From: Pseudobutyrivibrio sp. OR37
GTDB taxonomy: Bacteria; Bacillota; Clostridia; Lachnospirales; Lachnospiraceae
Direction: 5' to 3'
DNA length: 64,000 bases
Assembly: GCF_900113655.1 (NCBI RefSeq)
Contig: NZ_FOQF01000001.1
Span: forward strand, 1 to 64,000
The notes under the pieces were generated by a model. That model was given only the letters and a program-made list of their open reading frames with translations. It had not been told where the DNA came from and ran no database searches. Shown here one piece after another: positions 1 to 64,000 of this stretch. The position numbers and the translations under genes were made by a program. The first letter of the stretch is position 1. Every line of letters starts with the position of its first letter.

Positions 1-1
1 C

Positions 2-202
2 TTGGAGGTGATTCTTATTAGTAACAACAATCCTGTAGATGAAATAAGAACTAAATATATCCAAAATCCACCTGAAGGAATGACGGCATCTGACATCAAA
101 GCTATGAGCGATGATGATTTATTAGATATGCACTATTTCCTTGAAGATGATGATTTTGATCCAGAAGATGAAGTAGGTGCAGAAGGTTTTTATATCTTCT
201 AA
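2..202 (+). CDS. Small acidic protein of unknown function, 5' end uncertain at window edge
   Basis: The frame is open from the window edge to the TAA at 200-202. The C-terminal half is very acidic (runs of Asp/Glu around residues 35-60 of the frame) and it contains a short motif NPPEGMTA followed by SDDDLLDMHYFLED. I recall similar small Lachnospiraceae proteins but know no function. A near-perfect ribosome binding site (GGAGGTGAT) lies at 4-12, inside the open frame. The only in-frame codon at proper spacing behind it is ATT at 17-19, giving about 61 residues starting SNNNPVDE. Alternatives are TTG at 2-4 or a start upstream of the window. A clear terminator follows 21 bases after the stop, so this is a real transcription unit. 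Confidence 0.6.
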   Translation: MEVILISNNNPVDEIRTKYIQNPPEGMTASDIKAMSDDDLLDMHYFLEDDDFDPEDEVGAEGFYIF

Positions 203-222
203 GTAATACTTCTTGTTTTCAT

Positions 223-246
223 GCCCGCCTCCGCGCGGGCCTTTTT
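223..246 (+). terminator. Intrinsic terminator of the small acidic gene
   Basis: The stem is GCCCGC (223-228) with GCGGGC (235-240) around a six-base loop, followed directly by CTTTTT. It is GC-rich in an AT-rich setting and faces the plus strand. Confidence 0.85.
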
Positions 247-252
247 AGTTCA

Positions 253-275
253 AGATTTCTCCGAAGGAGAAATTT
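253..275. other. Short perfect hairpin between two convergent terminators
   Basis: ATTTCTCC (255-262) pairs with GGAGAAAT (266-273) around a GAA loop, extendable by two weaker pairs. There is no U-run on either side, so it is not an obvious terminator. It may be a backup structure or an mRNA 3'-end stabiliser; role unknown. Confidence 0.4.
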
Positions 276-280
276 CCTAT

Positions 281-317
281 AAAGTAAAAAAGAGCCCTCA
301 GGAAGCCTGAGAGCTCT
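281..317 (-). terminator. Intrinsic terminator of the NifU-like/GGGtGRT operon
   Basis: The stem AGAGC..CTCAGG (291-302) pairs with CCTGAG..GCTCT (306-317) with one C.A mismatch and an AAG loop. On the minus strand it is followed by TTTTTACTTT (complement of 281-290). It lies just after the GGGtGRT stop codon. Confidence 0.85.
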
Positions 318-335
318 TTAATAATTTAAGTATAA

Positions 336-1346
336 TTAGAACTTACCAGCTGTAGCAGCTTCCTCAACTGATACGGCTACAGCAACTGTAGCACCTACCA
401 TTGGGTTGTTACCCATACCGATAAGACCCATCATCTCAACGTGTGCAGGAACTGAAGATGAACCAGCGAACTGAGCATCTGAGTGCATACGTCCAAGAGT
501 ATCTGTCATACCGTATGAAGCAGGACCTGCTGCCATGTTATCTGGGTGAAGTGTACGTCCTGTACCACCACCTGAAGCAACTGAGAAGTACTTCTTACCA
601 AGGTCTACGCATTCCTTCTTGTATGTACCAGCTACTGGATGCTGGAAACGTGTAGGGTTTGTAGAGTTACCTGTGATAGAAACACCAACGTTCTCGTGAT
701 GCATGATAGCAACACCTTCCTGAACGTCATCAGCGCCGTAGCACTTAACTGTTGCACGAAGACCGTTTGAGTATGCCTTCTCTGAAACGATGTTAAGCTT
801 AGCTTCCTTGTAATCGTACTTTGTCTCAACAAATGTGAAACCGTTGATACGTGAAATAATCTGAGCAGCGTCCTTACCAAGACCGTTAAGAATAACGCGA
901 AGTGGCTTCTGACGAACTTTGTTTGCCTTTTCAGCGATACCGATAGCACCTTCAGCAGCAGCGAATGACTCGTGACCTGCTAAGAAACAGAAGCACTCTG
1001 TCTCCTCCTCAAGGAGCATCTTTCCAAGGTTACCATGTCCAAGACCTACCTTACGGTGATCAGCAACAGAACCTGGGATACAGAAAGACTGAAGTCCCTC
1101 TCCGATTGCTGCAGCTGCATCAGCAGCCTTGCGGCAGTTTTTCTTAATAGCGATTGCAGCACCTACAGTGTAAGCCCAGCAAGCGTTCTCGAAGCAGATA
1201 GGCTGAATCTTCTTTACCTGCTCGTATACATCAAGACCTGCGTCCTTTGTGATTTTCTCAGCTTCTTCAATTGAGCTGATACCATACTTATTAAGAACTG
1301 CATTGATCTGATCAATTCTTCTCTCATATGATTCAAATAAAGCCAT
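336..1346 (-). CDS. GGGtGRT family protein
   Basis: This 336-residue protein carries the family's naming motif, GGGTGRTLHPDN, at about residues 258-269. It is rich in Gly/Ala and has no signal peptide or membrane segment. The family is widespread in anaerobic Clostridia and, as far as I know, has no experimentally assigned function. It nearly always sits beside a NifU-like scaffold protein, as here: the partner ends 21 bases upstream and both share one terminator. Several cysteines occur (for example ENACWAY, ETECFCFLAG), so metal or iron-sulfur chemistry is plausible but is an inference. The ATG has an AAAGGAGAA ribosome site. The family call is firm; the function is not known. Confidence 0.85.
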   Translation of the reverse strand: MALFESYERRIDQINAVLNKYGISSIEEAEKITKDAGLDVYEQVKKIQPICFENACWAYTVGAAIAIKKNCRKAADAAAAIGEGLQSFCIPGSVADHRKVGLGHGNLGKMLLEEETECFCFLAGHESFAAAEGAIGIAEKANKVRQKPLRVILNGLGKDAAQIISRINGFTFVETKYDYKEAKLNIVSEKAYSNGLRATVKCYGADDVQEGVAIMHHENVGVSITGNSTNPTRFQHPVAGTYKKECVDLGKKYFSVASGGGTGRTLHPDNMAAGPASYGMTDTLGRMHSDAQFAGSSSVPAHVEMMGLIGMGNNPMVGATVAVAVSVEEAATAGKF

Positions 1347-1367
1347 TTTTGTTTCTCCTTTCCTATT

Positions 1368-2060
1368 TTATTCCTGACGTGGATCGATAATCTTAGCAGC
1401 ATCGTCAACACGACCGTACTGGCCCTTTGCCTTTTCCCATGCTGTGTTAGGATCATCACCCTTCTTAATGAAGTCTGTCATCTTTCCAAGAGAAACAAAC
1501 TGATATCCGATAACTTCGTTATCATCATCAAGTGCGATACCTGTTACATAGCCTTCAGCCATTTCAAGGTAACGAACACCCTTTTCCTTTGTTGCGTACA
1601 TTGTACCAACCTGTGAACGAAGACCCTTTCCAAGATCCTCAAGACCAGCACCGATTGCAAGACCATCATCAGAGAATGCAGACTGTGTACGTCCGTAAAC
1701 GATCTGAAGGAAAAGCTCTCTCATAGCTGTGTTGATTGCATCGCAAACAAGGTCTGTATTGAGAGCCTCAAGGATTGTCTTACCCTGAAGGATCTCAGCT
1801 GCCATAGCTGCTGAATGAGTCATACCTGAGCAACCAATTGTCTCAACAAGTGCTTCCTCGATAATACCATTCTTAACATTTAAAGATAATTTGCAGGCAC
1901 CCTGCTGTGGAGCACACCAGCCAACACCGTGTGTGAAACCGCTAATGTCAGTAATCTGCTTAGCGTTTACCCATTTTCCCTCTTCTGGGATAGGAGCTGG
2001 TTCATGCTTTGCGCCCTTTGCTACAGGACACATGTTTTCTACTTCTTTTGTGTAAATCAT
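1368..2060 (-). CDS. NifU/IscU-like iron-sulfur cluster scaffold-type protein
   Basis: This is a 230-residue protein related to the IscU/NifU N-terminal scaffold fold. Two cysteine-bearing segments match that fold: QQGACKLSLNV (equivalent to the first IscU cysteine) and ETIGCSGMTHSAAM (second). A third cysteine lies in DLVCDAINTAM. About 90 C-terminal residues extend beyond IscU. Members of this group are found with GGGtGRT proteins, and the pair here forms a two-gene operon. I chose the ATG at 2058-2060 because an AAAGGAG site lies seven bases upstream; a longer reading to 2084 has no comparable site. A scaffold role is inferred from the fold; no Isc/Suf partners are in the window. Confidence 0.8.
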   Translation of the reverse strand: MIYTKEVENMCPVAKGAKHEPAPIPEEGKWVNAKQITDISGFTHGVGWCAPQQGACKLSLNVKNGIIEEALVETIGCSGMTHSAAMAAEILQGKTILEALNTDLVCDAINTAMRELFLQIVYGRTQSAFSDDGLAIGAGLEDLGKGLRSQVGTMYATKEKGVRYLEMAEGYVTGIALDDDNEVIGYQFVSLGKMTDFIKKGDDPNTAWEKAKGQYGRVDDAAKIIDPRQE

Positions 2061-2123
2061 TGTAGAACTCCTTTCTTCGTTCAAATACCATTAACATATT
2101 GCTACTACATTAATGACATGATA

Positions 2124-2146
2124 AATAAGCGCACTTGCGCGTTATT
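2124..2146. other. Hairpin in the 160-bp gap upstream of the NifU-like gene
   Basis: AATAA-GCGCA (2124-2133) pairs with TGCGC-g-TTATT (2136-2146), with one bulged G and a two-base loop. It could end the ydj-type operon on the minus strand, but no U-run follows. It could also be an operator for the downstream pair. Undecided. Confidence 0.3.
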
Positions 2147-2220
2147 GATTACATTTTCTCACTTTCTGAGTATTTAGTAAAGTCTTAATTTAGGATTTTG
2201 TTAAAAAATTATCTAAATCT

Positions 2221-3033
2221 TTAGAAACTGTGACCGCCGCTTGAATGTCCACCAGATGAATGACTACTGAAAGAACCGCTTGAATGGCTGCTTGAATGGC
2301 TACTTGAATGGCCGCCACTATAACCTCCGCTATAAGATGAGCCGCCTCCGAAAGATGAGCCAGAAGATTCAACAGCCCTTACAATATGTCGTTTTGCAGT
2401 ATCATAAACAGTAGCTGTAGCAATAACTCCCGCTCCTGTCATAATAATCTCACGTTCTTCTGTATCCAGGCTAAGCTTTGATCTCTTTCGCATTGCTATG
2501 AAAAATGGCAGCAAGAACCCAATAATTAGCGATATTAGTGCTGTAACAATGATTCGCATAGGTCGAAGCACAAAGCCATCATTCACGATAACATCAGCCT
2601 GTTCAAAGGCATTCAATATGCAGTCGTAATATTCTCCATTCATAGCATATCTATATACATTATCTGTAACATCCTGCTCGTCGGATTTTTTTAATAAAAA
2701 TCTGGTGTCACCATAGCCTGAAAGAATGATTTCTCTGTGATACATGTCTATGATGAAAGCAATTCCAGCCTGAGTATCATCATATTTATTATTATAATAA
2801 GACTCCAAGATTTCATCAGTGCTTCTGCCAAAATCATTTTCCTCTGTAGTTACAGCAACATAATTTAAATTTCCATCTAGAGATTCTAAATACTTTTGCA
2901 AATCATCACGTTCATCCTCTGTAAGAAGCTTCGCGTCATCAGCAATATAAACATTGGAAGCTGCAGCTTTGGCACTATAGGATATAGCCAAAAGCATAAT
3001 GAAGCAAATCAAAAAATAATATAATTTACGCAC
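2221..3033 (-). CDS. ydjH: YdjH-like TPM-domain membrane protein
   Basis: This 270-residue protein has an N-terminal signal-like hydrophobic segment (about 4-23) and a TPM domain (about 27-150, starting NVYIADDAKLLTEDER). A second membrane segment lies at about 160-182, followed by a cytosolic-type tail ending in a low-complexity Gly/Ser/His repeat (about 224-270). The tail is encoded partly by three 12-bp direct repeats at 2279-2314. In B. subtilis the TPM protein YdjH is encoded with YdjG and YdjI. Here the gene overlaps the YdjG-like gene by eight bases, supporting the same module. The start is GTG with AGGAGGAGG eight bases upstream. The His-rich tail might bind metal; that is only a guess. 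Confidence 0.75.
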   Translation of the reverse strand: MRKLYYFLICFIMLLAISYSAKAAASNVYIADDAKLLTEDERDDLQKYLESLDGNLNYVAVTTEENDFGRSTDEILESYYNNKYDDTQAGIAFIIDMYHREIILSGYGDTRFLLKKSDEQDVTDNVYRYAMNGEYYDCILNAFEQADVIVNDGFVLRPMRIIVTALISLIIGFLLPFFIAMRKRSKLSLDTEEREIIMTGAGVIATATVYDTAKRHIVRAVESSGSSFGGGSSYSGGYSGGHSSSHSSSHSSGSFSSHSSGGHSSGGHSF

Positions 3034-4645
3034 GATTAAGCCCTCCTCCTGTCTTTAAAAATTGTGGAGATGGGTGTGTTGCATATCTGTTGTATTCATC
3101 AACAATTGCTTTGACAGAAATAACAATCACAACAAATACAACAATAAGTGCACCGTAATAAACGAAATCATTAGGTAAATTAATTAGTCGTACAATCAAG
3201 GCCATTCCCCAGCTGATTATGCCAAGGCTCATAACCTTTTTATCCCCTTCTTTGACGCTTATTAATGCAAAAACAACCAGCACAATACTTGCCAAATAGC
3301 AGGTAAACTTAAAAAAGTGTAGCAAAACAATCAATGCCTCAACAAAATAATAAAAAGCTATTGGCGCAAAAAATAATAACGCTATTCCAACCACACCAAG
3401 GGTAGCCAGACCATTACTTATAACGCTTTTTATGCTCTTAGATTTCTTTTGCTCAACACTCTGCACGCGCATGGTTTTTGAAAGATTTTCCCTTGATGCA
3501 AAATACCCCTTATCATCCAAATGATTGTCAAATCGATATGTCTTGTAGGCTAATTTTGCACCTATATAGGCAATAAGCGAAGAAACTAGTGCAGCAAAGA
3601 CGCAAAGATTCTTTATATCATAACTAAAACTTGCAATAAAACTACTTAAATATAAAATAATGAAAATAAAAATAGAGGTTATAAAGCCTGTTCTAAAAAG
3701 TTTTCTTTTATCAATTGGCATATCCACATAGGTCTTACCAGTTTGGCCATTGATTACAGAATAGGCTACTCTATCTCCATAGCTTGTAGTCAAAAAATAC
3801 ATTGGCAAATAAACACCTTCAGTACCATTGCTTTTTATTTTGTTAATAAGCTCTTTATTTATTTTCTTTTCCTCCTCAGAATTCAGAGGATAACTACAAG
3901 TCTCTTTTTTTGTCTTTTGCTTAAGATAGTCAATTGCTTTTTCTGTTGATTCTCCCAAATATAATTCCATATCCACTGTAGAATTTTCAACATAAAAGCC
4001 AGCTAAGTAATTTGGATTAAATTCACGTAAATCCTCCATTGAGAAGGGTTCCAATTGACTTGAAATAGTATCATCCAAAGATTGAGAAGCATCATAAGGA
4101 ATTTGAATATGGTCTACATCATAGGACAAATTCACATTAGCCTTATCAGTATATTCATAATCCCCAAGGGCATAAATGTGCTCTCCCCTATACTCAAAGC
4201 TGTCGTGTAACTCAAAATCATATAGATAATATGGCATATATAATCCAACCATCTTATTTATATTCTCATCTTTGTTTAGTCCATCAGGGGTGAAGGGAAT
4301 ACCCTTTGTCGCTTTCTCATACTTTTCCTTAGCAAGTTCTTTATGGATAGTAAAAGGAATAATGTATTTTGGAACACCTGTCTTAGAGAATTTTTCCTCC
4401 ATAGTAGCCTGAGTTCCGCAATATGGACAAAACTCCATACCATCGTTATCAATAAGCTGTATTTCTCCAGCACAATTTGGACAGATATAGATTCTCGTAT
4501 CCATACCTGCCTCTTCAATCTTTACAGGACTTTTATAGTCTGCGGATTTATAGTAATGACCACAGGAAGTACATTTTAATTTTCCTGACTTAGGAGAAAA
4601 TATCAGTTGCCCATTACAATTAGGGCAGGGAAACATTGTTGCCAT
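3026..4645 (-). CDS. ydjG: YdjG-like zinc-ribbon membrane protein
   Basis: This is a 539-residue protein with two N-terminal zinc ribbons (CPNC...CTSC at about 7-29; CPNC...CPYC at about 54-77). A soluble region of about 240 residues follows, then at least five or six hydrophobic segments from about residue 317 onward. This matches the general plan of B. subtilis YdjG, which works with YdjH and YdjI at the membrane and has been linked to envelope stress and PspA. It lies between the SPFH gene (14 bases upstream) and the TPM gene (overlapping downstream). No pspA/ydjF gene is in the window. The call rests on domain plan plus gene order; exact function is unknown. Confidence 0.7.
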   Translation of the reverse strand: MATMFPCPNCNGQLIFSPKSGKLKCTSCGHYYKSADYKSPVKIEEAGMDTRIYICPNCAGEIQLIDNDGMEFCPYCGTQATMEEKFSKTGVPKYIIPFTIHKELAKEKYEKATKGIPFTPDGLNKDENINKMVGLYMPYYLYDFELHDSFEYRGEHIYALGDYEYTDKANVNLSYDVDHIQIPYDASQSLDDTISSQLEPFSMEDLREFNPNYLAGFYVENSTVDMELYLGESTEKAIDYLKQKTKKETCSYPLNSEEEKKINKELINKIKSNGTEGVYLPMYFLTTSYGDRVAYSVINGQTGKTYVDMPIDKRKLFRTGFITSIFIFIILYLSSFIASFSYDIKNLCVFAALVSSLIAYIGAKLAYKTYRFDNHLDDKGYFASRENLSKTMRVQSVEQKKSKSIKSVISNGLATLGVVGIALLFFAPIAFYYFVEALIVLLHFFKFTCYLASIVLVVFALISVKEGDKKVMSLGIISWGMALIVRLINLPNDFVYYGALIVVFVVIVISVKAIVDEYNRYATHPSPQFLKTGGGLNRA

Positions 4646-4658
4646 TTAAATCTCCTAA

Positions 4659-5786
4659 CTATGGTCTTTTAGTACCACAATTTACACAAAAATTACCAAA
4701 GTTTTCATTTCCGCAATTTGGGCAGAACCATCTATTTCCTGTAGCTGTGCCGCCATTTGCTGCACCTGGTATCTGATTAGCACCTGCAGTAGCTGCTCCA
4801 GCATTTAATAAATCCTGAGCGTTTGCTCCACCAGCCTGCATTGCCATATTCATTCCCATAAAGCCCATCATAGCCCCATTAGGATTGCTTGCTGCATTTC
4901 TCATAGCCTCTGCCTGTGCACCTATTAATGCTGCACCTGCCATAGACTGATTTCTAAAGGCACCAGTCTTTTGAAGTTCTTTAAGAGTAGCTGCATCCTC
5001 ATCAGGAATTATAGTTGTAAGAATCTGAACAGATGTAATTGCAAGACCGTATTTATTTGTCCAATCTGAGTTAAGCTCCTCTCCCATAGCTTCAGACATT
5101 TCCTTAGTGTAACTAGGAATTGCCGAAGGTCTTACACCTAAATTAGTAAGCTTTCCAAGAGCTGGCTGTAAAGCTGCAACAAATGTAGCTCTAAGCTGGT
5201 CCTGAATATCTTCTATTGTATACTCATCCTTAACATTTCCAGCCAAAGAAACATATAGCTGAGTAGGATCAGAAACTCTCATGCTGTAATTTCCGTTACA
5301 TTTAAGAGTTGTATCCATATCAAGACCAACATTATTATCAAGAATTCTAAAAGGAATTGGGCTAGGTGTACCAAACTTAAGTCCAACAATATCCTTTGTG
5401 TTTACAAAATAAACCCTCTGCTGAACTGGTTTTTCACCGCCAAAAGTAAATCTACGGCCAAACTCCTTGAAAATATCGCCGAAATCTCCAGCAAAAATTG
5501 ATGCTGAGCCGTTCTCTTCCCACTCATAAGCACCTGGCTCTGCTGCCACATCTATAACCTTTCCGCTATCAACCAAAATAGCGCACTGACCTTCATTAAC
5601 AATAATGGCAGAGCCCTTTGTAATTACGTCAGCATCCCCTTTTGTATTAGAGCTTCTTCCAGAAACCTTATGGTCTGCTCTTTTAACTAAAGTATCAGCA
5701 GACATGGAATCTGAGACAAACAGTTCTTTCCACTGATTAGCAAGTTCACCTGAAACTGAACCTTTAAATGCTTGTATTAATCCCAT
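4659..5786 (-). CDS. ydjI: YdjI-like SPFH-domain protein with C-terminal zinc ribbon
   Basis: This is a 375-residue protein. It begins MGLIQAFKGSVSGELANQWKE, then has an SPFH/band-7-type core (about 60-290), an Ala/Gly/Asn/Met-rich linker, and a terminal zinc ribbon (WFCPNCGNENFGNFCVNCG). It corresponds to B. subtilis YdjI, once annotated as a 'virion core protein'. SPFH proteins oligomerise on membranes and often scaffold proteases or stress complexes. It is the first gene of the ydjI-ydjG-ydjH operon here. The start at 5784-5786 is set by GGGAGG six bases upstream. A longer reading to 5828 would run close to the upstream terminator and has no good ribosome site. Confidence 0.8.
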   Translation of the reverse strand: MGLIQAFKGSVSGELANQWKELFVSDSMSADTLVKRADHKVSGRSSNTKGDADVITKGSAIIVNEGQCAILVDSGKVIDVAAEPGAYEWEENGSASIFAGDFGDIFKEFGRRFTFGGEKPVQQRVYFVNTKDIVGLKFGTPSPIPFRILDNNVGLDMDTTLKCNGNYSMRVSDPTQLYVSLAGNVKDEYTIEDIQDQLRATFVAALQPALGKLTNLGVRPSAIPSYTKEMSEAMGEELNSDWTNKYGLAITSVQILTTIIPDEDAATLKELQKTGAFRNQSMAGAALIGAQAEAMRNAASNPNGAMMGFMGMNMAMQAGGANAQDLLNAGAATAGANQIPGAANGGTATGNRWFCPNCGNENFGNFCVNCGTKRP

Positions 5787-5831
5787 TTTTTTCCTCCCAA
5801 ATAAAATAGTCTTTATACATTTTACCAAAAA

Positions 5832-5857
5832 GGACTCATTCTATAAAGAATGAGTCC
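5832..5857 (-). terminator. Intrinsic terminator after the topB / beta-helix gene pair
   Basis: GGACTCATTC (5832-5841) pairs perfectly with GAATGAGTCC (5848-5857) around a six-base loop. On the minus strand it is followed by TTTTTGGTAAA. It separates the upstream pair from the ydj-type operon. Confidence 0.88.
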
Positions 5858-5874
5858 CAAGATATTTAAAATAA

Positions 5875-6543
5875 TTAATTTTTCTTAACGATGTTGTCCT
5901 GGCTCTTAAAAATGCTGTCAGCCTCTACAACTCCACGAACTGGGGAAAGAGGATATACATTTGAACGAGGGCAAACTACAGTACCAGGATTCAGTACAGA
6001 ATTGCAACCAACCTCAACGTTGTCTCCAAGCATAGCTCCGAATTTCTTTAATCCTGTTTCAATTTTCTCTCCATCGCGAGATTTTACAACAACAAGTGTC
6101 TTATCCTGCTTTACATTGGATGTAATAGAACCAGCACCCATGTGTGACTTGTAGCCTAAAACAGAATCTCCAACGTAATTGTAATGTGGAACCTGAACAT
6201 TATTAAAAAGAACTACGTTCTTAAGCTCTGTAGAGTTACCAACTACGCAGTTCTTACCTACGATAGCTGAACCTCTAATAAAGGCACACTGTCTAACCTC
6301 TGCATCTTCATCGATGATAAGTGGACCGTGAAGATATGCTGAATCGAAAACTGTAGCAGATTTTGCTACCCAAATATCCTCGCCTCTCTTCTCATACTTT
6401 TCTGGATCAAGAGTAGGACCAAGCTTCTTAATAAAATCAGAAATCTCTGGAAGAACCTCCCAAGGATATTCCTTACCCTCAAATAAATCCTTTGCGATAG
6501 TCTCGCTTAAATTATACATAGATTTAATTTTGCACTGTTTCAT
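5875..6543 (-). CDS. Left-handed beta-helix (hexapeptide-repeat) protein, GlmU C-terminal-like
   Basis: This 222-residue protein has irregular hexapeptide repeats across about residues 60-190 (for example AVVGKNCVVGNSTELKNVVL and GDNVEVGCNSVLNPGTVV), the mark of trimeric left-handed beta-helix acyl- or nucleotidyl-transferases. Such genes are often annotated as UDP-N-acetylglucosamine pyrophosphorylase, but the N-terminal nucleotidyltransferase half of GlmU is absent, so that name overstates the evidence. An acyltransferase or sugar-nucleotide role is possible; the substrate is unknown. It follows topB by 20 bases and ends at a strong terminator. The ATG at 6541-6543 has TAGGAG seven bases upstream; an in-frame ATG at 6562 does not. 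Confidence 0.75.
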   Translation of the reverse strand: MKQCKIKSMYNLSETIAKDLFEGKEYPWEVLPEISDFIKKLGPTLDPEKYEKRGEDIWVAKSATVFDSAYLHGPLIIDEDAEVRQCAFIRGSAIVGKNCVVGNSTELKNVVLFNNVQVPHYNYVGDSVLGYKSHMGAGSITSNVKQDKTLVVVKSRDGEKIETGLKKFGAMLGDNVEVGCNSVLNPGTVVCPRSNVYPLSPVRGVVEADSIFKSQDNIVKKN

Positions 6544-6563
6544 GTTTATACTCCTATCATGCA

Positions 6564-9500
6564 TTATTGTTGACCATTGTAATTTTCAAATTCGAATTCT
6601 GTTCTGAATTCATCATTGAGCTTTATTCTCGCATCAAAGAATAAACCTTTTTTACTCAAAAATCCAGTGATAACATCAGTTTTCTTTTCATTAACTAATT
6701 TAATGAATTGATCTTCCGGAATATCAACACCTGCAATCTTGCCCACATAGAAGCTGCAGCTGTCTACATTATCCCTAACATTATTTTTACAATGATAACC
6801 AAAATGATTCTTAATTATAGGCTCACCACACTTTGGGCACTTAACATTAGGAAGAACCTTTTCATCATCCTCAAAAACAAACTTGATACCAGATACCTTT
6901 CCTGTTTCATCCTTATTAAGTGCCAGCTTAGCATCAAACTTTGTACCCTTCTTTGATTTAAAGCCAGTTATAGTAGATGTTATACCTTCTTTTAATAATT
7001 CCTTTACCTGTGCTTCTTTAAGCTTTACTCCAGCAACCTGGCCTATATTAAAGCCGCAGGAATTATCAGGATCATCCTTTTTATAATTGCTACAGCCATA
7101 TCCAAATGGTGTTACAACAATCTTTCCTCCACAAAGAGGGCAAACTACATCCTTAATATCCTTTGCTTCAACATTGTCAAAATCAAAGGATACTTCGGTT
7201 TTACCTGTCTCTTCATTTTTCTTAAGCACAAGGCATGCATCAAACTTCTTGCCAGACTTTCCTTTGAAGCCGCGTATTGTTTTGGATCTGCCTTCTGTTA
7301 ATAATTCTTTAGCATCAGCATCTGTAAGCTTTTTAGAAGCTATTTCACCAAGAACAAAGCCGCATTTATTTTCCTGATCAAAATACTTTTCGCAGGCGAA
7401 TCCAAAATTTGTCTTTATAATTCTGCCACCACAATCTGGACACTTAACATCAGCAATATAATTTGGCTCTACATCATCAAAATCAAATACTACTTCTGTT
7501 CTTCCTGTCTCTTCGTTTTTCTTAAGTACTAGTCTTGCGTCAAATTTCTTACCAGACTTGCCTTTAAAGCCTCGAAGTGTTTCTGTCTTTCCTTTAAGCA
7601 AAAGTTCTGTAACAGCGCCACCACCAATATTCTTGCCAGCGATGGTCTTTCCTATATAAAATTTACAAGAGTTTTCATCCTTTGAGCTGAAATTGGCGCA
7701 GCCAAAACCGCTTGGGCGAATTAAAATATCCCCTCCACAATCTGGACATTTACAGCCTTCCAGCTTTTCGGCTTCAATTCCATCGAAATTAAAGCTTAAT
7801 ACCTTTCTGCCTTCTTCATTTTCTTTAAGCTGAAGCTTTGCACTAAACTTTTGATTAGTTTTAGATTTGAAACCGCTTAAAACATCTGTAATGCCATCAG
7901 CTAAAAGCTTTCTAAGCTCCTCCTCTGAAAGCCTACGTCCTGCTATTTCTCCAACAGAGAAATAGCATTGGTTTTCCTCCTGAAAGCGATGCTCACAGGC
8001 AAATCCATAACCAGTTTTTACGATTCTTCCGCCACAAACAGGACAGAATAAATCTTCAATATATTCAGTTGGAGTTTCTGAGAAATCGAAGCTTACATTA
8101 AACTCCCCATCCTCATTTTTACCAAGCTTAAGTACAGATTTGAAAGGTTTGTTTGATTTACTCTTGAAGCCTTCTATTAAATCTGTCTTACCTTCTAGAA
8201 TAAGCTTTTTAAATTGTTCCTCATCAAGGTCCACTCCAGCTATAGTACCAATGCTAAATCTACATTTAATTTCATCATTCGTGTAATTACTACAGCCATA
8301 TCCAAAGGATGTGGTAGTGAGTTCGCCACCGCAGGCAGGACACTTAATACCAAGTGGCTTTCTGGTGGCAAGGCCCTTTGATTCCTTTCCGGTAAATTGA
8401 TTGATATTAAGTGCAATAGTTTGAGTAAGATCCTGCTCTATCATATTTTTAGTTTCTGAGCGGATATATTCCTCAAGCTCCTGGCGATAATCTGCAAACT
8501 CTACAGTTCCATTGATAATCCCCTCAAGGCCCTTTTCCCAGTTTGCAGTTTGTTCTGGCTTTAGAAGGCTAGGGGTGGTTAATAAAACAACCTCGTAAAT
8601 CATCTCTCCTAACTTTTCAGGAGTGATAACCTGAGTTTTATTATTCTGATTCAAATATCCTATTCTTACCAGCTTTTCAAGAATTTCACCTCGAGTGGCA
8701 GAAGTACCAATACCAGTGGTTTTGATCTGCTCTCTCAGCTCTTCATCCTCAATTAATTTTCCTGCATTTTCCATAGCAAGAATAAGCGAACCAGAGGTGT
8801 ATCTCTTTGGAGGGGAGGTTTTTCCCTCTTTTAATACGAAGGTATTTACATTGATGGAATCCCCAATATTACAATTTTCCACGAATTCAACGAACTTTTC
8901 CTTTGAAAAATCCTCTTCTTCATTATCAGAATCTTCGTTTTCCTCTGGATTGTCTGCATTTTTATTTTTTGGAAGTCCGGCTATTTCTAGGTAACCAGGT
9001 TTGACTAACAATTTAGCTCCGGCAAAAAAACTTTCTGATTCAATCTTAACTTCAAGCTTAACATTTTTATATTCAGCCGGTGGGTAGAATATAGACAGAA
9101 ATCTGCGTACTATCAAATCATATACTCGTTGGCTAAGACTGGAAAGATTCTCGATACCATTACACTGACCTGTAGGAATAATGGCATAATGGTCGGTAAC
9201 CTTGCTATCATCTGTATAGTTGGTCTTTTCAATGCCGATATATTTTCTATCTGCCAAAATTTCATGAACATATTTAGCGGTAGGTCCATAAGACTGAAGC
9301 TTATTTAAGTTTTTATTTATTTCCTTTGCTACTGCTGTAGTAAGGACTCTGGCATCTGTACGAGGATAGGTAGTATATTTCTTTTCGTAAAGCTCCTGAA
9401 TAATATCAAGAGTCTGGGCAGGAGATATTTTAAATCTCTTAGAACATTCAGACTGAAGCTCCGCTAAGTTAAATAACAGGGGTGCCTTTTTCTTAGATAT

Positions 9501-10376
9501 TCCAGCATCTTTACCAGATATTACAGCATCTTTATCAGTTAAATCGTCAATTAACTTTTCAGCGGAAGCTTTTTCTTTAAAGCCATTTCCCTTATCCCCA
9601 TATAATAATGGTGACTCAAAATATTTAGAGCTTTCAACTGCCTTCCATTCAGCAGGAAAATTTACATCAGAAAACTTTCCTATAACCTTGAAGAAAGGAT
9701 CTTCATTAAAGCCTCGTATTTCTCGCTCCCTTTCAACTACCATACCAAGCACACAAGTCATAACACGACCGATAGCTATAGCTGAGTAACTGGTGGTAGC
9801 TGCAGCATCGTTAATTAATCTTCCATATTTAACAGAAAGTGCGCGAGAAAAATTAATGCCCAAGCTGTAATCCTCTATAGTACGCATAATTCCAGAAGCG
9901 CCCAGTTTAGCATAATCACTCATAGGCTTGGCTTCCTTAATACCACGGATAATTTCTTCATCAGTCTGGGAATCAATCCATACACGAAGCTCGGTCATGC
10001 CCTCTCGAACACCACCAAAATTTCTAATATTTTCTTCGATTGTCTGTCCTTCCTTTCCCGAGTCACCTGCCCAATAAACAGTGTCAATATCCTCACGATG
10101 AAGAAGACCATTTACAACCTTATACTGCTCTTTAGCGGATTCAACTACTCCATACTTGTAATCCTTTGGAAGGAATGGTAAATCCTCTAAATTCCAGTTT
10201 TTATATTTAATATCATATTCTTCTGGATAAACCATTTGAACTAAGTGTCCATAGCACCAGCTAATCACATATTCATTATTTTCAATAAATCCATTCTGAT
10301 TGCCCGATACCTTAAGCACTCTAGCAAAATCTCTCGCAACAGATGGTTTCTCTGTGATAATTAAACTCTTTCCCAA
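6564..10376 (-). CDS. topB: DNA topoisomerase III, long form with six zinc-ribbon repeats
   Basis: This is a type IA topoisomerase of about 1270 residues, against roughly 650-730 for classical TopB. It opens with the Toprim strand SLIITEKPSVARDFARVL. The second Toprim motif is GDSGKEGQ, the DxGxE form also seen in Firmicutes TopB, and the catalytic tyrosine lies in KKYTTYPRTDAR. From about residue 680 there are six tandem copies of an ~85-residue unit, each with a CPxCG...C...C zinc ribbon followed by (C)xFxIGxIAG...GFKSK. The start is the TTG at 10374-10376, behind AGGGAG. An ATG farther upstream lies beyond the terminator stem of the preceding gene. The function would be decatenation and relaxation of single-strand-containing DNA. 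Confidence 0.9.
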   Translation of the reverse strand: MGKSLIITEKPSVARDFARVLKVSGNQNGFIENNEYVISWCYGHLVQMVYPEEYDIKYKNWNLEDLPFLPKDYKYGVVESAKEQYKVVNGLLHREDIDTVYWAGDSGKEGQTIEENIRNFGGVREGMTELRVWIDSQTDEEIIRGIKEAKPMSDYAKLGASGIMRTIEDYSLGINFSRALSVKYGRLINDAAATTSYSAIAIGRVMTCVLGMVVEREREIRGFNEDPFFKVIGKFSDVNFPAEWKAVESSKYFESPLLYGDKGNGFKEKASAEKLIDDLTDKDAVISGKDAGISKKKAPLLFNLAELQSECSKRFKISPAQTLDIIQELYEKKYTTYPRTDARVLTTAVAKEINKNLNKLQSYGPTAKYVHEILADRKYIGIEKTNYTDDSKVTDHYAIIPTGQCNGIENLSSLSQRVYDLIVRRFLSIFYPPAEYKNVKLEVKIESESFFAGAKLLVKPGYLEIAGLPKNKNADNPEENEDSDNEEEDFSKEKFVEFVENCNIGDSINVNTFVLKEGKTSPPKRYTSGSLILAMENAGKLIEDEELREQIKTTGIGTSATRGEILEKLVRIGYLNQNNKTQVITPEKLGEMIYEVVLLTTPSLLKPEQTANWEKGLEGIINGTVEFADYRQELEEYIRSETKNMIEQDLTQTIALNINQFTGKESKGLATRKPLGIKCPACGGELTTTSFGYGCSNYTNDEIKCRFSIGTIAGVDLDEEQFKKLILEGKTDLIEGFKSKSNKPFKSVLKLGKNEDGEFNVSFDFSETPTEYIEDLFCPVCGGRIVKTGYGFACEHRFQEENQCYFSVGEIAGRRLSEEELRKLLADGITDVLSGFKSKTNQKFSAKLQLKENEEGRKVLSFNFDGIEAEKLEGCKCPDCGGDILIRPSGFGCANFSSKDENSCKFYIGKTIAGKNIGGGAVTELLLKGKTETLRGFKGKSGKKFDARLVLKKNEETGRTEVVFDFDDVEPNYIADVKCPDCGGRIIKTNFGFACEKYFDQENKCGFVLGEIASKKLTDADAKELLTEGRSKTIRGFKGKSGKKFDACLVLKKNEETGKTEVSFDFDNVEAKDIKDVVCPLCGGKIVVTPFGYGCSNYKKDDPDNSCGFNIGQVAGVKLKEAQVKELLKEGITSTITGFKSKKGTKFDAKLALNKDETGKVSGIKFVFEDDEKVLPNVKCPKCGEPIIKNHFGYHCKNNVRDNVDSCSFYVGKIAGVDIPEDQFIKLVNEKKTDVITGFLSKKGLFFDARIKLNDEFRTEFEFENYNGQQ

Positions 10377-10420
10377 ATCACTAAACTCCCTAAAAATTAA
10401 TTTTAAAATTAACAAAAGTC

Positions 10421-10449
10421 GAAGCCTTTGCAAAAAGTGCAAAGGCTTC
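10421..10449 (-). terminator. Intrinsic terminator after the degenerate ATPase gene
   Basis: GAAGCCTTTGCA (10421-10432) pairs perfectly with TGCAAAGGCTTC (10438-10449) around AAAAG. On the minus strand ACTTTTGTTAATTTT follows. The topB ribosome site begins just after it, which fixes the topB start downstream. Confidence 0.85.
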
Positions 10450-10478
10450 AAACATTATTAACTATTTAATTATATCAA

Positions 10479-11837
10479 TTACAGCTCTGTCATGTCTACC
10501 AGAACAATAGATTTATTTTCCTTTGAAAGCTCTAGAAGCTTGCTATCAAATCTGGTAGCTGAGAAAAGGAAAATAGTATTTGCTGTTATTTTTGCCTGGC
10601 CCATTGATTCAAGAAGCTTTTCATAAGAATCATAGCCCATTGACTTTTCTGTCCAATTGCATATACCCACAACATTTTCTCTGTTATCACTTTGACCTAT
10701 TACATCGATGGTGCCTTCTTTACCAAGCCATGTACCAATCTTCACAAGCTTAATAGGAAGCTGACCTACCATATTTAAAAGATGTAAATATTCGCGACAC
10801 ACATCTACAAAATATCCCTGTAAATATTCATCAAGCTTTGGCTCAATGAAAGTGTCGTAGAATTTTTCTGGTGTGTAAGATATAAGCTCTGACAAATGTG
10901 GATATATAAATGTAAACCAGAAGTTTATATATGGATCCACAATTCGGTAGATACCCTTTTTGGTATTATCCCATCCACCAGTTTCAAAGGAAACCACCTT
11001 GTCTATAACATCAAATGCAGCAAGATTCTTCATGTAAACAGAAATCTTAGCTCTTGAATAGCCAGTATCTTCAAATAAATCATTTAACTTTTCATGGCCT
11101 GCAGCAATTGAACCTAGGATTGTATCATAGCAAGAAAGCTCTCTAAGTTCTGAAGATATATATCCTTCAGCTGCTGAATATAGAAATCCCGTAGGGGAAA
11201 GAATATTTTCACACACATTAGCCTTAATAGATTTTCTACCGTTCCATCTATCAAGATATTCTGAAACACCACCAATGATTCCGTAAGTGCTCACGCACTG
11301 TGCCACAGTGTAATTAGGAAAAGCCCTAACCACATCAAGGAAGGTATGATTTTCAAGCTTAATCTTTTCATCTATATAATTCTTTGATTCAGGAGCAAGT
11401 TCTAAAAGCGTATTTTCCGACCAAACGATAGATGAGCTGACAAGAATAATCATAACCTTGCCAGGATAAAGCTTTTTGTTTTTTAAGGCCTTGAGACTTT
11501 CAAGGAGATTATTAGTCTTTTTAACCGCATACTGTGCTTCATCAATGATAACTACAAGCTTAGAGCCATCCTTTGATCTAAATTTTCTAAAGACCTCCTC
11601 AAAGCTTGCACTGCCCTCAGGCTTATCGTATGTTTCACTAATCTGCTTATCAAGATAGTGTAACTGTTTAGCATCAGAGCATTGACGACTTCGATAGTAA
11701 AAATAAGCCTTACCAGTGGTAAATTCGTCTAGTAGTCCTTCCTTATCACAGCCCTGCCTTCCATACAATAAGACAAAATTATTGTCTGCAGATTGATATA
11801 ACCCATCCAGTTTCTTTACTTCATTAGTGTGTGTCAT
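10479..11837 (-). CDS. Archaeal-type AAA ATPase/DUF234 family protein with degenerate P-loop
   Basis: This 452-residue protein has the plan of the AAA/DUF234 ATPases. A P-loop region comes first, a Walker B strand KLVVIIDEAQ lies at about 91-100, a winged-helix region at about 215-300, and a C-terminal DUF234 nuclease-like domain. The P-loop reads LYGRQGCDKEGLL where active relatives have GRRRVGKT, so the GKT lysine/threonine pair is replaced. In the C-terminal domain the usual EID...GECKW pattern reads TID...GICNW, so both acidic residues and the lysine are lost. It may therefore be a regulator or pseudoenzyme. It is monocistronic, with GGGAG upstream of the ATG and a terminator after the stop. 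The biological role of the family is poorly known. Confidence 0.75.
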   Translation of the reverse strand: MTHTNEVKKLDGLYQSADNNFVLLYGRQGCDKEGLLDEFTTGKAYFYYRSRQCSDAKQLHYLDKQISETYDKPEGSASFEEVFRKFRSKDGSKLVVIIDEAQYAVKKTNNLLESLKALKNKKLYPGKVMIILVSSSIVWSENTLLELAPESKNYIDEKIKLENHTFLDVVRAFPNYTVAQCVSTYGIIGGVSEYLDRWNGRKSIKANVCENILSPTGFLYSAAEGYISSELRELSCYDTILGSIAAGHEKLNDLFEDTGYSRAKISVYMKNLAAFDVIDKVVSFETGGWDNTKKGIYRIVDPYINFWFTFIYPHLSELISYTPEKFYDTFIEPKLDEYLQGYFVDVCREYLHLLNMVGQLPIKLVKIGTWLGKEGTIDVIGQSDNRENVVGICNWTEKSMGYDSYEKLLESMGQAKITANTIFLFSATRFDSKLLELSKENKSIVLVDMTEL

Positions 11838-11946
11838 AATCCATTCTCCCTAATTAGATACGATAACCAATAATTCGAGTAATATAATAACATATTTTAC
11901 TTTAGCAGACTACACTAAAAAAGAATTTTATTTGAATTTAATAAAA

Positions 11947-11973
11947 AATCCCGTACCTTGTAGATACGGGATT
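11947..11973 (-). terminator. Intrinsic terminator of asd
   Basis: AATCCCGTA (11947-11955) pairs with TACGGGATT (11965-11973) around a nine-base loop and is followed on the minus strand by TTTTATTAAATT. It lies 12 bases after the asd stop codon. Confidence 0.88.
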
Positions 11974-11984
11974 GAAGTATATAT

Positions 11985-13070
11985 TTATTTAGCTGAAATA
12001 TAGCCCTGAGCCTTTAAAAGCTCTGCACAAAGAACTGCACCACCAGCAGCGCCTCTAACTGTATTATGTGATAATCCAACGAACTTCCAATCGTAAATGC
12101 TATCCTCACGAATACGTCCTACAGAAACGCCCATGCCATTCTCATAATCAACATCAAGAGCAACCTGTGGACGATTGTCTTCTTCCATGTATCTTATAAA
12201 CTGCTTTGGTGCGCTAGGAAGCTTAAGCTCCTGTGGTACTCCTGAGAAATTGTTAATAGCATCAATAAGCTGCTGTTTTGTAGGCTGCTTTTTGAATTTA
12301 ACGAATACTGCAGCTGTGTGACCATTTAAAACCGGAACTCTGATACACTGGCTTGTAATCTTAACATCATCTGCTGGTACAATTACGCCATTTTCAATCT
12401 TACCCCAGATTCTAAGAGGCTCCTTTTCAGATTTCTCTTCCTCACCAGAAATAAATGGGATGATATTTCCTTCCATCTCTGGCCAATCCTTAAATGTCTT
12501 ACCTGCACCTGAAATAGCCTGGTATGTAGTAACAACTACTTCGTATGGTTCAAATTCCTTCCAAGCTGTAAGCACTGGTGCATAAGACTGAATAGAGCAA
12601 TTAGGCTTAACTGCAACAAAACCTCTTTTTGTACCAAGTCTCTTTTTCTGGAACTCGATAACCTCCATGTGCTGTGGATTGATTTCAGGAACAACCATTG
12701 GCACATCAGGTGTCCATCTATGAGCAGAGTTGTTTGAAACAACTGGAGTCTCTGTCTTGGCATAAGCTTCCTCAATTGCCTTAATCTCGTCCTTCGACAT
12801 ATCTACAGCAGAGAAAACAAAATCTACTTCCTTTGCAACCTCTTCCACCTCGTTAACGTTCTTTACAATAATATCCTTAACAGCTGCTGGCATAGGTGTG
12901 TCCATTTTCCAACGTCCACCTACCGCATCTTCATAGCGTTGCCCTGCAGAACGTGGGCTAGCTGCAATAGTTGTTACCTCGAACCAAGGATGATTTTCAA
13001 GTAGAGAAATAAATCTCTGACCAACCATACCAGTTCCACCAAGAATACCGACTTTTAATTTCTCGCTCAT
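11985..13070 (-). CDS. asd: Aspartate-semialdehyde dehydrogenase
   Basis: Makes L-aspartate-4-semialdehyde from aspartyl phosphate with NADPH, the branch point to lysine/diaminopimelate, threonine and methionine. The 361-residue protein starts with the Rossmann motif VGILGGTGMVGQRF. The active-site cysteine is in VKPNCSIQSY, and the later GHTAAVFVKF and SVGRIRED segments fit the family. The size and the PNCSIQ motif resemble the yeast/archaeal-type branch. The ATG at 13068-13070 is chosen because AGGAG lies nine bases upstream. A longer reading to 13121 would include the leader hairpin CGGACA-TT-TGTCCG (13104-13117). It is a single-gene unit with its own promoter and terminator. Confidence 0.93.
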   Translation of the reverse strand: MSEKLKVGILGGTGMVGQRFISLLENHPWFEVTTIAASPRSAGQRYEDAVGGRWKMDTPMPAAVKDIIVKNVNEVEEVAKEVDFVFSAVDMSKDEIKAIEEAYAKTETPVVSNNSAHRWTPDVPMVVPEINPQHMEVIEFQKKRLGTKRGFVAVKPNCSIQSYAPVLTAWKEFEPYEVVVTTYQAISGAGKTFKDWPEMEGNIIPFISGEEEKSEKEPLRIWGKIENGVIVPADDVKITSQCIRVPVLNGHTAAVFVKFKKQPTKQQLIDAINNFSGVPQELKLPSAPKQFIRYMEEDNRPQVALDVDYENGMGVSVGRIREDSIYDWKFVGLSHNTVRGAAGGAVLCAELLKAQGYISAK

Positions 13071-13129
13071 TTCAAACATCTCCTCATTATTGTTTTTGCC
13101 ACGCGGACATTTGTCCGTCATTAAATGGC

Positions 13130-13158
13130 ATTATAATCAAAGTCACTAAAAAAAGCAA
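13130..13158 (-). promoter_or_regulatory. Sigma-A-type promoter of asd
   Basis: On the minus strand the -35 is TTGCTT (13153-13158), then a 17-base spacer, then a perfect -10 TATAAT (13130-13135). Transcription would begin near 13123 and include a small perfect hairpin at 13104-13117 in the leader. Confidence 0.8.
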
Positions 13159-13196
13159 GTTTATTTTGAATATTTATACTAATTACTATCTATTGT

Positions 13197-14582
13197 TTAA
13201 CTTCGGCAAGATTCAAGAAATTCTTTACAAGAATTAATCTCCTCTACCATAGCATCATGTCCAGGAGCGCCTACTGTTAATCTTTTATTTACACAGGTTT
13301 CCATTGAAATAGCATCGTAAATATCCTCCTCAAAAACAGGTGATATTTCCTTAAGCTCAGATAAAGACATATCATCGATAGCTATTCCCCTGTCTATACA
13401 ATAAAGTACTACCTGTCCGATTATTCCATGTGCATCTCTGAAAGGTACTCCACGATTAACCAAATAATCTGCAGCATCTGTAGCATTTGTAAATCCATTT
13501 TTAGCACTGTTTGCCATGATGCCACTGTTGAAGGTCATAGTAGCAAGCATTCCATCAAACAAAACTATACAGTCATGAACTGTTTCCATAGCATCAAATG
13601 CCAGCTCCTTATCCTCCTGCATATCCTTATTGTATGCAAGTGGAATACCTTTCATTGTGGTAAGAAGTGACATCAATGCTCCGTATACCCTGCCAGTCTT
13701 TCCCCTGACAAGCTCTGCAATATCAGGATTTTTCTTCTGAGGCATAATTGATGAGCCCGTTGAATAGGCATCATCTATTTCCACAAAACGATATTCGTTA
13801 CTATTCCAAATAATCACCTCTTCAGAAAAACGAGATAAATGCATTTGAATAGTAGAAAGAGCTGATAAAAACTCAATCAAATAATCTCTATCTGACACAC
13901 CATCCATAGAATTAAGAGTTGGGCCATCAAATTCCAAAAGATCAGCTGTCATATATCTATCCAAAGGATAAGTAGTACCAGCTAAAGCACCAGAGCCTAA
14001 AGGGCAATAATTCATTCTGGTTCTAATATCCTTTAAGCGCAGTACATCTCTTTTTAACATCTCAAAGTATGCACCCATGTGATGAGCCAAAGTGATTGGC
14101 TGGGCCTTTTGCAAATGTGTAAAGCCTGGCATTATTGTATCGATGTGCTCTTCCATTATTCCAAGAATGGTTTCAAGCAAATGCAAAAGTACATCAGAGG
14201 TTGCATCCACCTGATCTCTTGTATAAAGTCTCATATCAAGAGCCACTTGGTCGTTACGGCTTCGTCCAGTGTGAAGCTTCTTGCCAGCATCACCTATTCT
14301 ATCTATAAGATTCGCTTCCACGAAACTATGTATATCCTCATATTCAGAAGTGATTTCTAAAGAGCCGCCTTTAACATCAGCCTCAATCCCATCAAGTCCT
14401 GCAAGAATCTGGTCCCGTTCAGCCTCGGAGATAACCCCTATAGCAGCAAGCATTTTTACATGCGCTCTGCTACCACGCAAATCCTGCTCAAAAAGCTTTT
14501 GATCAAAGCTGATAGATGCATTGAAATCATAAACCATCTGGTCTGTAGACTTGGTGAATCTTCCACCCCACAACTGTGCCAT
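13197..14582 (-). CDS. argH: Argininosuccinate lyase
   Basis: Last step of arginine synthesis: argininosuccinate to arginine and fumarate. The 461-residue length is standard. The superfamily signature GSSIMPQKKNPD is present at about 277-288, and the N-terminal region LWGGRFTKSTDQMVYDFNAS is typical. It lies two bases after queH on the same strand, probably co-transcribed from the promoter at 15611-15639. It is unlinked to argG and argCJBD elsewhere in the window. The ribosome site is ATGGAGGAT, seven to eight bases upstream of the ATG. No clear terminator follows; the next transcript (asd) begins within 75 bases. Confidence 0.95.
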   Translation of the reverse strand: MAQLWGGRFTKSTDQMVYDFNASISFDQKLFEQDLRGSRAHVKMLAAIGVISEAERDQILAGLDGIEADVKGGSLEITSEYEDIHSFVEANLIDRIGDAGKKLHTGRSRNDQVALDMRLYTRDQVDATSDVLLHLLETILGIMEEHIDTIMPGFTHLQKAQPITLAHHMGAYFEMLKRDVLRLKDIRTRMNYCPLGSGALAGTTYPLDRYMTADLLEFDGPTLNSMDGVSDRDYLIEFLSALSTIQMHLSRFSEEVIIWNSNEYRFVEIDDAYSTGSSIMPQKKNPDIAELVRGKTGRVYGALMSLLTTMKGIPLAYNKDMQEDKELAFDAMETVHDCIVLFDGMLATMTFNSGIMANSAKNGFTNATDAADYLVNRGVPFRDAHGIIGQVVLYCIDRGIAIDDMSLSELKEISPVFEEDIYDAISMETCVNKRLTVGAPGHDAMVEEINSCKEFLESCRS

Positions 14583-14584
14583 AA

Positions 14585-15226
14585 CTAATCCTCCATATTT
14601 TGTGCCTTAAACAACTGTCTCTCATTATATGAATACACGCAGCCGCAATAATCCTGCCTGTACATATCATATTCCCTTGAAATCTCTGTACTTCTTTTAT
14701 AGCCCTCCTTCTTTTTAAAATCGCTAGGTAGCCAATTAACTCCAAGCTCCTTTGCAATTGAAAGGCCTATCTCATTTAGTACCTGGGAATCTTTCATTGG
14801 TGATATTGTAAGTGTTGTTGTGAAAAAGTCAAACCCTTTTTCTTTTGCTACAAGCGCAGTACGTCTAAGTCTAAGGTCGTAACACTTGTGACATCGCATT
14901 CCCTTTTCTGGCTCATGCTCCAGTCCTTTAGCTATTTGATAGAAGCTATTCTTATCATAATCTCCTTCGATAAAGTCTACTGGATGCTTTGTAGGAAACT
15001 CCTTAATAAAACGCTGCTGCTCCTTCACTCTATGATAATATTCCTCATCAGGATAAATATTAGGATTGTAATAAAAAACCGTAACATTAAAGAACTGACT
15101 AAGATATTCAATACAATAACTACTACAAGGTGCGCAGCAGCTATGTAATAATAAAGAAGGCACTTGGCCTTCTTTTAAATTTGATATTAAATTATCTAAT
15201 TCCTTTTGATAGTTTATCTTATTCAT
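14585..15226 (-). CDS. queH: Epoxyqueuosine reductase QueH
   Basis: Reduces epoxyqueuosine to queuosine in tRNA, the last step of queuosine formation; QueH is the non-orthologous replacement of the cobalamin-dependent QueG. The 213-residue protein has the family's paired cysteines at the N-terminus (LLHSCCAPCSSYC), CHKCYDLRL in the middle and YRQDYCGCVYS near the end. Those cysteines bind an iron-sulfur cluster and a further metal. The other queuosine genes here (queDEC, folE, queF) sit 15 kb away. It overlaps the upstream small membrane-protein gene by one base, so translation may be coupled. Confidence 0.92.
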   Translation of the reverse strand: MNKINYQKELDNLISNLKEGQVPSLLLHSCCAPCSSYCIEYLSQFFNVTVFYYNPNIYPDEEYYHRVKEQQRFIKEFPTKHPVDFIEGDYDKNSFYQIAKGLEHEPEKGMRCHKCYDLRLRRTALVAKEKGFDFFTTTLTISPMKDSQVLNEIGLSIAKELGVNWLPSDFKKKEGYKRSTEISREYDMYRQDYCGCVYSYNERQLFKAQNMED

Positions 15227-15570
15227 TATTTATTTGCCCAAATATATAAAAATACAGTTGAAAAAACATAAATAAATGCCATGAAAAGCATGAATGGAAC
15301 CTGTGATGCCATGATTCCGCAAACAATCTGTGCAATAAAAACAAGGCCATGGATCCAAAGTGGAATTTTGTTAAGTGTAGCTGCAAGAGCGGCCTCTAAG
15401 ATAACCATAACGCAGGCAATAACTGGATTAATAGAAAATGCAATTATTGATACTACGATAGCTACCACAGCAAAAATTCCTAAAAATATTAAACACAAAA
15501 GAGGATAATTCTCTTTTGAAAAGAAACCTTTTACATCAAAGGATGGTACATTTTTCTTTTTAGCTTCCAT
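15226..15570 (-). CDS. Small membrane protein of unknown function
   Basis: This 114-residue protein has a charged N-terminus (MEAKKKNVP) and about three to four hydrophobic segments (about 23-46, 48-66, 72-90, 92-111). I recognise no motif. It is the first gene of the transcript that continues into queH and argH, with a good promoter 41 bases upstream of its ATG and a one-base overlap with queH. Function unknown; the co-transcription may simply be opportunistic. Confidence 0.7.
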   Translation of the reverse strand: MEAKKKNVPSFDVKGFFSKENYPLLCLIFLGIFAVVAIVVSIIAFSINPVIACVMVILEAALAATLNKIPLWIHGLVFIAQIVCGIMASQVPFMLFMAFIYVFSTVFLYIWANK

Positions 15571-15610
15571 TATATTTCTCCTAATTTTTTAATCTTTTCG
15601 TTCATGTGAC

Positions 15611-15639
15611 ATTATAATAAAAACCCAGTTTTTTCTCAA
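15611..15639 (-). promoter_or_regulatory. Sigma-A-type promoter of the membrane protein-queH-argH unit
   Basis: On the minus strand the -35 is TTGAGA (15634-15639), the spacer is 17 bases, and the -10 is a perfect TATAAT (15611-15616). Confidence 0.8.
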
Positions 15640-15718
15640 CAATTTCATTGATTTTTTTCCTTATATATATTAATATTTTTTTGGTAAAAAGGATACTTGC
15701 GCATTTGATAATATGATT

Positions 15719-15756
15719 GCGATTCCATTGGGAATTTTCTTAGGCAAAGGAATCGC
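15719..15756. other. Hairpin upstream of tRNA-Thr
   Basis: GCGATTCC (15719-15726) pairs perfectly with GGAATCGC (15749-15756) around a 22-base loop. On the plus strand CCTTGTTCGCTTTTTTG follows after a few bases, weakly terminator-like. It lies in the 230-bp gap between the divergent units. I found no convincing promoter for the tRNA/pot unit here. Confidence 0.35.
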
Positions 15757-15803
15757 CCTTGTTCGCTTTTTTGTATCGCAAGCTCACAAAAATAGCGAAT
15801 CGT

Positions 15804-15876
15804 GCTCCGATAGCTCAGTTGGTAGAGCACCTCACTCGTAATGAGGGGGTCGTCAGTTCGAGTCTGATTCGGAGCT
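15804..15876 (+). tRNA. tRNA-Thr (anticodon CGT)
   Basis: A full cloverleaf can be drawn. The acceptor GCTCCGA (15804-15810) pairs with TCGGAGC (15869-15875), with discriminator T at 15876. The D-arm contains AGCTCAGTTGGTAGAGC. The anticodon stem CCTCA/TGAGG (15830-15834, 15842-15846) encloses loop CTCGTAA, anticodon CGT at 15837-15839, reading threonine ACG. The T-loop is GTTCGAGTC. CCA is not encoded. A TTTTT run follows, then the potA ribosome site, so the tRNA and pot operon may share a transcript or be separated by that weak stop. Confidence 0.95.
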
Positions 15877-15917
15877 CTTTTTATATGTAAAAAGATGTTT
15901 TTTAGGAGGAAAATACG

Positions 15918-16985
15918 TTGGAATTTATTCAATACGACCACGTATCAAAAAGCTATGGTAAGCAGCTGGTTCTTGATGAGCTGGACCTTTCTGTTAAGGA
16001 AAATTCTTTTGTTACCTTACTCGGTCCGTCAGGCTGCGGTAAAACAACTACTCTTCGCTTATTAGGAGGATTTGAAAAGCCTGATTCAGGAAAGATTTAC
16101 TTAAATGGCAACGATATTACAGCCTTGCCTGCAAATCTTCGACCTATCAATACGGTTTTCCAAAAATATGCTCTATTCCCTCACATGACTATCGAGGAAA
16201 ATATTGCATTTGGCCTTAAGATTCAAAAGAAATCAAAGGATTATATTTCCGATAAGATTAAATATGCCCTAAAGCTTGTTAATCTTGATGGCTTTGAGAA
16301 TCGCTCTATCGATTCACTTTCAGGTGGACAACAGCAACGTATCGCTATTGCACGTGCTATTGTAAACGAGCCAAAGGTACTGCTTTTAGACGAGCCTCTT
16401 GGTGCTCTTGATTTAAAGCTTCGCCAAAGCATGCAGTACGAGCTAATGAAAATTAAGCAGGAGCTTGGCATCACCTTTATTTATGTAACACATGATCAGG
16501 AGGAAGCCCTTACAATGTCTGACACTATCGTTGTTATGAACCAGGGCTACATTCAGCAGATTGGCTCTCCTGAAGATATTTATAACGAACCTGAAAACGC
16601 CTTCGTTGCGGATTTTATTGGTGAAAGTAACATTATCGAGGGTATCATGATTAAGGATGAGCTTGTATCCTTCCTCGGTGTTCAGGTTCCTTGTGTGGAT
16701 AGAGGCTTCGGTACTATGAAGCCTGTAGACGTTGTTATTCGTCCAGAGGATGTTGAGCTTGGTGCACCTGGAAAAGGCTTTATGGATGGTGTAATCACTG
16801 ATTGCCTCTTTAAGGGTGTTCACTATGAATTAGATGTTCAGTGTGGCGAATATGAATGGCTTGTTCACACCACTAAATATTTCGAAATTGGACAGCATGT
16901 ATCCTTAAATGTTATTCCTTTCAATATTCAAATCATGAACAAACCAGAGTCAGAGGATGAGGAGGTTATGAAGGAGGATGATTAA
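15918..16985 (+). CDS. potA: Spermidine/putrescine ABC transporter ATP-binding protein
   Basis: ATPase of the PotABCD polyamine importer. The 355-residue protein has Walker [11 protein letters not shown]-loop VFQKYALFP, signature [14 protein letters not shown], Walker [13 protein letters not shown] and switch histidine [12 protein letters not shown]-terminal TOBE-type regulatory domain follows (about 240-345). The start is TTG at 15918, seven bases after TTTAGGAGGA. potB starts eight bases before this gene ends, and the four pot genes form one operon. The gene order A-B-C-D is the usual one. Confidence 0.93.
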
Positions 16986-17805
16986 TAGGCTACGCACTAG
17001 CTTCCTTGCCATGCCTTATGCTATATGGGTTTTAATTTGCACCATCCTACCTTTGTTTTACATTCTAGGATACGCAATAAATACAGGCGATGGAAGCTTC
17101 ACACTTTCTAATCTATTTGCTATTGCAGATCCAGTTCACTTAAAGTCACTTGGTCTGTCAATTCAGGTTGCATTTGTCACAACTGTCATTTGCCTTATTA
17201 TGGCTTATCCAGTTGCCCTTATATTGCATAACCTTAAGATTACAAATAAGGGATTTATTGTATTTCTCTTCATCCTTCCAATGTGGATGAACTTTATGCT
17301 TAGAATCCTTGCCTGGCAAAATATTCTTTCAAATAACGGTATTTTAAATAGCATTTTATCTGCTATCGGCTTGCCTACAGTACATATTCTATATACTAAA
17401 AGTGCTGTTATTTTAGGTATGGTCTACGATTTCCTACCTTATATGATTTTGCCAATTTACAATTCACTTTCAAAGATTAATGATGAGGTTATCGAAGCCG
17501 CTTCAGACCTTGGTTCAAGCTGGCTAAACACCTTTATCAAAATTACAGTTCCTCTTTCCAAGGATGGTATTATTTCTGGTATCATCATGGTTTTTGTGCC
17601 AGCCTTATCATCCTTCGTAGTTTCAAACCTGCTTGGTGGTGGAAAGGTATTATTAATCGGAAATGTAATTGAGCAGGAATTCACTTTAGCCAGAAACTGG
17701 AACTTAGGCTCTGGTCTTTCAATCATTCTTATGCTCTTCGTGCTTGCATCCATGAGCATTATGAACAAGGTTGATGATTCCGAGAATGGAGGCATGCTAC
17801 TATGA
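16978..17805 (+). CDS. potB: Spermidine/putrescine ABC transporter permease
   Basis: Inner permease subunit of the polyamine importer; 275 residues with about six membrane segments. It carries the ABC permease EAA-type loop [22 protein letters not shown] (about 170-191) that contacts PotA. It overlaps potA by eight bases and potC by four, consistent with translational coupling. The ribosome site AAGGAGG lies inside the potA end. Confidence 0.92.
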
Positions 17806-18587
17806 CAAAAATCAAAAAAGCCACCTCTTACGCTTACCTTGGCCTGATATTTTTATTCCTATACGCACCTATTTTGGTACTCATTGTTTTATCCTTCAAT
17901 AATTCAATGTCCCGTACCGTTTGGGGTGGATTCACTTTTCAGTGGTACTTAAATCTGCCTTCCAATGACACAATAATGGATGCCCTTTGGACTACCCTTA
18001 GAATCACTTTATCATCAAGTATTCTAGCTACTATCCTCGGCACATCTGCAGCCATTGGAATCAACAGAATGAAAAAGCGCCATGCTGCAATTATGCTTGG
18101 TGCTACAAATATTCCACTTTTAAATGCAGATATTGTAACTGGTATTTCTCTCATGCTTTTATTTACAAGATTTACATCTCTTGGAGAATTTTCAGTTGTG
18201 CTTGCTCATATCGCATTTTCGGTACCTTATGTAATATTTAATGTATTACCAAGACTTCAATCCATGTCTGACGCTTGTTTAGAAGCTGCAATGGATTTAG
18301 GAGCAACTCCTTGGTATGCCTTCTACAAGGTTACCTGGCCAGAAATATTCCCTGGAGTTTTATCAGGATTTTTGATGGCCTTTACTATGTCACTTGATGA
18401 TTTTACAATCACCTATTTTACAAAGGGCGCTGGTGTTAATACACTTTCAACTATGCTTTACACAGAGCTTAGAAAGGGTATTCAGCCTGAATTATATGCT
18501 TTATCTACCCTCCTGTTTTTGCTTGCATTTTTGATGCTTATAGCAACAAACTTTAAGGGCATGAACAAAAAGGAGGTTGTGCGCTAA
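17802..18587 (+). CDS. potC: Spermidine/putrescine ABC transporter permease
   Basis: Second permease subunit; 261 residues and six predicted membrane segments. The cytosolic EAA-type loop is EAAMDLGATPWYAFYKVTWP (about 163-182). The region LLNADIVTGISLMLLF is typical of PotC. It overlaps potB by four bases (ATGA) and shares one base with the potD start codon. Confidence 0.92.
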   Translation: MTKIKKATSYAYLGLIFLFLYAPILVLIVLSFNNSMSRTVWGGFTFQWYLNLPSNDTIMDALWTTLRITLSSSILATILGTSAAIGINRMKKRHAAIMLGATNIPLLNADIVTGISLMLLFTRFTSLGEFSVVLAHIAFSVPYVIFNVLPRLQSMSDACLEAAMDLGATPWYAFYKVTWPEIFPGVLSGFLMAFTMSLDDFTITYFTKGAGVNTLSTMLYTELRKGIQPELYALSTLLFLLAFLMLIATNFKGMNKKEVVR

Positions 18588-19651
18588 TGAAAAAAATAAT
18601 TACATTTATTAGTATGGCCTGCCTTACTCTAACAAGCTGTTTTTCATTTACAGCCTGCGGTAACGATGCAGAAAGCTCTGACACCCTTGTAGTTTTAAAC
18701 TATGGTAAATATATCGAAGCAGATGTTTTAAAAAGATTCCAGCAGGAAACTGGTATTACCGTTAAATACGAAGAATACGAATCTGTTGAAGATATGTATG
18801 CAAAATATAAAGCTGGCTCCATCAATTATGATGTTATCTGTACCTCAGATTACATGGTTGAAACCCTTCGCCAGGAGGGCGAGTTAATTCCAATCGATTA
18901 CAACTCATTAGAGCATTACAAAAATATTGACCCAACCATTATTGAGGCTTCAGAATCTTTTGATCCTAATCACAAATACACTGTTCCATATTTTTATGGT
19001 ACAGTAGGTATTCTTTACAATACAGAAAAGGTTGATGAAGAAACTGTAAGCTCTTGGAATTGCCTTTGGGACCCTAAATACAACAATCAAATTGTTATGA
19101 TTAACTCTCAGCGTGATGCCTTTATGGTTCCATTAAAGCTACTTGGACACGATATTAATACTACAAATACTAAAGAGCTTGATGAAGCTTTTGATATGCT
19201 TTGCAAGGAAAAGAAATATGTATATGCATACCTAATGGATGAAACCTACGAATGTATGGTATCTGAAGATGCTGCTATGGCGGTATGCTATTCCGGCGAA
19301 GCTGCAATGGGTATGGAATACAATGATAAGCTTGCTTACACCGTACCTAAGGAAGGTGGAAATCTTTGGATTGATTCATGGTTTGTACCTCGCACCTGCA
19401 AGCATTACGATGCAGCAATGAAATGGATTGATTTTATGTGTGAGGAAGAGGCAGCTACCGAAAACTTTGAATATGTTTGGTATGCTACCCCTAATCTAAC
19501 TGTTGCCGGTAACGAGGATGCAGAAACTCTTGCCGATGAAACTGTTTTCCCTACAAAGGAAACCCTTTCTCGTTGCGATATTTATTCTGCATACGATGAC
19601 GAAACACTAGATTACACCACCACACTTTGGAAAAAACTTAAGGCGTACTAA
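18587..19651 (+). CDS. potD: Spermidine/putrescine-binding lipoprotein
   Basis: Extracellular substrate-binding protein of the importer; 354 residues. The signal peptide has lipobox-like sequence FTACG (Cys at about 25), preceded by another candidate LTSC at about 18, so membrane anchoring through a lipid is expected. The mature part shows the PotD/PotF fold: LVVLNYGKYIEADVLKRFQQ at the start and NLWIDSWFVPRTCKHYDAA near residue 262. Its stop codon overlaps by four bases the stop of the convergent DUF5688-like gene, leaving no room for a terminator between them. Confidence 0.92.
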   Translation: MKKIITFISMACLTLTSCFSFTACGNDAESSDTLVVLNYGKYIEADVLKRFQQETGITVKYEEYESVEDMYAKYKAGSINYDVICTSDYMVETLRQEGELIPIDYNSLEHYKNIDPTIIEASESFDPNHKYTVPYFYGTVGILYNTEKVDEETVSSWNCLWDPKYNNQIVMINSQRDAFMVPLKLLGHDINTTNTKELDEAFDMLCKEKKYVYAYLMDETYECMVSEDAAMAVCYSGEAAMGMEYNDKLAYTVPKEGGNLWIDSWFVPRTCKHYDAAMKWIDFMCEEEAATENFEYVWYATPNLTVAGNEDAETLADETVFPTKETLSRCDIYSAYDDETLDYTTTLWKKLKAY

Positions 19652-20346
19652 TTTGCAAAGGTAAGCTCATTAGTACCTCTGGAATAATAATAAAGATTGT
19701 TGGATAGAATTTCATTTTCTGGGACATCGTTCATATTAACATATGCTATTAAATCTCTCAGATCTGAAGTATCTATCTGGCAATCTTTTATTGCTTTAAC
19801 AACTATAATCTCATGAATGGAACATGGTATTACATAAATATCTGCTTTTAGCTTTAATGAAATATTCTTTAAAAAATCCTTATAAAGCATTACCGATGCC
19901 CCATGACATCCACTTTTGTTGGAGGCTATATAAAGAGGCATAGTATCTTCCTCCATCTCAGCCAATTCATAAAATTCATAATCTCCAATATATTGTGCAA
20001 TTGTAGAATATAAACTTTGAACCTTTAGCCCAAGAAGCTTAGGCGTGTTCTCACTTGCTACATCCATCAATTCCTGTGTTGTAATGTTCCATGCCTTCAT
20101 CATGTCATTTTGAATCATGACAAGCTTTTTATTTTCGGTATCAACTGTCTCTGGAAACATCAGGTAAAATACTATAGCCAAATCAAGATATCGAATATGA
20201 GGTACTACTTTTAAGATATCAATGTTCCTATCAAAATTGATAACCTTATATACCACGAGATTTTTTACATTATTAAATTGTTCATTTGCCATTATTAAAT
20301 TTGCATAAAAATTGGGATAAAAAACAAAAAAAGAATTCGCATGCAT
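19648..20346 (-). CDS. DUF5688-like protein, probably 5'-truncated
   Basis: The conserved core VYKVINFDRNIDILKVVPHIRYLDLAIVFYL at about 32-62 and the later SLYSTIAQYIGDYEFYEL region match what I recall of DUF5688, a Clostridia family of unknown function. Family members are usually near 300 residues; this one has at most 232, lacking the N-terminal third. An ATG at 20344-20346 lies inside the recN terminator stem and has no ribosome site. An ATG at 20290-20292 (giving 214 residues) is also poorly supported. The gene may be a decaying remnant read from upstream. Its end overlaps potD. Confidence 0.55.
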   Translation of the reverse strand: MHANSFFVFYPNFYANLIMANEQFNNVKNLVVYKVINFDRNIDILKVVPHIRYLDLAIVFYLMFPETVDTENKKLVMIQNDMMKAWNITTQELMDVASENTPKLLGLKVQSLYSTIAQYIGDYEFYELAEMEEDTMPLYIASNKSGCHGASVMLYKDFLKNISLKLKADIYVIPCSIHEIIVVKAIKDCQIDTSDLRDLIAYVNMNDVPENEILSNNLYYYSRGTNELTFAN

Positions 20347-20358
20347 TCATGCGAATTC
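20333..20358 (-). terminator. Intrinsic terminator of the nusB-recN operon
   Basis: GAATTCGCAT (20333-20342) pairs perfectly with ATGCGAATTC (20349-20358). It is followed on the minus strand by TTTTTTTGTTTTTT. It ends recN transcription and lies over the presumed 5' end of the DUF5688-like gene. Confidence 0.9.
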
Positions 20359-20384
20359 AAATATACCAAGTGTTATATAATTTG

Positions 20385-22064
20385 TCAAGATTGATTTTTG
20401 TATTGTTTTGCTAACTCTAGCATTTCCTTTGCATTTGTCATAACAGCATCTGTAATAGCACTGCCGCCAAGCATTCTTGCAAGCTCTTCTACTGTTTCAT
20501 TATCATATAACTTCTTGATGCCGGAAATGGTATGTCCATTCTCTACACTCTTTTCAATCAAGAAATGAGTATCAGCCATCGAAGCAATCTGTGGTAAATG
20601 TGTAATACAGATAACCTGATGGTTATTTGAAACAGTAGCAAGCTTTTCAGAAACAGCCTGAGCTGTTCTACCGGAAATACCTGCATCTATCTCATCAAAT
20701 ATAAGAGTATCAATTCCGCCGCCAGAAGCAAGAACAGTCTTGATAGCAAGCATAATACGGCTCATTTCACCGCCAGAAGCGATATCCTTTAATGGTCTAA
20801 GTGGCTCTCCAGGATTGGTACAAATAACAAACTCACCCTCGTCAAAGCCATCTGCAGTATAGTGATCCAGCTTTTTTAGCTCCACTTCAAATTCACTATT
20901 AAGGAAATTAAGATCACTCATAGCTACCTTCATTTTCTCAGCTAGCTCTTTTGCCTTTTTCTTTCTAATATCAGAAAGCTTTTGGCATAGTGAATCTAAT
21001 TCCTTTGTACAGTGGTCTACCTTTGCTTTAAGCTCTGCTAAATACTCGTCAAAGGATTCATATCTAGCTTTCTTTTCAAGGCGTTTATTAAGCTCCTCTA
21101 AAACAAGCTCTATAGTAGAACCATATTTATCCTTTAGTCTATTGATTTCGTTAAGACGAATTTCTACTTCATTAAATCTGCCGGCATCAAAGGATGCATC
21201 TGACATATAGCTGGATAATTCTCTATTGAAATCAGAAATAATACTATCAGCATCATTAAGCATAGATAAGAATTCCGATGCTCTTTCATCGATGCCCTCA
21301 ATATATCGTATATCCGATATAGCAGAGCTGATAGCATCTGAAACACCACCATCTCCTGCCATTGCCTCATGTGCACGACCAAAATATTCCATGGTACGGC
21401 TGAAATTAGAAAGACGTTTGTACTCATCCTCTAATTCTTCATCTTCACCAATTTTAAGATTGGCAGATTCTATTTCATTTATTTCATGTTCAAGTAAGAT
21501 TATTTCACGTTCCTTGGAAATATCGCTTAGCTTAGCATCCTCAAGCTCTGCTGTAAGCTTTTTATATTCCTTATAGCAGCTTGCAATGTCTGATTTAAGA
21601 TTACCGATTTCTGATTTAGCAAACTCATCCAAAAGCTCCATGTGTCTTTTGGTATTAAGCAGTGACTGATGCTCCTTCTGGCCGTAAATATCTAAAAGAA
21701 GTGCGCCAACCTCCTTCATTTTTGCAGCTGGCACCTGCTCCCCATTAATCTTTCCAACACTTCTGGCCTCAGTGATGCGCCTACTCATAATTACTTCATC
21801 ATCATAAGGTTCCACATCAAGGGCTCTAAGCGCTTCCTTGGTTGCTTCATCATCCACAAGAAAAACAGCCTCCACAAAAGCCTCTGAATCTGCATCTCTA
21901 AGAAAATCCTTTGATGCCTTATCACCAAGACTTAAATGTAAAGCTCCTAAAATAATAGATTTACCTGCGCCTGTCTCACCTGATAGGATGTTGAGCCCCT
22001 TTGAAAATACTATCTCCTCTTCATCAATAAGGGCTAAGTTTTTAACGTGCAAACTTGCTAGCAT
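20385..22064 (-). CDS. recN: DNA repair protein RecN
   Basis: SMC-like ATPase acting in double-strand break repair; 559 residues. Walker A is GETGAGKSII near residue 31 and a long coiled coil spans about 150-370. The C-terminal half holds the ABC signature ASGGEMSRIMLAIK, Walker B TLIFDEIDAGISG and the H-loop VICITHLPQIA. The start at 22062-22064 is supported by AAAAGGAG; a reading to 22094 has no such site. It follows argR by 48 bases at the end of the nusB-xseAB-ispA-dxs-tlyA-nadK-argR-recN block, an order conserved in Clostridia and Bacilli. Confidence 0.95.
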   Translation of the reverse strand: MLASLHVKNLALIDEEEIVFSKGLNILSGETGAGKSIILGALHLSLGDKASKDFLRDADSEAFVEAVFLVDDEATKEALRALDVEPYDDEVIMSRRITEARSVGKINGEQVPAAKMKEVGALLLDIYGQKEHQSLLNTKRHMELLDEFAKSEIGNLKSDIASCYKEYKKLTAELEDAKLSDISKEREIILLEHEINEIESANLKIGEDEELEDEYKRLSNFSRTMEYFGRAHEAMAGDGGVSDAISSAISDIRYIEGIDERASEFLSMLNDADSIISDFNRELSSYMSDASFDAGRFNEVEIRLNEINRLKDKYGSTIELVLEELNKRLEKKARYESFDEYLAELKAKVDHCTKELDSLCQKLSDIRKKKAKELAEKMKVAMSDLNFLNSEFEVELKKLDHYTADGFDEGEFVICTNPGEPLRPLKDIASGGEMSRIMLAIKTVLASGGGIDTLIFDEIDAGISGRTAQAVSEKLATVSNNHQVICITHLPQIASMADTHFLIEKSVENGHTISGIKKLYDNETVEELARMLGGSAITDAVMTNAKEMLELAKQYKNQS

Positions 22065-22112
22065 TTTATTCTCCTTTTCCGCCCGACTTACCAATTAAAA
22101 GAATACTTGCAC

Positions 22113-22568
22113 TTATCTTTTTTCTATTAGTTTCTTTAGCTTCCCCATTAAAGAAACAGTGTCATCCAAGCTTCGGATAGCACACATAATTGTGTCATCA
22201 CCTGCAATAGAACCAACTATCTCTGGAAAATCCATATGATCTAAAGCTGCAGCAACAGCCATGGCCATTCCAGATACAGTTTTGACAACTAATATATTTC
22301 CAGCATTATCCATGGAAACAAAGCCATCTAAGAAAATGTGGATATATTTTTCATTCATATCATCTTCTGTAGACCTAAAGGCTACATAACGAAGCTTGCC
22401 TGCGCCATCGGCAACTTTAGTAAGCTTCATTTCTCTGATATCTCTAGAAACGGTAGCCTGAGTAGCGTTAAAGCCTGCTTCTTCAAGCTTGGCGGTAAGC
22501 TCCTCCTGTGTACCTATTTCGTTTTTAACAATCAATTCTAATATTTTTGCTTGTCTTTCAATCTTCAT
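22113..22568 (-). CDS. argR: Arginine repressor
   Basis: Arginine-sensing regulator; 151 residues with the N-terminal winged helix (KIERQAKILELIVKNEIGTQEEL, then ATQATVSRDIREMKLTKV) and the C-terminal arginine-binding/hexamerisation domain (SIAGDDTIMCAIRS). It probably controls argC and argG, whose shared upstream region holds ARG-box-like sites at 56858-56871 and 56931-56944. It begins directly at the nadK stop codon and is part of the recN block. Confidence 0.94.
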   Translation of the reverse strand: MKIERQAKILELIVKNEIGTQEELTAKLEEAGFNATQATVSRDIREMKLTKVADGAGKLRYVAFRSTEDDMNEKYIHIFLDGFVSMDNAGNILVVKTVSGMAMAVAAALDHMDFPEIVGSIAGDDTIMCAIRSLDDTVSLMGKLKKLIEKR

Positions 22569-23414
22569 TTAAATCTCCTGCATTCGTGCTCTAATTCGCT
22601 CAAGGAAATTAACATTTTCCAGCATCACCATGTGAGAAGTGGAACTAGATCTATAAATCTTTAAAACCTGATCTTTCTTAAGCTTTTGGCGAAGTGTGCC
22701 ATCGTAAATAATATTTGCAATTGGCTCGTCTTCTTCATGGCGAGCGCCGATTGTAACCTCCACCTCATCAGAAGATGCTAAGATGATACTTCTTGAATTA
22801 AGGGTATGAGGATTTATCGGTGTTAGAATAATACAATCTGCATGAGGACTAACAATTGGTCCATTTGCAGATAGATTATAAGCTGTAGAGCCAGTAGGTG
22901 TAGAAACAATAAGTCCATCACAATTATGTGAATACAACTGTATTCCATTAACCTTAACTGTGATATTTAGAACATATAAACCAGCTGCATCAGATGCAAC
23001 TACAATATCATTTAATGCTTTAAAATGATTATCCGTACTTGTAGCCAAATCACCTTCAAGCATCATTCTCTCATCTATTTTATAATTGTCGTTTAATAAC
23101 TGGTCTAAGCAATGCTCAACATTATCTACAGTCATATCACATAGATATCCTAAATGACCGCAGTTCAGACCAACGATAGGAACTTTTCTATTAGTAACAT
23201 TTTGAGCAACTCGAACCACGGTACCATCACCACCAACAGTGATGATACATTCCACATCATCAGCCACAGTAACCTGTGCCTCAGAGCTATCTGGACAAGT
23301 ATCCAAATCTAAAATGCACATTCCCCCTCTTGAGGTAATGTAATCTCTAATGATGTTTATATATTTCTCGTGTAACTCGCTAAAAGACCTGGCAACAATT
23401 AAAAAGTTTTTCAT
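22569..23414 (-). CDS. nadK: NAD kinase
   Basis: Phosphorylates NAD to NADP. The 281-residue protein has the GGDGT motif (TVGGDGTVVRVAQ, about 60-72), the NCGHLGYL segment and the SPTGSTAYNLSANGPIV substrate loop (about 173-189). The ATG shares one base with the tlyA stop. It is flanked by tlyA and argR as usual in Firmicutes. Confidence 0.94.
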   Translation of the reverse strand: MKNFLIVARSFSELHEKYINIIRDYITSRGGMCILDLDTCPDSSEAQVTVADDVECIITVGGDGTVVRVAQNVTNRKVPIVGLNCGHLGYLCDMTVDNVEHCLDQLLNDNYKIDERMMLEGDLATSTDNHFKALNDIVVASDAAGLYVLNITVKVNGIQLYSHNCDGLIVSTPTGSTAYNLSANGPIVSPHADCIILTPINPHTLNSRSIILASSDEVEVTIGARHEEDEPIANIIYDGTLRQKLKKDQVLKIYRSSSTSHMVMLENVNFLERIRARMQEI

Positions 23415-24211
23415 TATTTGTCTAAGCTGTCATGTGCAGCTGCTACTGTAGCTGACACATCAATTGCTTCCCCCTGTTTATCCTGTGTCGCAATGTGAAT
23501 AAGATATTCAATATTTCCTTCTGGTCCCTTGATTGGTGAAAACTCAAGGTGTAAAACATAAAAACCAATTTCTGTAACGAAATCAATTATTTTATTTATA
23601 ACTTCTTCATGTACAGCTGGATCTCTGACAACGCCCTTCTTGCCTACCTTTTCACGGCCGGCTTCAAACTGTGGCTTAATCAAACAAACCATTTCAGCGT
23701 CCTCAGCAAGTAATGCCTTTGCTGGTCCAAGAACCTTTGTAAGACTGATAAAGGATACATCTACAGAGGCAAAATCAAGTGCCTCTCCAATATCCTCTGG
23801 TGTGACATAACGGATGTTTGTCTTTTCCATGCATACTACTCTTGGATCCTGACGAAGCTTCCAAGCAAACTGTCCATATCCAACATCCACAGAAAATACC
23901 TTGCTAGCCCCATTTTGAAGCATGCAATCAGTAAAGCCACCTGTAGATGCGCCTATATCCATGCAAACCTTGTTATCCAGTGTAATACCAAAGTGTGTCA
24001 TGGCTTTTTCCAGCTTTAAACCTCCACGGCTAACATATTTAAGCTGCTGGCCGTGAATTTCTATATCAGCATCAACATCGATTTTAGTACCAGCCTTGTC
24101 TTCTCTATTGCCCTTTACGAAAACATTGCCTTCCATAATCATTGTTTTTGCTTTTTCTCTAGAAGGAGCAAAGCCCCTATCAACTAATACTACATCAAGT
24201 CTTTCTTTCAT
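23414..24211 (-). CDS. tlyA: TlyA family 16S/23S rRNA 2'-O-methyltransferase
   Basis: The 265-residue protein has an N-terminal S4 RNA-binding domain (RLDVVLVDRGFAPSREKAKT) and an FtsJ-like methyltransferase domain. The latter contains the SAM motif CMDIGASTGGFTDCML at about 83-98, DVGYGQFAWKLR and DVSFISLTKVL. Relatives in Mycobacterium methylate rRNA and affect capreomycin sensitivity; in Clostridia it is simply a conserved housekeeping gene. It lies one base after dxs. Confidence 0.92.
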   Translation of the reverse strand: MKERLDVVLVDRGFAPSREKAKTMIMEGNVFVKGNREDKAGTKIDVDADIEIHGQQLKYVSRGGLKLEKAMTHFGITLDNKVCMDIGASTGGFTDCMLQNGASKVFSVDVGYGQFAWKLRQDPRVVCMEKTNIRYVTPEDIGEALDFASVDVSFISLTKVLGPAKALLAEDAEMVCLIKPQFEAGREKVGKKGVVRDPAVHEEVINKIIDFVTEIGFYVLHLEFSPIKGPEGNIEYLIHIATQDKQGEAIDVSATVAAAHDSLDK

Positions 24212-24212
24212 A

Positions 24213-26075
24213 TTAATTTCCTAATGCTTTAATAATTCTTTCTGTTATTGAATCAGAATCCATCTGCAATTCTTTGAACAAAAGTGTTACACTGCCGTGT
24301 CTGACAAATTTATCAGGTACAGCAATCTTTAGTACCTTACCTTCATAATGATTATCAGCTAAAAATGCTTGAACCTGCTCTCCAAAGCCTCCGGTCACTA
24401 CATTTTCCTCTAGGGTAACAATCATATCGTACTGATTTTTAAGCTTAAGTATATATTCTTTATCAAGAGGCTTGGCAAATCTGGCATTGCAAATACCTGC
24501 CTCAATGCCATTCTCCTTAAGCATTACTGCTACCTCTTCAGCCTTTTTAACCATAGAACCAAGAGCAAATAGCATCACTCTTGAGCCTGCCTGGATTTCT
24601 TCAGCCTTTCCAAGAACGATTGGCTCTCTGTGTTCCTTAAGACCACAATATGCCTCGCCCCTAGGATATCTGATGGCGATTGGCCCCTTATGCTCGGCGA
24701 CAGCATATTTCATCATATCTGACAGCTCCCATTTATTCTTTGGAGCCATCACTGTCATGTTAGGCATAGATGTAAGGAAGGAAACATCAAATATTCCCTG
24801 GTGTGTGCTTCCATCTGCTCCAACAAGACCTGCCCTATCTATAGCAAATATGACATGAAGGTTCTGAAGACATACATCCTCTAAAATCTGGTCATAAGCT
24901 CTTTGAAGGAAAGAGGAATATACAGCAAAAACTGGCACCCTTCCACCAAGTGCTAATCCAGCAGCAAAGGTAACTGCATGCTCCTCTGCAATACCTACAT
25001 CGAAGAATCTGTCTGGGAACATGTTTCTGAAGCGTTTAAGGCCTGCTCCCTCTGCCATGGCTGCTGTTATAGCAACAACCTCTGGATTTCTATCTCCCAT
25101 CTTGCGCATTACTGTAGAAAATACATCTGTATAGCCTGGATTAGGATTTCGCTTTGGAAGTCCTGTCTCTATTTCAAAAATATCCGTTCCGTGGAAGCGG
25201 GATGGATGTCTTTCTGCAGGCAAATAGCCATTACCCTTTTTGGTGATGACATGCACAAGAACTGGTCCTTTTATTTTAACTGCCATACGGAAGGTCTCTA
25301 ACATAGCCTTTATATTATGACCATCAACAGGGCCTAAATACATAATGCCTAAATCCTCAAATACCATATTAGGAACCATCAAGGATTTAATACCATTTTT
25401 TGTGCTACGGATTTTGCGAATTAATCTCTCACCATTTGGCCAAGATTCAAGAGAGTTTAAAACGTCATTTTTAAATCCAACATATTTTGAGCTGGTACGA
25501 AGTCTTTCAAGGTTTGTTGACATACCGCCAACATTCTTTGAAATAGACATTTCGTTGTCATTTAAAACAATCAAGAAATTAGATTTCTTAAGTCTGGAAG
25601 CATTGTTTAAAGCCTCGTAGGCAAGACCACCTGTAAGGGCGCCATCTCCTATAACCGCTGCCACCTTATAATCTTCTTCTGCCAAATCTCTGGCCATACA
25701 ATAACCCAAGGCAGCTGATAAAGAAGTGGAGCTATGGCCTGTGTCAAAGCTATCACAATCACTTTCTGCCCTTTTTGGAAAACCACTGATTCCACCATAT
25801 TGACGTAATTGTTCGAACTCATCTGCTCTTCCTGTAAGAATTTTGTGGGTGTATGCCTGATGTCCCACATCCCAAATCAATTTATCCTTTGGAAAATCCA
25901 TCAAAAGATGAAGAGCTATTGTAAGCTCAACTGTACCTAAGTTGGAAGCCAAATGTCCGCCAGTCTTAGAAAGATGCTCAATTAAAAACTCACGAATCTC
26001 CTCAGGAAGAGCTTTTATTTCTTCCTCTGAGAGCTTCTTTATATCATTAGGTTGCTTTATTTTATCAAGAACCAT
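24213..26075 (-). CDS. dxs: 1-deoxy-D-xylulose-5-phosphate synthase
   Basis: First step of the MEP isoprenoid pathway: pyruvate plus glyceraldehyde-3-phosphate to DXP with thiamine diphosphate. The 620-residue length is standard. The ThDP motif is GDGALTGGLAYEALNNA (about 143-159), the conserved active-site stretch DVGHQAYTHKILTGR lies at about 69-83, and the transketolase central domain contains DRAGLVGADGSTHQG. It lies between ispA (six bases upstream) and tlyA. Confidence 0.95.
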   Translation of the reverse strand: MVLDKIKQPNDIKKLSEEEIKALPEEIREFLIEHLSKTGGHLASNLGTVELTIALHLLMDFPKDKLIWDVGHQAYTHKILTGRADEFEQLRQYGGISGFPKRAESDCDSFDTGHSSTSLSAALGYCMARDLAEEDYKVAAVIGDGALTGGLAYEALNNASRLKKSNFLIVLNDNEMSISKNVGGMSTNLERLRTSSKYVGFKNDVLNSLESWPNGERLIRKIRSTKNGIKSLMVPNMVFEDLGIMYLGPVDGHNIKAMLETFRMAVKIKGPVLVHVITKKGNGYLPAERHPSRFHGTDIFEIETGLPKRNPNPGYTDVFSTVMRKMGDRNPEVVAITAAMAEGAGLKRFRNMFPDRFFDVGIAEEHAVTFAAGLALGGRVPVFAVYSSFLQRAYDQILEDVCLQNLHVIFAIDRAGLVGADGSTHQGIFDVSFLTSMPNMTVMAPKNKWELSDMMKYAVAEHKGPIAIRYPRGEAYCGLKEHREPIVLGKAEEIQAGSRVMLFALGSMVKKAEEVAVMLKENGIEAGICNARFAKPLDKEYILKLKNQYDMIVTLEENVVTGGFGEQVQAFLADNHYEGKVLKIAVPDKFVRHGSVTLLFKELQMDSDSITERIIKALGN

Positions 26076-26081
26076 AATCCA

Positions 26082-26984
26082 TTAATTGTCACGATAGACA
26101 AGGTACTGAAGCAAGTCTACAAGAAAATCATTTTCGTATGGTAGCTTTTCAAGAATAGCTATTGCCTCGTCTGTCAGACGTTTTACCTCTTCTTTAGATT
26201 TTTCTATACCTTTGAAAGTTACATATGTTGATTTTTCATTACGCTCATCGGAGCCAATTGGCTTTCCGAGAACTGCCTCATCCCCCTCGATATCAAGGAT
26301 ATCGTCCTGAATCTGAAATGCCATTCCAATTTTAGAAGCAACAGATTCTATTAGTTTTATTTGCTCTTCAGTAGCACCTGCAAGTATTGCACCGATTTCC
26401 ATGGATGCTTCGATAAGTGCTCCTGTTTTTAGCTCATAGATAAAATCTATTTTTTCTTCAGTCATTGCGGATAGATTTTTTTCTGATTCAACATCAACAA
26501 CCTGTCCGCCTATCATACCAAAAACTCCTGCCTTTTTAGCAAGAATCTGAAGTGCCTTTATATTTCTTTCACTTGTGGCACCATCTATATCAAATGATTT
26601 TAAAGCTGTTTCAAATGCGTAATTTAAAAGCGCATCCCCTGCAAGGACTCCCATTCCCTCACCATAAACTGCATGAGTAGTAGGCTTTCCACGTCGAAGC
26701 AGGTCATTATCCATTGAAGGCAAATCGTCATGCACAAGGGAATAGGTGTGAATCATTTCTATTGCCGCCATAAAGCAATTGATGGCCTCTCCCTTTCCAT
26801 TAAAAAGCTTAAAGGTTTCATTCATAAGAACTGGTCTAAGTCTCTTGCCACCAGCCTTAATGGAATATTGCATTGCATCAAAAATGGTGTTCTGCATACC
26901 TTTGACTTCAGGTAAATATGTGCATACTATTTTTTCAGCTTCAGCCGCCCTTTCAGCAAGCCTAGCCTTAACATCATTAGCCAT
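26082..26984 (-). CDS. ispA: Polyprenyl (farnesyl) diphosphate synthase
   Basis: Chain-elongating prenyltransferase; 300 residues. The first Asp-rich motif is LVHDDLPSMDNDLLRRG (about 86-102) and the second is QIQDDILDIEGD. The AGGKRLRPVL substrate segment is near residue 40. Size and sequence fit the short-chain (C15) IspA type, though chain length cannot be proved from sequence. It overlaps xseB by one base and precedes dxs. Confidence 0.92.
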   Translation of the reverse strand: MANDVKARLAERAAEAEKIVCTYLPEVKGMQNTIFDAMQYSIKAGGKRLRPVLMNETFKLFNGKGEAINCFMAAIEMIHTYSLVHDDLPSMDNDLLRRGKPTTHAVYGEGMGVLAGDALLNYAFETALKSFDIDGATSERNIKALQILAKKAGVFGMIGGQVVDVESEKNLSAMTEEKIDFIYELKTGALIEASMEIGAILAGATEEQIKLIESVASKIGMAFQIQDDILDIEGDEAVLGKPIGSDERNEKSTYVTFKGIEKSKEEVKRLTDEAIAILEKLPYENDFLVDLLQYLVYRDN

Positions 26985-27208
26985 TATTCTTCCCCTTCAA
27001 AAACCTCAAGGCTGCCATCCTTGCTGATTGCCATAACTGCCTTTTTGGTTTGTTCTATTTTTTCATTTGCAAGCTTAAGCTCTTCCATTCCGTTTTTATA
27101 TAATTCGAAGGATTCATCTAAGGAAATATCAGAAGCCTCAAGCTTACTTATTATTTCTTCAAGTGCATCAAAGCTTTCTTCAATTGTCTTTGTATTGTTT
27201 TCTTCCAT
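26984..27208 (-). CDS. xseB: Exodeoxyribonuclease VII small subunit
   Basis: 74 residues with the family core SFDALEEIISKLEASDISLDESFELYKNGMEE in two helices. It partners the large subunit encoded 11 bases upstream. Exonuclease VII degrades single-stranded DNA to oligonucleotides. Confidence 0.93.
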   Translation of the reverse strand: MEENNTKTIEESFDALEEIISKLEASDISLDESFELYKNGMEELKLANEKIEQTKKAVMAISKDGSLEVFEGEE

Positions 27209-27219
27209 TTGTACTCCTA

Positions 27220-28425
27220 CTAGGTAATTTGTATATCGGTAACCTGACTAATGACACTACCGTCCTTAATTCGAACCATCATAGTATCACCGACAGAAAG
27301 CTGTTCTACAGTATCAACTCTTTTACCAAAAGCATCGGTTACATAACCAAAGCCTGTAGCAAGCTTTTTAGCTGGTGATAAACCATCCAGCCTTCCTGAA
27401 ACAGCAATAAGCCTGTTTTCATATCTTGAAAGCTTATTTTGCATTAAGGTGTCAAGCCTGTTGTATAAAAGCTTGAGCTGTTCCTCATTAGCCTTAATTT
27501 TATTTTCTGGTCTAAGTGCATTAAGGCGTAGCTTGTAGTTTTCAATAAGCTGAGCCATATTAGAAAGCTTATAATCTAATGCTCTATTAAGCTTATCTGA
27601 ATATCTTTCCAGGGACCTTGCAAAATCCTCGTAAACAAAATTAGCAAGCTCTGCAGCTTGTGATGGTGTAGCAGCTCTTTTATCTGCTACAAAATCTGCA
27701 ATAGTAAAATCTGTCTCGTGACCTACTGCGGAAATGATAGGTGTGCTAGCATGGAAAATAGCTTTTGCAACTATCTCCTCATTAAAGGCCCATAAATCTT
27801 CGATGGAACCACCACCACGTCCCACAATAATCACATCAAGCCCCATTTCATCCAAGCAATTAATACCGGAAACAATTGTGGCTGCCGCTCCTTCGCCCTG
27901 AACCTGTGCAGGATACAACACCAATTGAACAAAAGGATTACGGGTTTTGGATACACGTATAATATCGTGCACTGCCGCTCCAGTGGAGGCTGTAACAATG
28001 CCAATTTTCATAGCGTGAGTAGGCAAAGGCTTTTTATACATAGCATCAAACATACCGCTTTCCTCAAGCTCCTGCTTCAGGGCCTCGAAACGCTGATACA
28101 AATCGCCAACACCTGCAAGCTCTATCTCGCTGGCGTACACCTGGTATCTGCCAGTGGCCGCATATATTCCAACGTAACCACTAACTACTACCTGGTCACC
28201 GTCCTTCATAGGAAACTTTAGACCACGAGCACGCTTACCTGAAAACATAACACAGCTGATAGCACTCTTTTCATCCTTAAGTGTAAAATAGATATGACCT
28301 GTATGATTGTACTTACAATTAGAAACCTCTCCACTAAGTGAAAGGTTTCCAAGCATAAAATCATCGGCAAACATACGCTCAATATATGTATTTACCTGTG
28401 ATACACTATATATATTTTTATTCAT
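27220..28425 (-). CDS. xseA: Exodeoxyribonuclease VII large subunit
   Basis: 401 residues. An N-terminal OB fold (VSQVNTYIERMF...LSGEVSNCKYNHTGHIYFTLKD) is followed by the catalytic domain with GRGGGSIEDLWAFNEE (about 201-216) and SAVGHETDFTIADFVAD, ending in a coiled region. It overlaps the nusB stop by one base and is followed by xseB. Confidence 0.95.
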   Translation of the reverse strand: MNKNIYSVSQVNTYIERMFADDFMLGNLSLSGEVSNCKYNHTGHIYFTLKDEKSAISCVMFSGKRARGLKFPMKDGDQVVVSGYVGIYAATGRYQVYASEIELAGVGDLYQRFEALKQELEESGMFDAMYKKPLPTHAMKIGIVTASTGAAVHDIIRVSKTRNPFVQLVLYPAQVQGEGAAATIVSGINCLDEMGLDVIIVGRGGGSIEDLWAFNEEIVAKAIFHASTPIISAVGHETDFTIADFVADKRAATPSQAAELANFVYEDFARSLERYSDKLNRALDYKLSNMAQLIENYKLRLNALRPENKIKANEEQLKLLYNRLDTLMQNKLSRYENRLIAVSGRLDGLSPAKKLATGFGYVTDAFGKRVDTVEQLSVGDTMMVRIKDGSVISQVTDIQIT

Positions 28426-28847
28426 TATACTAGCTTAGCCAATGCTCCATTAACAAATCCAGCAGAGGAATCTGAACCAAATTCATCAGCAAGTGAAACT
28501 GCCTCATTGATAGCAACACCTACTGGAAGATTCTCAAACTTGATTTCGTAAAGAGCAAGTCTGATAAGTGTTAAATCAACCTTAGCCATACGAGTAGTCT
28601 TCCAACCATCAACAGACTTGTTAATCATCTCATCGATTTCTGGAATCTTAGAGATAATATCTGCTGCCTTGTTCTTGATGTACTCCTCGTCTTCTTCGGT
28701 CTTATTGTTCTTTAAAAGATCCTCTTCCTCGGCATTATCTCTGCCATCAAGGAATGTATCTATTACCTGATTCATCTCTTCTGAATTGTAGAATTCATTC
28801 ATAAATACAGCCTTGAATACTTCTTTTCTAATTTCGTGTCTATTCAT
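28425..28847 (-). CDS. nusB: Transcription antitermination protein NusB
   Basis: 140 residues, all-helical; conserved segments near the end are RMAKVDLTLIRLALYEI and GVAINEAVSLADEFGSDSSAGFVNGAL. It joins NusA/S10 in rRNA antitermination complexes. It is the first gene of the block ending in recN. The internal acidic stretch (about 35-55) is longer than in B. subtilis NusB. Confidence 0.93.
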   Translation of the reverse strand: MNRHEIRKEVFKAVFMNEFYNSEEMNQVIDTFLDGRDNAEEEDLLKNNKTEEDEEYIKNKAADIISKIPEIDEMINKSVDGWKTTRMAKVDLTLIRLALYEIKFENLPVGVAINEAVSLADEFGSDSSAGFVNGALAKLV

Positions 28848-28887
28848 AAATAATACTCCTGAATTTCTATAAGATTAGACTAATATA

Positions 28888-28910
28888 GGGTGCTATCCAA
28901 AATAGCACCC
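28888..28910. other. Hairpin between the Asp23 gene and nusB
   Basis: GGGTGCTAT (28888-28896) pairs perfectly with ATAGCACCC (28902-28910) around a five-base loop. On the minus strand no U-run follows, so it is a weak terminator candidate for the Asp23 gene. A TATAAT-like hexamer lies a few bases upstream of it (complement of about 28915-28920), so the hairpin may instead form the very 5' end of the nusB mRNA. Confidence 0.5.
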
Positions 28911-28953
28911 CATAATTATACATTAATATGCATAAAAAATAAACAACTGACTA

Positions 28954-29331
28954 CTAGTTTGTACCAGCAACACTAACTGTAGCGATACGAATATCAACAG
29001 CTGCCACCTCAAGGCCTGTCATTGTTTCTACAGCTGATTTAACCTTTTCCTGAACCATACCAGAAACCTTTGGGATTTCGTATCCGTACTTCATATTGAT
29101 AGCCATGTGTACTGAAATCTTACCAGGCTCGTTATCAACTACCTTGATAGCCTTTGCAAGCTTACCTGCTCCAGCCTTTGAAATAGTGTCAGATGTAAGA
29201 TTACCAGCAAGTGACTCAACGCCCTCTACCTCAACAGCGCCAAGACCTGCGATGATACCTACAACCTCCTCAGAGATGTTTACGCCACCATCTCCATTTA
29301 CATTTATAACAAAATTCTTATTCTCTGCCAT
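28954..29331 (-). CDS. Asp23/Gls24 family envelope stress response protein
   Basis: 125 residues with the family signature: GVNISEEVVGIIAGLGAVEVEGVESLAG near the start and GYEIPKVSGMVQEKVKSAVETMTGLEVAAVDI near the end. Asp23 proteins line the membrane in staphylococci and are linked to envelope stress. The gene directly upstream of nusB is usual in Clostridia. It has its own promoter at 29367-29395 and an AGGAGGC ribosome site. Confidence 0.93.
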   Translation of the reverse strand: MAENKNFVINVNGDGGVNISEEVVGIIAGLGAVEVEGVESLAGNLTSDTISKAGAGKLAKAIKVVDNEPGKISVHMAINMKYGYEIPKVSGMVQEKVKSAVETMTGLEVAAVDIRIATVSVAGTN

Positions 29332-29366
29332 AATTGCCTCCTAAAAATCATAGAAAAACTAATATG

Positions 29367-29395
29367 ATTATAGCAAAGTATCACATTTTGGTAAA
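29367..29395 (-). promoter_or_regulatory. Sigma-A-type promoter of the Asp23 gene
   Basis: On the minus strand the -35 is TTTACC (29390-29395), the spacer is 17 bases, and the -10 is TATAAT (29367-29372). It lies 36 bases upstream of the ATG. Confidence 0.78.
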
Positions 29396-29411
29396 CCCGT
29401 TTTGTGATTCT

Positions 29412-29903
29412 TTATCTATTATCCACCTTTTCAGGATACATGTCATGATTCATCAATCTATGGGCTGCTACATCCTCCCATTTTGTGCCTGGTTTTCCGT
29501 AATTACAGTAAGGATCGATTGATATTCCTCCTCTTGGAGTGAACTTGCCCCAAACCTCAATGTACTTAGGATCCATAAGCTTGATTAAATCCTTCATAAT
29601 GATATTCACACAGTCCTCATGAAAATCACCGTGGTTTCTAAAGCTAAATAAATATAGCTTAAGTGATTTTGATTCCACCATCTTTTCACCTGGCACATAA
29701 GAGATGATGATGTTTGCAAAATCAGGCTGTCCTGTTATTGGGCAAAGTGATGTAAATTCAGGGCAATTGAATTTTACAAAATAATCATTCTCAGGATGCT
29801 TATTTAAAAATGTCTGAAGCATCTCAGGTGCATAATTGTCTGGGTATTTATTATTCTTGTTTCCAAGTAATGTAAGTGTTCCTTCGTCTTTTCGATTACT
29901 CAT
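29412..29903 (-). CDS. queF: preQ0 reductase (7-cyano-7-deazaguanine reductase), QueF type I
   Basis: Reduces preQ0 to preQ1 with NADPH. The 163-residue length is the short unimodular type. The active-site cysteine is in [13 protein letters not shown] (about 50-62), followed by the QueF motif [20 protein letters not shown]. It is last in the queD-queE-folE-queC-queF operon. Confidence 0.95.
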
Positions 29904-29917
29904 ATCTATCCTCCAAA

Positions 29918-30604
29918 TTAATCCTCGTATGCAATTGGGTCTGTTGTTCCATTTAGCTCAAAGGCCTTTTTTCTGTCGATACAGGTTCCACATCTTCCGC
30001 AGGCCTTATCATGACCTTCATAACAGCTCCATGTAAGCTCATAAGGTACATTCAGTTCCAATCCCATTTTTACAACACCCGCTTTATTAAGACCGATAAA
30101 AGGTGCCTCTATTTGTAGCTGCTTTCCACTACCCTCATAGATTGCTGTGTTCATTGCATTATTAAAATCGCTGGAGCAATCTGGATATGCATTTCCAGCT
30201 GCATCATCTGCATGAGCTCCATAGTATATTTTTGAGCAGCCCTTTGATAATGCAATGGCGGCTGCACTTGATAAGAATAATCCATTTCTAAATGGCACGT
30301 AGGTACTTACCGGCTTGCCATTTGTTTCTTTTAGCTGTAGCTCATAAGCTCCCTCTGGAATCTCCTCATCAGAATGCTTAAGCAAGCTGCAATCGCTGAA
30401 CTGAAACATTGTAGACAAATCAAGTGTAATATACTCTACCTTATAGTAATCGCATACTGCATCTGCCGCCTTAATTTCCTTATCATGACGCTGACCATAA
30501 AAAATGGATAGGCCAACCACATTTTCATTTCCATATTCTTTTACCGCAAGAGCTAAACATGTGGTACTGTCCAACCCTCCACTAATAAGTACTAATGCTT
30601 TCAT
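29918..30604 (-). CDS. queC: 7-cyano-7-deazaguanine (preQ0) synthase
   Basis: ATP-dependent conversion of 7-carboxy-7-deazaguanine to preQ0. 228 residues; PP-loop [15 protein letters not shown] at the N-terminus and the zinc site [22 protein letters not shown] near the end. It is 14 bases upstream of queF and nine bases after folE. Confidence 0.95.
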
Positions 30605-30613
30605 TTCTTCTCC

Positions 30614-31186
30614 TTATAATAATCTTTGTAGTAAGTTTGAATCTGTTTTAAATCTGCCTCTTAAGGTTTGAGTCTGTGTCTTGGCACCTGCATTTTTTAT
30701 GCCTCTTGCTGTCATGCAGGAATGACTTGCTTCAATAAATACAGCCACATCCTCCGAACCTGTAACAAGTGTAATTATTTCTGCTATATCATTTCCTATT
30801 CTTTCCTGAAGCTGCAGTCTTTTGGCTGCCATATCAGCAATTCTTGCAATCTTTGAAAGACCAATTACCTTTCCATTTGGAATATAGGCAACGCTTACCT
30901 TCATATCATACATAAGTGCAAGATGATGCTCGCAATAGGAAAAGACCTCTATATCCTTTACGAAAACCAAATCCTGATTGTTATCATCATAGTAATCTTC
31001 ATCAAAGGTTTTGTTGAACATATCTGCAATCTGCTGATTGCTGTAGTTCATTCCCTCAAAAACCTCTTCATACATTCTTGCAACTCTGTCCGGCGTCTCC
31101 TTGAGTCCTGGTCTGTCTGGATTGTCACCAAGTGCAATCAATATATTTCTGACACTTTCTTTTATAAGCTCTTTATCTATCGCCAT
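30614..31186 (-). CDS. folE: GTP cyclohydrolase I
   Basis: Makes 7,8-dihydroneopterin triphosphate from GTP. 190 residues; zinc and active-site motifs [22 protein letters not shown] (about 84-105) and [19 protein letters not shown]. Its position between queC and queE shows that here it feeds queuosine synthesis, though folate synthesis could share the product. Confidence 0.95.
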
Positions 31187-31201
31187 TATTTTTCCTTTCT
31201 G

Positions 31202-31870
31202 CTACACACCTCGTTTATTTGGATCCCATATAAATTTGTGAAGCTGTAGCTGAAGTCTAATGCCATTTCTTTTGTGACTAATCATGTAGTCCACCATATC
31301 AGCTGGCTGGATTCTACCAAAAACAGGGCTGATTAATGCGGTAGCTTTATCGCATATACGATACTTATCTACTATTTCACAAACCCTATCTAATTCATTT
31401 ATATCAGAACAAACAAATTTCACCGTATCCTTCGGTGAAAGATATTCAAAATTAGAAAGAAGCATTTTATCCTCCATTTTCGACCCCTTTAGCTTGTAAT
31501 CTAAAGTAAAGGCAGGGGGATTCTCTATTTGTGCAAATTCTTTTATATCAATGCTTCCATTGGTTTCAATTTCAATTTTAAGTTCCTTGTGGCTTGCAAA
31601 AGCCTTTAACAAATTAATGATATTAGGAGCCATTAATGGCTCTCCACCTGTAAGGGTAACCCTATTTACACCTGTTGATTCTATATAATCTATTATTTCA
31701 TCAGCAGTCATTTCCTGGGCCTTTGCATCTGTTGTACATGCCCATCTGGTATCACAATAGCTGCAATTAAGATTGCAGCCTCTAAGTCTGATGAAAACAG
31801 CAAGCTCTCCAGCATGCTGTCCTTCACCATTTATGCTTACAAATTTTTCAACTACATTAAATACCGTCAT
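31202..31870 (-). CDS. queE: 7-carboxy-7-deazaguanine synthase (radical SAM)
   Basis: Ring-contracting radical SAM enzyme of queuosine synthesis. 222 residues; the 4Fe-4S cysteines are in RGCNLNCSYCDTRWACT (CX3CX2C), followed by the SAM-binding TLTGGEPLMAPN. The stop is 15 bases before folE. The start lies nine bases after the queD stop. Confidence 0.94.
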   Translation of the reverse strand: MTVFNVVEKFVSINGEGQHAGELAVFIRLRGCNLNCSYCDTRWACTTDAKAQEMTADEIIDYIESTGVNRVTLTGGEPLMAPNIINLLKAFASHKELKIEIETNGSIDIKEFAQIENPPAFTLDYKLKGSKMEDKMLLSNFEYLSPKDTVKFVCSDINELDRVCEIVDKYRICDKATALISPVFGRIQPADMVDYMISHKRNGIRLQLQLHKFIWDPNKRGV

Positions 31871-31879
31871 AGTTTCCTC

Positions 31880-32302
31880 TTACATACTATAGCTTGCGCA
31901 ATTGTTAGGAGTCTCATAGACAGTAACCTCAGCGACCTCAAAACCGTATTTTTGGGTGAATCTATCGTAAAAATACTTTGAAAAATTTTCTGCAGTAGGT
32001 CTAAAATCTACCACGCGAAGCAAAAAGCCTTCATCATTTAAAGCTGCTACTGTTGTGCTTTTTAAAGTATCTTTTTCAAAGATAAAGGTATGATCAAAGA
32101 AATCACTTTCTTCCTTAAGAGCTGCTTTTACATCTTGGAAATCAACAACCATTCCCCTTTGCTGACCCTTTTCCTGAAGCTCATTAGACCTTATTTTTAA
32201 AATAACTCTCCACCTGTGGCCATGAAGATTAGAGCATTTGCCTTCATAACCAGACAGAAAATGCGCACCATCAAATGATGCTTCTGCAGTTAAGTAATAC
32301 AT
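31880..32302 (-). CDS. queD: 6-carboxy-5,6,7,8-tetrahydropterin synthase
   Basis: Converts dihydroneopterin triphosphate to 6-carboxytetrahydropterin. 140 residues; zinc/catalytic motifs ASFDGAHFLSGYEGKCSNLHGH near the start, and the terminal TVYETPNNCASY motif. The ATG at 32300-32302 is fixed by AGGAGG seven bases upstream; a reading to 32380 would run through the terminator at 32346-32368. It is the first gene of the queuosine operon. Confidence 0.94.
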   Translation of the reverse strand: MYYLTAEASFDGAHFLSGYEGKCSNLHGHRWRVILKIRSNELQEKGQQRGMVVDFQDVKAALKEESDFFDHTFIFEKDTLKSTTVAALNDEGFLLRVVDFRPTAENFSKYFYDRFTQKYGFEVAEVTVYETPNNCASYSM

Positions 32303-32345
32303 TGAATTTCCTCCTGAATAGGACGTAAAGATTTCCAAAGAAAAA

Positions 32346-32368
32346 GGCTGTAGTGGATACCTACAGCC
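32346..32368 (-). terminator. Intrinsic terminator in the queD leader (probable attenuator)
   Basis: GGCTGTAG (32346-32353) pairs perfectly with CTACAGCC (32361-32368), followed on the minus strand by TTTTTCTTT. It lies between the promoter at 32461-32489 and the queD start, so transcription of the que operon must pass it. It can serve as the expression platform of the structure at 32391-32438. Confidence 0.85.
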
Positions 32369-32390
32369 TAAAATAATCATAAAGAAAAAA

Positions 32391-32438
32391 TTAGTCCTGG
32401 TTTTGTTTAGGGACAGGATGGTACAAACGAACTGTCCT
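32391..32438 (-). promoter_or_regulatory. Candidate preQ1-type pseudoknot riboswitch upstream of queD
   Basis: On the minus strand GGACAG (32437-32432) pairs with CTGTCC (32416-32411) around a 15-base loop TTCGTTTGTACCATC. This is followed by an A-rich tail CTAAACAAAACCAGG. UUUGU of the loop can pair with ACAAA of the tail, giving an H-type pseudoknot like the small preQ1-I class (stem, loop starting UUC, A-rich tail). The tail also repeats AGGAC from the 5' stem, allowing a strand swap. Position (behind a promoter, before a terminator and a queuosine operon) argues for a preQ1 switch. The match to the published consensus is partial, so the class is not certain. Confidence 0.5.
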
Positions 32439-32460
32439 ATTTAATTTTCTAAGCCTTTGT

Positions 32461-32489
32461 ATGATAAACCCTTTAAAATAATATTTCAA
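32461..32489 (-). promoter_or_regulatory. Sigma-A-type promoter of the queuosine operon
   Basis: On the minus strand the -35 is TTGAAA (32484-32489), the spacer is 17 bases and the -10 is TATCAT (32461-32466). It starts directly after the surE stop codon and would give a leader of about 150 bases containing the candidate riboswitch and terminator. Confidence 0.75.
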
Positions 32490-32490
32490 G

Positions 32491-33210
32491 CTAATAGCCA
32501 ATATTATTTACTATCCCAACAGAGACATAGTTATCGGTAATTGCTCTGAAATCTGTTTCTGGTTCATTTTCCTCATTATAATGGCCGTTCACCATATAAC
32601 GTACGCCGCCATCCTCAAGCTTTTCCACCTGATCATAGGTATCCCTATAAAACATTCCTCTAGAGATTTTTCTATCATATAAAATCCCCTTGCAATCAGC
32701 TAGTGTACAGCCTGGGAAGTTCACATTGTGAACCCATCCTGGCTCTAGCGGTGTGTCTATAAGCTTCTGCAAAACCTGTCTAAGATATTTATCAGTGACC
32801 TCATGAATATCACAGGCACCTTCTGATAAAGCTATGGCGTGATAACCCTGAAAGGCTGCTTCAAATGCTGCACCACAGGTAGCTGAATATTGAATATCTG
32901 ATGCAACATTGTATCCATAATTAATTCCTGAAAGTACAATATCAGGCTTGGCTGGCATTACATTAAGACTACCTACACGAACACAATCTCCTGGAGTGCC
33001 ACTACAATAATAAGCCTTTACCCCATTGATGGGAAAATCCTCACAAGGATAAATATCTATTGTATCGTGAAGAGTAATGCTGTGGCTTGCGGCACTTCTT
33101 TGACTTTCAGGGGCCACTACCCAAACCTCGCCAAATTCCTTTGCCACTCTGGCAAGTCTGATTATTCCATCGGAATTAATTCCGTCATCATTTGTAATTA
33201 GTATTCTCAT
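32491..33210 (-). CDS. surE: 5'/3'-nucleotidase SurE
   Basis: Survival protein E, a metal-dependent nucleoside monophosphatase. 239 residues; the metal-binding LITNDDGINSDGI at the N-terminus, SGTPGDCVRVG, and SGINYGYNVASDIQYSATCGAAFEA in the middle. It follows the SDR gene by 16 bases, with GGGAG upstream of the ATG. The next operon's promoter begins at its stop. Confidence 0.93.
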   Translation of the reverse strand: MRILITNDDGINSDGIIRLARVAKEFGEVWVVAPESQRSAASHSITLHDTIDIYPCEDFPINGVKAYYCSGTPGDCVRVGSLNVMPAKPDIVLSGINYGYNVASDIQYSATCGAAFEAAFQGYHAIALSEGACDIHEVTDKYLRQVLQKLIDTPLEPGWVHNVNFPGCTLADCKGILYDRKISRGMFYRDTYDQVEKLEDGGVRYMVNGHYNEENEPETDFRAITDNYVSVGIVNNIGY

Positions 33211-33226
33211 TATATTCTCCCTAAAG

Positions 33227-33985
33227 CTAGCCTAATTTCTTTTTCTGCTGTCTGCCAGTAAGTTTGATTAGAATAGGATATGGCACTACATGTAAGAAAA
33301 TCGCCGCAAGCTTCATTCTAAAGGAAGGAACGATTATAAGCCTGCCCTTTTCTATGCCTCTGATTGCTTCGTCCACACATTGATGTGGGCTGATTCCCTT
33401 CAATGCGAATACAACATCTGCTCTGGCATTAAATTCTGTATCTACAGGTCCTGGACAAAGAGCACTTACCCTTACAGGACTTCCCTGTTCCTTAAGCTCC
33501 ATAGCAACTGCTCTTGTTAAGCTTGTGACATAAGCCTTAGTTGCATAATAAGTAGCCATATAAGGCCCTGCTGGAAGAAGTCCAGCTGATGAAGCTACAT
33601 TTAAAATGTGTCCATGACCATTTGCATGCATCTTCTGAAGAATTCCCTTAAAAAGAATGTGCATTGCCATGTCGTTAACCTTTATCATATTAACTTCTTT
33701 TTCTATGTCTGTTTCAAGAAAAGAGCCTGCCAAGCCAAAGCCTGCATTATTAATGAAAATGTCTATGTCTTCATCCTTAAGAGCTTCTAGCAATTCAAAG
33801 CACTGCTTCTTTTTGCCTAAATCATAGGAGTAAATCTCTACAGGGACCTCAAGCTCCTCCTTAAGCTGCTCCATCCTATCTGTTCTTCTGCCTGTGATGA
33901 TTAACCTGTAGCCTGCAGCCGCATATCTTCTGGCGAACTCCATTCCAATACCAGATGTAGCGCCTGTTATAAGTGCTGTTTTCAT
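33227..33985 (-). CDS. Short-chain dehydrogenase/reductase
   Basis: 252 residues. The Rossmann motif is TGATSGIG near the N-terminus, the NNAGFG motif lies around 83-88, the catalytic Ser is in NVASSAGLL and YxxxK is in YYATKAYV. The sequence resembles the DltE/YqjQ-type SDRs; the substrate is unknown. The end is hydrophobic (FRMKLAAIFLHVVPYPILIKL), perhaps membrane-associating. The ATG at 33983-33985 follows a GGGGTGA ribosome site; the upstream in-frame start at 34024 has none. Probably co-transcribed with surE. Confidence 0.85.
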   Translation of the reverse strand: MKTALITGATSGIGMEFARRYAAAGYRLIITGRRTDRMEQLKEELEVPVEIYSYDLGKKKQCFELLEALKDEDIDIFINNAGFGLAGSFLETDIEKEVNMIKVNDMAMHILFKGILQKMHANGHGHILNVASSAGLLPAGPYMATYYATKAYVTSLTRAVAMELKEQGSPVRVSALCPGPVDTEFNARADVVFALKGISPHQCVDEAIRGIEKGRLIIVPSFRMKLAAIFLHVVPYPILIKLTGRQQKKKLG

Positions 33986-34086
33986 AACTGTCACCCCTTC
34001 TTCTTGCCTCTTAACTAGTTTCATAATCCTATTTTAAAGAAAACCCACTTATAAATCTATCTTTTTATGACCTTCCTTTTTAAATT

Positions 34087-34674
34087 TTAAGACTGCATAT
34101 TAAAAACAGGCATGGCATCTATCACTTCCTGCAAAGGAGTCCAGGCCATTGCATCAAAATCATCCTCCTCTTTAGATTTCTCTTTTACTTTATTCGCTCC
34201 AGCCTTTCGTCCCTCTTCAATCTTTTCCTCGTTCTCCGGTAAGTTCTTATATCCATCTGACTTTTTGAATTCCTTTATTACTTCATCCATTGCTGCCACA
34301 ATCGCAGCCTTATATGGATCCTTGTCAGAGATTCCATTCATGGCATGAAAGATAATATCGTTTACCTCCTCCTTAGAGTTTGCATTTTCAAGCTGATGCT
34401 CCAGTGCTTCAGCCATTCTTCTAATTCTTAAATATTGCATATACAGCTCTTGATTATGCTGTTTTAGATAAGATTCTTCTCTGGAAGTAAGCTTTTTTCC
34501 GCTTTTAATTTTTGCCTGGATTTTTTCCATCATTTTTGGATCATCTTCTTTGTTAGCCATGGTAGATTGTTCTTTAAGTCTTCTCACCACATCAGTAAGC
34601 TGATTTGATACATACTGACCTGATTTGCTCTCATTATTTAATTTCATTGTTCCTAAATCAAAAGATATCTGCAT
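34087..34674 (-). CDS. Lineage-specific helical protein of unknown function
   Basis: 195 residues, mostly charged and helical with no signal peptide or membrane segment. The stretch KMMEKIQAKIKSGKKLTSRE followed by a coiled-coil-like region (about 65-105) is the main visible feature. I recognise no family. It shares its general make-up with the N-terminus of the EF-hand protein at 40809-41999. It sits downstream of the FliD-like gene, with that gene's terminator between them. The ATG has AGGAG six bases upstream. Function unknown. Confidence 0.6.
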   Translation of the reverse strand: MQISFDLGTMKLNNESKSGQYVSNQLTDVVRRLKEQSTMANKEDDPKMMEKIQAKIKSGKKLTSREESYLKQHNQELYMQYLRIRRMAEALEHQLENANSKEEVNDIIFHAMNGISDKDPYKAAIVAAMDEVIKEFKKSDGYKNLPENEEKIEEGRKAGANKVKEKSKEEDDFDAMAWTPLQEVIDAMPVFNMQS

Positions 34675-34692
34675 AGCCTTCTCCTAATAAAA

Positions 34693-34722
34693 AAGGTTCA
34701 TGGCATATCATCCATAAACCTT
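34693..34722 (-). terminator. Probable terminator after the FliD-like gene
   Basis: AAGGTT (34693-34698) plus ATGG pair with CCAT plus AACCTT (34717-34722), with a small internal mismatch. On the minus strand TTTTTATTAGG follows. It also precedes the ribosome site of the next gene. Confidence 0.7.
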
Positions 34723-34749
34723 AAACTTCCTTACATATTCAAATATTTT

Positions 34750-35385
34750 TTACAACATTACCCCTTTGGCATTGTAATTACCGGAGCCCATTGCAAGTGC
34801 TTTATTTATGATTGTATCGATTGAATTTACAGCACTTGCAATATTTTTATAATAGCTAGAAGAGCTTCCAAGCAACGCCTTAACATCCTCAGGCTTTGCA
34901 GCTGATAGCTTCTCCTGGTCTACGATAAGCTTGTTATCGCTTCCCATTGTGATTCCGATATTTTCAAAATCAGCCTTTTTAGCCTTGAATGCCTCCACAA
35001 ACTCAGTCTGAAAGCTTTTATTTAACGCCCCTCCACATTTGTTTAGGTTTGTTATGGCACTGTTGTAGGCTGTAACAAAATTAGAAACACCCTTCAACAG
35101 TCCAGCGTTATCATATTCTTTTCCCTTTTCAGCCTCGTATAAGGATTTGTCATCCATTTTTGAAAGAGCATCTAATAGATTTGTAGCAGACTTGTCTACT
35201 GTTTTATATTTACTATTAGATCCTTTGGATGATAATCCCATTGATTCCATCTTTCGCTGGAATTTCAAATCATTATTTGAAATGATTTGGTCAATTAGAG
35301 CATTGCCACTCTTTTTACTATTTAGCATTGAAAGCAAGCCTTGATTACTTTGATAATATTCCATTGAATTATGTATCGTACTCAT
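34750..35385 (-). CDS. Stand-alone protein resembling the C-terminal part of flagellar cap FliD
   Basis: 211 residues. The segment GVSNFVTAYNSAITNL (about 108-123) and especially GITMGSDNKLIVDQEKLSAAKPEDVKALLG (about 147-176) follow the pattern of the FliD C-terminal region (LGI...G.L.LDE.KL..A...D...V..L). The D0 ends and the N-terminal half of FliD are missing, and the length is less than half of FliD. No flagellar genes are nearby. It might be a flagellum-related accessory protein or a diverged paralogue; this is an inference from pattern only. The start is set by GGAGGG upstream of the ATG at 35383-35385. Confidence 0.6.
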   Translation of the reverse strand: MSTIHNSMEYYQSNQGLLSMLNSKKSGNALIDQIISNNDLKFQRKMESMGLSSKGSNSKYKTVDKSATNLLDALSKMDDKSLYEAEKGKEYDNAGLLKGVSNFVTAYNSAITNLNKCGGALNKSFQTEFVEAFKAKKADFENIGITMGSDNKLIVDQEKLSAAKPEDVKALLGSSSSYYKNIASAVNSIDTIINKALAMGSGNYNAKGVML

Positions 35386-35463
35386 CAAAACCCTCCTTAC
35401 ATCATTTGCTAAATCTTATATCGGAGAAGTAATGCCACAAATTAACCCCTAATGGAAATAAAT

Positions 35464-37923
35464 TTATTTTGACTCTACAAGCTCGTCAAATTCAACCATA
35501 GCCTTAAACAAATCTCCATCTATCTCAAGCTTCAATGTACCGCCCATGGATTCCACAAGACTTTTTGCAATAGAAAGACCAAGCCCATTGCCATCTGTGT
35601 ATCTGGATCTATCTCCTCTTACAAAACGCTCCATAAGCTCATCAGCAGATATATTAAGCTCGTTTTTAGATGTGTTTCTAAAGGTAAATCTGATTTTACC
35701 GTCAACCTTTTTCAAATCGATGTAGGCTCTTGTGTCAGCCTGGGCATATTTTACTATGTTAGACATAAGATTATCGAAAACTCTCCAAAGGTAGCGATTG
35801 TCAGCATTTAGATATATATCCTGGGATGGGAAGTCTGTAACTACTGTAACCTTACCTGCCTCAAGTCTGTCAGTGAACTCACCTATAGATTGATTTAAAA
35901 GAACTACTGCGTTAATAGGTTCCATTGTAAATTTGATATTTCCAGTGGATGCCTTTGATGCCTCAATCAAATCCTCTATAAGTTTTTTCAGACGGGCTGA
36001 TTGGCGACTGAGTACCTCCAAATATTCCTTTGCCTTCGCATTATCTATCTTCTCTTTTTCCAGTAAATCAACATAGTTGATAATAGAAGTAAGAGGGGTT
36101 TTGATATCGTGAGAGACATTTGTAATAAGCTCTGTCTTCATGCGCTCTGATTTGGTTCGCTCCTCTAATGCCACATTGATTCCTTCCTGAATCTGATTCA
36201 TGGCCATGGCATGGTCTGCCATAAAAAGTGGCATTCCGTTTAAATCTACCTTTGCAGATAAATCTCCTTCAGCAAGACATGTGGCTGCCTCTTTAATTCT
36301 GGCATAGCTATATAAAATTTTGTAAAGAATAACTGCAAAAACAATTTTCTCCACAAACCAAAATGGAGCAATCTGTCTTGTTGCAATAGACATCATTATT
36401 ACAAAGTATTCAATTATCGTAATTACGATAAAGATAAACCAGATTCGTCTGGTCCACTTAATATTCTTTCGAATATTGATTGAATGCTGCTTAAGGATTA
36501 CAAGCTTGTCCCTCAACCACTCGATAAGTCTATATGCAAATGTATGCTTAAAGAAGCGATGTAGCTTTACATTTACTGCAAGGTTTGCTGACCACATAAG
36601 ACCAACTGTCATCATGACTGTGGCAAATACTCCAAGTACTGCTATTGTCATTCCAAGAGACATGCTAGTCTCTCCCATATACTCTGCAAAGCAATATAAT
36701 AATGCAAACAATAAATATTCAATTATTACGAAACACCAAAATGCTGCATCAGTCCAGATTTTACCAAGCCAATTAATATGAATTTCTTCATCATTTTTTC
36801 TATGTCCGATAGCACACATAAACAATACATAGCAAGCAATTGAAAACATGAAGGAAACGATAGCAACTATCGGAAATACGTATTTCAAATTCTCTGCAAA
36901 ACCAATAAACCATTTTGACTGAGCGTAATAATCATTTGTGCCATTGAATACATCCTTAGGGAAGCATACAAATGTGTAGGAAGCAGAATCAGGATCATCC
37001 TCATAAACTCCTATGTAAGTAATAGTATCAAATGATGCATTGTCAGTCCCGATTTTTTCAAGCTTGTCATGTATCGGTGATAGGTCTGCCACGTAATCTG
37101 AAAAAATATCGAATGTATAGTCATCGCTATCATCCATAATTTGTAATGATGAATCTGGAAAACTTTTAGAAAGAGGCTCAAATCCAGTGTCCCCGATATA
37201 CAATAAAGAATCCTCAAGCTCATCAGCATTAGTAACTACATGTTCTGCAGGTAAATAGTCCACCGCATTCTGTTTATTAGCCTCCCATATCTGTTTGTAA
37301 ATTTGATTTTCATTTGAATTTAAGAGACTTTCTTTTGTTTCTTCGTCTTGAAAAGTATTTCGCATAAATTCATAGTAGTCTTCATTAATCCAATAAAATT
37401 TACCATTACTATAGACATATGCTTTAGCACCTATAGAATCATAACCAATCCCTTCAACATGATATCTATTGTAAATCTCGCTTGAATAATTAATTATCTG
37501 ATTTCCACCCCAAAGCTGAAAAAATCTATCACTTAAAATAAAATCTGTATCAGGGCCAATTTTATAATATCCAACATAAGCATTATCGGGCACTGTTATA
37601 TCAAAGTTCCTATAAAGATATGAGCTTGCATCATCTAAATCTACATCTTCACTGTTTTCACCCTTAATTATGCCGTAATAACAATTCATACCACTTAGCT
37701 TATCTTTATTAAAGTCATCCTTATAATCAGAAAGAGCAAGTGTAGCATAGCTTGTTCCGGCAAATCTATTTACATAATCTGAAAAAGCACCTCTATCGTC
37801 TGAATATAATCTCCATTCTTGTAGGAAAACACTTACTACTAAAGATATGACACAGATAAAAGCAAACACTGAGCATCCAATGGCAAGCATTATTTTACTG
37901 AAATTGTTATACAGTGGTTTCAT
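35464..37923 (-). CDS. Sensor histidine kinase with large extracellular domain
   Basis: About 819 residues. TM1 is at about 10-32, then a ~300-residue extracellular sensor region without a family I recognise, followed by several membrane segments (about 340-445 and 490-540) and a HAMP-like stretch (AEGDLSAKVDLNG). The HisKA phospho-acceptor is NVSHDIKTPLTSIINY, and the ATPase domain has the G box GNGLGLSIAKSLVESMGG. It partners the response regulator encoded 18 bases upstream. The multi-TM second block is unusual for a kinase. The start at 37921-37923 is chosen because AGGAGG leaves no room for the ATG six bases upstream. Confidence 0.9.
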   Translation of the reverse strand: MKPLYNNFSKIMLAIGCSVFAFICVISLVVSVFLQEWRLYSDDRGAFSDYVNRFAGTSYATLALSDYKDDFNKDKLSGMNCYYGIIKGENSEDVDLDDASSYLYRNFDITVPDNAYVGYYKIGPDTDFILSDRFFQLWGGNQIINYSSEIYNRYHVEGIGYDSIGAKAYVYSNGKFYWINEDYYEFMRNTFQDEETKESLLNSNENQIYKQIWEANKQNAVDYLPAEHVVTNADELEDSLLYIGDTGFEPLSKSFPDSSLQIMDDSDDYTFDIFSDYVADLSPIHDKLEKIGTDNASFDTITYIGVYEDDPDSASYTFVCFPKDVFNGTNDYYAQSKWFIGFAENLKYVFPIVAIVSFMFSIACYVLFMCAIGHRKNDEEIHINWLGKIWTDAAFWCFVIIEYLLFALLYCFAEYMGETSMSLGMTIAVLGVFATVMMTVGLMWSANLAVNVKLHRFFKHTFAYRLIEWLRDKLVILKQHSINIRKNIKWTRRIWFIFIVITIIEYFVIMMSIATRQIAPFWFVEKIVFAVILYKILYSYARIKEAATCLAEGDLSAKVDLNGMPLFMADHAMAMNQIQEGINVALEERTKSERMKTELITNVSHDIKTPLTSIINYVDLLEKEKIDNAKAKEYLEVLSRQSARLKKLIEDLIEASKASTGNIKFTMEPINAVVLLNQSIGEFTDRLEAGKVTVVTDFPSQDIYLNADNRYLWRVFDNLMSNIVKYAQADTRAYIDLKKVDGKIRFTFRNTSKNELNISADELMERFVRGDRSRYTDGNGLGLSIAKSLVESMGGTLKLEIDGDLFKAMVEFDELVESK

Positions 37924-37941
37924 AATCATCCTCCTGATGAA

Positions 37942-38643
37942 CTAATCATCAATCTTGTAGCCGTGCCCCCAGACTGCCTTAAGGTATCTTGGATTGGCAC
38001 TGTCGTATTCTAATTTTTCTCTGAGATGTCTGATGTGGACTGCTACAGTGCTTTCTGCGCCTATAACTGTCTCATTCCAAACCTTCTCGTAAATGTCGCG
38101 GGGCGAGAGAACTTCCCCCTTATGGGTCATAAGAAGTTTTAAAATGTCAAATTCTAATGGTGTAAGATTTACCAACTCACCATCCAAGGTAACTTCCTTA
38201 GATTTATCGTTAAGCTCTATGCCACCAATTTTAAGAACACTATCATTGTCCTTAACTGTACCTGTAGATGCGCCAAGCAAAGTGTATCTTCTAATCTGAG
38301 ATTTCACTCTTGCCATCAGCTCCACCGGATTAAAAGGCTTGGTTACATAATCATCAGCGCCGATAGTAAGTCCCATTACCTTATCAGCATCCTCACTTTT
38401 TGCAGTAAGCATGATGATTGGCACGTTGGAAAAGGTTCTGATTTCTGCCATGGCAGCAATTCCATCCATCACTGGCATCATCACATCCATGAGAATCAGC
38501 TTTATATCTGCCTGCTCCTTTAATGTGTCTACCGCTTCTTTACCATTTGCAGCGCTAATTACGTCAAAGCCTTCGCTCTTAAGATAAATCTGCAAAGCGG
38601 ATACGATATCTGGTTCGTCATCACAAATAAGAATTTTGTTCAT
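37942..38643 (-). CDS. OmpR-family response regulator
   Basis: 233 residues. The receiver domain has ICDDEPDI, phosphorylation site LILMDVMMPVMDG and MLTAKSEDADKVMG. The C-terminal winged helix is LTPLEFDILKLLMTHKGEVLSPRDI...HIRHLREKLEYDSANPRYLKAVWGHGYKI. It is first in the two-gene operon with the kinase above. The leader contains an inverted repeat (38674-38695) and a promoter (38720-38748). Target genes unknown. Confidence 0.93.
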   Translation of the reverse strand: MNKILICDDEPDIVSALQIYLKSEGFDVISAANGKEAVDTLKEQADIKLILMDVMMPVMDGIAAMAEIRTFSNVPIIMLTAKSEDADKVMGLTIGADDYVTKPFNPVELMARVKSQIRRYTLLGASTGTVKDNDSVLKIGGIELNDKSKEVTLDGELVNLTPLEFDILKLLMTHKGEVLSPRDIYEKVWNETVIGAESTVAVHIRHLREKLEYDSANPRYLKAVWGHGYKIDD

Positions 38644-38673
38644 AGTCTCTCCCTGTATATGTATATTGACTCC

Positions 38674-38695
38674 TTGTTTTTCTGATGAAAAACAA
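38674..38695. promoter_or_regulatory. Perfect palindrome in the response-regulator leader
   Basis: TTGTTTTTC (38674-38682) and GAAAAACAA (38687-38695) are separated by TGAT. It lies between the promoter and the start codon, so it could be an operator or an mRNA hairpin. Confidence 0.45.
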
Positions 38696-38719
38696 AAACC
38701 TATGATTAATCACAAATAT

Positions 38720-38748
38720 ATCTTATTGTATATTATTTTAAGTTCCAA
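38720..38748 (-). promoter_or_regulatory. Promoter of the response regulator-kinase operon
   Basis: On the minus strand the -35 is TTGGAA (38743-38748), the spacer is 17 bases and the -10 is TAAGAT (38720-38725). Confidence 0.65.
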
Positions 38749-38782
38749 TAGGGTAAATTATTAAGATTTGTTTAAGGAAAAA

Positions 38783-38804
38783 GGGATTGCAGCTATGCAA
38801 TCCC
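38783..38804 (-). terminator. Intrinsic terminator of hflKC
   Basis: GGGATTGCA (38783-38791) pairs perfectly with TGCAATCCC (38796-38804), followed on the minus strand by TTTTTCC. It lies 14 bases after the hflC stop. Confidence 0.9.
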
Positions 38805-38818
38805 AAGCTAATCGTTAT

Positions 38819-39682
38819 TTAGAATAAAGAGCCGTTAAGAATACGTCCAAGCTCTGAGTTTTGGTCAAGGATAATTACATTGTCATCCCCAACTAATGAA
38901 TCCAAGGAATCAAGGCTTCTTACGAAATTATAGAAGCTTGCTTTCGCTGGATCATTGTAGGCCTCTGAAAGAATACGCATATATTCAGATTCCCCTTCAC
39001 CTTCAAGGACATCAGCCTGCTTTTTAGCTTCTGCAACAGTTACAGTAACCTGTTTGTCTGTCTCATTTTTAATCTTTTGAGCCTCAGCATCACCCTTTGC
39101 TTTGTAGCCTGCGGCAATATTATTTCTCTCAGAAATCATTCTTTCATAAACAGCGTTCTTATTATCCTCTGGAAGGTCAAGCGCCTTTATCTCGGCCTTG
39201 CCAATTGTGATTCCATACTGAGAAATGTCGGAATTAGATTCCTCTGTAATCTTCTTTGTGAGAGCACTACCGCGGGATGCGATAATCTCATCCTGTGTCA
39301 TAGAAGAAATAGTCTTTTTAGTTGCATTATAAACTGCAGCCTCAATACGTTCATCTGCTCTACCCTTAACAGCGTTAAGTGTCTGATAGTACTTTACAGG
39401 ATCTGATACGTACCAGGTAACATAATTATCAGCAATCATAGATTTCTTGTCCGATGTAATAACATCAGAGGTAGGAATATCATATAAAATGTTTGCTGTA
39501 TAAACTGAAATAGTATTTTGGATGAAAGGCACCTTGAAATGAAGGCCTGGCTTGTCCTCCACATATTGAACCTTTCCAAACTGAGCAATGAGCATGGCCT
39601 CATCCTCTCTAACACTGTAGGTAGATGAGCCAAGTATGATAAGTGCTGCAATGACAAGCACTATTGGTAAAATCTTTTTCAT
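38819..39682 (-). CDS. hflC: SPFH-domain protease modulator HflC
   Basis: 287 residues. An N-terminal membrane segment (about 4-20) is followed by the SPFH/band-7 domain (VREDEAMLIAQFGKVQYVEDKPGLHFKVPFI...), a coiled region rich in Glu/Lys/Ala and the HflC-type end (GEGESEYMRILSEAYNDPAKASFYNFVRSLDSL). HflK/HflC form a membrane cage around FtsH in other bacteria. The ATG at 39680-39682 follows AAGGAG; a longer reading to 39766 overlaps hflK and is rejected. Confidence 0.9.
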   Translation of the reverse strand: MKKILPIVLVIAALIILGSSTYSVREDEAMLIAQFGKVQYVEDKPGLHFKVPFIQNTISVYTANILYDIPTSDVITSDKKSMIADNYVTWYVSDPVKYYQTLNAVKGRADERIEAAVYNATKKTISSMTQDEIIASRGSALTKKITEESNSDISQYGITIGKAEIKALDLPEDNKNAVYERMISERNNIAAGYKAKGDAEAQKIKNETDKQVTVTVAEAKKQADVLEGEGESEYMRILSEAYNDPAKASFYNFVRSLDSLDSLVGDDNVIILDQNSELGRILNGSLF

Positions 39683-39686
39683 AATA

Positions 39687-40658
39687 TTATTCTCCTTCCA
39701 CCTCATCTGAAATTGCTGAATTTTTAGCAGTTGTTCCATCATTAAGGATAATCTTTGACTGACCATCTGTAATGATTACACGAGTGTTTGGGAGAATCTC
39801 TTCAACCTTTTCAAAGAACATTCTCTTTTTAGTGATTTCCGGATACATTGAATACTGCTCGTACATCTTGTTAAACTTTGAGGCCTCACCTGTTGCTTCT
39901 GCAATTCTGGCTTCCTTAGATGCAGTGGCGTTTTGAACGATTTTATCTGCCTTTGCCTCTGCCTTTGGAATTTGCTCGTTCTGGTACTGCAATGCATTGT
40001 TTTTTGCTGTGTCTGCTCCCTGCTTCGCAGTTTCAACAGCTTTAAAGGCAGCTATGATATCCTCTGTTGGAGGCTCTGAATCCTGGATTGTAATGTTTTG
40101 TACAGACAGACCTATATTTGTATCCTGTAAGGATTTAACCATATCCTCTTTGACTTCTTGCTCAATTAATCCCTTTGCAGTAGTCATGGCTTCATCAACA
40201 GTATAGTTAGAAACCACTGTTCTGATATTTGCCAAGGCAATGTTTTCTAAGATTTCTTCTGGAGCCTCTGAATTATAAAGATAAGCCACTGGATCAGATA
40301 CCTTGTATTCCATATAAAAATCGATATTCAACAGGTTAAAATCAGAGGTAATCATGATTCCATCCTCATCAGAAGCAAAATCCTGACTGTCATCATCAAT
40401 GTAATATCCTATTCCTGTACCATGAGTTGTGATATCTACAGTCTGAAGTGACTGCCATGGAGCCTTGAAGTGCATTCCAGCTGTATCAACCCTTACAACC
40501 TTTCCAAACTGTGTTACAACACCATTCTTTTGTTCAGAAATAAAATAAACCGAGCGAAATGCTACTATGACAACTACAAAAACAATTAAGATTATCTTCC
40601 AATACGAAGAAATGTCTTTTACGCCATCCGTAACATTTTCTTTAAATTTGTTTTTCAT
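39687..40658 (-). CDS. hflK: SPFH-domain protease modulator HflK
   Basis: 323 residues. One membrane segment (about 20-42), then the SPFH domain (SEQKNGVVTQFGKVVRVDTAGMHFKAPW), a coiled coil (about 195-265) and the HflK-like tail MYEQYSMYPEITKKRMFFEKVEEILPNTRVIITDG. It precedes hflC by four bases, forming the standard pair. A perfect TATAAT lies about 37 bases upstream of the start, but with no good -35. Confidence 0.9.
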   Translation of the reverse strand: MKNKFKENVTDGVKDISSYWKIILIVFVVVIVAFRSVYFISEQKNGVVTQFGKVVRVDTAGMHFKAPWQSLQTVDITTHGTGIGYYIDDDSQDFASDEDGIMITSDFNLLNIDFYMEYKVSDPVAYLYNSEAPEEILENIALANIRTVVSNYTVDEAMTTAKGLIEQEVKEDMVKSLQDTNIGLSVQNITIQDSEPPTEDIIAAFKAVETAKQGADTAKNNALQYQNEQIPKAEAKADKIVQNATASKEARIAEATGEASKFNKMYEQYSMYPEITKKRMFFEKVEEILPNTRVIITDGQSKIILNDGTTAKNSAISDEVEGE

Positions 40659-40738
40659 ACATTTATCCTTTCCCTAAAAAAATTACATAAAACATTATAA
40701 CAAAGGGGTTAATATACTTCCATAATAAAAACTCAAAA

Positions 40739-40770
40739 ACTGCCTTAATGTCTATAAACACTAAGGCAGT
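40739..40770 (-). terminator. Intrinsic terminator of the EF-hand gene
   Basis: ACTGCCTTA (40739-40747) pairs perfectly with TAAGGCAGT (40762-40770), followed on the minus strand by TTTTGAGTTTTT. Confidence 0.85.
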
Positions 40771-40808
40771 CTATTATTTGTTTTAATTGGCACTTTGATT
40801 ATTTGTTA

Positions 40809-41999
40809 CTACAACGCTAAATCCACATGGGCTACTGTTCCAGCAGCACCGGTACTTTCCTTCAGATAAATTCCCGATTTTCTAAGAACCGCATCGGTAT
40901 TTCCAATTCCATCCTTGTAGCTGAATTCTGTATTGATGTTACCAAGATAAATGGCTCCAACATCAGCCTCCTTTAAACTTAAAAGCTTATCGTTGCCCTC
41001 TTCATCCTTTGTCCATACCTTAAGCTTGTTAAAGATAGTATCATTTTCATCTATCCAACCATTATTGTCCTCATCATACTCTGAAAGATCCTTAAAGCCA
41101 TCCCCAGATTTGGTTCCAAATAGTTCCGAGCCATCATTAATTTTGCCATCTTCATTTTTATCTAATGCCAAAAATCCACTTCCCTTTCCTGTAAACGAAA
41201 TTTCTTCCTCATCACCATCTGAATCAATATCAAATTTGAATTTCTGGTCGGATATGGATGTTAAATTTGTATCCATATTAATAACAAGTGGATCTGTAAG
41301 AATCCTTGTATATGTTTCATCCTTCAGGGTATCAATCTTTTGTACCAAGCTTCTTCCAAAAGCAAGTTCCACGTTAAAGCTTAAGCTTCTTCCATCAGAT
41401 GTCTGAACCTCTCCTGTGCTTGCAAAGGTTGTGTTTTCATATTCCAAGTGTGTGCCCGAGGTGGCTGTAATTCTCTGCCAAACCTGGGTGCGAGAAACCG
41501 ACTCCGCAGAGGATAGATTTAAAGTTTTTTGTTCACTACCATTAAGGCTAAACTTTACCCCTTCAGTTTCACAGCCACCCATAATTCTTCCTTGCAAATC
41601 TCTTAAAGATTTCATTTGTTCCGACAGCTTTTTATGAGTAGGACTGTTTTTTCCATTCAGCAAATCCAAAATCTTTTTTACAAGACTAACTTGCAAATCC
41701 TCCATGTCCCACTGGCTCATAGCTGCATTAGCTTCTCGAATCTGCTTGTCATGCTCAGCCATCTGCCTAAACATATTTTGCAAATTCTCTTGCTGCCTTT
41801 TCTTGGCTGTGTCTTCTTCATTTTTCTGTAACTGTTCAAGTGATTCTTTGTAAGATTTTTCCCCTTCTTCAGACAGCTTAAGTATTGCACCAAGCGCATC
41901 CACATTCGCCCTGCGTTCAATTGTCAGCTGCTCTACATGGGTGATAGAATAAGAATTGTGACTAGATGCCATGTTTACATGGCTGTTTTCAATCTTCAT
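40809..41999 (-). CDS. EF-hand/calcium-binding-motif protein of unknown function
   Basis: 396 residues, no signal peptide. The N-terminal third is charged and helical (coiled coil about 45-95). The C-terminal half holds calcium-loop-like motifs DSDGDEEEI, LDKNEDGKINDGSELFG and YDEDNNGWIDEND, followed by FNKLKVWTKDEEGNDKL and a GAIYLGNINTEFSY segment. This order closely resembles the Asp-rich block found in RTX and other secreted proteins, where it reads FxLDxNxDGxIxDGxELFG...DxNxDGxID. The role here is unknown. The ATG at 41997-41999 follows AAAGGAG; the extension to 42062 would overlap the upstream hairpin. Confidence 0.7.
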   Translation of the reverse strand: MKIENSHVNMASSHNSYSITHVEQLTIERRANVDALGAILKLSEEGEKSYKESLEQLQKNEEDTAKKRQQENLQNMFRQMAEHDKQIREANAAMSQWDMEDLQVSLVKKILDLLNGKNSPTHKKLSEQMKSLRDLQGRIMGGCETEGVKFSLNGSEQKTLNLSSAESVSRTQVWQRITATSGTHLEYENTTFASTGEVQTSDGRSLSFNVELAFGRSLVQKIDTLKDETYTRILTDPLVINMDTNLTSISDQKFKFDIDSDGDEEEISFTGKGSGFLALDKNEDGKINDGSELFGTKSGDGFKDLSEYDEDNNGWIDENDTIFNKLKVWTKDEEGNDKLLSLKEADVGAIYLGNINTEFSYKDGIGNTDAVLRKSGIYLKESTGAAGTVAHVDLAL

Positions 42000-42031
42000 A
42001 GCGGACTCCTTTCCACAAATAAAGAATATAA

Positions 42032-42102
42032 AAAAGTGCCAAACGCTTGAAGACCTTTGCACGTCCCTATGCCTGGTCTTCTATATTTGTATCGGCACTT
42101 TT
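42032..42102 (-). terminator. Nested double-stem terminator after the 95-residue gene
   Basis: An outer stem AAAAGTGCC (42032-42040) / GGCACTTTT (42094-42102) encloses an inner stem GAAGACC (42049-42055) / GGTCTTC (42075-42081). On the minus strand TTTTATATTCTTT follows the outer stem. It also lies just upstream of the EF-hand gene. Confidence 0.7.
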
Positions 42103-42109
42103 GATATCA

Positions 42110-42397
42110 TTATTTAGTTAATGAAGCTACTACTCTTTTAATCCAATCAAGCTCCCATTTGATTCTGACATTAAGAATCTCAAGTTGCTGATTAAATAAG
42201 TTATCAATTGTCTCTTCTTTTGAAGTCATAAGTTTCATAGCTTCACAGTTTTCATACATTTCATTGTACTGAGAAACCTTGTTATTAAATTCATTTTTCA
42301 GCATAGAAGATACACCCTCCTGCTGATAAGCGGACTGCGCTTTTTCATGAACCAATGACATCTTATTATATAATTCTTCTAATTTAGACTTATCCAT
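42110..42397 (-). CDS. Small coiled-coil protein of unknown function
   Basis: 95 residues, strongly helical (LEELYNKMSLVHEKAQSAYQ; a coiled pattern over about 5-75) with a basic/aromatic end (RIKWELDWIKRVVASLTK). No signal peptide or known motif. It is last in a three-gene unit with the NUDIX gene (five bases upstream) and the LprI-like gene. Function unknown. Confidence 0.6.
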   Translation of the reverse strand: MDKSKLEELYNKMSLVHEKAQSAYQQEGVSSMLKNEFNNKVSQYNEMYENCEAMKLMTSKEETIDNLFNQQLEILNVRIKWELDWIKRVVASLTK

Positions 42398-42402
42398 AGT
42401 GT

Positions 42403-42861
42403 TTATCCTTCAATTATAGTATCTAGCAGATTATCCTCTTTGTCGTATATTAGCTTAAGGAAAAAATAATCCTCTCGTTCATTTAACAGCTTCAAGAAGG
42501 TTCTGTCCCCCTCCCAAAGATTTAGCTGCGGAACCTTATCAATATCAACCCACATTAATTCACCTTCGCTACATTCCTTTGTAAGTTCGCCTGAAAAATC
42601 ATCACTTGTAAAAAGGATTGCATGCTCTGTTTCATTACCCATAACAAAGGTAATATAGCCTCTTGGACTTACAGTATTAAGGATTAATCCGGTTTCCTCA
42701 AACACTTCACGCTTTATACAATCTACAGGAGATTCACCCTCTTCCACATGCCCACCAACACCAATGTATTTTCCGGCATTAATGTCTTTTTCCTTCTTGG
42801 TGCGGTGAAGCATGAGATATTTATTATCTTTAATTAAATAACAAAGTGTTGTAAGCGTCAT
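42403..42861 (-). CDS. NUDIX hydrolase (8-oxo-dGTP diphosphatase type)
   Basis: 152 residues with a complete Nudix box, GGHVEEGESPVDCIKREVFEETG (pattern GX5EX7REXXEEXG), at about 36-58. The sequence around it (YLMLHRTKKEKDINAGKYIGVGGHVE) resembles MutT-like enzymes of Firmicutes that clean oxidised nucleotides, but substrate cannot be told from sequence. It lies nine bases after the LprI-like gene. Confidence 0.88.
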   Translation of the reverse strand: MTLTTLCYLIKDNKYLMLHRTKKEKDINAGKYIGVGGHVEEGESPVDCIKREVFEETGLILNTVSPRGYITFVMGNETEHAILFTSDDFSGELTKECSEGELMWVDIDKVPQLNLWEGDRTFLKLLNEREDYFFLKLIYDKEDNLLDTIIEG

Positions 42862-42870
42862 AATATTATC

Positions 42871-43944
42871 CTATTTTAAATAATTTAAAAGTTCCTTACA
42901 GCGGTCCATGGTCATTGTTGCATAGGTATCATTGTAGTCAACAGTTGCCATACTACCACCGTCATGCTCAGCGGTTGCCTTCTCAGCACTAGCATCTCTA
43001 TCCTTAAGCCACTGCCTTTGCTCCTCAAGAGCTTTGTTAAATGTAGCTTCATCTGTATTGTACTTTATTATTCTCCAGATATAATTAAGACACTCATCCG
43101 AAACTCTAATCTGATTTGATGTAGCCTCTACCATATCTGCAATAGTAGCTGCTTCTGAAAGCTGATCTGCATAATAATCATAGCTTTCCTTATATGTTTT
43201 ATAATTACTTTCAGCATCTTCCTTTGGAGCCATTCTCTCATAACTTGTAATACCCTGATTTTCATTAACATTTACAAGCGCAAGATTTTCTAATGTATCC
43301 TGCTGATCTTGTGCATCAATAAAAATCCAGTGCTGAACTTCCTCATCTATTTCTGAAACAGGCTTACCTGGCATATAAATATCAATCTCATCTGCATTTG
43401 AAAGCGCATTTGGGTTTGTAGGAATATATTTTACACCATCTTCAATATATTCACCCATATTATTTATTACTTTAATATCCTTTAAGTGCATTTTATATGT
43501 ATATTCATCCACCTTTTGAATATTCTCGAAATGACCTTCATATTCACAGTAATAAAATGTACCATTTGGATATTCATCACCAATATCACCCATATCAGAA
43601 TCATGGTAACCTCCATGGAAACTCCCGTCCTTATTGATGTTAAAATCATCTTCCCAGCCACCAGCTCCAATACTGAATGAATAGCTATATTTCGCCAAAT
43701 CCTCAAATGTTAATGTGGAATCATTAGCTTTAGTTGTTTCAGTAGTGTCATTCTCTGCCTTATTTGTGTCTGTTGTATCACCTACATCCTTTGTATTATA
43801 TGTACTTTCCTCATCCACTGTAGTATCTGCCCCGCTTCTGTTTACCAAGAAATAAACACCACAGCCAGCCACAAGCACTAATGCAACCGCAATCAAAACA
43901 ATACTTATTCTTCTTTGCATTCTTTTCTTATGTCTTTTACTCAT
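42871..43944 (-). CDS. Membrane-anchored protein with C-terminal LprI/DUF1311-like domain
   Basis: 357 residues. A basic N-terminus (KRHKKRMQRR) and one membrane segment (about 12-33, ending near a Cys in VAGCGVYF) are followed by a Thr/Asp-rich linker and a ~170-residue extracellular part. The C-terminal ~80 residues follow the LprI/DUF1311 pattern: CLNYIWRIIKYN...EEQRQWLKDRDASAEK...GGSMATVDY...MDRCKELLNYL. LprI relatives include lysozyme inhibitors, so an envelope role is possible. It heads the unit with the NUDIX and coiled-coil genes. Whether the Cys serves as a lipobox is unclear. Confidence 0.65.
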   Translation of the reverse strand: MSKRHKKRMQRRISIVLIAVALVLVAGCGVYFLVNRSGADTTVDEESTYNTKDVGDTTDTNKAENDTTETTKANDSTLTFEDLAKYSYSFSIGAGGWEDDFNINKDGSFHGGYHDSDMGDIGDEYPNGTFYYCEYEGHFENIQKVDEYTYKMHLKDIKVINNMGEYIEDGVKYIPTNPNALSNADEIDIYMPGKPVSEIDEEVQHWIFIDAQDQQDTLENLALVNVNENQGITSYERMAPKEDAESNYKTYKESYDYYADQLSEAATIADMVEATSNQIRVSDECLNYIWRIIKYNTDEATFNKALEEQRQWLKDRDASAEKATAEHDGGSMATVDYNDTYATMTMDRCKELLNYLK

Positions 43945-43972
43945 ACACTAATCTCCTTCCAGATGCCCAAAA

Positions 43973-44006
43973 GCATCACCAAAATATTTTAATACAATGG
44001 TGATGC
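43973..44006. terminator. Hairpin between the array cassette and the LprI-like gene
   Basis: GCATCACCA (43973-43981) pairs perfectly with TGGTGATGC (43998-44006). Each side has only a four-T run, so it could act as a weak bidirectional terminator. On the minus strand it would end transcription from the nuclease-like gene through array A. Confidence 0.55.
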
Positions 44007-44082
44007 GTTTTCTACACTCATTCATTTTCCGGAGCATAAATAAAAAACTATATAGATATTTAATTCTTTATTCCAATTGATA

Positions 44083-44436
44083 TTACTATCTAGGAATCAA
44101 TAATCATCGCAGGTAGTAGTCATTTTAAGATAGTCTACTATCTAAAAGTAATTTTGCTCTTACAGGTAGTAGCCCTATCACCTACAACTACTATCTATGC
44201 CATTTTTTTCTTCACAGATAGTAGTCATCTAACTGGCCGTTACTATCTGTAAAAGGAACTTATTCTGTAGATAGTAAACCTCTAAAAAAGCGCTACTATC
44301 TATACAGCTATCTCTCCGTCTAGGTAGTAGTCGTTCTCAAAACCACTACTATCTATATTTCATTTTTAAGGCTCAGATAGTAGTCACATCTAAAACTGAT
44401 ACTATCTATTTATATTTTGCTTTAGAAAATAGTAAT
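44083..44436. repeat. Array A: alternating inverted half-sites, 52-53-bp period
   Basis: The array contains forward half-sites F (AGRTAGTARY) and inverse half-sites R (RYTACTATCTA) in strict alternation. A lone R opens it at 44083-44092. Six F-loop-R units of exactly 34 bp follow at 44111-44144, 44164-44197, 44216-44249, 44269-44302, 44322-44355 and 44375-44408. A worn F ends it at 44427-44436. Each unit is 10 bp + 14 bp loop + 10 bp, and units are separated by 18-19 bp. Loops and spacers are unrelated to one another. Each unit could fold as a hairpin. A near-copy (array B) lies beyond the gene at 44470-45261. No open reading frame crosses it. Together with about 85 bases of plain AT-rich DNA on each side it fills the gap 43945-44469. 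Confidence 0.92.
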
Positions 44437-44469
44437 ATTAGGCTTATACTTGTACAAAATCATAGAACA

Positions 44470-45261
44470 TTACATTAGTAATCTCTTTATTTTCTCTTCT
44501 ACAAGCTTAATATCAATTCCTATACCTTCAGCTTCCACCGAAACTATAAGATTATCCCCTAAAAGTATTCCTGATTTTTCATATTTTGCCAGTTTTGCCA
44601 GATTCTTATCAGAATATGATTCATCAGAAGCTAATCCAAAATGTTCCCAGAAATATGTCTTTCTTTCTCTAATATTCAATAATGCAAAATCTGGATAGAC
44701 TTTACGTCCGTTGTACAACATTACTTCTGGTTCATACTTATAAATCACTCCATACTTAGCAAATAAATCCGCCAAAATCTTTTCTGATTTTGAGCGAACC
44801 TCTTCCCCTTTGTTTGTAGTGTATGACACTGAAAAATCATATGAATTTTGCTCTCCTAAATATTTATTTCTCCATTCAACTATAAATTCATCATCCGTTT
44901 TTTCGATTGGATGCACCAGTCGCTTTTTTCCGTCCGCTAAAGCTTCATAAGAATCTTTTAAATATGTTCCATTATACTTACATAAAAATCTTTCAATAGA
45001 TTTTTCCTGTGCGTAAAGATTGGCAAGTAACTTTTCATAATATTCCTTTTGTGCCAAACGCTTTGCCAATTGTTTATCATCGGCCTTAATATATATTAAA
45101 TCTTTAGTTTCATCCCTATAATAATATTGATAGCATTTATTACTTTTCTTCTGCACTAATGTGTAGTTTATAATGTCAGAATATTTTTTAAGTTCTAACA
45201 TAACTTTTTCTCTATGCCTTTTTACAATTTCTAATTCTTCCTCTAATTCTTTAACATTCAT
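44470..45261 (-). CDS. PD-(D/E)XK-like nuclease-family protein flanked by half-site arrays
   Basis: 263 residues. The N-terminal half is helical and coiled (about 1-110). The C-terminal half has the order GEEVRSKSEKILADLFAKYG, then YNGRKVYPDFALLN, then KTYFWEHFGLASDESY. This fits a PD-(D/E)XK core (Glu in the first helix, PD, then a Glu-bearing strand), and I recall similar 'YPDF...YWEH.G' proteins in many Clostridia, all of unknown role. The last catalytic Lys is not obvious, so activity is uncertain. AAAGGA precedes the ATG by seven bases. The gene is alone, lying exactly between arrays A and B (33 bases and 22 bases away), which suggests it acts on or with them. Restriction-type, RAYT-like or purely DNA-binding roles are all open. 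Confidence 0.7.
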   Translation of the reverse strand: MNVKELEEELEIVKRHREKVMLELKKYSDIINYTLVQKKSNKCYQYYYRDETKDLIYIKADDKQLAKRLAQKEYYEKLLANLYAQEKSIERFLCKYNGTYLKDSYEALADGKKRLVHPIEKTDDEFIVEWRNKYLGEQNSYDFSVSYTTNKGEEVRSKSEKILADLFAKYGVIYKYEPEVMLYNGRKVYPDFALLNIRERKTYFWEHFGLASDESYSDKNLAKLAKYEKSGILLGDNLIVSVEAEGIGIDIKLVEEKIKRLLM

Positions 45262-45283
45262 AAATATATCCTTTCAATCATTA

Positions 45284-45637
45284 TTACTATCTAAAATGAA
45301 TATTTCATATGAGATAGTAGCCATTCTCTTCTGGACTACTATCTATAATTAATTTTCTCTTACAGGTAGTAGCCCTATCACCTACAACTACTATCTATGC
45401 CATTTTTTTCTTCTCAGATAGTAGTCATCCAACTGGCCATTACTATCTGTAAAAGGAACTTATTCTGTAGATAGTAAACCTCTAAAAAAGTGCTACTATC
45501 TATACAGCAATCTTTCCGTCTAGGTAGTAGTCGCTCTCAAAACCACTACTATCTATATTTCATTTTTAAGGCTCAGATAGTAACCACAGCTATACCTCCT
45601 ACTATCTACATGTACTTTTTCTAGCACGGATAGTAAT
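45284..45637. repeat. Array B: second copy of the half-site array
   Basis: The architecture is the same as in array A, about 1200 bp apart. A lone R lies at 45284-45293. Six 34-bp F-loop-R units follow at 45312-45345, 45364-45397, 45416-45449, 45469-45502, 45522-45555 and 45575-45608, and a final F is at 45628-45637. The core 45361-45580 differs from 44161-44380 at only seven of 220 positions, none in a half-site. Outside the core, loops and spacers differ strongly while half-sites remain. It fills nearly all of the gap between the nuclease-like gene and comEC, ending 30 bases before the comEC stop codon. Any promoter for the nuclease-like gene must lie within it. Confidence 0.92.
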
Positions 45638-45667
45638 CATTGCATCAATAACAAGAAATAAGATATC

Positions 45668-48001
45668 CTAATACTGTTTTACGTATTCATCTACAACGTC
45701 TGTGGTTACTTTTATGCGGCCGGAGTTCATGGTGTAGTATATGGTTTTGGTGGTGGCCTCTAAGCGGTCTACGGCCTCGGCAGATGGATGTCCGTAGCGA
45801 TTTTTCTTGGCGCAGCTGATTACAGCCACATCAGGGGATAGAACAGATAAAAACTCAGGGTCGGAGCTGTATTTACTGCCGTGGTGGCTTACCTTCAGTA
45901 AATCGACATGGCCAACCCCACCACTTGCTGCTATAGCCTGTTCCTGTTCGGCACCGATATCACCACCGAAGAAGCCGGAGTAGTCACAGTCTCCATCGCA
46001 ATTGGCATCATATTCCATCAATAGCGACAATGACAAAGCGTTTATATCATCGGATGTCATTCCAGAAAATGGATATACACATTTAAATGACAAATGCTTG
46101 GTTCCACAGATGTCGCCCTGATTCATGTAAACAATATTTGTACCATTCGCCTTAGCCGCTTCAATCAGCTCGTTTAAAGTATCTCCACCAGGAATTTCAG
46201 CAGAAAGTACAATATTATCAATTCTGTAGCCTGTACTAAGCAGCTCCAACACACCTGACACATGATCTAAATCCATATGAGATAAAAACCAATAATCAAT
46301 ATGCCCTGCTCCCTTGTATTTCAAAAATGGCAACAGGGTATATTTTCCAACAGCATCCGAGCTGGTACTGCCTCCATCTATAAAAAACCGTGTTCCATCA
46401 CCGGAGCTAATGTATATTCCATCACCCTGCCCAACGTCAAGAATGTCCACCTCGAAGCCTTGCCTTTCAGGAATAAGCCATAATCCAGCAGCCAAAGAAA
46501 GCAAGCAAAGAATTATTACTAGCTTATTTTGTATTCCTTTAAGTATCAGCCTTGGATTAGATTGCTGGATTGATTTTTCTCCAGTCTTCATACAAATATC
46601 GTAAATACGAAATACATTTACAATTAGTATCAAAACTAAATAATAAAAAATCGCCACGCCTATACTATGCCTTCCGACTATTGTCCTGGCCCTTGGAAGC
46701 TGACTAAAGGTAATTGCACTCATCTCATAAAAATAAATAATCAAATGAGCCGGAAGCAATATTGCCTTTGCTGCTGGTAGAATAAGCAATCCCACAAAGC
46801 CTCCTAAAAGCCCTAGGCCAAGTAGAAACGGCATAAGAGGCAATAATACGGTGTTCAAAACAACAGAATATAAAGGTGTTTCATAGTAAAAGTAGGTAAC
46901 AATAGGAAGCATAGCTACCGTAATAACAAATGAAAAAATTAAACTTGAAACCAGTCCTTCCCTTATGCGCACTCTTAAGGGGATTTTTTCTTCAGGATTA
47001 AAACCATTATCGGAAATACGAAGTCGTTTTCTCCCCTGACATATATTTTTGTACAGCTGACATACTGGTAATGCAAAATATAAAATCGAGAGTATTGCTC
47101 CAAAGGAAAATATAAAGCTGGCATTCTTTATATAAAGTGGGTTTTCAAATAACAGAAAATCTGCCATAACAGCTAAAGCCGTTTTTGAATCGTAGGCCTC
47201 TCCTAAAATATCTGCCAGAAGAAAAATCAAAAACATACCTATTGCTCTAACAGAAGACACACTGCCGCCAGTAAGCAAGCCATACAATACTGCAATTGCT
47301 CCTGCAATGCTTCCACTGATAAGAAAACTAATACCTCTATTTCTCAGGAATCTGTAGGAAGCCATGCAGACAACGGATACATGTAGGGCTGAAACTGCCA
47401 GCACATGTGCTATTCCCACCAGCTGAAACAACGTCTTAAGCTCCCCCATCAATTCACTTTTATTACCAATACAAACACTAGCAATAAAGCCAGCCTCCTC
47501 CCCTGGTAATATGCTTTTGTAAACCTTTAGAAGACTTTGATTCAATCGAAAAAGACTATCTCCTGCAACTAAAAAACCAGCGTAAACCTCATTAACCTTT
47601 GGCTCACTGATTTCAAAAAAGTAGCCCATAGATTCATAATAAGCCTTCTCGTCAAAGCCGCCTTCATTTCTGGCTTGCCTAAAATGCTTTACAGTACCTA
47701 CAATATTTACTTTACTTTTGTTTGGAATTTTATCGGAATCTAATTTAAATATAAAAGAATTGTTATTCAAAGTGCCGTTTTCACAGTTCACAGTGGCACC
47801 ATCAACATAATAGAGAATTGAATCGTTTTTAATTTCCTTGCGGGTAATATTACCTGTTGCATTAACACTGGTGCCCTCCTGCAAGGCCTGCCGGACAGCA
47901 TCAGCTTTGGCGTAGGCCCCAATTAAATCCTTGGGGCCATACACGCTAAATGCAACAATAATCATATAAAACAAGGAAATCAAACATAGCTTTCGCCTCA
48001 T
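45668..48001 (-). CDS. comEC: ComEC/Rec2 family DNA-uptake channel protein
   Basis: 777 residues. An N-terminal segment with a short membrane helix and OB-like DUF4131 region (about 20-150) is followed by the multi-TM Competence domain (about 170-480; ALHVSVVCMASYRF, LTGGSVSSVRAIGMFLIFLLAD). The C-terminal metallo-beta-lactamase-like domain has DILDVGQGDGIYI, FLSHMDLDHVSGVLEL and KVSHHGSKYSS. ComEC carries one DNA strand through the membrane during transformation. It ends an operon that begins with comEA, with a response regulator, a kinase and a GerMN lipoprotein between them. Confidence 0.92.
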   Translation of the reverse strand: MRRKLCLISLFYMIIVAFSVYGPKDLIGAYAKADAVRQALQEGTSVNATGNITRKEIKNDSILYYVDGATVNCENGTLNNNSFIFKLDSDKIPNKSKVNIVGTVKHFRQARNEGGFDEKAYYESMGYFFEISEPKVNEVYAGFLVAGDSLFRLNQSLLKVYKSILPGEEAGFIASVCIGNKSELMGELKTLFQLVGIAHVLAVSALHVSVVCMASYRFLRNRGISFLISGSIAGAIAVLYGLLTGGSVSSVRAIGMFLIFLLADILGEAYDSKTALAVMADFLLFENPLYIKNASFIFSFGAILSILYFALPVCQLYKNICQGRKRLRISDNGFNPEEKIPLRVRIREGLVSSLIFSFVITVAMLPIVTYFYYETPLYSVVLNTVLLPLMPFLLGLGLLGGFVGLLILPAAKAILLPAHLIIYFYEMSAITFSQLPRARTIVGRHSIGVAIFYYLVLILIVNVFRIYDICMKTGEKSIQQSNPRLILKGIQNKLVIILCLLSLAAGLWLIPERQGFEVDILDVGQGDGIYISSGDGTRFFIDGGSTSSDAVGKYTLLPFLKYKGAGHIDYWFLSHMDLDHVSGVLELLSTGYRIDNIVLSAEIPGGDTLNELIEAAKANGTNIVYMNQGDICGTKHLSFKCVYPFSGMTSDDINALSLSLLMEYDANCDGDCDYSGFFGGDIGAEQEQAIAASGGVGHVDLLKVSHHGSKYSSDPEFLSVLSPDVAVISCAKKNRYGHPSAEAVDRLEATTKTIYYTMNSGRIKVTTDVVDEYVKQY

Positions 48002-48019
48002 GGTTCATTTCCTCCGTAT

Positions 48020-49024
48020 CTATTCTTCAGGAACCTCTTCTTCTGTATATTCCTCAGAATAATCATCATCTAAATAAAGAAGCCCATCATCAAAATCATA
48101 TCTTTGCTCGTTGATAATGTCTTCATTTCTGGATATTGCCTTTGACAAATCCACATCAACATTTGATATTCTTGGTGTCTCGCCATTTACAAGAATCTGT
48201 ACCTGCTTAATATTATCAAGTTCTGTAAGAGAATTGACTATGGAATAAACAGTGACATTCTCTGTAACACCAGTGACAACAGTTTCTATAGCACCATCAA
48301 AATTAACAATGCACACTCCATTGTCTGAAATAGTAATGGAATTAAGCTTTGTTCCACTAGGAAGAGCTGAAAGCAAGCCCTCTGTCTCTGGTCCCTTCAA
48401 AAGCTGGTCAATAACAAGCTTCTCCAAGGATACATTTCTACTGTAATATACCTCTCTGGTTTCTGGAACAGTAGATACGCCATCTGCACTTGCAAAATAC
48501 AAAGTAAGATCTGTATTAAGAAGAGAATCGGTTTCCTGACCAAAATCCTCTATAAATGTATCCGCAGTCATAGTACCGATAGCCTCACCGTTTGAATCGG
48601 TGAGTGGCGAATTATTTACAAAAATAGAAACTGATTTAACACCCTTAATCTGAACTAAAGTCTTAACAATTGCTGCCCTTACAAGAATTTCCGTATATAC
48701 ATCAAGGGCCTCATAGTCACCTACAAAATACAAATTTAGGCTCTTATCATTTAACTCCCAGTTTTTAACATCAACCCCTGATGGGATTGTGTTAATAGCA
48801 TCAATATCATCTACATCATGTGCAAGCTCTTGCAATGCCTCGGCTATTTGCCCATCAGTATCCTGACTCTTAAAGGCATAATCAAGGGCTATTATTCCTG
48901 CCTTATCTGCTCTTACATAGTAGATGCTGGCATCTGCCTTAGTAGCAGTTTTACCACATGACATTGATAAGAATCCCATTACAAATATCATCAAAAACGA
49001 AAGCACAAATCTTATTTTTCTCAT
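48020..49024 (-). CDS. Lipoprotein with two GerMN domains
   Basis: 334 residues. The signal peptide ends in a lipobox (FLSMSCGK). Two GerMN domains follow (about 35-150 and 155-285; motifs DAINTIPSGVDVKNWEL... and LLSALPSGTKLNSITISDNGVCIVNF). The tail is acidic (EDDYSEEYTEEEVPEE). In Bacillus GerM acts in sporulation and cell-wall assembly; LpqB in Mycobacterium is a GerMN lipoprotein that interacts with a histidine kinase (MtrB). A neighbouring kinase here, one base upstream, makes a similar accessory-to-sensor role plausible. Confidence 0.85.
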   Translation of the reverse strand: MRKIRFVLSFLMIFVMGFLSMSCGKTATKADASIYYVRADKAGIIALDYAFKSQDTDGQIAEALQELAHDVDDIDAINTIPSGVDVKNWELNDKSLNLYFVGDYEALDVYTEILVRAAIVKTLVQIKGVKSVSIFVNNSPLTDSNGEAIGTMTADTFIEDFGQETDSLLNTDLTLYFASADGVSTVPETREVYYSRNVSLEKLVIDQLLKGPETEGLLSALPSGTKLNSITISDNGVCIVNFDGAIETVVTGVTENVTVYSIVNSLTELDNIKQVQILVNGETPRISNVDVDLSKAISRNEDIINEQRYDFDDGLLYLDDDYSEEYTEEEVPEE

Positions 49025-50461
49025 TTAGTAAGCCTCCTTCTTGATGTAATTTAGTGGAACTCTAACATCAAAGGTAGAGCCCTCTCCTAGTGTAGAGCGA
49101 ACCTTAATTTCACCATTATGCATAGCGATTGAGCTCTTTGTAATAGCAAGACCAAGTCCCGTTCCACCAATCTCTCTGGAATGAGATTTATCTGCACGAT
49201 AAAATCTCTCGAAGATATGATCAACAGAATCCTCTGGTATACCAAGTCCATTATCCTCAACCTTGATATAGAAGAATTGATGATCTGAATTAAGTGAAAT
49301 GTGTACCCAACCACCCTCGTTGTTGTATTTAATGGCGTTCTCCACTAGGTTTGTAATTACAAGAGTAAATTTAACCTCGTCAACCTCTGCAACTACTGGT
49401 CTGAAGGATTCGTACACAACCTCAACATTAGCCTTTTCTGCTATAGGCTTTAATCTCTTAAGAATATGATCAATCAGCTCGTTGATATTAACTGCAGTAA
49501 CATTAAGCATTGCACCACTTTTATCCATACGAACAAGACTAAGCAAATCGTTGATAATCTTTGTCTCGCGATCGATTTCGTCTCCAATATCAACCATGAA
49601 TTCCTTGTACATTTCGATTGGAACATCCTCTGAACCATTCAAGGAATCTGCAAGAACCTTCATTGAGGTAAGTGGAGTCTTTAGCTCGTGAGACACATTA
49701 GAAACAAATTCCTGTCTGCTTTCATCAATAGAGTGAAGCTTTCCAATAACCTCGTTAAACTTGTTTCCTATAGCCTCTACCTCTACAAAGGATTTTTCCT
49801 CTGGAAGAAGGGTGTCTGACTCTCTAATAATAGAATCAAGTGAATTAGCCATCTTTTTAAGTGGTCTTGAGAAATAAATCCGTGAAAATACAGCTATTAA
49901 GATAGAAAGCGCAACAATAATCACCGCTCCTATCAAAATATAAGAGACAAAGGTATCCTCATTCTGTGTCATGTAATCCATAGATTTATTCATGACCAAT
50001 ACGCCCACTATATCTCCATCGGAATTAACTAGAGGCACCGATACAATTAAGTAATTGGTAGCCTTATCATAATAATAAAGAGACTGACCCTGCATGGAAT
50101 ATATAATGTTTTCCCAGATAACTGTCTTTCCTATATCTGCTGAAAAGGAATCCTTAATGATTTTTAAGGCAGAATTAACGATTAGAATACGACCATTATA
50201 GGTGTCGGCTACAGATTTGAATTCTGTATCCAAAAGCTCATTATCTTCACCAGCCGCATAACCACTAGTAACTATTTGATTGTTATAGGAAATTGCCTGC
50301 GCCATAAGATTAGTGCCATCAGTGTGAACAGATACTGATTCGTAAACACGCAAAGAAATAGGCACACATACCATAAAAGGTAAGATGCCTACGCAAATTA
50401 TGATTAATGCAATTTTAAATCCTATACTACGAAAAAAAACTAAGCTAAATCTATTTTTCAT
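49025..50461 (-). CDS. WalK/PhoR-like sensor histidine kinase
   Basis: 478 residues. TM1 is at about 13-33, the extracellular sensor (about 35-172) resembles a single Cache-type domain, TM2 is at about 173-197 and a HAMP domain follows (SRPLKKMANSLDSIIRESD). HisKA has FVSNVSHELKTPLTSMKVL, and the ATPase domain has GIPEDSVDHIFERFYRADKS and GTGLGLAITK. It is next to its regulator (12 bases upstream) and the GerMN lipoprotein (one base downstream). It may be the WalK/MtrB-type envelope sensor, but orthology is not proven. Confidence 0.9.
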   Translation of the reverse strand: MKNRFSLVFFRSIGFKIALIIICVGILPFMVCVPISLRVYESVSVHTDGTNLMAQAISYNNQIVTSGYAAGEDNELLDTEFKSVADTYNGRILIVNSALKIIKDSFSADIGKTVIWENIIYSMQGQSLYYYDKATNYLIVSVPLVNSDGDIVGVLVMNKSMDYMTQNEDTFVSYILIGAVIIVALSILIAVFSRIYFSRPLKKMANSLDSIIRESDTLLPEEKSFVEVEAIGNKFNEVIGKLHSIDESRQEFVSNVSHELKTPLTSMKVLADSLNGSEDVPIEMYKEFMVDIGDEIDRETKIINDLLSLVRMDKSGAMLNVTAVNINELIDHILKRLKPIAEKANVEVVYESFRPVVAEVDEVKFTLVITNLVENAIKYNNEGGWVHISLNSDHQFFYIKVEDNGLGIPEDSVDHIFERFYRADKSHSREIGGTGLGLAITKSSIAMHNGEIKVRSTLGEGSTFDVRVPLNYIKKEAY

Positions 50462-50472
50462 ACTAACTCACT

Positions 50473-51168
50473 TTACATATAATAGTATCCAACGCCCCAT
50501 TTTGTACGTACATACTTAGGTTCCTTTGGATTAGGCTCAATTTTTTCTCTAAGACGTCTAACATGCACATCAACTGTTCTCTCGTCACCTGGGTAATCCT
50601 CTCCCCAAATCTTATGAAGCAAATCCTCTCTTGAGAATACCTTCTTAGGGTTTGTGACAAGTAAAAGAAGCATATCAAACTCCTTTGAAGTAAGATTGTA
50701 TTCTACTCCTAAAATTGTAAGCCTGCGGTTACTCTTATCTAAAACTAAATCGCCATTTTCAATAACATTTTCTTCCTTGTGCTCCATAGCTACAGGCTGA
50801 CCTAAAGCAGCTCTTCTCATAATCGCTTTGATTCTGGCCTTAACCTCAAGGATATTAAAAGGCTTTGTAATATAGTCGTCAGCACCATATTCCAGACCAA
50901 GGATTTTATCCATATCATCGCCCTTTGCAGTAAGCATAACAATTGGTACTGTAGAAAACTCTCTAATACTCTGACATACCTCAAAACCATCAAGCTTTGG
51001 AAGCATAACATCCAAAAGAATCATATCGTAGTGATTAGCTGTGGCAAGATCTAATGCTTCCTGTCCATCATAGGCACAATCTACCTCCATACCATCCTGC
51101 TCTAAAGAAAATCTGATTCCTTTGACTATGAGTTTTTCATCATCGACAACTAATACTTTTTTAGCCAT
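50473..51168 (-). CDS. OmpR/WalR-like response regulator
   Basis: 231 residues. Receiver domain VLVVDDEKLIVKGIRFSLEQ with phosphorylation site ILLDVMLPKLDGFEV; DNA-binding winged helix LTSKEFDMLLLLVTNPKKVFSREDLL...DVHVRRLREKIEPNPKEPKYVRTKWGVGYYY. This regulator-plus-kinase order is typical of WalRK/PhoPR systems. It lies 20 bases after comEA. Confidence 0.92.
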   Translation of the reverse strand: MAKKVLVVDDEKLIVKGIRFSLEQDGMEVDCAYDGQEALDLATANHYDMILLDVMLPKLDGFEVCQSIREFSTVPIVMLTAKGDDMDKILGLEYGADDYITKPFNILEVKARIKAIMRRAALGQPVAMEHKEENVIENGDLVLDKSNRRLTILGVEYNLTSKEFDMLLLLVTNPKKVFSREDLLHKIWGEDYPGDERTVDVHVRRLREKIEPNPKEPKYVRTKWGVGYYYM

Positions 51169-51188
51169 TTCGTTCCTCTAAACTATTC

Positions 51189-51758
51189 TTAAATTTTGAT
51201 AAGTGAATTAATTTGATTGAATATGCCATCGCCTATTCCAGATACTTTTTTAATGTCTTCAATGGAAGAAAAATTTCCATTTGCCTCTCGATATGCAATA
51301 ATCTGATTTGCCTTAGATTCACCAATACCTGGTAAAGATCTTAGTTCTAATAGGGTGGCTGTATTAATATTGATAAGTCCATCATCGGCTTCTACAGCTG
51401 CCTGTTTAGCCTCAAGTGCCTTTGTTTCCTCTACGGTGTAGACGTAAAGCTTCTGCCCATCCTCTAAAAGGGCTGCTTGATTGATATCACTATCATCTGC
51501 CGATTCAATTAGACCACCAGCAGCTTCAATTGCTGCATAGACTCTAGAGCCTTCGGGAAGTTCATATACATCAGGACTTTTTACAGCCCCTGCAACCTGA
51601 ACATAAATGGTAGTAGGCAAAAGCTCATCTACCACCTGCTCTGTAGCATTAGTATCTTCTGTTTTTTCCACCAGCTCTGTGGATTGAAAGTATGATGCTT
51701 TGCCACAGCCTCCAAGCAAAAAAAGGCTACAACAAGCAATACAAAATAATTTTTTCAT
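51189..51758 (-). CDS. comEA: ComEA-type DNA-binding lipoprotein (SLBB + helix-hairpin-helix)
   Basis: 189 residues. The signal peptide has a lipobox (LFLLGGCGKA), so it is predicted to be lipid-anchored, unlike B. subtilis ComEA, which has a membrane helix. An SLBB/SOSS-like domain (IYVQVAGAVKSPDVYELPEGSRVYAAIEAAGG, about 51-82) is followed by two helix-hairpin-helix motifs (LLELRSLPGIGESKANQIIAYRE and IEDIKKVSGIGDGIFNQINSL). It would bind incoming DNA and hand it to ComEC. It heads the operon; its ribosome site is inside a hairpin (51760-51787). Confidence 0.9.
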   Translation of the reverse strand: MKKLFCIACCSLFLLGGCGKASYFQSTELVEKTEDTNATEQVVDELLPTTIYVQVAGAVKSPDVYELPEGSRVYAAIEAAGGLIESADDSDINQAALLEDGQKLYVYTVEETKALEAKQAAVEADDGLININTATLLELRSLPGIGESKANQIIAYREANGNFSSIEDIKKVSGIGDGIFNQINSLIKI

Positions 51759-51759
51759 A

Positions 51760-51787
51760 AATCTCCTTTCTTATCATAAAGGAGATT
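51760..51787 (-). promoter_or_regulatory. Hairpin that buries the comEA ribosome binding site
   Basis: On the minus strand AATCTCCTTT pairs perfectly with AAAGGAGATT (forward 51778-51787 and 51760-51769; loop eight bases). The 3' strand contains the AAAGGAG ribosome site, four bases before the comEA ATG. There is no U-run, so it is not a terminator of argD. It would reduce comEA translation unless melted. Confidence 0.7.
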
Positions 51788-51804
51788 CCAATATCGTCCT
51801 GCTT

Positions 51805-51833
51805 ATTGTAGCGAATTTTTTCATATATTACAA
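51805..51833 (-). promoter_or_regulatory. Promoter of the comEA-comEC operon
   Basis: On the minus strand the -35 is TTGTAA (51828-51833), the spacer is 17 bases and the -10 is TACAAT (51805-51810). It begins six bases after the argD stop codon, so the com operon need not depend on the arginine promoter. Confidence 0.72.
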
Positions 51834-51838
51834 GAGTT

Positions 51839-53038
51839 TTACAAAAATGTGTCAAGAACTCTTTCGATTTTTTCTTTAAATTCGTCAACATCCTGCTCTG
51901 TAATCACAAGTGGAGGTAGTAATCTAAGTACATCTGCTCCTGCTGAAAGTACCACAAGATGCTGCTCTAACAATGCACGGCTTACAACCTCCTTTACTGG
52001 AATAGTAAGAACAAGTCCTTGCATTAAGCCAAGACCTCTTCGTTCTGTAATAAAATCGTATTTTTCAACAATTCTGTCCAAGGTCTGCTCCAAGTAAGGA
52101 GTAATTTGATTTACATGTTCAATCAGCTTATAATCCTCAAACATGTCAAAAACCTGTGATACTGCAGCTGTACAAAGAGGATTGCCACCGTAGGTTGTTC
52201 CATGGTCTCCAGGAACTAATGAATTTTCAGCCACTTCCTGTGTAACTGCAAAGGCACCGATTGGAACACCGTTTCCTAAAGCTTTTGCAGTGGTTAAAAT
52301 ATCCGGGCGAATTCCGTACTGCTCATAGGCGTACATGGTTCCTGTTCTACCCATACCACATTGAACCTCGTCAAGGATTAACAGAATACCCTCCTCATCA
52401 CAAAGCTTCCTCACCTTTGTAAGGAATTCCTTGTCGGCAGGATAAAGTCCTCCTTCTCCCTGCACCGTTTCAAGAATTATAGCGCAGGTATTATCTGTAA
52501 GATTGGCTAGCACACTTCCAAAATCATTGAAGGATGCAAACCTAACACCTGACATTAAAGGATAAAATGGCTCACGGTAATGCTCCGTTCCAGTGACTGA
52601 AAGTGAGCCGACGGTTCGACCGTGGAAGGAATTTTCCATAGCAATAATTTCGTATGCCCCCGCCCCTCTTTTAGTATATGCATATTTTTTTGCTGTTTTT
52701 AGAGCTCCCTCAATAGCCTCGGCACCTGAATTAGTAAAGAATACCTTATCCATTCCAGAAGCCTTACACAGCTTTTCTGCTGCCTCTATCATAGGCTGAT
52801 GATAATAAAGATTAGATGTATGAGTAATTCTTTTTAGCTGAGTAATCAAAGCATTCTCATAATCTTCATTGCCATATCCAAATGCCATTACACCAATGCC
52901 CGATGCAAAATCCAAATATTCTTCATCCACCTCATCGTAAAGATGTACGCCCTTTCCATAATCAAAAACTACTGGAAATCTGTTGTATACATGAAAGAGG
53001 CTTTCTTCTGCCTGTTCTATCATCTGCTTTTTATTCAT
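51839..53038 (-). CDS. argD: Acetylornithine aminotransferase
   Basis: PLP enzyme making N-acetylornithine from the semialdehyde. 399 residues; [15 protein letters not shown] (about 96-110), NSFHGRT, the Asp motif [14 protein letters not shown] and the PLP lysine in TTAKALGNG. It overlaps argB by eight bases at the end of the argC-GNAT-argJ-argB-argD operon. The same enzyme class can act in lysine synthesis; context favours arginine. Confidence 0.94.
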
Positions 53039-53939
53039 TGTAGTACCTCGTATCCTTGTCTCCTATGATTGCTGTTCCAATACCTTTGTTTGTAAAGATT
53101 TCAAGAAGTAAGCAGTGTGCAATTCTGCCATCCAAAATATGGACTCTTGAAACGCCCTGTTCAATTGCCTCAATACAATTGTTTAATTTAGGAAGCATTC
53201 CACCGCCAATAAATCCATCTCCAATTAAAGCCTTTGCTTCTTCCACTGAAAGCTCTGAAATTAAGGTATCAGGGTCATCCTTGTCCTTGTAAACACCCTC
53301 GATATCAGTAAGGAATGCCAGCTTTTCAGCATTAACTGCTTTTGCAATGGCACAGGCAGCATCATCAGCATTGATATTGTAGGTCGCGAAATTTTCATCC
53401 ATACCGATTGGACAAACAATTGGAAGAAAATCCTTTTCAAGTAAATCCATAATAATCTTTGGATTAACCTCTGTTATTTCTCCAACAAAGCCTATGTCCT
53501 TTCCATCAGATAGCTTCTTTTCAACCTTTAAAAGACCGCCGTCCTTTCCAGAAATACCAATAGCATTTACACCAAGAGACTGAACATTTTGAACTAGAGA
53601 CTTATTAACCTTATTTAAAACCATTTCAGCAATTTCCATGGTAGGCTCATCTGTTTTTCTAAGACCGTTTACAAATTCTGGTGTCATGCCAGTTTTTTCA
53701 ACCCACTTAGAAATCTCCTTGCCACCACCATGAACAATGATAGGCTTGAAGCCAACTAGCTTTAGAAGTGTTACATCCTGGATAACCTGCTTTTTCAGCT
53801 CCTCATCCACCATTGCACTTCCGCCGTATTTTACAACAATAATCTTGCGATTGAATCTTTGAATATATGGCAAAGCCTCAATCAAAACCTCAGCCTTGTC
53901 CATAGCCTTATCCATTACCTTTTGCATACTTACGTCCAT
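53031..53939 (-). CDS. argB: Acetylglutamate kinase
   Basis: Second step of the acetylated arginine pathway. 302 residues; [16 protein letters not shown] (about 33-48), [13 protein letters not shown] and [11 protein letters not shown] near the end. The N-terminal helix before the kinase fold is the type often linked to arginine feedback inhibition. The ATG at 53937-53939 follows GGGAGG. It lies 13 bases after argJ. Confidence 0.95.
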
Positions 53940-53952
53940 AGCATCCTCCCTG

Positions 53953-55176
53953 TTAGCTGCGATAATCTGCGTTAATCTTTACGTAATCATAAGTTAAGTC
54001 ACAGCCCCATGCTGTAGCAGAAGCACTACCTTCATGCATATCTACATAAACTGTAACTGTATCTGCCTTCATAATCTTAAGAGCTTCATCCTCGTCAAAT
54101 ACTATAGGTGTGCCCTTATCAAAAACCTTTAATGTTCCATTAACACTCTTAAAGAAAAGCTCCACATCCTCCTGATTGAATTCAGCACCAGAATAACCCA
54201 TGGCGCATAAAAATCTGCCGAAGTTGGCATCACAACCAAATATTGCAGCCTTTGAAAGATTTGAACCTACAATGGCTCTCGCCAGGGTTTTCGCATCTTC
54301 CTTTGACTTCGCATTTACGATAGTAGCTTCAAACAGCTTGCTTGCACCTTCCCCATCGGCAGCCATCTTCTTTGCCAGAGTTTCGCATACAAATGCCAAG
54401 GCCTCCTTAAAGGTACTGTAATCATTATCCTTTTCAGTAATCATTTTGTTTTCTGCCAAGCCGTTAGCCATGCAAAGCAAAGTATCATTTGTAGATGTGT
54501 CACCATCAACTGTAATCATATTGAAGGTGTCTGCCACAACTTCGCTAACCGCTTCCTGTAAAAGGGATTTTTCGATAGATAAATCTGTTCCTAAGAAAGC
54601 AAGCATAGTACACATATTAGGATGAATCATGCCTGAGCCCTTGCTCATGCCTCCTAAATGAACCATCTTGCCACCGATTTCAAACTCTACTGCAATTTCT
54701 TTATTAACAGTATCTGTAGTCATGATAGCCTTTGAGGCATCGCTACCTGCAGCTATGCTTTCATCAAGCTTTGGTGCCATTGCCTTTACACCAGCCACCA
54801 GCTTGTCCACTGGAAGCTGCATACCGATTACACCAGTAGATGCAACTGCAACTGTATCAAATGGAATGTTAAGTGCTTCCTCTACACCTTTTGCTGTTGC
54901 CTCGCAGGCATCGAAGCCTTCCTTGCCAGTGCAGGCATTTGCAATTCCAGAATTGATAACCACCGCCTGCATATTTTTGCCTGATTTTACAATATTCATG
55001 TCCCACTGAACGCAAGCCGCCTTCACCACATTACTAGTAAAGGATCCTGCACATACACATGGCACCTCAGAATAAACCATTGCCATATCAGTACGTCCCT
55101 GATATTTAATCCCAGCCGCATGGCTTGCTGCCTTAAAACCCAATGCTGCTGTTATTCCACCATTAATCTCCTTCAT
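53953..55176 (-). CDS. argJ: Glutamate N-acetyltransferase/ornithine acetyltransferase
   Basis: Recycles the acetyl group between acetylornithine and glutamate; bifunctional forms can also make acetylglutamate from acetyl-CoA. 407 residues. The self-cleavage site is [17 protein letters not shown] (about 178-194), with the nucleophilic Thr in CTML; the protein splits there into alpha and beta chains. It follows the GNAT gene by nine bases. Confidence 0.95.
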
Positions 55177-55185
55177 AATCTGCTC

Positions 55186-55638
55186 CTATTTATTAAATGC
55201 TATTATATTTTCATCGTTCAGGGTAAAGTCGTATACATTCAAATCCTTTCGCTCTACCCACTGTTCTGCCTGCCAAAAGCTATTTCCAAGTTGATTGTCA
55301 GTAAAGGCAACCAGCTGAATCTTTGTGATTCCTTCAGATTTAAGTCGTACCATAGCAGATGTAGCCATAGCCCTGCCGATTCCGTTTTTACGATAATTTT
55401 CGTGAACGCATACATGATAAAAGCAGCCATGTCTTCCATCATGTCCTACTAATATGCTTCCAACGATTTTGCCGTCTGCAACTGCAACAACAGAAAGACC
55501 TGTATTTCTGTCTAAGAAACGTTTTACACCTTCCTTAGAATCATCAATGCTTCGCATTGCAAATCCATGAATGGACGTCCATAAATCATAGACCTCATCA
55601 TAATCGCTGATGTCCATAGTTCTGATTGTAAAATCCAT
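55186..55638 (-). CDS. GNAT-family N-acetyltransferase inside the arginine operon
   Basis: 150 residues. MDFTIRTMDISDYDEVYDLW opens the GNAT fold, and the acetyl-CoA loop is VHENYRKNGIGRAMA (about 82-96). It lies between argC and argJ, so an acetylation role in arginine synthesis (an auxiliary acetylglutamate synthase) is possible, but the sequence does not look like ArgA and the substrate is unknown. Two starts are possible. The ATG at 55636-55638 has AGGAG five bases upstream; the ATG at 55684-55686 has AGGAGGG and would add 16 residues. I prefer the shorter because the fold begins there. Confidence 0.8.
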   Translation of the reverse strand: MDFTIRTMDISDYDEVYDLWTSIHGFAMRSIDDSKEGVKRFLDRNTGLSVVAVADGKIVGSILVGHDGRHGCFYHVCVHENYRKNGIGRAMATSAMVRLKSEGITKIQLVAFTDNQLGNSFWQAEQWVERKDLNVYDFTLNDENIIAFNK

Positions 55639-55710
55639 ATGAACTCCTAAATCTAAAGTTACGTTAAAAGAATCTTTTGTAATCATATTAGGTCCCTCCT
55701 AATTGCCGTT

Positions 55711-56763
55711 TTATGGAAACATTGGTGCAAAATCAAGTCCTGTTTTTTCATCTAAATCAAACAGTATATTCATGTTTTGAACTGCCTGGCCTGCAGCACC
55801 CTTAACTAAATTATCTAAAGCACCCATCATAATGATGCGACCAGTTCGTTCATCGATTTTACAGCTAACATCTACAAAATTGCTTCCCTCAACCCATTTG
55901 GTCTCTGGGCACTCGCCATAATCTAAAACTCTTACGAAAAATTCATCATCATACATATCGTGGTATGCCTGCATCACATCATCTTTTGTAGGAAGCTTGC
56001 CGTCTTTCTTAATAAGAGATGCATATTCAGTAACAAGGATTCCCCTATTCATTGGAACAAGATGTGGTGTGAAGTTAATCATTATCTCCTTGCCACAGGC
56101 ATAGCCTAACTGCTCTTCTATTTCTGGAGTATGTCTATGTGATGCAACTCCGTAAGCTTTTATGCTTTCGTTTACCTCGCAATACAGATTAGGAAGCTTT
56201 GCTCCTCTTCCTGCACCGCTTGTTCCAGATTTTGCATCGATGATTAAAGTAGCTGGATCAATTAAACCTGCCTTAACAAGTGGATATGCAGTAAGTATTG
56301 AACAGGTTGTGTAGCAGCCAGGGTTTGCAATAAGTCTAGCGCCCTTTTCTTTGTCTCTGTTTATTTCACAAAGACCATAAACTGCTTCTTCTATAAACTG
56401 TGGACTCATGTGCTTGATGCCATACCACTTTTCATATATAGAAACATCCTTTATACGATAGTCCGCTGATAAATCTATAGCCTTACAGTTGTTAAGAATC
56501 TCTTCTGTAAGTACCCCTGCCAAATAACCCTGTGGAGTTGCTGTGAAAATCACATCCACCTGTTTAGAAAGCTCTAAAATGTTATCATCCAAACACTTAT
56601 CTTCAACAAGTGTAAACATGTTCTTATATATAGAAGCAAATCGCTCATCTACATAGGATTTAGATCCATACCACACTATCTCAGCTTCTGGATGACTATA
56701 AAGTAGTCTCACTATTTCTGCCCCAGCGTATCCAGTCGCTCCAATAATTCCAACTTTAATCAT
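55711..56763 (-). CDS. argC: N-acetyl-gamma-glutamyl-phosphate reductase
   Basis: Third step of arginine synthesis, NADPH-dependent. 350 residues; VGIIGATGYAGAEIVRLL at the N-terminus and the catalytic Cys in ANPGCYTTCSILT (about 145-157). It is first in the argC-GNAT-argJ-argB-argD operon and divergent from argG. The start at 56761-56763 follows GGAGG; the extension to 56841 would run across the promoter's -10 and -35 (56799-56827). Confidence 0.95.
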   Translation of the reverse strand: MIKVGIIGATGYAGAEIVRLLYSHPEAEIVWYGSKSYVDERFASIYKNMFTLVEDKCLDDNILELSKQVDVIFTATPQGYLAGVLTEEILNNCKAIDLSADYRIKDVSIYEKWYGIKHMSPQFIEEAVYGLCEINRDKEKGARLIANPGCYTTCSILTAYPLVKAGLIDPATLIIDAKSGTSGAGRGAKLPNLYCEVNESIKAYGVASHRHTPEIEEQLGYACGKEIMINFTPHLVPMNRGILVTEYASLIKKDGKLPTKDDVMQAYHDMYDDEFFVRVLDYGECPETKWVEGSNFVDVSCKIDERTGRIIMMGALDNLVKGAAGQAVQNMNILFDLDEKTGLDFAPMFP

Positions 56764-56798
56764 AGCAAATTGTCCTCCAAATGAAATGTCATGTGTAA

Positions 56799-56827
56799 AT
56801 TGTATTACAATACTTTCGTTAAGTAAA
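56799..56827 (-). promoter_or_regulatory. Promoter of the argC operon
   Basis: On the minus strand the -35 is TTTACT (56822-56827), the spacer is 17 bases and the -10 is TACAAT (56799-56804). The -10 is part of a small palindrome, ATTGTA-T-TACAAT (56799-56811). Confidence 0.68.
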
Positions 56828-56857
56828 GTGTTGCGACGCAATTTTATAAATCAAAAA

Positions 56858-56871
56858 TGCATAAATATACA
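56858..56871. promoter_or_regulatory. ARG-box-like site 1 (ArgR operator candidate)
   Basis: TGCATAAATATACA is an imperfect palindrome matching the ARG-box form TGNATWWWWATNCA. It lies between the argC and argG promoters. Confidence 0.5.
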
Positions 56872-56930
56872 CGTAGTTTTAGCGTGAATCAATGTTAAAT
56901 TTACCAAATATCATTTTTATGCACTATAAT

Positions 56931-56944
56931 TGCATATATTTGCA
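56931..56944. promoter_or_regulatory. ARG-box-like site 2 (ArgR operator candidate)
   Basis: TGCATATATTTGCA resembles site 1 and lies immediately upstream of the proposed argG -35. Two boxes about 73 bp apart would suit cooperative ArgR binding over both divergent promoters. Confidence 0.5.
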
Positions 56945-56945
56945 C

Positions 56946-56974
56946 TTGTATTTTCAACTTTAATGTAGTAAAGT
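56946..56974 (+). promoter_or_regulatory. Possible argG promoter
   Basis: The -35 is TTGTAT (56946-56951), the spacer is 17 bases and the -10 is TAAAGT (56969-56974). The fit is moderate; other registers in this AT-rich stretch are possible. Confidence 0.45.
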
Positions 56975-57040
56975 ATGTATCAACAAGTCGAAAGGCTTAC
57001 AGGGAGATTTTTATAAAACACATATAAAGGAGAATTCAAC

Positions 57041-58258
57041 ATGGCACAAGAAAAAGTAATACTAGCTTATTCAGGCGGACTTGACACAACAGCCATCATT
57101 CCATGGCTCAAGGAAAACTACAATTATGAAGTTATTTGCTGCTGTATCGATTGCGGACAGGGCGAAGAATTAGACGGACTCGAAGAACGAGCTAAGCTAT
57201 CCGGCGCATCAAAGCTTTATATTGAAGATATCGTTGATGATTTCTGCGACAACTACATCGTTCCATGTGTACAGGCAGGGGCTGTATACGAAAATAAGTA
57301 TTTACTTGGAACTGCTATGGCTAGACCTGGTATTGCTGCAAAGCTTGTAGAGATTGCTCGAAAAGAAGGAGCTACTGCTATCTGTCATGGAGCTACAGGT
57401 AAAGGAAACGATCAGATTCGTTTCGAGCTTGGCATCAAAGCTCTTGCTCCAGATATTAAGATTATAGCTGCATGGCGTAGTGACAAATGGACTCTCCAGT
57501 CACGTCAGGATGAAATTGATTACTGCAAGGCTCATGGAATCGACTTACCATTTTCTGCAGACCAGTCCTACAGCCGTGACAGAAACTTATGGCACATCAG
57601 CCACGAAGGACTTGAGCTTGAAGATCCAGCTGTGGAGCCAAATTATAATCACTTACTTATGCTTACTACTCCACCAGAGAAGGCACCTGAAACACCTGAA
57701 TATGTAACTCTCACTTTTGAAAAGGGTGTTCCTACATCTGTAAACGGAAAGAAAATGAAGGTAAGCGATATTATCAAAGAGCTAAATGTTATTGGTGGCC
57801 GCAACGGAATCGGCATCATTGATATTGTAGAAAACCGTGTTGTTGGTATGAAGTCACGTGGCGTATACGAGACACCAGGCGGAACTATTCTTATGGAAGC
57901 TCACGAACAGCTTGAAGAGCTTATCCTCGACCGCGCGACATTAGAGGTTAAGAAAGAAATGGGGGCTAAGCTTGCACAGGTTTGCTACGAAGGCAAATGG
58001 TTCACACCACTTTGCGACGCTATCCAGGCCTTCGTAAAATCAACCCAGGAATATGTTACTGGTGAAGTAAAAATCAAGCTTTACAAGGGCAACATCATCA
58101 AAGCTGGCACTACTTCACCATACTCACTCTACTCAGAGTCACTTGCATCCTTCACAACTGGTGACCTTTACGACCACCACGACGCCGAAGGCTTCATCAC
58201 ACTCTGGGGCCTCCCACTAAAGGTTCGCGCCCTCAAGCTTGCTGAAGCTAGGGACTAA
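57041..58258 (+). CDS. argG: Argininosuccinate synthase
   Basis: Joins citrulline and aspartate with ATP. 405 residues; N-terminal PP-loop ILAYSGGLDTTAIIPWL, then CHGATGKGNDQIRFELG (about 115-131) and the C-terminal oligomerisation helix. AAAGGAG lies eight bases upstream of the ATG. It is divergent from argC with likely shared ArgR control; argH is 43 kb away in the window. Its last three codons (Arg-Asp-stop) lie inside the palindrome at 58250-58645 and are mirrored in the end of thiN. Confidence 0.96.
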   Translation: MAQEKVILAYSGGLDTTAIIPWLKENYNYEVICCCIDCGQGEELDGLEERAKLSGASKLYIEDIVDDFCDNYIVPCVQAGAVYENKYLLGTAMARPGIAAKLVEIARKEGATAICHGATGKGNDQIRFELGIKALAPDIKIIAAWRSDKWTLQSRQDEIDYCKAHGIDLPFSADQSYSRDRNLWHISHEGLELEDPAVEPNYNHLLMLTTPPEKAPETPEYVTLTFEKGVPTSVNGKKMKVSDIIKELNVIGGRNGIGIIDIVENRVVGMKSRGVYETPGGTILMEAHEQLEELILDRATLEVKKEMGAKLAQVCYEGKWFTPLCDAIQAFVKSTQEYVTGEVKIKLYKGNIIKAGTTSPYSLYSESLASFTTGDLYDHHDAEGFITLWGLPLKVRALKLAEARD

Positions 58259-58645
58259 CACCCACGCCCTTCGAATAAAGGGCTGACTGCTAGATATGTA
58301 TAGAGCGGACATATCCCTAAACTACTAAGCATATGTATGAACTGGATTAGGGTACATTGCTTTCACTATTACATTCGCTAAGAAAAATTAAAAAAGCAGG
58401 TTTTGCATATATAGACACCGTGGCACATTCAACATCGTGTTTCAAGTGACCACTTGCGCCGCCGTCCATGGCGGCGCATGCCTATATATTGCAAAACCTG
58501 CTTTTTATTTTTCTAAGCTCATTCCAACGTTACAGCAATGTACCCTAATCCAGTTCATACATATGCTATCCAAATATTTTATATGTCCGCTCTATACATA
58601 TCTAGCAGTCAGTAGAAATCCAAATGGGCGTGGGTGTTAGTCCCT
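58250..58645. repeat. 396-bp palindrome spanning the 3' ends of argG and thiN
   Basis: It contains three perfectly matched arm blocks: 20 bp (58250-58269 / 58626-58645), 32 bp (58283-58314 / 58581-58612) and 33 bp (58329-58361 / 58534-58566). An inner stem of 24 pairs with one bulge (58391-58414 / 58482-58506) follows. Blocks 1-2 and 2-3 are separated by segments of equal length on both arms (13/13 and 14/14 bases) but unrelated sequence. The outer block contains the stop codons of both argG and thiN. Centre 58415-58481 holds CAAGTG/CACTTG and a GC-rich hairpin GCGCCGCC/GGCGGCGC (58456-58477). It fills the whole 378-bp gap. No gene-like frame in it looks real. Confidence 0.93.
58391..58506. 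terminator. Inner stem of the palindrome acting as bidirectional terminator
   Basis: AAAAAGCAGGTTTTGCA (58391-58407) pairs perfectly with the segment 58490-58506, with a further seven pairs inside. On the plus strand it ends in TTTTT-A-TTTTT; on the minus strand it ends in TTTTTTAATTTTT. It suits both convergent genes. The 67-base loop with its own GC-rich hairpin is much larger than a normal terminator loop. Confidence 0.7.
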
Positions 58646-59299
58646 GGATTCGCATACGATTAGGTAGCCCTCGGCCACGTGGATGGTGGCGAAGTTGTCT
58701 ACGATTTCGTTGCTGACGGTGAGGGTGTTGAAGCCCTCTAAGGTGGCACGATGAAGTGGATATTTGAAGCCCTTCATGGTGACGCCATCTGCGAAGCCTG
58801 CGTATGGAAATACGGATATGTATTTGCCAAATTGGTTGCCCTTTTCTAGTTCTAAAGTCCAACCTGGGGCAAGCATAAGGATGTAGTTGCGCTCGTCCAC
58901 AAGAATAACATCACGGTCATGCTTTAGGCCAAGGCCAAGAAGGTTGATGTTTCCTAGGGTGTGGTCTATCCGGGCGCCAGTGCCTCCTAAGATATATATT
59001 TCATCGGTATTTTTGGTACGTTTAAAAGCTAGGCGTAAAGCAAATTCGGTGTCTGTATCGTCCTTGATAGGATTAAGCCTTATCACCTCAGCTCCTGTGT
59101 TTTCTATTTTCTTGTATGCATCATCTGAAATAGAATCAAAATCGCCTACTACAATATCTGGATTAACTCCCAGCGATAAGCAGGATTCAAAACCACTGTC
59201 GCAAGCAATAAATAAAGTCTTATCAAATGAGTGGTCCGCTATAAATCCTTTAGCAAATTCAGGATTAAGCTTACCTCCTGCTATTATAAAAACTATCAT
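58637..59299 (-). CDS. thiN: Thiamine pyrophosphokinase
   Basis: Transfers pyrophosphate from ATP to thiamine to make thiamine diphosphate, the cofactor of Dxs in this window. 220 residues; ACDSGFESCLSLGVNPDIVVGDFDSIS (about 33-58), KDDTDTEFAL and GGTGARIDHTLGN. Its ATG overlaps the rpe stop by four bases. It is last in the rlmN-prpC-pknB-rsgA-rpe-thiN block. The end (SRD-stop) lies in the palindrome and matches argG's end (ARD-stop). Confidence 0.93.
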   Translation of the reverse strand: MIVFIIAGGKLNPEFAKGFIADHSFDKTLFIACDSGFESCLSLGVNPDIVVGDFDSISDDAYKKIENTGAEVIRLNPIKDDTDTEFALRLAFKRTKNTDEIYILGGTGARIDHTLGNINLLGLGLKHDRDVILVDERNYILMLAPGWTLELEKGNQFGKYISVFPYAGFADGVTMKGFKYPLHRATLEGFNTLTVSNEIVDNFATIHVAEGYLIVCESRD

Positions 59300-59949
59300 C
59301 TCATTTTCTCCAATAGTACTTCGGCGTTAGCTTTAACATCACCCTTGAATACGGCCGAGCCTGCTACGATGATATTGGCACCTGCATCAAGTGCATAATC
59401 AATGGTGTCTATGTTAATACCACCGTCAACCTCAATATCAATCTTTGCCCCAACCTGATTGCAAAGCTCTGTAAGCTCACGAACCTTGTGTATAGTATAA
59501 GGTATCAGCTTTTGGCCACCAAAGCCTGGATTAACTGTCATAATAAGAACCATGTCTACCTTATCAAGCACGTGCTTAATAGTAGAAACTGGTGTAGCTG
59601 GATTTAAAGCTACTCCAGCCATAGCTCCACATGATTTAATCAAATCAATTGTAGCATCAAGATGCTTGCAGGCTTCAGCATGAACTGTGATAATATCTGC
59701 TCCTGCCTCTGCAAAATCCCTAATGTATCTTTCAGGATCAACAATCATAAGATGTACATCAAATAATCTATCAGTGTACTTTCGAATGCTCTTAAGTACT
59801 GGCATTCCATAGCTGATACTTGGCACAAAAACCCCGTCCATCACATCAAAATGAACATATTGTGCGCCAGCCTCATCGATAAGCTCAAGCTGTTCCTTTA
59901 ATACCCCGAAATCAGCCGATAAAATTGATGGTGCTAAGCATTTTTCCAT
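59296..59949 (-). CDS. rpe: Ribulose-phosphate 3-epimerase
   Basis: Interconverts ribulose-5-phosphate and xylulose-5-phosphate. 217 residues; APSILSADFGVLKEQL at the start, HFDVMDGVFVPSISYG, MTVNPGFGGQKLIP and DGGINIDTI. The ATG at 59947-59949 follows AGGTGAT by five bases; a GTG nine bases farther upstream overlaps the rsgA stop and is less likely. Confidence 0.94.
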   Translation of the reverse strand: MEKCLAPSILSADFGVLKEQLELIDEAGAQYVHFDVMDGVFVPSISYGMPVLKSIRKYTDRLFDVHLMIVDPERYIRDFAEAGADIITVHAEACKHLDATIDLIKSCGAMAGVALNPATPVSTIKHVLDKVDMVLIMTVNPGFGGQKLIPYTIHKVRELTELCNQVGAKIDIEVDGGINIDTIDYALDAGANIIVAGSAVFKGDVKANAEVLLEKMR

Positions 59950-59954
59950 ATTAA

Positions 59955-60842
59955 TCACCTATACTTGTTATTCCTTTCGTTTACCATTTCCCCATAGATT
60001 TGCAGATAGTTTTCATATCTGCTTGCTGCTATTTCTCCGTTTGCAACAGCATCTTTAACCCCGCATTTTGGTTCCTTATCATGGGCGCAACCTGTAAACT
60101 TACAGTTAGAAGCCGGTTCAATAAACTCTGGAAATAGCATATATAAATCAACCGGTTCCAGCTTAGGAACGAACAGAGACGAAAATCCTGGTGTATCCAT
60201 AATGAAGGTATCCTCTCCAAGATACAAAAGCTCGGAATGTCTTGTAGTATGCTTTCCTCTTCCAATTTTTTCTGAGACCTCTCCAGTCTCCATGGAATGA
60301 CCTTCTGTAAGCATATTTACAATGGAGCTTTTTCCAACACCTGATGGTCCTGCAACAGTTGACGTTTTACCATGTAGTACTTCCCTGATTTCATCAATTC
60401 CTTTATTCTGCTTGGCAGAACAAAAGATTACTTTATAGCCTGCTCTTTCATAGGTATTACGCATTAACTCTTCGAATCCATCATCTGCAATATCTTCCTT
60501 GTTAAAACAGATTACAATTGGAAGCTCCTGCTCTTCCATCATGCACAAAAATCTGTCTAAAAGATTAAGATTAGGCTCAGGATTCTTAGTAGCAAAAATG
60601 AGCAATGCCTGATCTACGTTTGCCACAGCCGGTCTGATAAGCTCAGACTTGCGAGGCAGTAGTTTTACTACATTGCCCGTTTTCTCCTCTTCGGAGATGA
60701 TGTCTATTTCAACATCATCCCCTACTAAAGGTTTTTTCTTTTCTTTTCTGAAGGCGCCTTTGGCCTTACATTCATAAACGCCTGCATCTATTACATAAAC
60801 ATAATAGAAGCCAGCTATTCCTTTGATAATCTTACCTGTCAT
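59955..60842 (-). CDS. rsgA: Ribosome small-subunit maturation GTPase RsgA
   Basis: Circularly permuted GTPase that checks 30S assembly. 295 residues; OB domain at the N-terminus, G4 CFNKED, G1 AGPSGVGKSSIVNML (about 165-179), G3 DTPGFSSL and the zinc knuckle CKFTGCAHDKEPKCGVKDAV near the end. It lies three bases after pknB. Confidence 0.95.
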   Translation of the reverse strand: MTGKIIKGIAGFYYVYVIDAGVYECKAKGAFRKEKKKPLVGDDVEIDIISEEEKTGNVVKLLPRKSELIRPAVANVDQALLIFATKNPEPNLNLLDRFLCMMEEQELPIVICFNKEDIADDGFEELMRNTYERAGYKVIFCSAKQNKGIDEIREVLHGKTSTVAGPSGVGKSSIVNMLTEGHSMETGEVSEKIGRGKHTTRHSELLYLGEDTFIMDTPGFSSLFVPKLEPVDLYMLFPEFIEPASNCKFTGCAHDKEPKCGVKDAVANGEIAASRYENYLQIYGEMVNERNNKYR

Positions 60843-60845
60843 ATA

Positions 60846-62798
60846 TTAATTGGCTGTTCCCTGTACAGTCTGTGTTTGAGCTTCACCTGCTACACCTTCA
60901 GCTGGTGTAAGTGTAACTGTAAGCTGTGCCTTTGAAACATCAGAAATATTAATTGCACCACTCTTTGGAATAGTGCCTGACTTGTTTAATTCAGCAATTG
61001 AATATGTGCAATCGCCCTCAAAAGGATTAGCAATTGTGTAATTGTAGGTAGTAGCCTTTGCTCCCTTGCTGATTACAAGTGTAATTGTTGAATTTGCAGC
61101 AACCATTTCACCTGGAGCAATTGACTGGCTGATAACCTGTCCCTGTGGTACAGTGTCAGAGTTTTCTGTTGATGTGCTGGTAACAACAATATTCTTTGCA
61201 TCAAGAACTGTTGTAGCTTCAGCCTGTGTAAGACCAACAACACTAGGAACTGCTACCTTTGCAGAGCTGTCTGCATCTGTAGACTTGTTTTCTGTACCTG
61301 CAGCTGGTGTCTGTGTAGCGGCATTACCTGTATTAGCACTTGGAGTGCTATTTGAGGAGCTACTAGAACTGCTGCTAGGCTTAGACTCTGACTTTTCAGA
61401 AGAAGCAGAAGAATCTGACCCACCTTCAGCCTCGCCCTCACCAGATACTGTAAGTCTAAGTGTATCATTTAATGAGAACTCATCGCCTTCTTTTGTAGAC
61501 TGGCTCATTACCACGCCATCTTCGTAATCATCACTATCTTCGTAAGAAACTAAAATGTTTTCCTCTTCAAGACCAAGATCAGTAAGCTCTGTCTTTGCCT
61601 CTTCATACTGAGTGCCAACAACATTAATCATAGTAACCTTCTTAGAACCGAACTTAAATACACCAAAGTGTGTTCCAAGAATTGCAACGATGATAACTAC
61701 AATAGCGATTCCTGCAATAATACCAGAGATTGTAATAATCTTGTCCATTTTAGAATCTTCGTAATCATCTTCGTCATCATAGTACTCATCATCATAATAC
61801 TCGTCATCATAGTATTCATCATCATAGTACTCTTCTTCCTCATCTTCGTATTCATCATCGAAGATAAGGGCCTGAGCAGCCTTCTTTGTAAGTGATTCCT
61901 CCTGCTCTGGTGTGATGCGAGTCATAATCTGTGTCTTACCAAGATCTGCTGACTCGACTATAGTAACGAAATCCTCGTTAGGGCTAACTAAAGCCTTCTT
62001 TAAATCCATAAGCATGTCTGAGATAGTAGCATATCTTCTATCTGGGGACTTCATTGTAGCCTTAAGGATAATCTTTTCAAGTGAAATTGGAAGATCTGGA
62101 GCGTATGCGCTAGGCGCAACCATTTCCTCCTGCAAATGCTGAATAGCAATTGCAACTGTATTATCTCCATCGAAAGGAACACGGCCAGTTACCATTTCGT
62201 ACATTACGATACCAAGTGAATAAATATCACTCTTACCATCAACAAAACCATTTCTAGCCTGTTCTGGAGAAGAATAGTGAACAGAGCCCATTACATCTGC
62301 ATGAATTGTGTTTGAGCTAGCTGCTCTGGCGATACCGAAATCAGTAACCTTAACCTTACCCTCTGTAGAAATAATAATATTCTGAGGCTTGATATCACGG
62401 TGAATGATGCCCTTTTGATGAGCTGCCTCAATACCTCTTCCTACCTGAATCGCAATTGAGATAGCTTCCTTGAAATTAAGCTGTCCCTTCTTTTCGATAT
62501 ATGTCTTAAGTGTAATGCCCTCAACATATTCCATTACGATGAAATACATTCCATTTTCAGAGCCTACATCATAAATATTAACGATGTTCGGATGCTCCAA
62601 GCCTGCTGCTGACTGAGCCTCTGTTCTAAACTTTGCAACAAAGGTTGCGTCCTCAGAAAACTCTGGCTTTAAGATTTTGATTGCAACTTCTCTTCCTAAA
62701 ATATGGTCCTTAGCACGGTAAACATCTGACATTCCGCCTGCGCCAATTTTATCAATTACTTCATATCTGTCTGCTATAAATACGCCTTGTGTAATCAT
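60846..62798 (-). CDS. pknB: Membrane Ser/Thr protein kinase with PASTA domains
   Basis: PrkC/Stk1-type kinase sensing cell-wall fragments. 650 residues. The kinase domain (about 1-275) has GAGGMSDVYRAKD, VAIKIL, HRDIKPQNI and DFGIARA. An acidic juxtamembrane region contains (EYYDD) repeats (about 318-352). One membrane helix (about 355-380) is followed by two PASTA domains (about 385-455 and 520-585), a Ser/Ala/Thr-rich linker between them, and a ~65-residue C-terminal extension. Many relatives have three to four PASTA units; here there are two. It lies 14 bases after its phosphatase gene. Confidence 0.95.
   Translation of the reverse strand: MITQGVFIADRYEVIDKIGAGGMSDVYRAKDHILGREVAIKILKPEFSEDATFVAKFRTEAQSAAGLEHPNIVNIYDVGSENGMYFIVMEYVEGITLKTYIEKKGQLNFKEAISIAIQVGRGIEAAHQKGIIHRDIKPQNIIISTEGKVKVTDFGIARAASSNTIHADVMGSVHYSSPEQARNGFVDGKSDIYSLGIVMYEMVTGRVPFDGDNTVAIAIQHLQEEMVAPSAYAPDLPISLEKIILKATMKSPDRRYATISDMLMDLKKALVSPNEDFVTIVESADLGKTQIMTRITPEQEESLTKKAAQALIFDDEYEDEEEEYYDDEYYDDEYYDDEYYDDEDDYEDSKMDKIITISGIIAGIAIVVIIVAILGTHFGVFKFGSKKVTMINVVGTQYEEAKTELTDLGLEEENILVSYEDSDDYEDGVVMSQSTKEGDEFSLNDTLRLTVSGEGEAEGGSDSSASSEKSESKPSSSSSSSSNSTPSANTGNAATQTPAAGTENKSTDADSSAKVAVPSVVGLTQAEATTVLDAKNIVVTSTSTENSDTVPQGQVISQSIAPGEMVAANSTITLVISKGAKATTYNYTIANPFEGDCTYSIAELNKSGTIPKSGAINISDVSKAQLTVTLTPAEGVAGEAQTQTVQGTAN
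61771..61830. repeat. Four 15-bp tandem repeats inside pknB
   Basis: Four consecutive 15-mers of the form TCRTCATCATARTAY at 61771-61785, 61786-61800, 61801-61815 and 61816-61830 encode the EYYDD repeats before the membrane helix. The repeat keeps the reading frame. Confidence 0.9.
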
Positions 62799-62812
62799 TT
62801 ATTCTCCTTTAA

Positions 62813-63532
62813 CTACTCGATAATTATGACTGATACATTATCCTTACCGCCATGTGCATTTGCAAGCTCAACTAATCGGTTTGCACGATTTGCAATAGTG
62901 TTGTCTGATGTGATAACTGAATAAATTTCATCATCATCCACCATATTGGTAAGTCCATCTGAACAAATAAGAATATGCTCCCCACCATTAATCGCAACAT
63001 CAAAATAATCTGCTACGATAGAGCCTTCTGCTCCAATGGCTCTTGTAATCATATTCTTACGCTTATCATATTTTGCATCTACCTCATCAAGCTCCCCTGT
63101 ACGAACCAGCTCCGCAACAACAGAGTGGTCCTTTGTAACCTGCTTAAGCCTGTCACGTGTTGCAACATATAATCTGCTATCACCAACATTGGCCACATAA
63201 AGATGCCCATCAAAAACTGTAGCCAGTACTAATGTGGTTCCCATACCGGCTTTTGTTGGATCTGTCTGTGATTCAGAATAGATTTTGTTGTTTGCTAGTT
63301 GAATTGCCTTTTCAAAAATCCTAACTGTCTCAAGCTCTGTAGAATTTTTGATTTCATTCACGATAATCTCAACGCATCTTGCGGAAGCATAATCTCCTGC
63401 CAATTCTCCACCCATACCGTCTGCGACTATGTACAGATTTGGCAATTTACCAACTCTTGCATCAGAGGAAAAAACGCTGTCTTGATTAACTCGTCTTTTT
63501 ACTCCGACATCTGTTTTTTCATAGCTTATCAT
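62813..63532 (-). CDS. prpC: PP2C-type Ser/Thr protein phosphatase
   Basis: Partner phosphatase of PknB. 239 residues; KRRVNQDSVF, VADGMGGELAGDYAS (metal-binding Asp), GDSRLYV, ITRAIG and ICSDGLTNMVDD. Its ATG shares one base with the rlmN stop codon. The gene order rlmN-prpC-pknB-rsgA is conserved in Firmicutes. Confidence 0.94.
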   Translation of the reverse strand: MISYEKTDVGVKRRVNQDSVFSSDARVGKLPNLYIVADGMGGELAGDYASARCVEIIVNEIKNSTELETVRIFEKAIQLANNKIYSESQTDPTKAGMGTTLVLATVFDGHLYVANVGDSRLYVATRDRLKQVTKDHSVVAELVRTGELDEVDAKYDKRKNMITRAIGAEGSIVADYFDVAINGGEHILICSDGLTNMVDDDEIYSVITSDNTIANRANRLVELANAHGGKDNVSVIIIE

Positions 63533-64000
63533 TAAATAGTCCCTTTCGAAGCGTCCATGTCTGCATGTCGCTTTCTCAGTTGTCCACAGGCCCCGTCAAT
63601 GTCGCGACCCATTTCCCTTCTAATAGTAGCATTATTCACGTATTTTTCAATCTTTTTTTGGAAGGCGTAAGCCCTATCCATGCTAGGTGAAACGAAGTCT
63701 CTTTCCTTAATTGGATTAACTGGAATCAGATTGACATGACAGTTTAAATGACCTATCAATTGTCCTAATTCTTCTGCATCCACATCCCTATCATTCACAC
63801 CGCCAACAAGGGAATATTCAAAGGTGATTCTTCTACCTGTTTTCTTGAAATAGTATTCGCATGCATCTATTAGTTCGTGTATTTCATATTTATTTGCTAC
63901 TGGCATTAGCTCTTTTCTCTTCTCCTGATTAGGAGCATGTAGAGAAATAGCAAGAGTGATTGTTAAATCCTCATCAGCCAGCTGCTTTATCTTTGGAACA
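63532..64000 (-). CDS. rlmN: 23S rRNA/tRNA adenine C2-methyltransferase RlmN, C-terminal part
   Basis: The open frame continues to the window's right edge, so only the C-terminal ~156 residues are seen. ITLAISLHAPNQEKRKELMPVANKY, then YSLVGGVNDRDVDAEELG and HVNLIPVNPI, fit the radical SAM enzyme RlmN. The methyl-carrying cysteine is in DIDGACGQLRK near the end. The radical SAM cysteine cluster lies outside the window. It is the first gene of the block ending in thiN. Confidence 0.93.
   Translation of the reverse strand, partial: VPKIKQLADEDLTITLAISLHAPNQEKRKELMPVANKYEIHELIDACEYYFKKTGRRITFEYSLVGGVNDRDVDAEELGQLIGHLNCHVNLIPVNPIKERDFVSPSMDRAYAFQKKIEKYVNNATIRREMGRDIDGACGQLRKRHADMDASKGTI

Follow-up and report, generated by a model that had tools for sequence, protein, structure and literature searches.

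The window analysed here, a stretch of 64,000 nucleotides, carries on its reverse strand a gene (44470..45261) for a 263-aa protein with an N-terminal domain and a C-terminal PD-(D/E)XK-like domain. The gene lies between two arrays of alternating inverted half-sites, called upstream and downstream relative to the gene. The earlier note had described a lone gene with E...YPDF...WEH motifs between two arrays of one design, some 1200 bp apart, and this description is confirmed: the open reading frame contains E160, YPDF (189-192) and WEH (205-207), and a 266-bp block of the downstream array (44153..44418) is 93% identical to positions 45353-45618 of the upstream array, 1200 bp away. The three neighbouring genes scanned at the locus are a ComEC-like gene with Pfam Competence and Lactamase_B domains (45668-48001), a gene with an LprI domain (42871-43944) and a NUDIX gene.

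Both the upstream array (45285..45635) and the downstream array (44084..44434) comprise 14 alternating half-sites, AG[A/G]TAGTA and TACTATCT with at most one mismatch, spaced by 27-28 and 25 bp in turn and forming seven units with a period of 52-53 bp. On the forward strand, the first unit of the upstream array, TACTATCT ... AGATAGTA, occupies 45285..45319 and the remaining units start at 45337, 45389, 45441, 45494, 45547 and 45600. The first unit of the downstream array, TACTATCT ... AGGTAGTA, occupies 44084..44118, with further units starting at 44136, 44189, 44241, 44294, 44347 and 44400. The half-site closest to the gene is 31 bp ahead of the start codon in the upstream array; in the downstream array it is degenerate (AAATAGTA, 44427-44434). 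The same 14 half-sites had been parsed in the earlier note as an opening half-site, six hairpins and a closing half-site. The half-sites stand, but we prefer a parse into seven putative units of the form TACTATCT-N19/20-AG[A/G]TAGTA per array, because among the 31 arrays that alternate strictly and whose 5' edge can be seen 19 have an even number of half-sites (12 have an odd one) and because a one-unit array (L260) and a one-unit remnant (L129) exist. Gene conversion between the two window arrays was considered but found no support: the upstream array is closer to its same-side counterpart in congener L128 (92%) than to the other window array (90%).

The predicted structure of the protein has a pLDDT of 92.4 and a pTM of 0.69. 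The N-domain, which reaches a pLDDT of 93.4 when modelled alone, is laid out as a helix (3-25), three strands (34-40, 43-49 and 55-57) and a second helix (60-95). Foldseek and VIA returned no clear match for its fold, only middling prefoldin, coiled-coil and chemokine-like ones; neither search found a likeness to integrase arm-binding domains, an absence that excludes nothing. For the C-domain (approximately residues 146-263) the best Foldseek matches were Bax1 (1.1e-3) and the R2 retrotransposon protein (8.1e-3), with none at E<=0.001. The VIA matches to Bax1 (Z 8.4, rmsd 2.9, 98 aligned residues; the helical N-domain scores similarly) and to the ST1444 resolvase (Z 6.0, rmsd 3.5 over 93 residues) are middling. 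No Pfam or NCBIfam family reaches its cut-off with the window protein. Across 10 members of the family the best Pfam match of any family had an E of 0.025, and no CRISPR/TIGR-Tas effector or Y1/HUH family was found among Pfam matches at E<=0.1. There is a weak profile match to T7 endonuclease I (E 0.016), and one of the 10 members matches a phage Holliday junction resolvase family (9.7e-5).

D191 is present in 143 of 143 aligned proteins, and E160, E206, H207 and K158 in 142, in the arrangement D191-x14-E206. The protein shows the conserved E...(P)D...E motif of the PD-(D/E)XK superfamily on the fold and lacks the lysine at E+2: of the 143 proteins, 138 have F, L or C at position 208, the usual place of this catalytic residue, and 2 have N. 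Because of this replacement cutting is not assured, although the role of the E+2 lysine may fall to K158 or to position 223, which is K or R in 142 proteins. The R2 protein has a P-D-x-E spacing, also without a lysine at E+2. The family is a PD-(D/E)XK-type C-domain combined with a fast-evolving N-domain. In the two orthologue pairs unsaturated at synonymous sites, dN/dS is 0.20 (against L128) and 0.13 (against L130), and 0.08 for the C-domain in both; two further pairs are saturated. The protein is under purifying selection.

A wider genome scan matched at least 583 stretches, of which 575 are relatives; the 80 best were retained and, judged by their titles, come mostly from Lachnospiraceae. 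The family occurs in 51 of 150 genomes of the taxonomic family, own genome included, in 23 of 291 genomes of the class (both at E<=1e-15, partial matches counted) and in 6 of 398 genomes of the phylum (E<=1e-30). Many gut and rumen bacteria carry such nuclease-like genes, mostly with an adjoining array. Carriage by phages or plasmids was considered and rejected: three phage records match (one of which covers 87% at 31% identity and has no enriched array word) and five plasmid records match the C-domain part alone, four of these five ORFs being annotated as AAA ATPases; no relative was found in the viral contigs searched. The C-domain also occurs within open frames of more than 1100 aa (matches in G107, G063 and G116).

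The window's own genome holds 11 matches: the focal gene, nine other full-length genes 27-42% identical to the window protein, and a relic (59% over 69 residues). The strict array caller finds arrays at six of the 10 full-length genes, each with a different 8-bp word, located upstream at L001, L023, L026, L028 and L029 and downstream at L032. A looser listing of repeated 8-mers is suggestive for L024 and L027 and shows arrays at the relic (L031), while the paralogues L025 and L030 have none even there.

To compare loci, one caller with identical thresholds was applied to 143 loci, on 900 bp upstream, 900 bp downstream and distal 900-bp control segments; the set includes redundant pairs (e.g. 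L033/L144) and the broken genes L139 and L142, the fragment L138 being left out. The caller passed 89 of 138 upstream segments and 15 of 140 downstream segments, and 94 of the 143 loci have an array on at least one side. Only 6 of 571 distal segments of the same loci pass, so the window arrays are well above chance; an earlier, simpler scan gave 50 of 90 upstream and 2 of 155 distal. Homologues are thus not mostly array-less, the finding that the earlier note had named as fatal to its proposal, and the observation is real and larger than a single window could show. The C28 paralogue has 14 matches in the genus at E<=1e-60 (45-100% identity, its own entry counted), and every one of them has an upstream array with a GTGGTA core, the weakest (L322) with five exact words. 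Among the 80 retained loci, the contig stops at most 1 kb upstream of the gene in 14 and at most 1 kb downstream in 3, a pattern to be expected if assemblies break at arrays. The 49 loci with no passing array include intact genes, among them L025 and L030; L025 and its 92% homologue L095 both have none. Some of the 49 are missed degenerate arrays and others may truly be without an array. At one further locus (L107, 3478-3742, Helcococcus massiliensis) there are 53-bp tandem repeats with one strongly conserved arm and a degenerate or unclear inverted partner.

The position of the arrays bears on the main rival to the interpretation developed below, namely that the array is an unusually long autoregulatory operator for a nuclease that works elsewhere, on invaders or branched repair intermediates, its abundance being set by titration. 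The prevalence of upstream arrays speaks for an operator, as does the distance from the nearest half-site to the start codon (12 to approximately 500 bp, often below 200). Action elsewhere would agree with the resemblance of the C-domain to the PADLOC candidate-defence family PDC-S68 in 10 of 10 members and with the middling structural similarity to Bax1 and to a Holliday junction resolvase. However, some loci have arrays on both sides of the gene, and arrays reach 38 half-sites, far beyond the need of an operator. Together with the solo arrays described below, this makes the operator explanation rather unlikely, though a serious competitor.

The focal gene is vertically inherited. The comEC locus could be taken from 20 of 28 congeners; eleven of these have an intact gene, three a broken one (L138, L139 and L142) and six none. 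All 11 intact genes have an array passing the caller. Among the gene-less loci, a single array is left at L131, as though the original pair had recombined, and a single unit at L129; the other four have no array of the focal word. More generally, flanks are common to 28 of 30 protein pairs that are 65-98% identical (the exceptions are L024 with L058 and with L065), to 29 of 64 pairs at 55-65% and to 88 of 443 testable pairs at 45-55%. From these shared flanks, the distribution of close homologues is read as descent and loss and not as frequent movement, and a frequently mobile cassette was rejected on the count of 28 in 30. Older relocation or duplication of the cassette may have occurred. A different palindrome, GTGGGCTACTTAAG ... 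CCCACAAG in this or a variant form, is also dispersed and lies beside or inside L129, L130, L134 and L135 (by comEC) and L021.

Array geometry is regular across the family. Periods were scanned in a way that favours no value between 30 and 100 bp, at 47 non-redundant loci (proteins >90% identical dropped) with at least five exact words and at least three alternations. The modal periods are 51-54 bp (26 loci), 63-64 bp (10) and 73-75 bp (8), with single cases at 42, 83 and 113 bp. All but the one at 113 bp (46 of 47) differ by at most 2 bp from a multiple of 10.5 bp (42, 52.5, 63, 73.5 or 84); the multiples of 10.5 were our choice, and the concentration R of the test is 0.84-0.89 for any assumed pitch of 10.0-11.0 bp, so the test does not single out one pitch. 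Where the number of half-sites is even and the edge visible (19 arrays), the gap that starts at the edge is 25-32 bp and the other gap 21-25 or 33-38 bp, a difference of about one turn; in some of the 12 odd arrays the first gap falls outside 25-32 bp. We take an inverted pair of half-sites to be the unit, with units apparently set one turn closer or farther.

The form in which the DNA is read can be gauged from mismatches between adjacent arms. Over the 75 passing arrays (63 upstream and 12 downstream, among 103 loci, redundant ones included), 107 G.T mismatches were counted vs 112 A.C; 26 arrays have more G.T, 27 more A.C and 22 are tied. The focal clade is itself skewed: the window arrays have 0-1 G.T vs 5-6 A.C in the gene sense, and the focal-word arrays of the own genome give 12 forward vs 3 reverse pattern matches. 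This bias vanishes over the 75 arrays, which thus give no general sign of reading as RNA or as single-strand hairpins. Mismatch parity is an indirect gauge of hairpins, and cruciforms likewise predict no strand bias. The lack of an overall strand bias and the periods at whole helical turns favour, on this sequence evidence, double-stranded sites on one helix face over RNA or single-strand hairpins. The hairpin units that the earlier note took to be the active form are accordingly the part of its proposal that found no support.

Two further explanations involve RNA or single-stranded units. In one, an RNA antitoxin or guide array of the type III toxin-antitoxin, CRISPR or TIGR kind, array RNAs would bind the protein. 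Tandem units of about 53 bp directly upstream of the gene and arms that change together would suit it, but there is no overall G.U excess on either strand (the 26 arrays vs 27, with 22 ties), no Rfam match at E<=1 within 43000-46500, and the periods follow whole turns; it is very unlikely. In the other, the protein would excise and copy single-stranded hairpin units in the manner of REP/RAYT. A gene between inverted repeats, vertical inheritance and solo copies recall REPtrons as PMC8049555 outlines them, and the one-strand skew of arm mismatches in the focal clade would fit. Nevertheless, no HUH/Y1 transposase is matched, the mismatches balance over the 75 arrays, and hairpins need no whole-turn phasing; with few array places per word found, this mechanism seems very unlikely.

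The array word changes together with the protein. The co-variation set comprised 70 of 77 arrays, proteins >90% identical to a kept one being dropped. Word similarity correlates with identity of the N-domain (r 0.26) and of the C-domain (r 0.24), values reached by 0 of 1000 permutations for either domain; the partial correlation is 0.153 for N given C (0/1000 permutations) and 0.104 for C given N (1/1000). Of the 11 pairs whose N-domains are at least 50% identical, 10 share the word, as do 12 of the 24 pairs whose C-domains are at least 70% identical. Among these 24 pairs, 11 of 14 share the word if N-domain identity is at least 45%, vs 1 of 10 if it is lower. Within the protein, 22 of the 26 top-decile word-tracking columns lie in residues 1-59 (helix 1 and the β-hairpin), an excess over residues 146-263 that 0 of 2000 permutations reach. 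The best single column is 40, at the β-hairpin; in 4 of 2000 permutations the maximum is as high. Words also differ at the orthologous comEC locus, with both arms changed: they are AGATAGTA, AGGTAGTA (L136, L140, L141), AGGCAGTA (L145), CTACTGCA (L139) and ACTACCAC (L144). Word similarity thus follows protein similarity, and that of residues 1-59 above all. The pairing of array and protein into one system, proposed in the earlier note as a cassette of a PD-(D/E)XK-like protein and a palindromic array, is borne out by this co-variation and by its recurrence in many homologues, with the exception of the hairpin form.

Co-variation also bears on a cruciform-specific resolvase, in which the palindromes would extrude and a domain like T7 endonuclease I would cut the junctions. 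The absence of strand bias is predicted by such an enzyme, and the weak profile matches to T7 endonuclease I and, in one member, to the phage Holliday junction resolvase family point the same way. On the other hand, a different word for each protein and the association with the N-domain point to base reading. Short arms of 8-10 bp with loops of 12-20 bases extrude poorly, and arms and loops here are of just these sizes. A cruciform resolvase is therefore highly doubtful.

Arrays also occur with no adjoining copy of the gene, which argues against an operator. The focal word is found, by one exact pattern, in solo arrays on four further contigs (C15, C26, C35 and C58); ATGCATCC occurs at places on C24, C48, C55 and C72, and AGTGGTAA also between genes with purN and purD domains. 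Arrays far from the gene, which the earlier note had held against its own proposal if common, thus amount to a few per word. The C26 solo array has a near full-length match in G004, and elsewhere in congeners only flank or broken matches. Across 29 genus genomes, purN|purD has array units in nine (own, G004 with exactly one unit, G007, G008, G014, G024, G026, and also G006 and G011, whose contigs stop at this place so that units are known only as sequence matches) and none in 20. The cognate gene with a GTGGTA array is present in eight of these nine genomes (the exception, G008, has no cognate gene at E<=1e-60) and in six of the 20 (one-sided hypergeometric 0.005), a result that is suggestive only, the nine probably being related by descent; a stricter gene definition (at least 68% identity), picked after seeing the list, gives 7 of 9 vs 0 of 20. 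Empty junctions could not be aligned, so that precise insertion at purN|purD was not readable at any of them. The solo arrays and the presence of zero, one or many units at purN|purD only hint at copying of units.

Several side observations concern these places. By eye, the solo arrays of L020 and L021 (C35 and C58) have common flanks that include an apparent start of a neighbouring gene, as if co-copied. On C48 (L031, 2500-5600), ATGCATCC arrays lie near a 75-aa gene relic in a stretch repeated 2469 bp apart. One IS-like end directly adjoins two arrays of the own genome that differ in word (L011 at approximately 1639 and L250 at approximately 1600, the latter with an HTH_Tnp_2 ORF), as if arrays were insertion targets.

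We propose that the locus is a vertically inherited nuclease-array cassette, in which a sequence-specific nuclease would act on phased duplex sites at its own locus, and put the probability of this reading at about one half. The variable N-domain (helix 1 and β-hairpin, approximately residues 1-59) would read a half-site of about 8-10 bp, and two subunits would bind as a dimer to an inverted pair of half-sites about 29 bp apart (start to start), the unit. Since units repeat at mostly five, six or seven helical turns, bound subunits would align on one face of the duplex. The C-terminal domain may then nick or cut the DNA there or close by; as the composite site would span about 16-20 bp, the arrays of the cell would be nearly its sole targets. 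The array adjoining the gene could serve as operator or anchor for the protein, allowing repression, and as its recombination substrate. Breaks in the array would lead units to duplicate, to homogenise and occasionally to be seeded elsewhere. A nuclease acting on arrays would explain repeated units, changes in unit number and seeding, and catalytic-type residues so strictly conserved speak against a protein that only represses. A bolder and more tentative extension is a nuclease-driven satellite, a bacterial element, selfish or domesticated, that would be new as a class; in it an exchangeable β-hairpin domain would read the word, arrays of that word would be the nuclease's main targets in the genome, cuts would copy, homogenise and spread its arrays, and paralogues would be orthogonal by divergence of their words.

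If the cassette reading is true, it would provide a system of DNA-protein co-evolution of which nature already offers dozens of variants (70 non-redundant arrays were compared here). The array word and the recognition domain vary in step, once at orthologous loci, which would make the DNA-reading code of an unstudied domain testable, and the family may offer compact nucleases with long specific sites. It also raises the question of why one genome keeps several word-distinct copies. If the satellite extension is true, word-divergent paralogues would form a natural library of re-targeted DNA-reading domains.

Comparison with known systems suggests a previously unrecognised kind of DNA-binding cassette; no account of such a system appeared in the open-access literature searched. 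As regards restriction-modification, no methyltransferase lies among the three focal-locus neighbours. TIGR-Tas also has an array beside a gene for a DNA-acting protein, but that system is RNA-guided, whereas here there is no overall strand bias and the spacing is DNA-phased. PADLOC PDC-S68 shares the C-terminal ~125 residues (the window protein matches profile positions 1090-1218 of 1221), but its models are of about 1200 residues and only their C-terminal end matches. The R2 retrotransposon protein and Bax1 have a PD-(D/E)XK-type domain according to the Foldseek and VIA matches; here, in contrast, there is no reverse transcriptase, no helicase partner and an N-domain with no clear match to a known fold. 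Plasmid iterons are tandem sites at about whole-turn spacing beside the gene of the Rep protein that binds them and can autoregulate. They resemble the present arrays in having tandem sites at about whole-turn spacing next to the gene of the protein, while the latter consist of alternating inverted half-sites with periods of 53-74 bp, are chromosomal and accompany a nuclease-type protein.

The closest parallel is with the REPtrons described in PMC8049555: short inverted palindromic words frame a gene that is inherited vertically, and word-matched copies occur elsewhere. Flanking inverted words are found here, though usually upstream only, as are dispersed copies, the focal word being present on four further contigs. 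The Y1/HUH transposase of REPtrons has no counterpart among the Pfam matches of the 10 members at E<=0.1 or in the NCBIfam search of the window protein, a PD-(D/E)XK-like protein standing in its place. Moreover, the arrays are helically phased and many-unit, several word-distinct paralogues are present per genome, and copies of each word are far fewer than the REPIN counts quoted in that paper. The layout is thus REPtron-like, while the protein, the geometry and probably also the form of the DNA are different.
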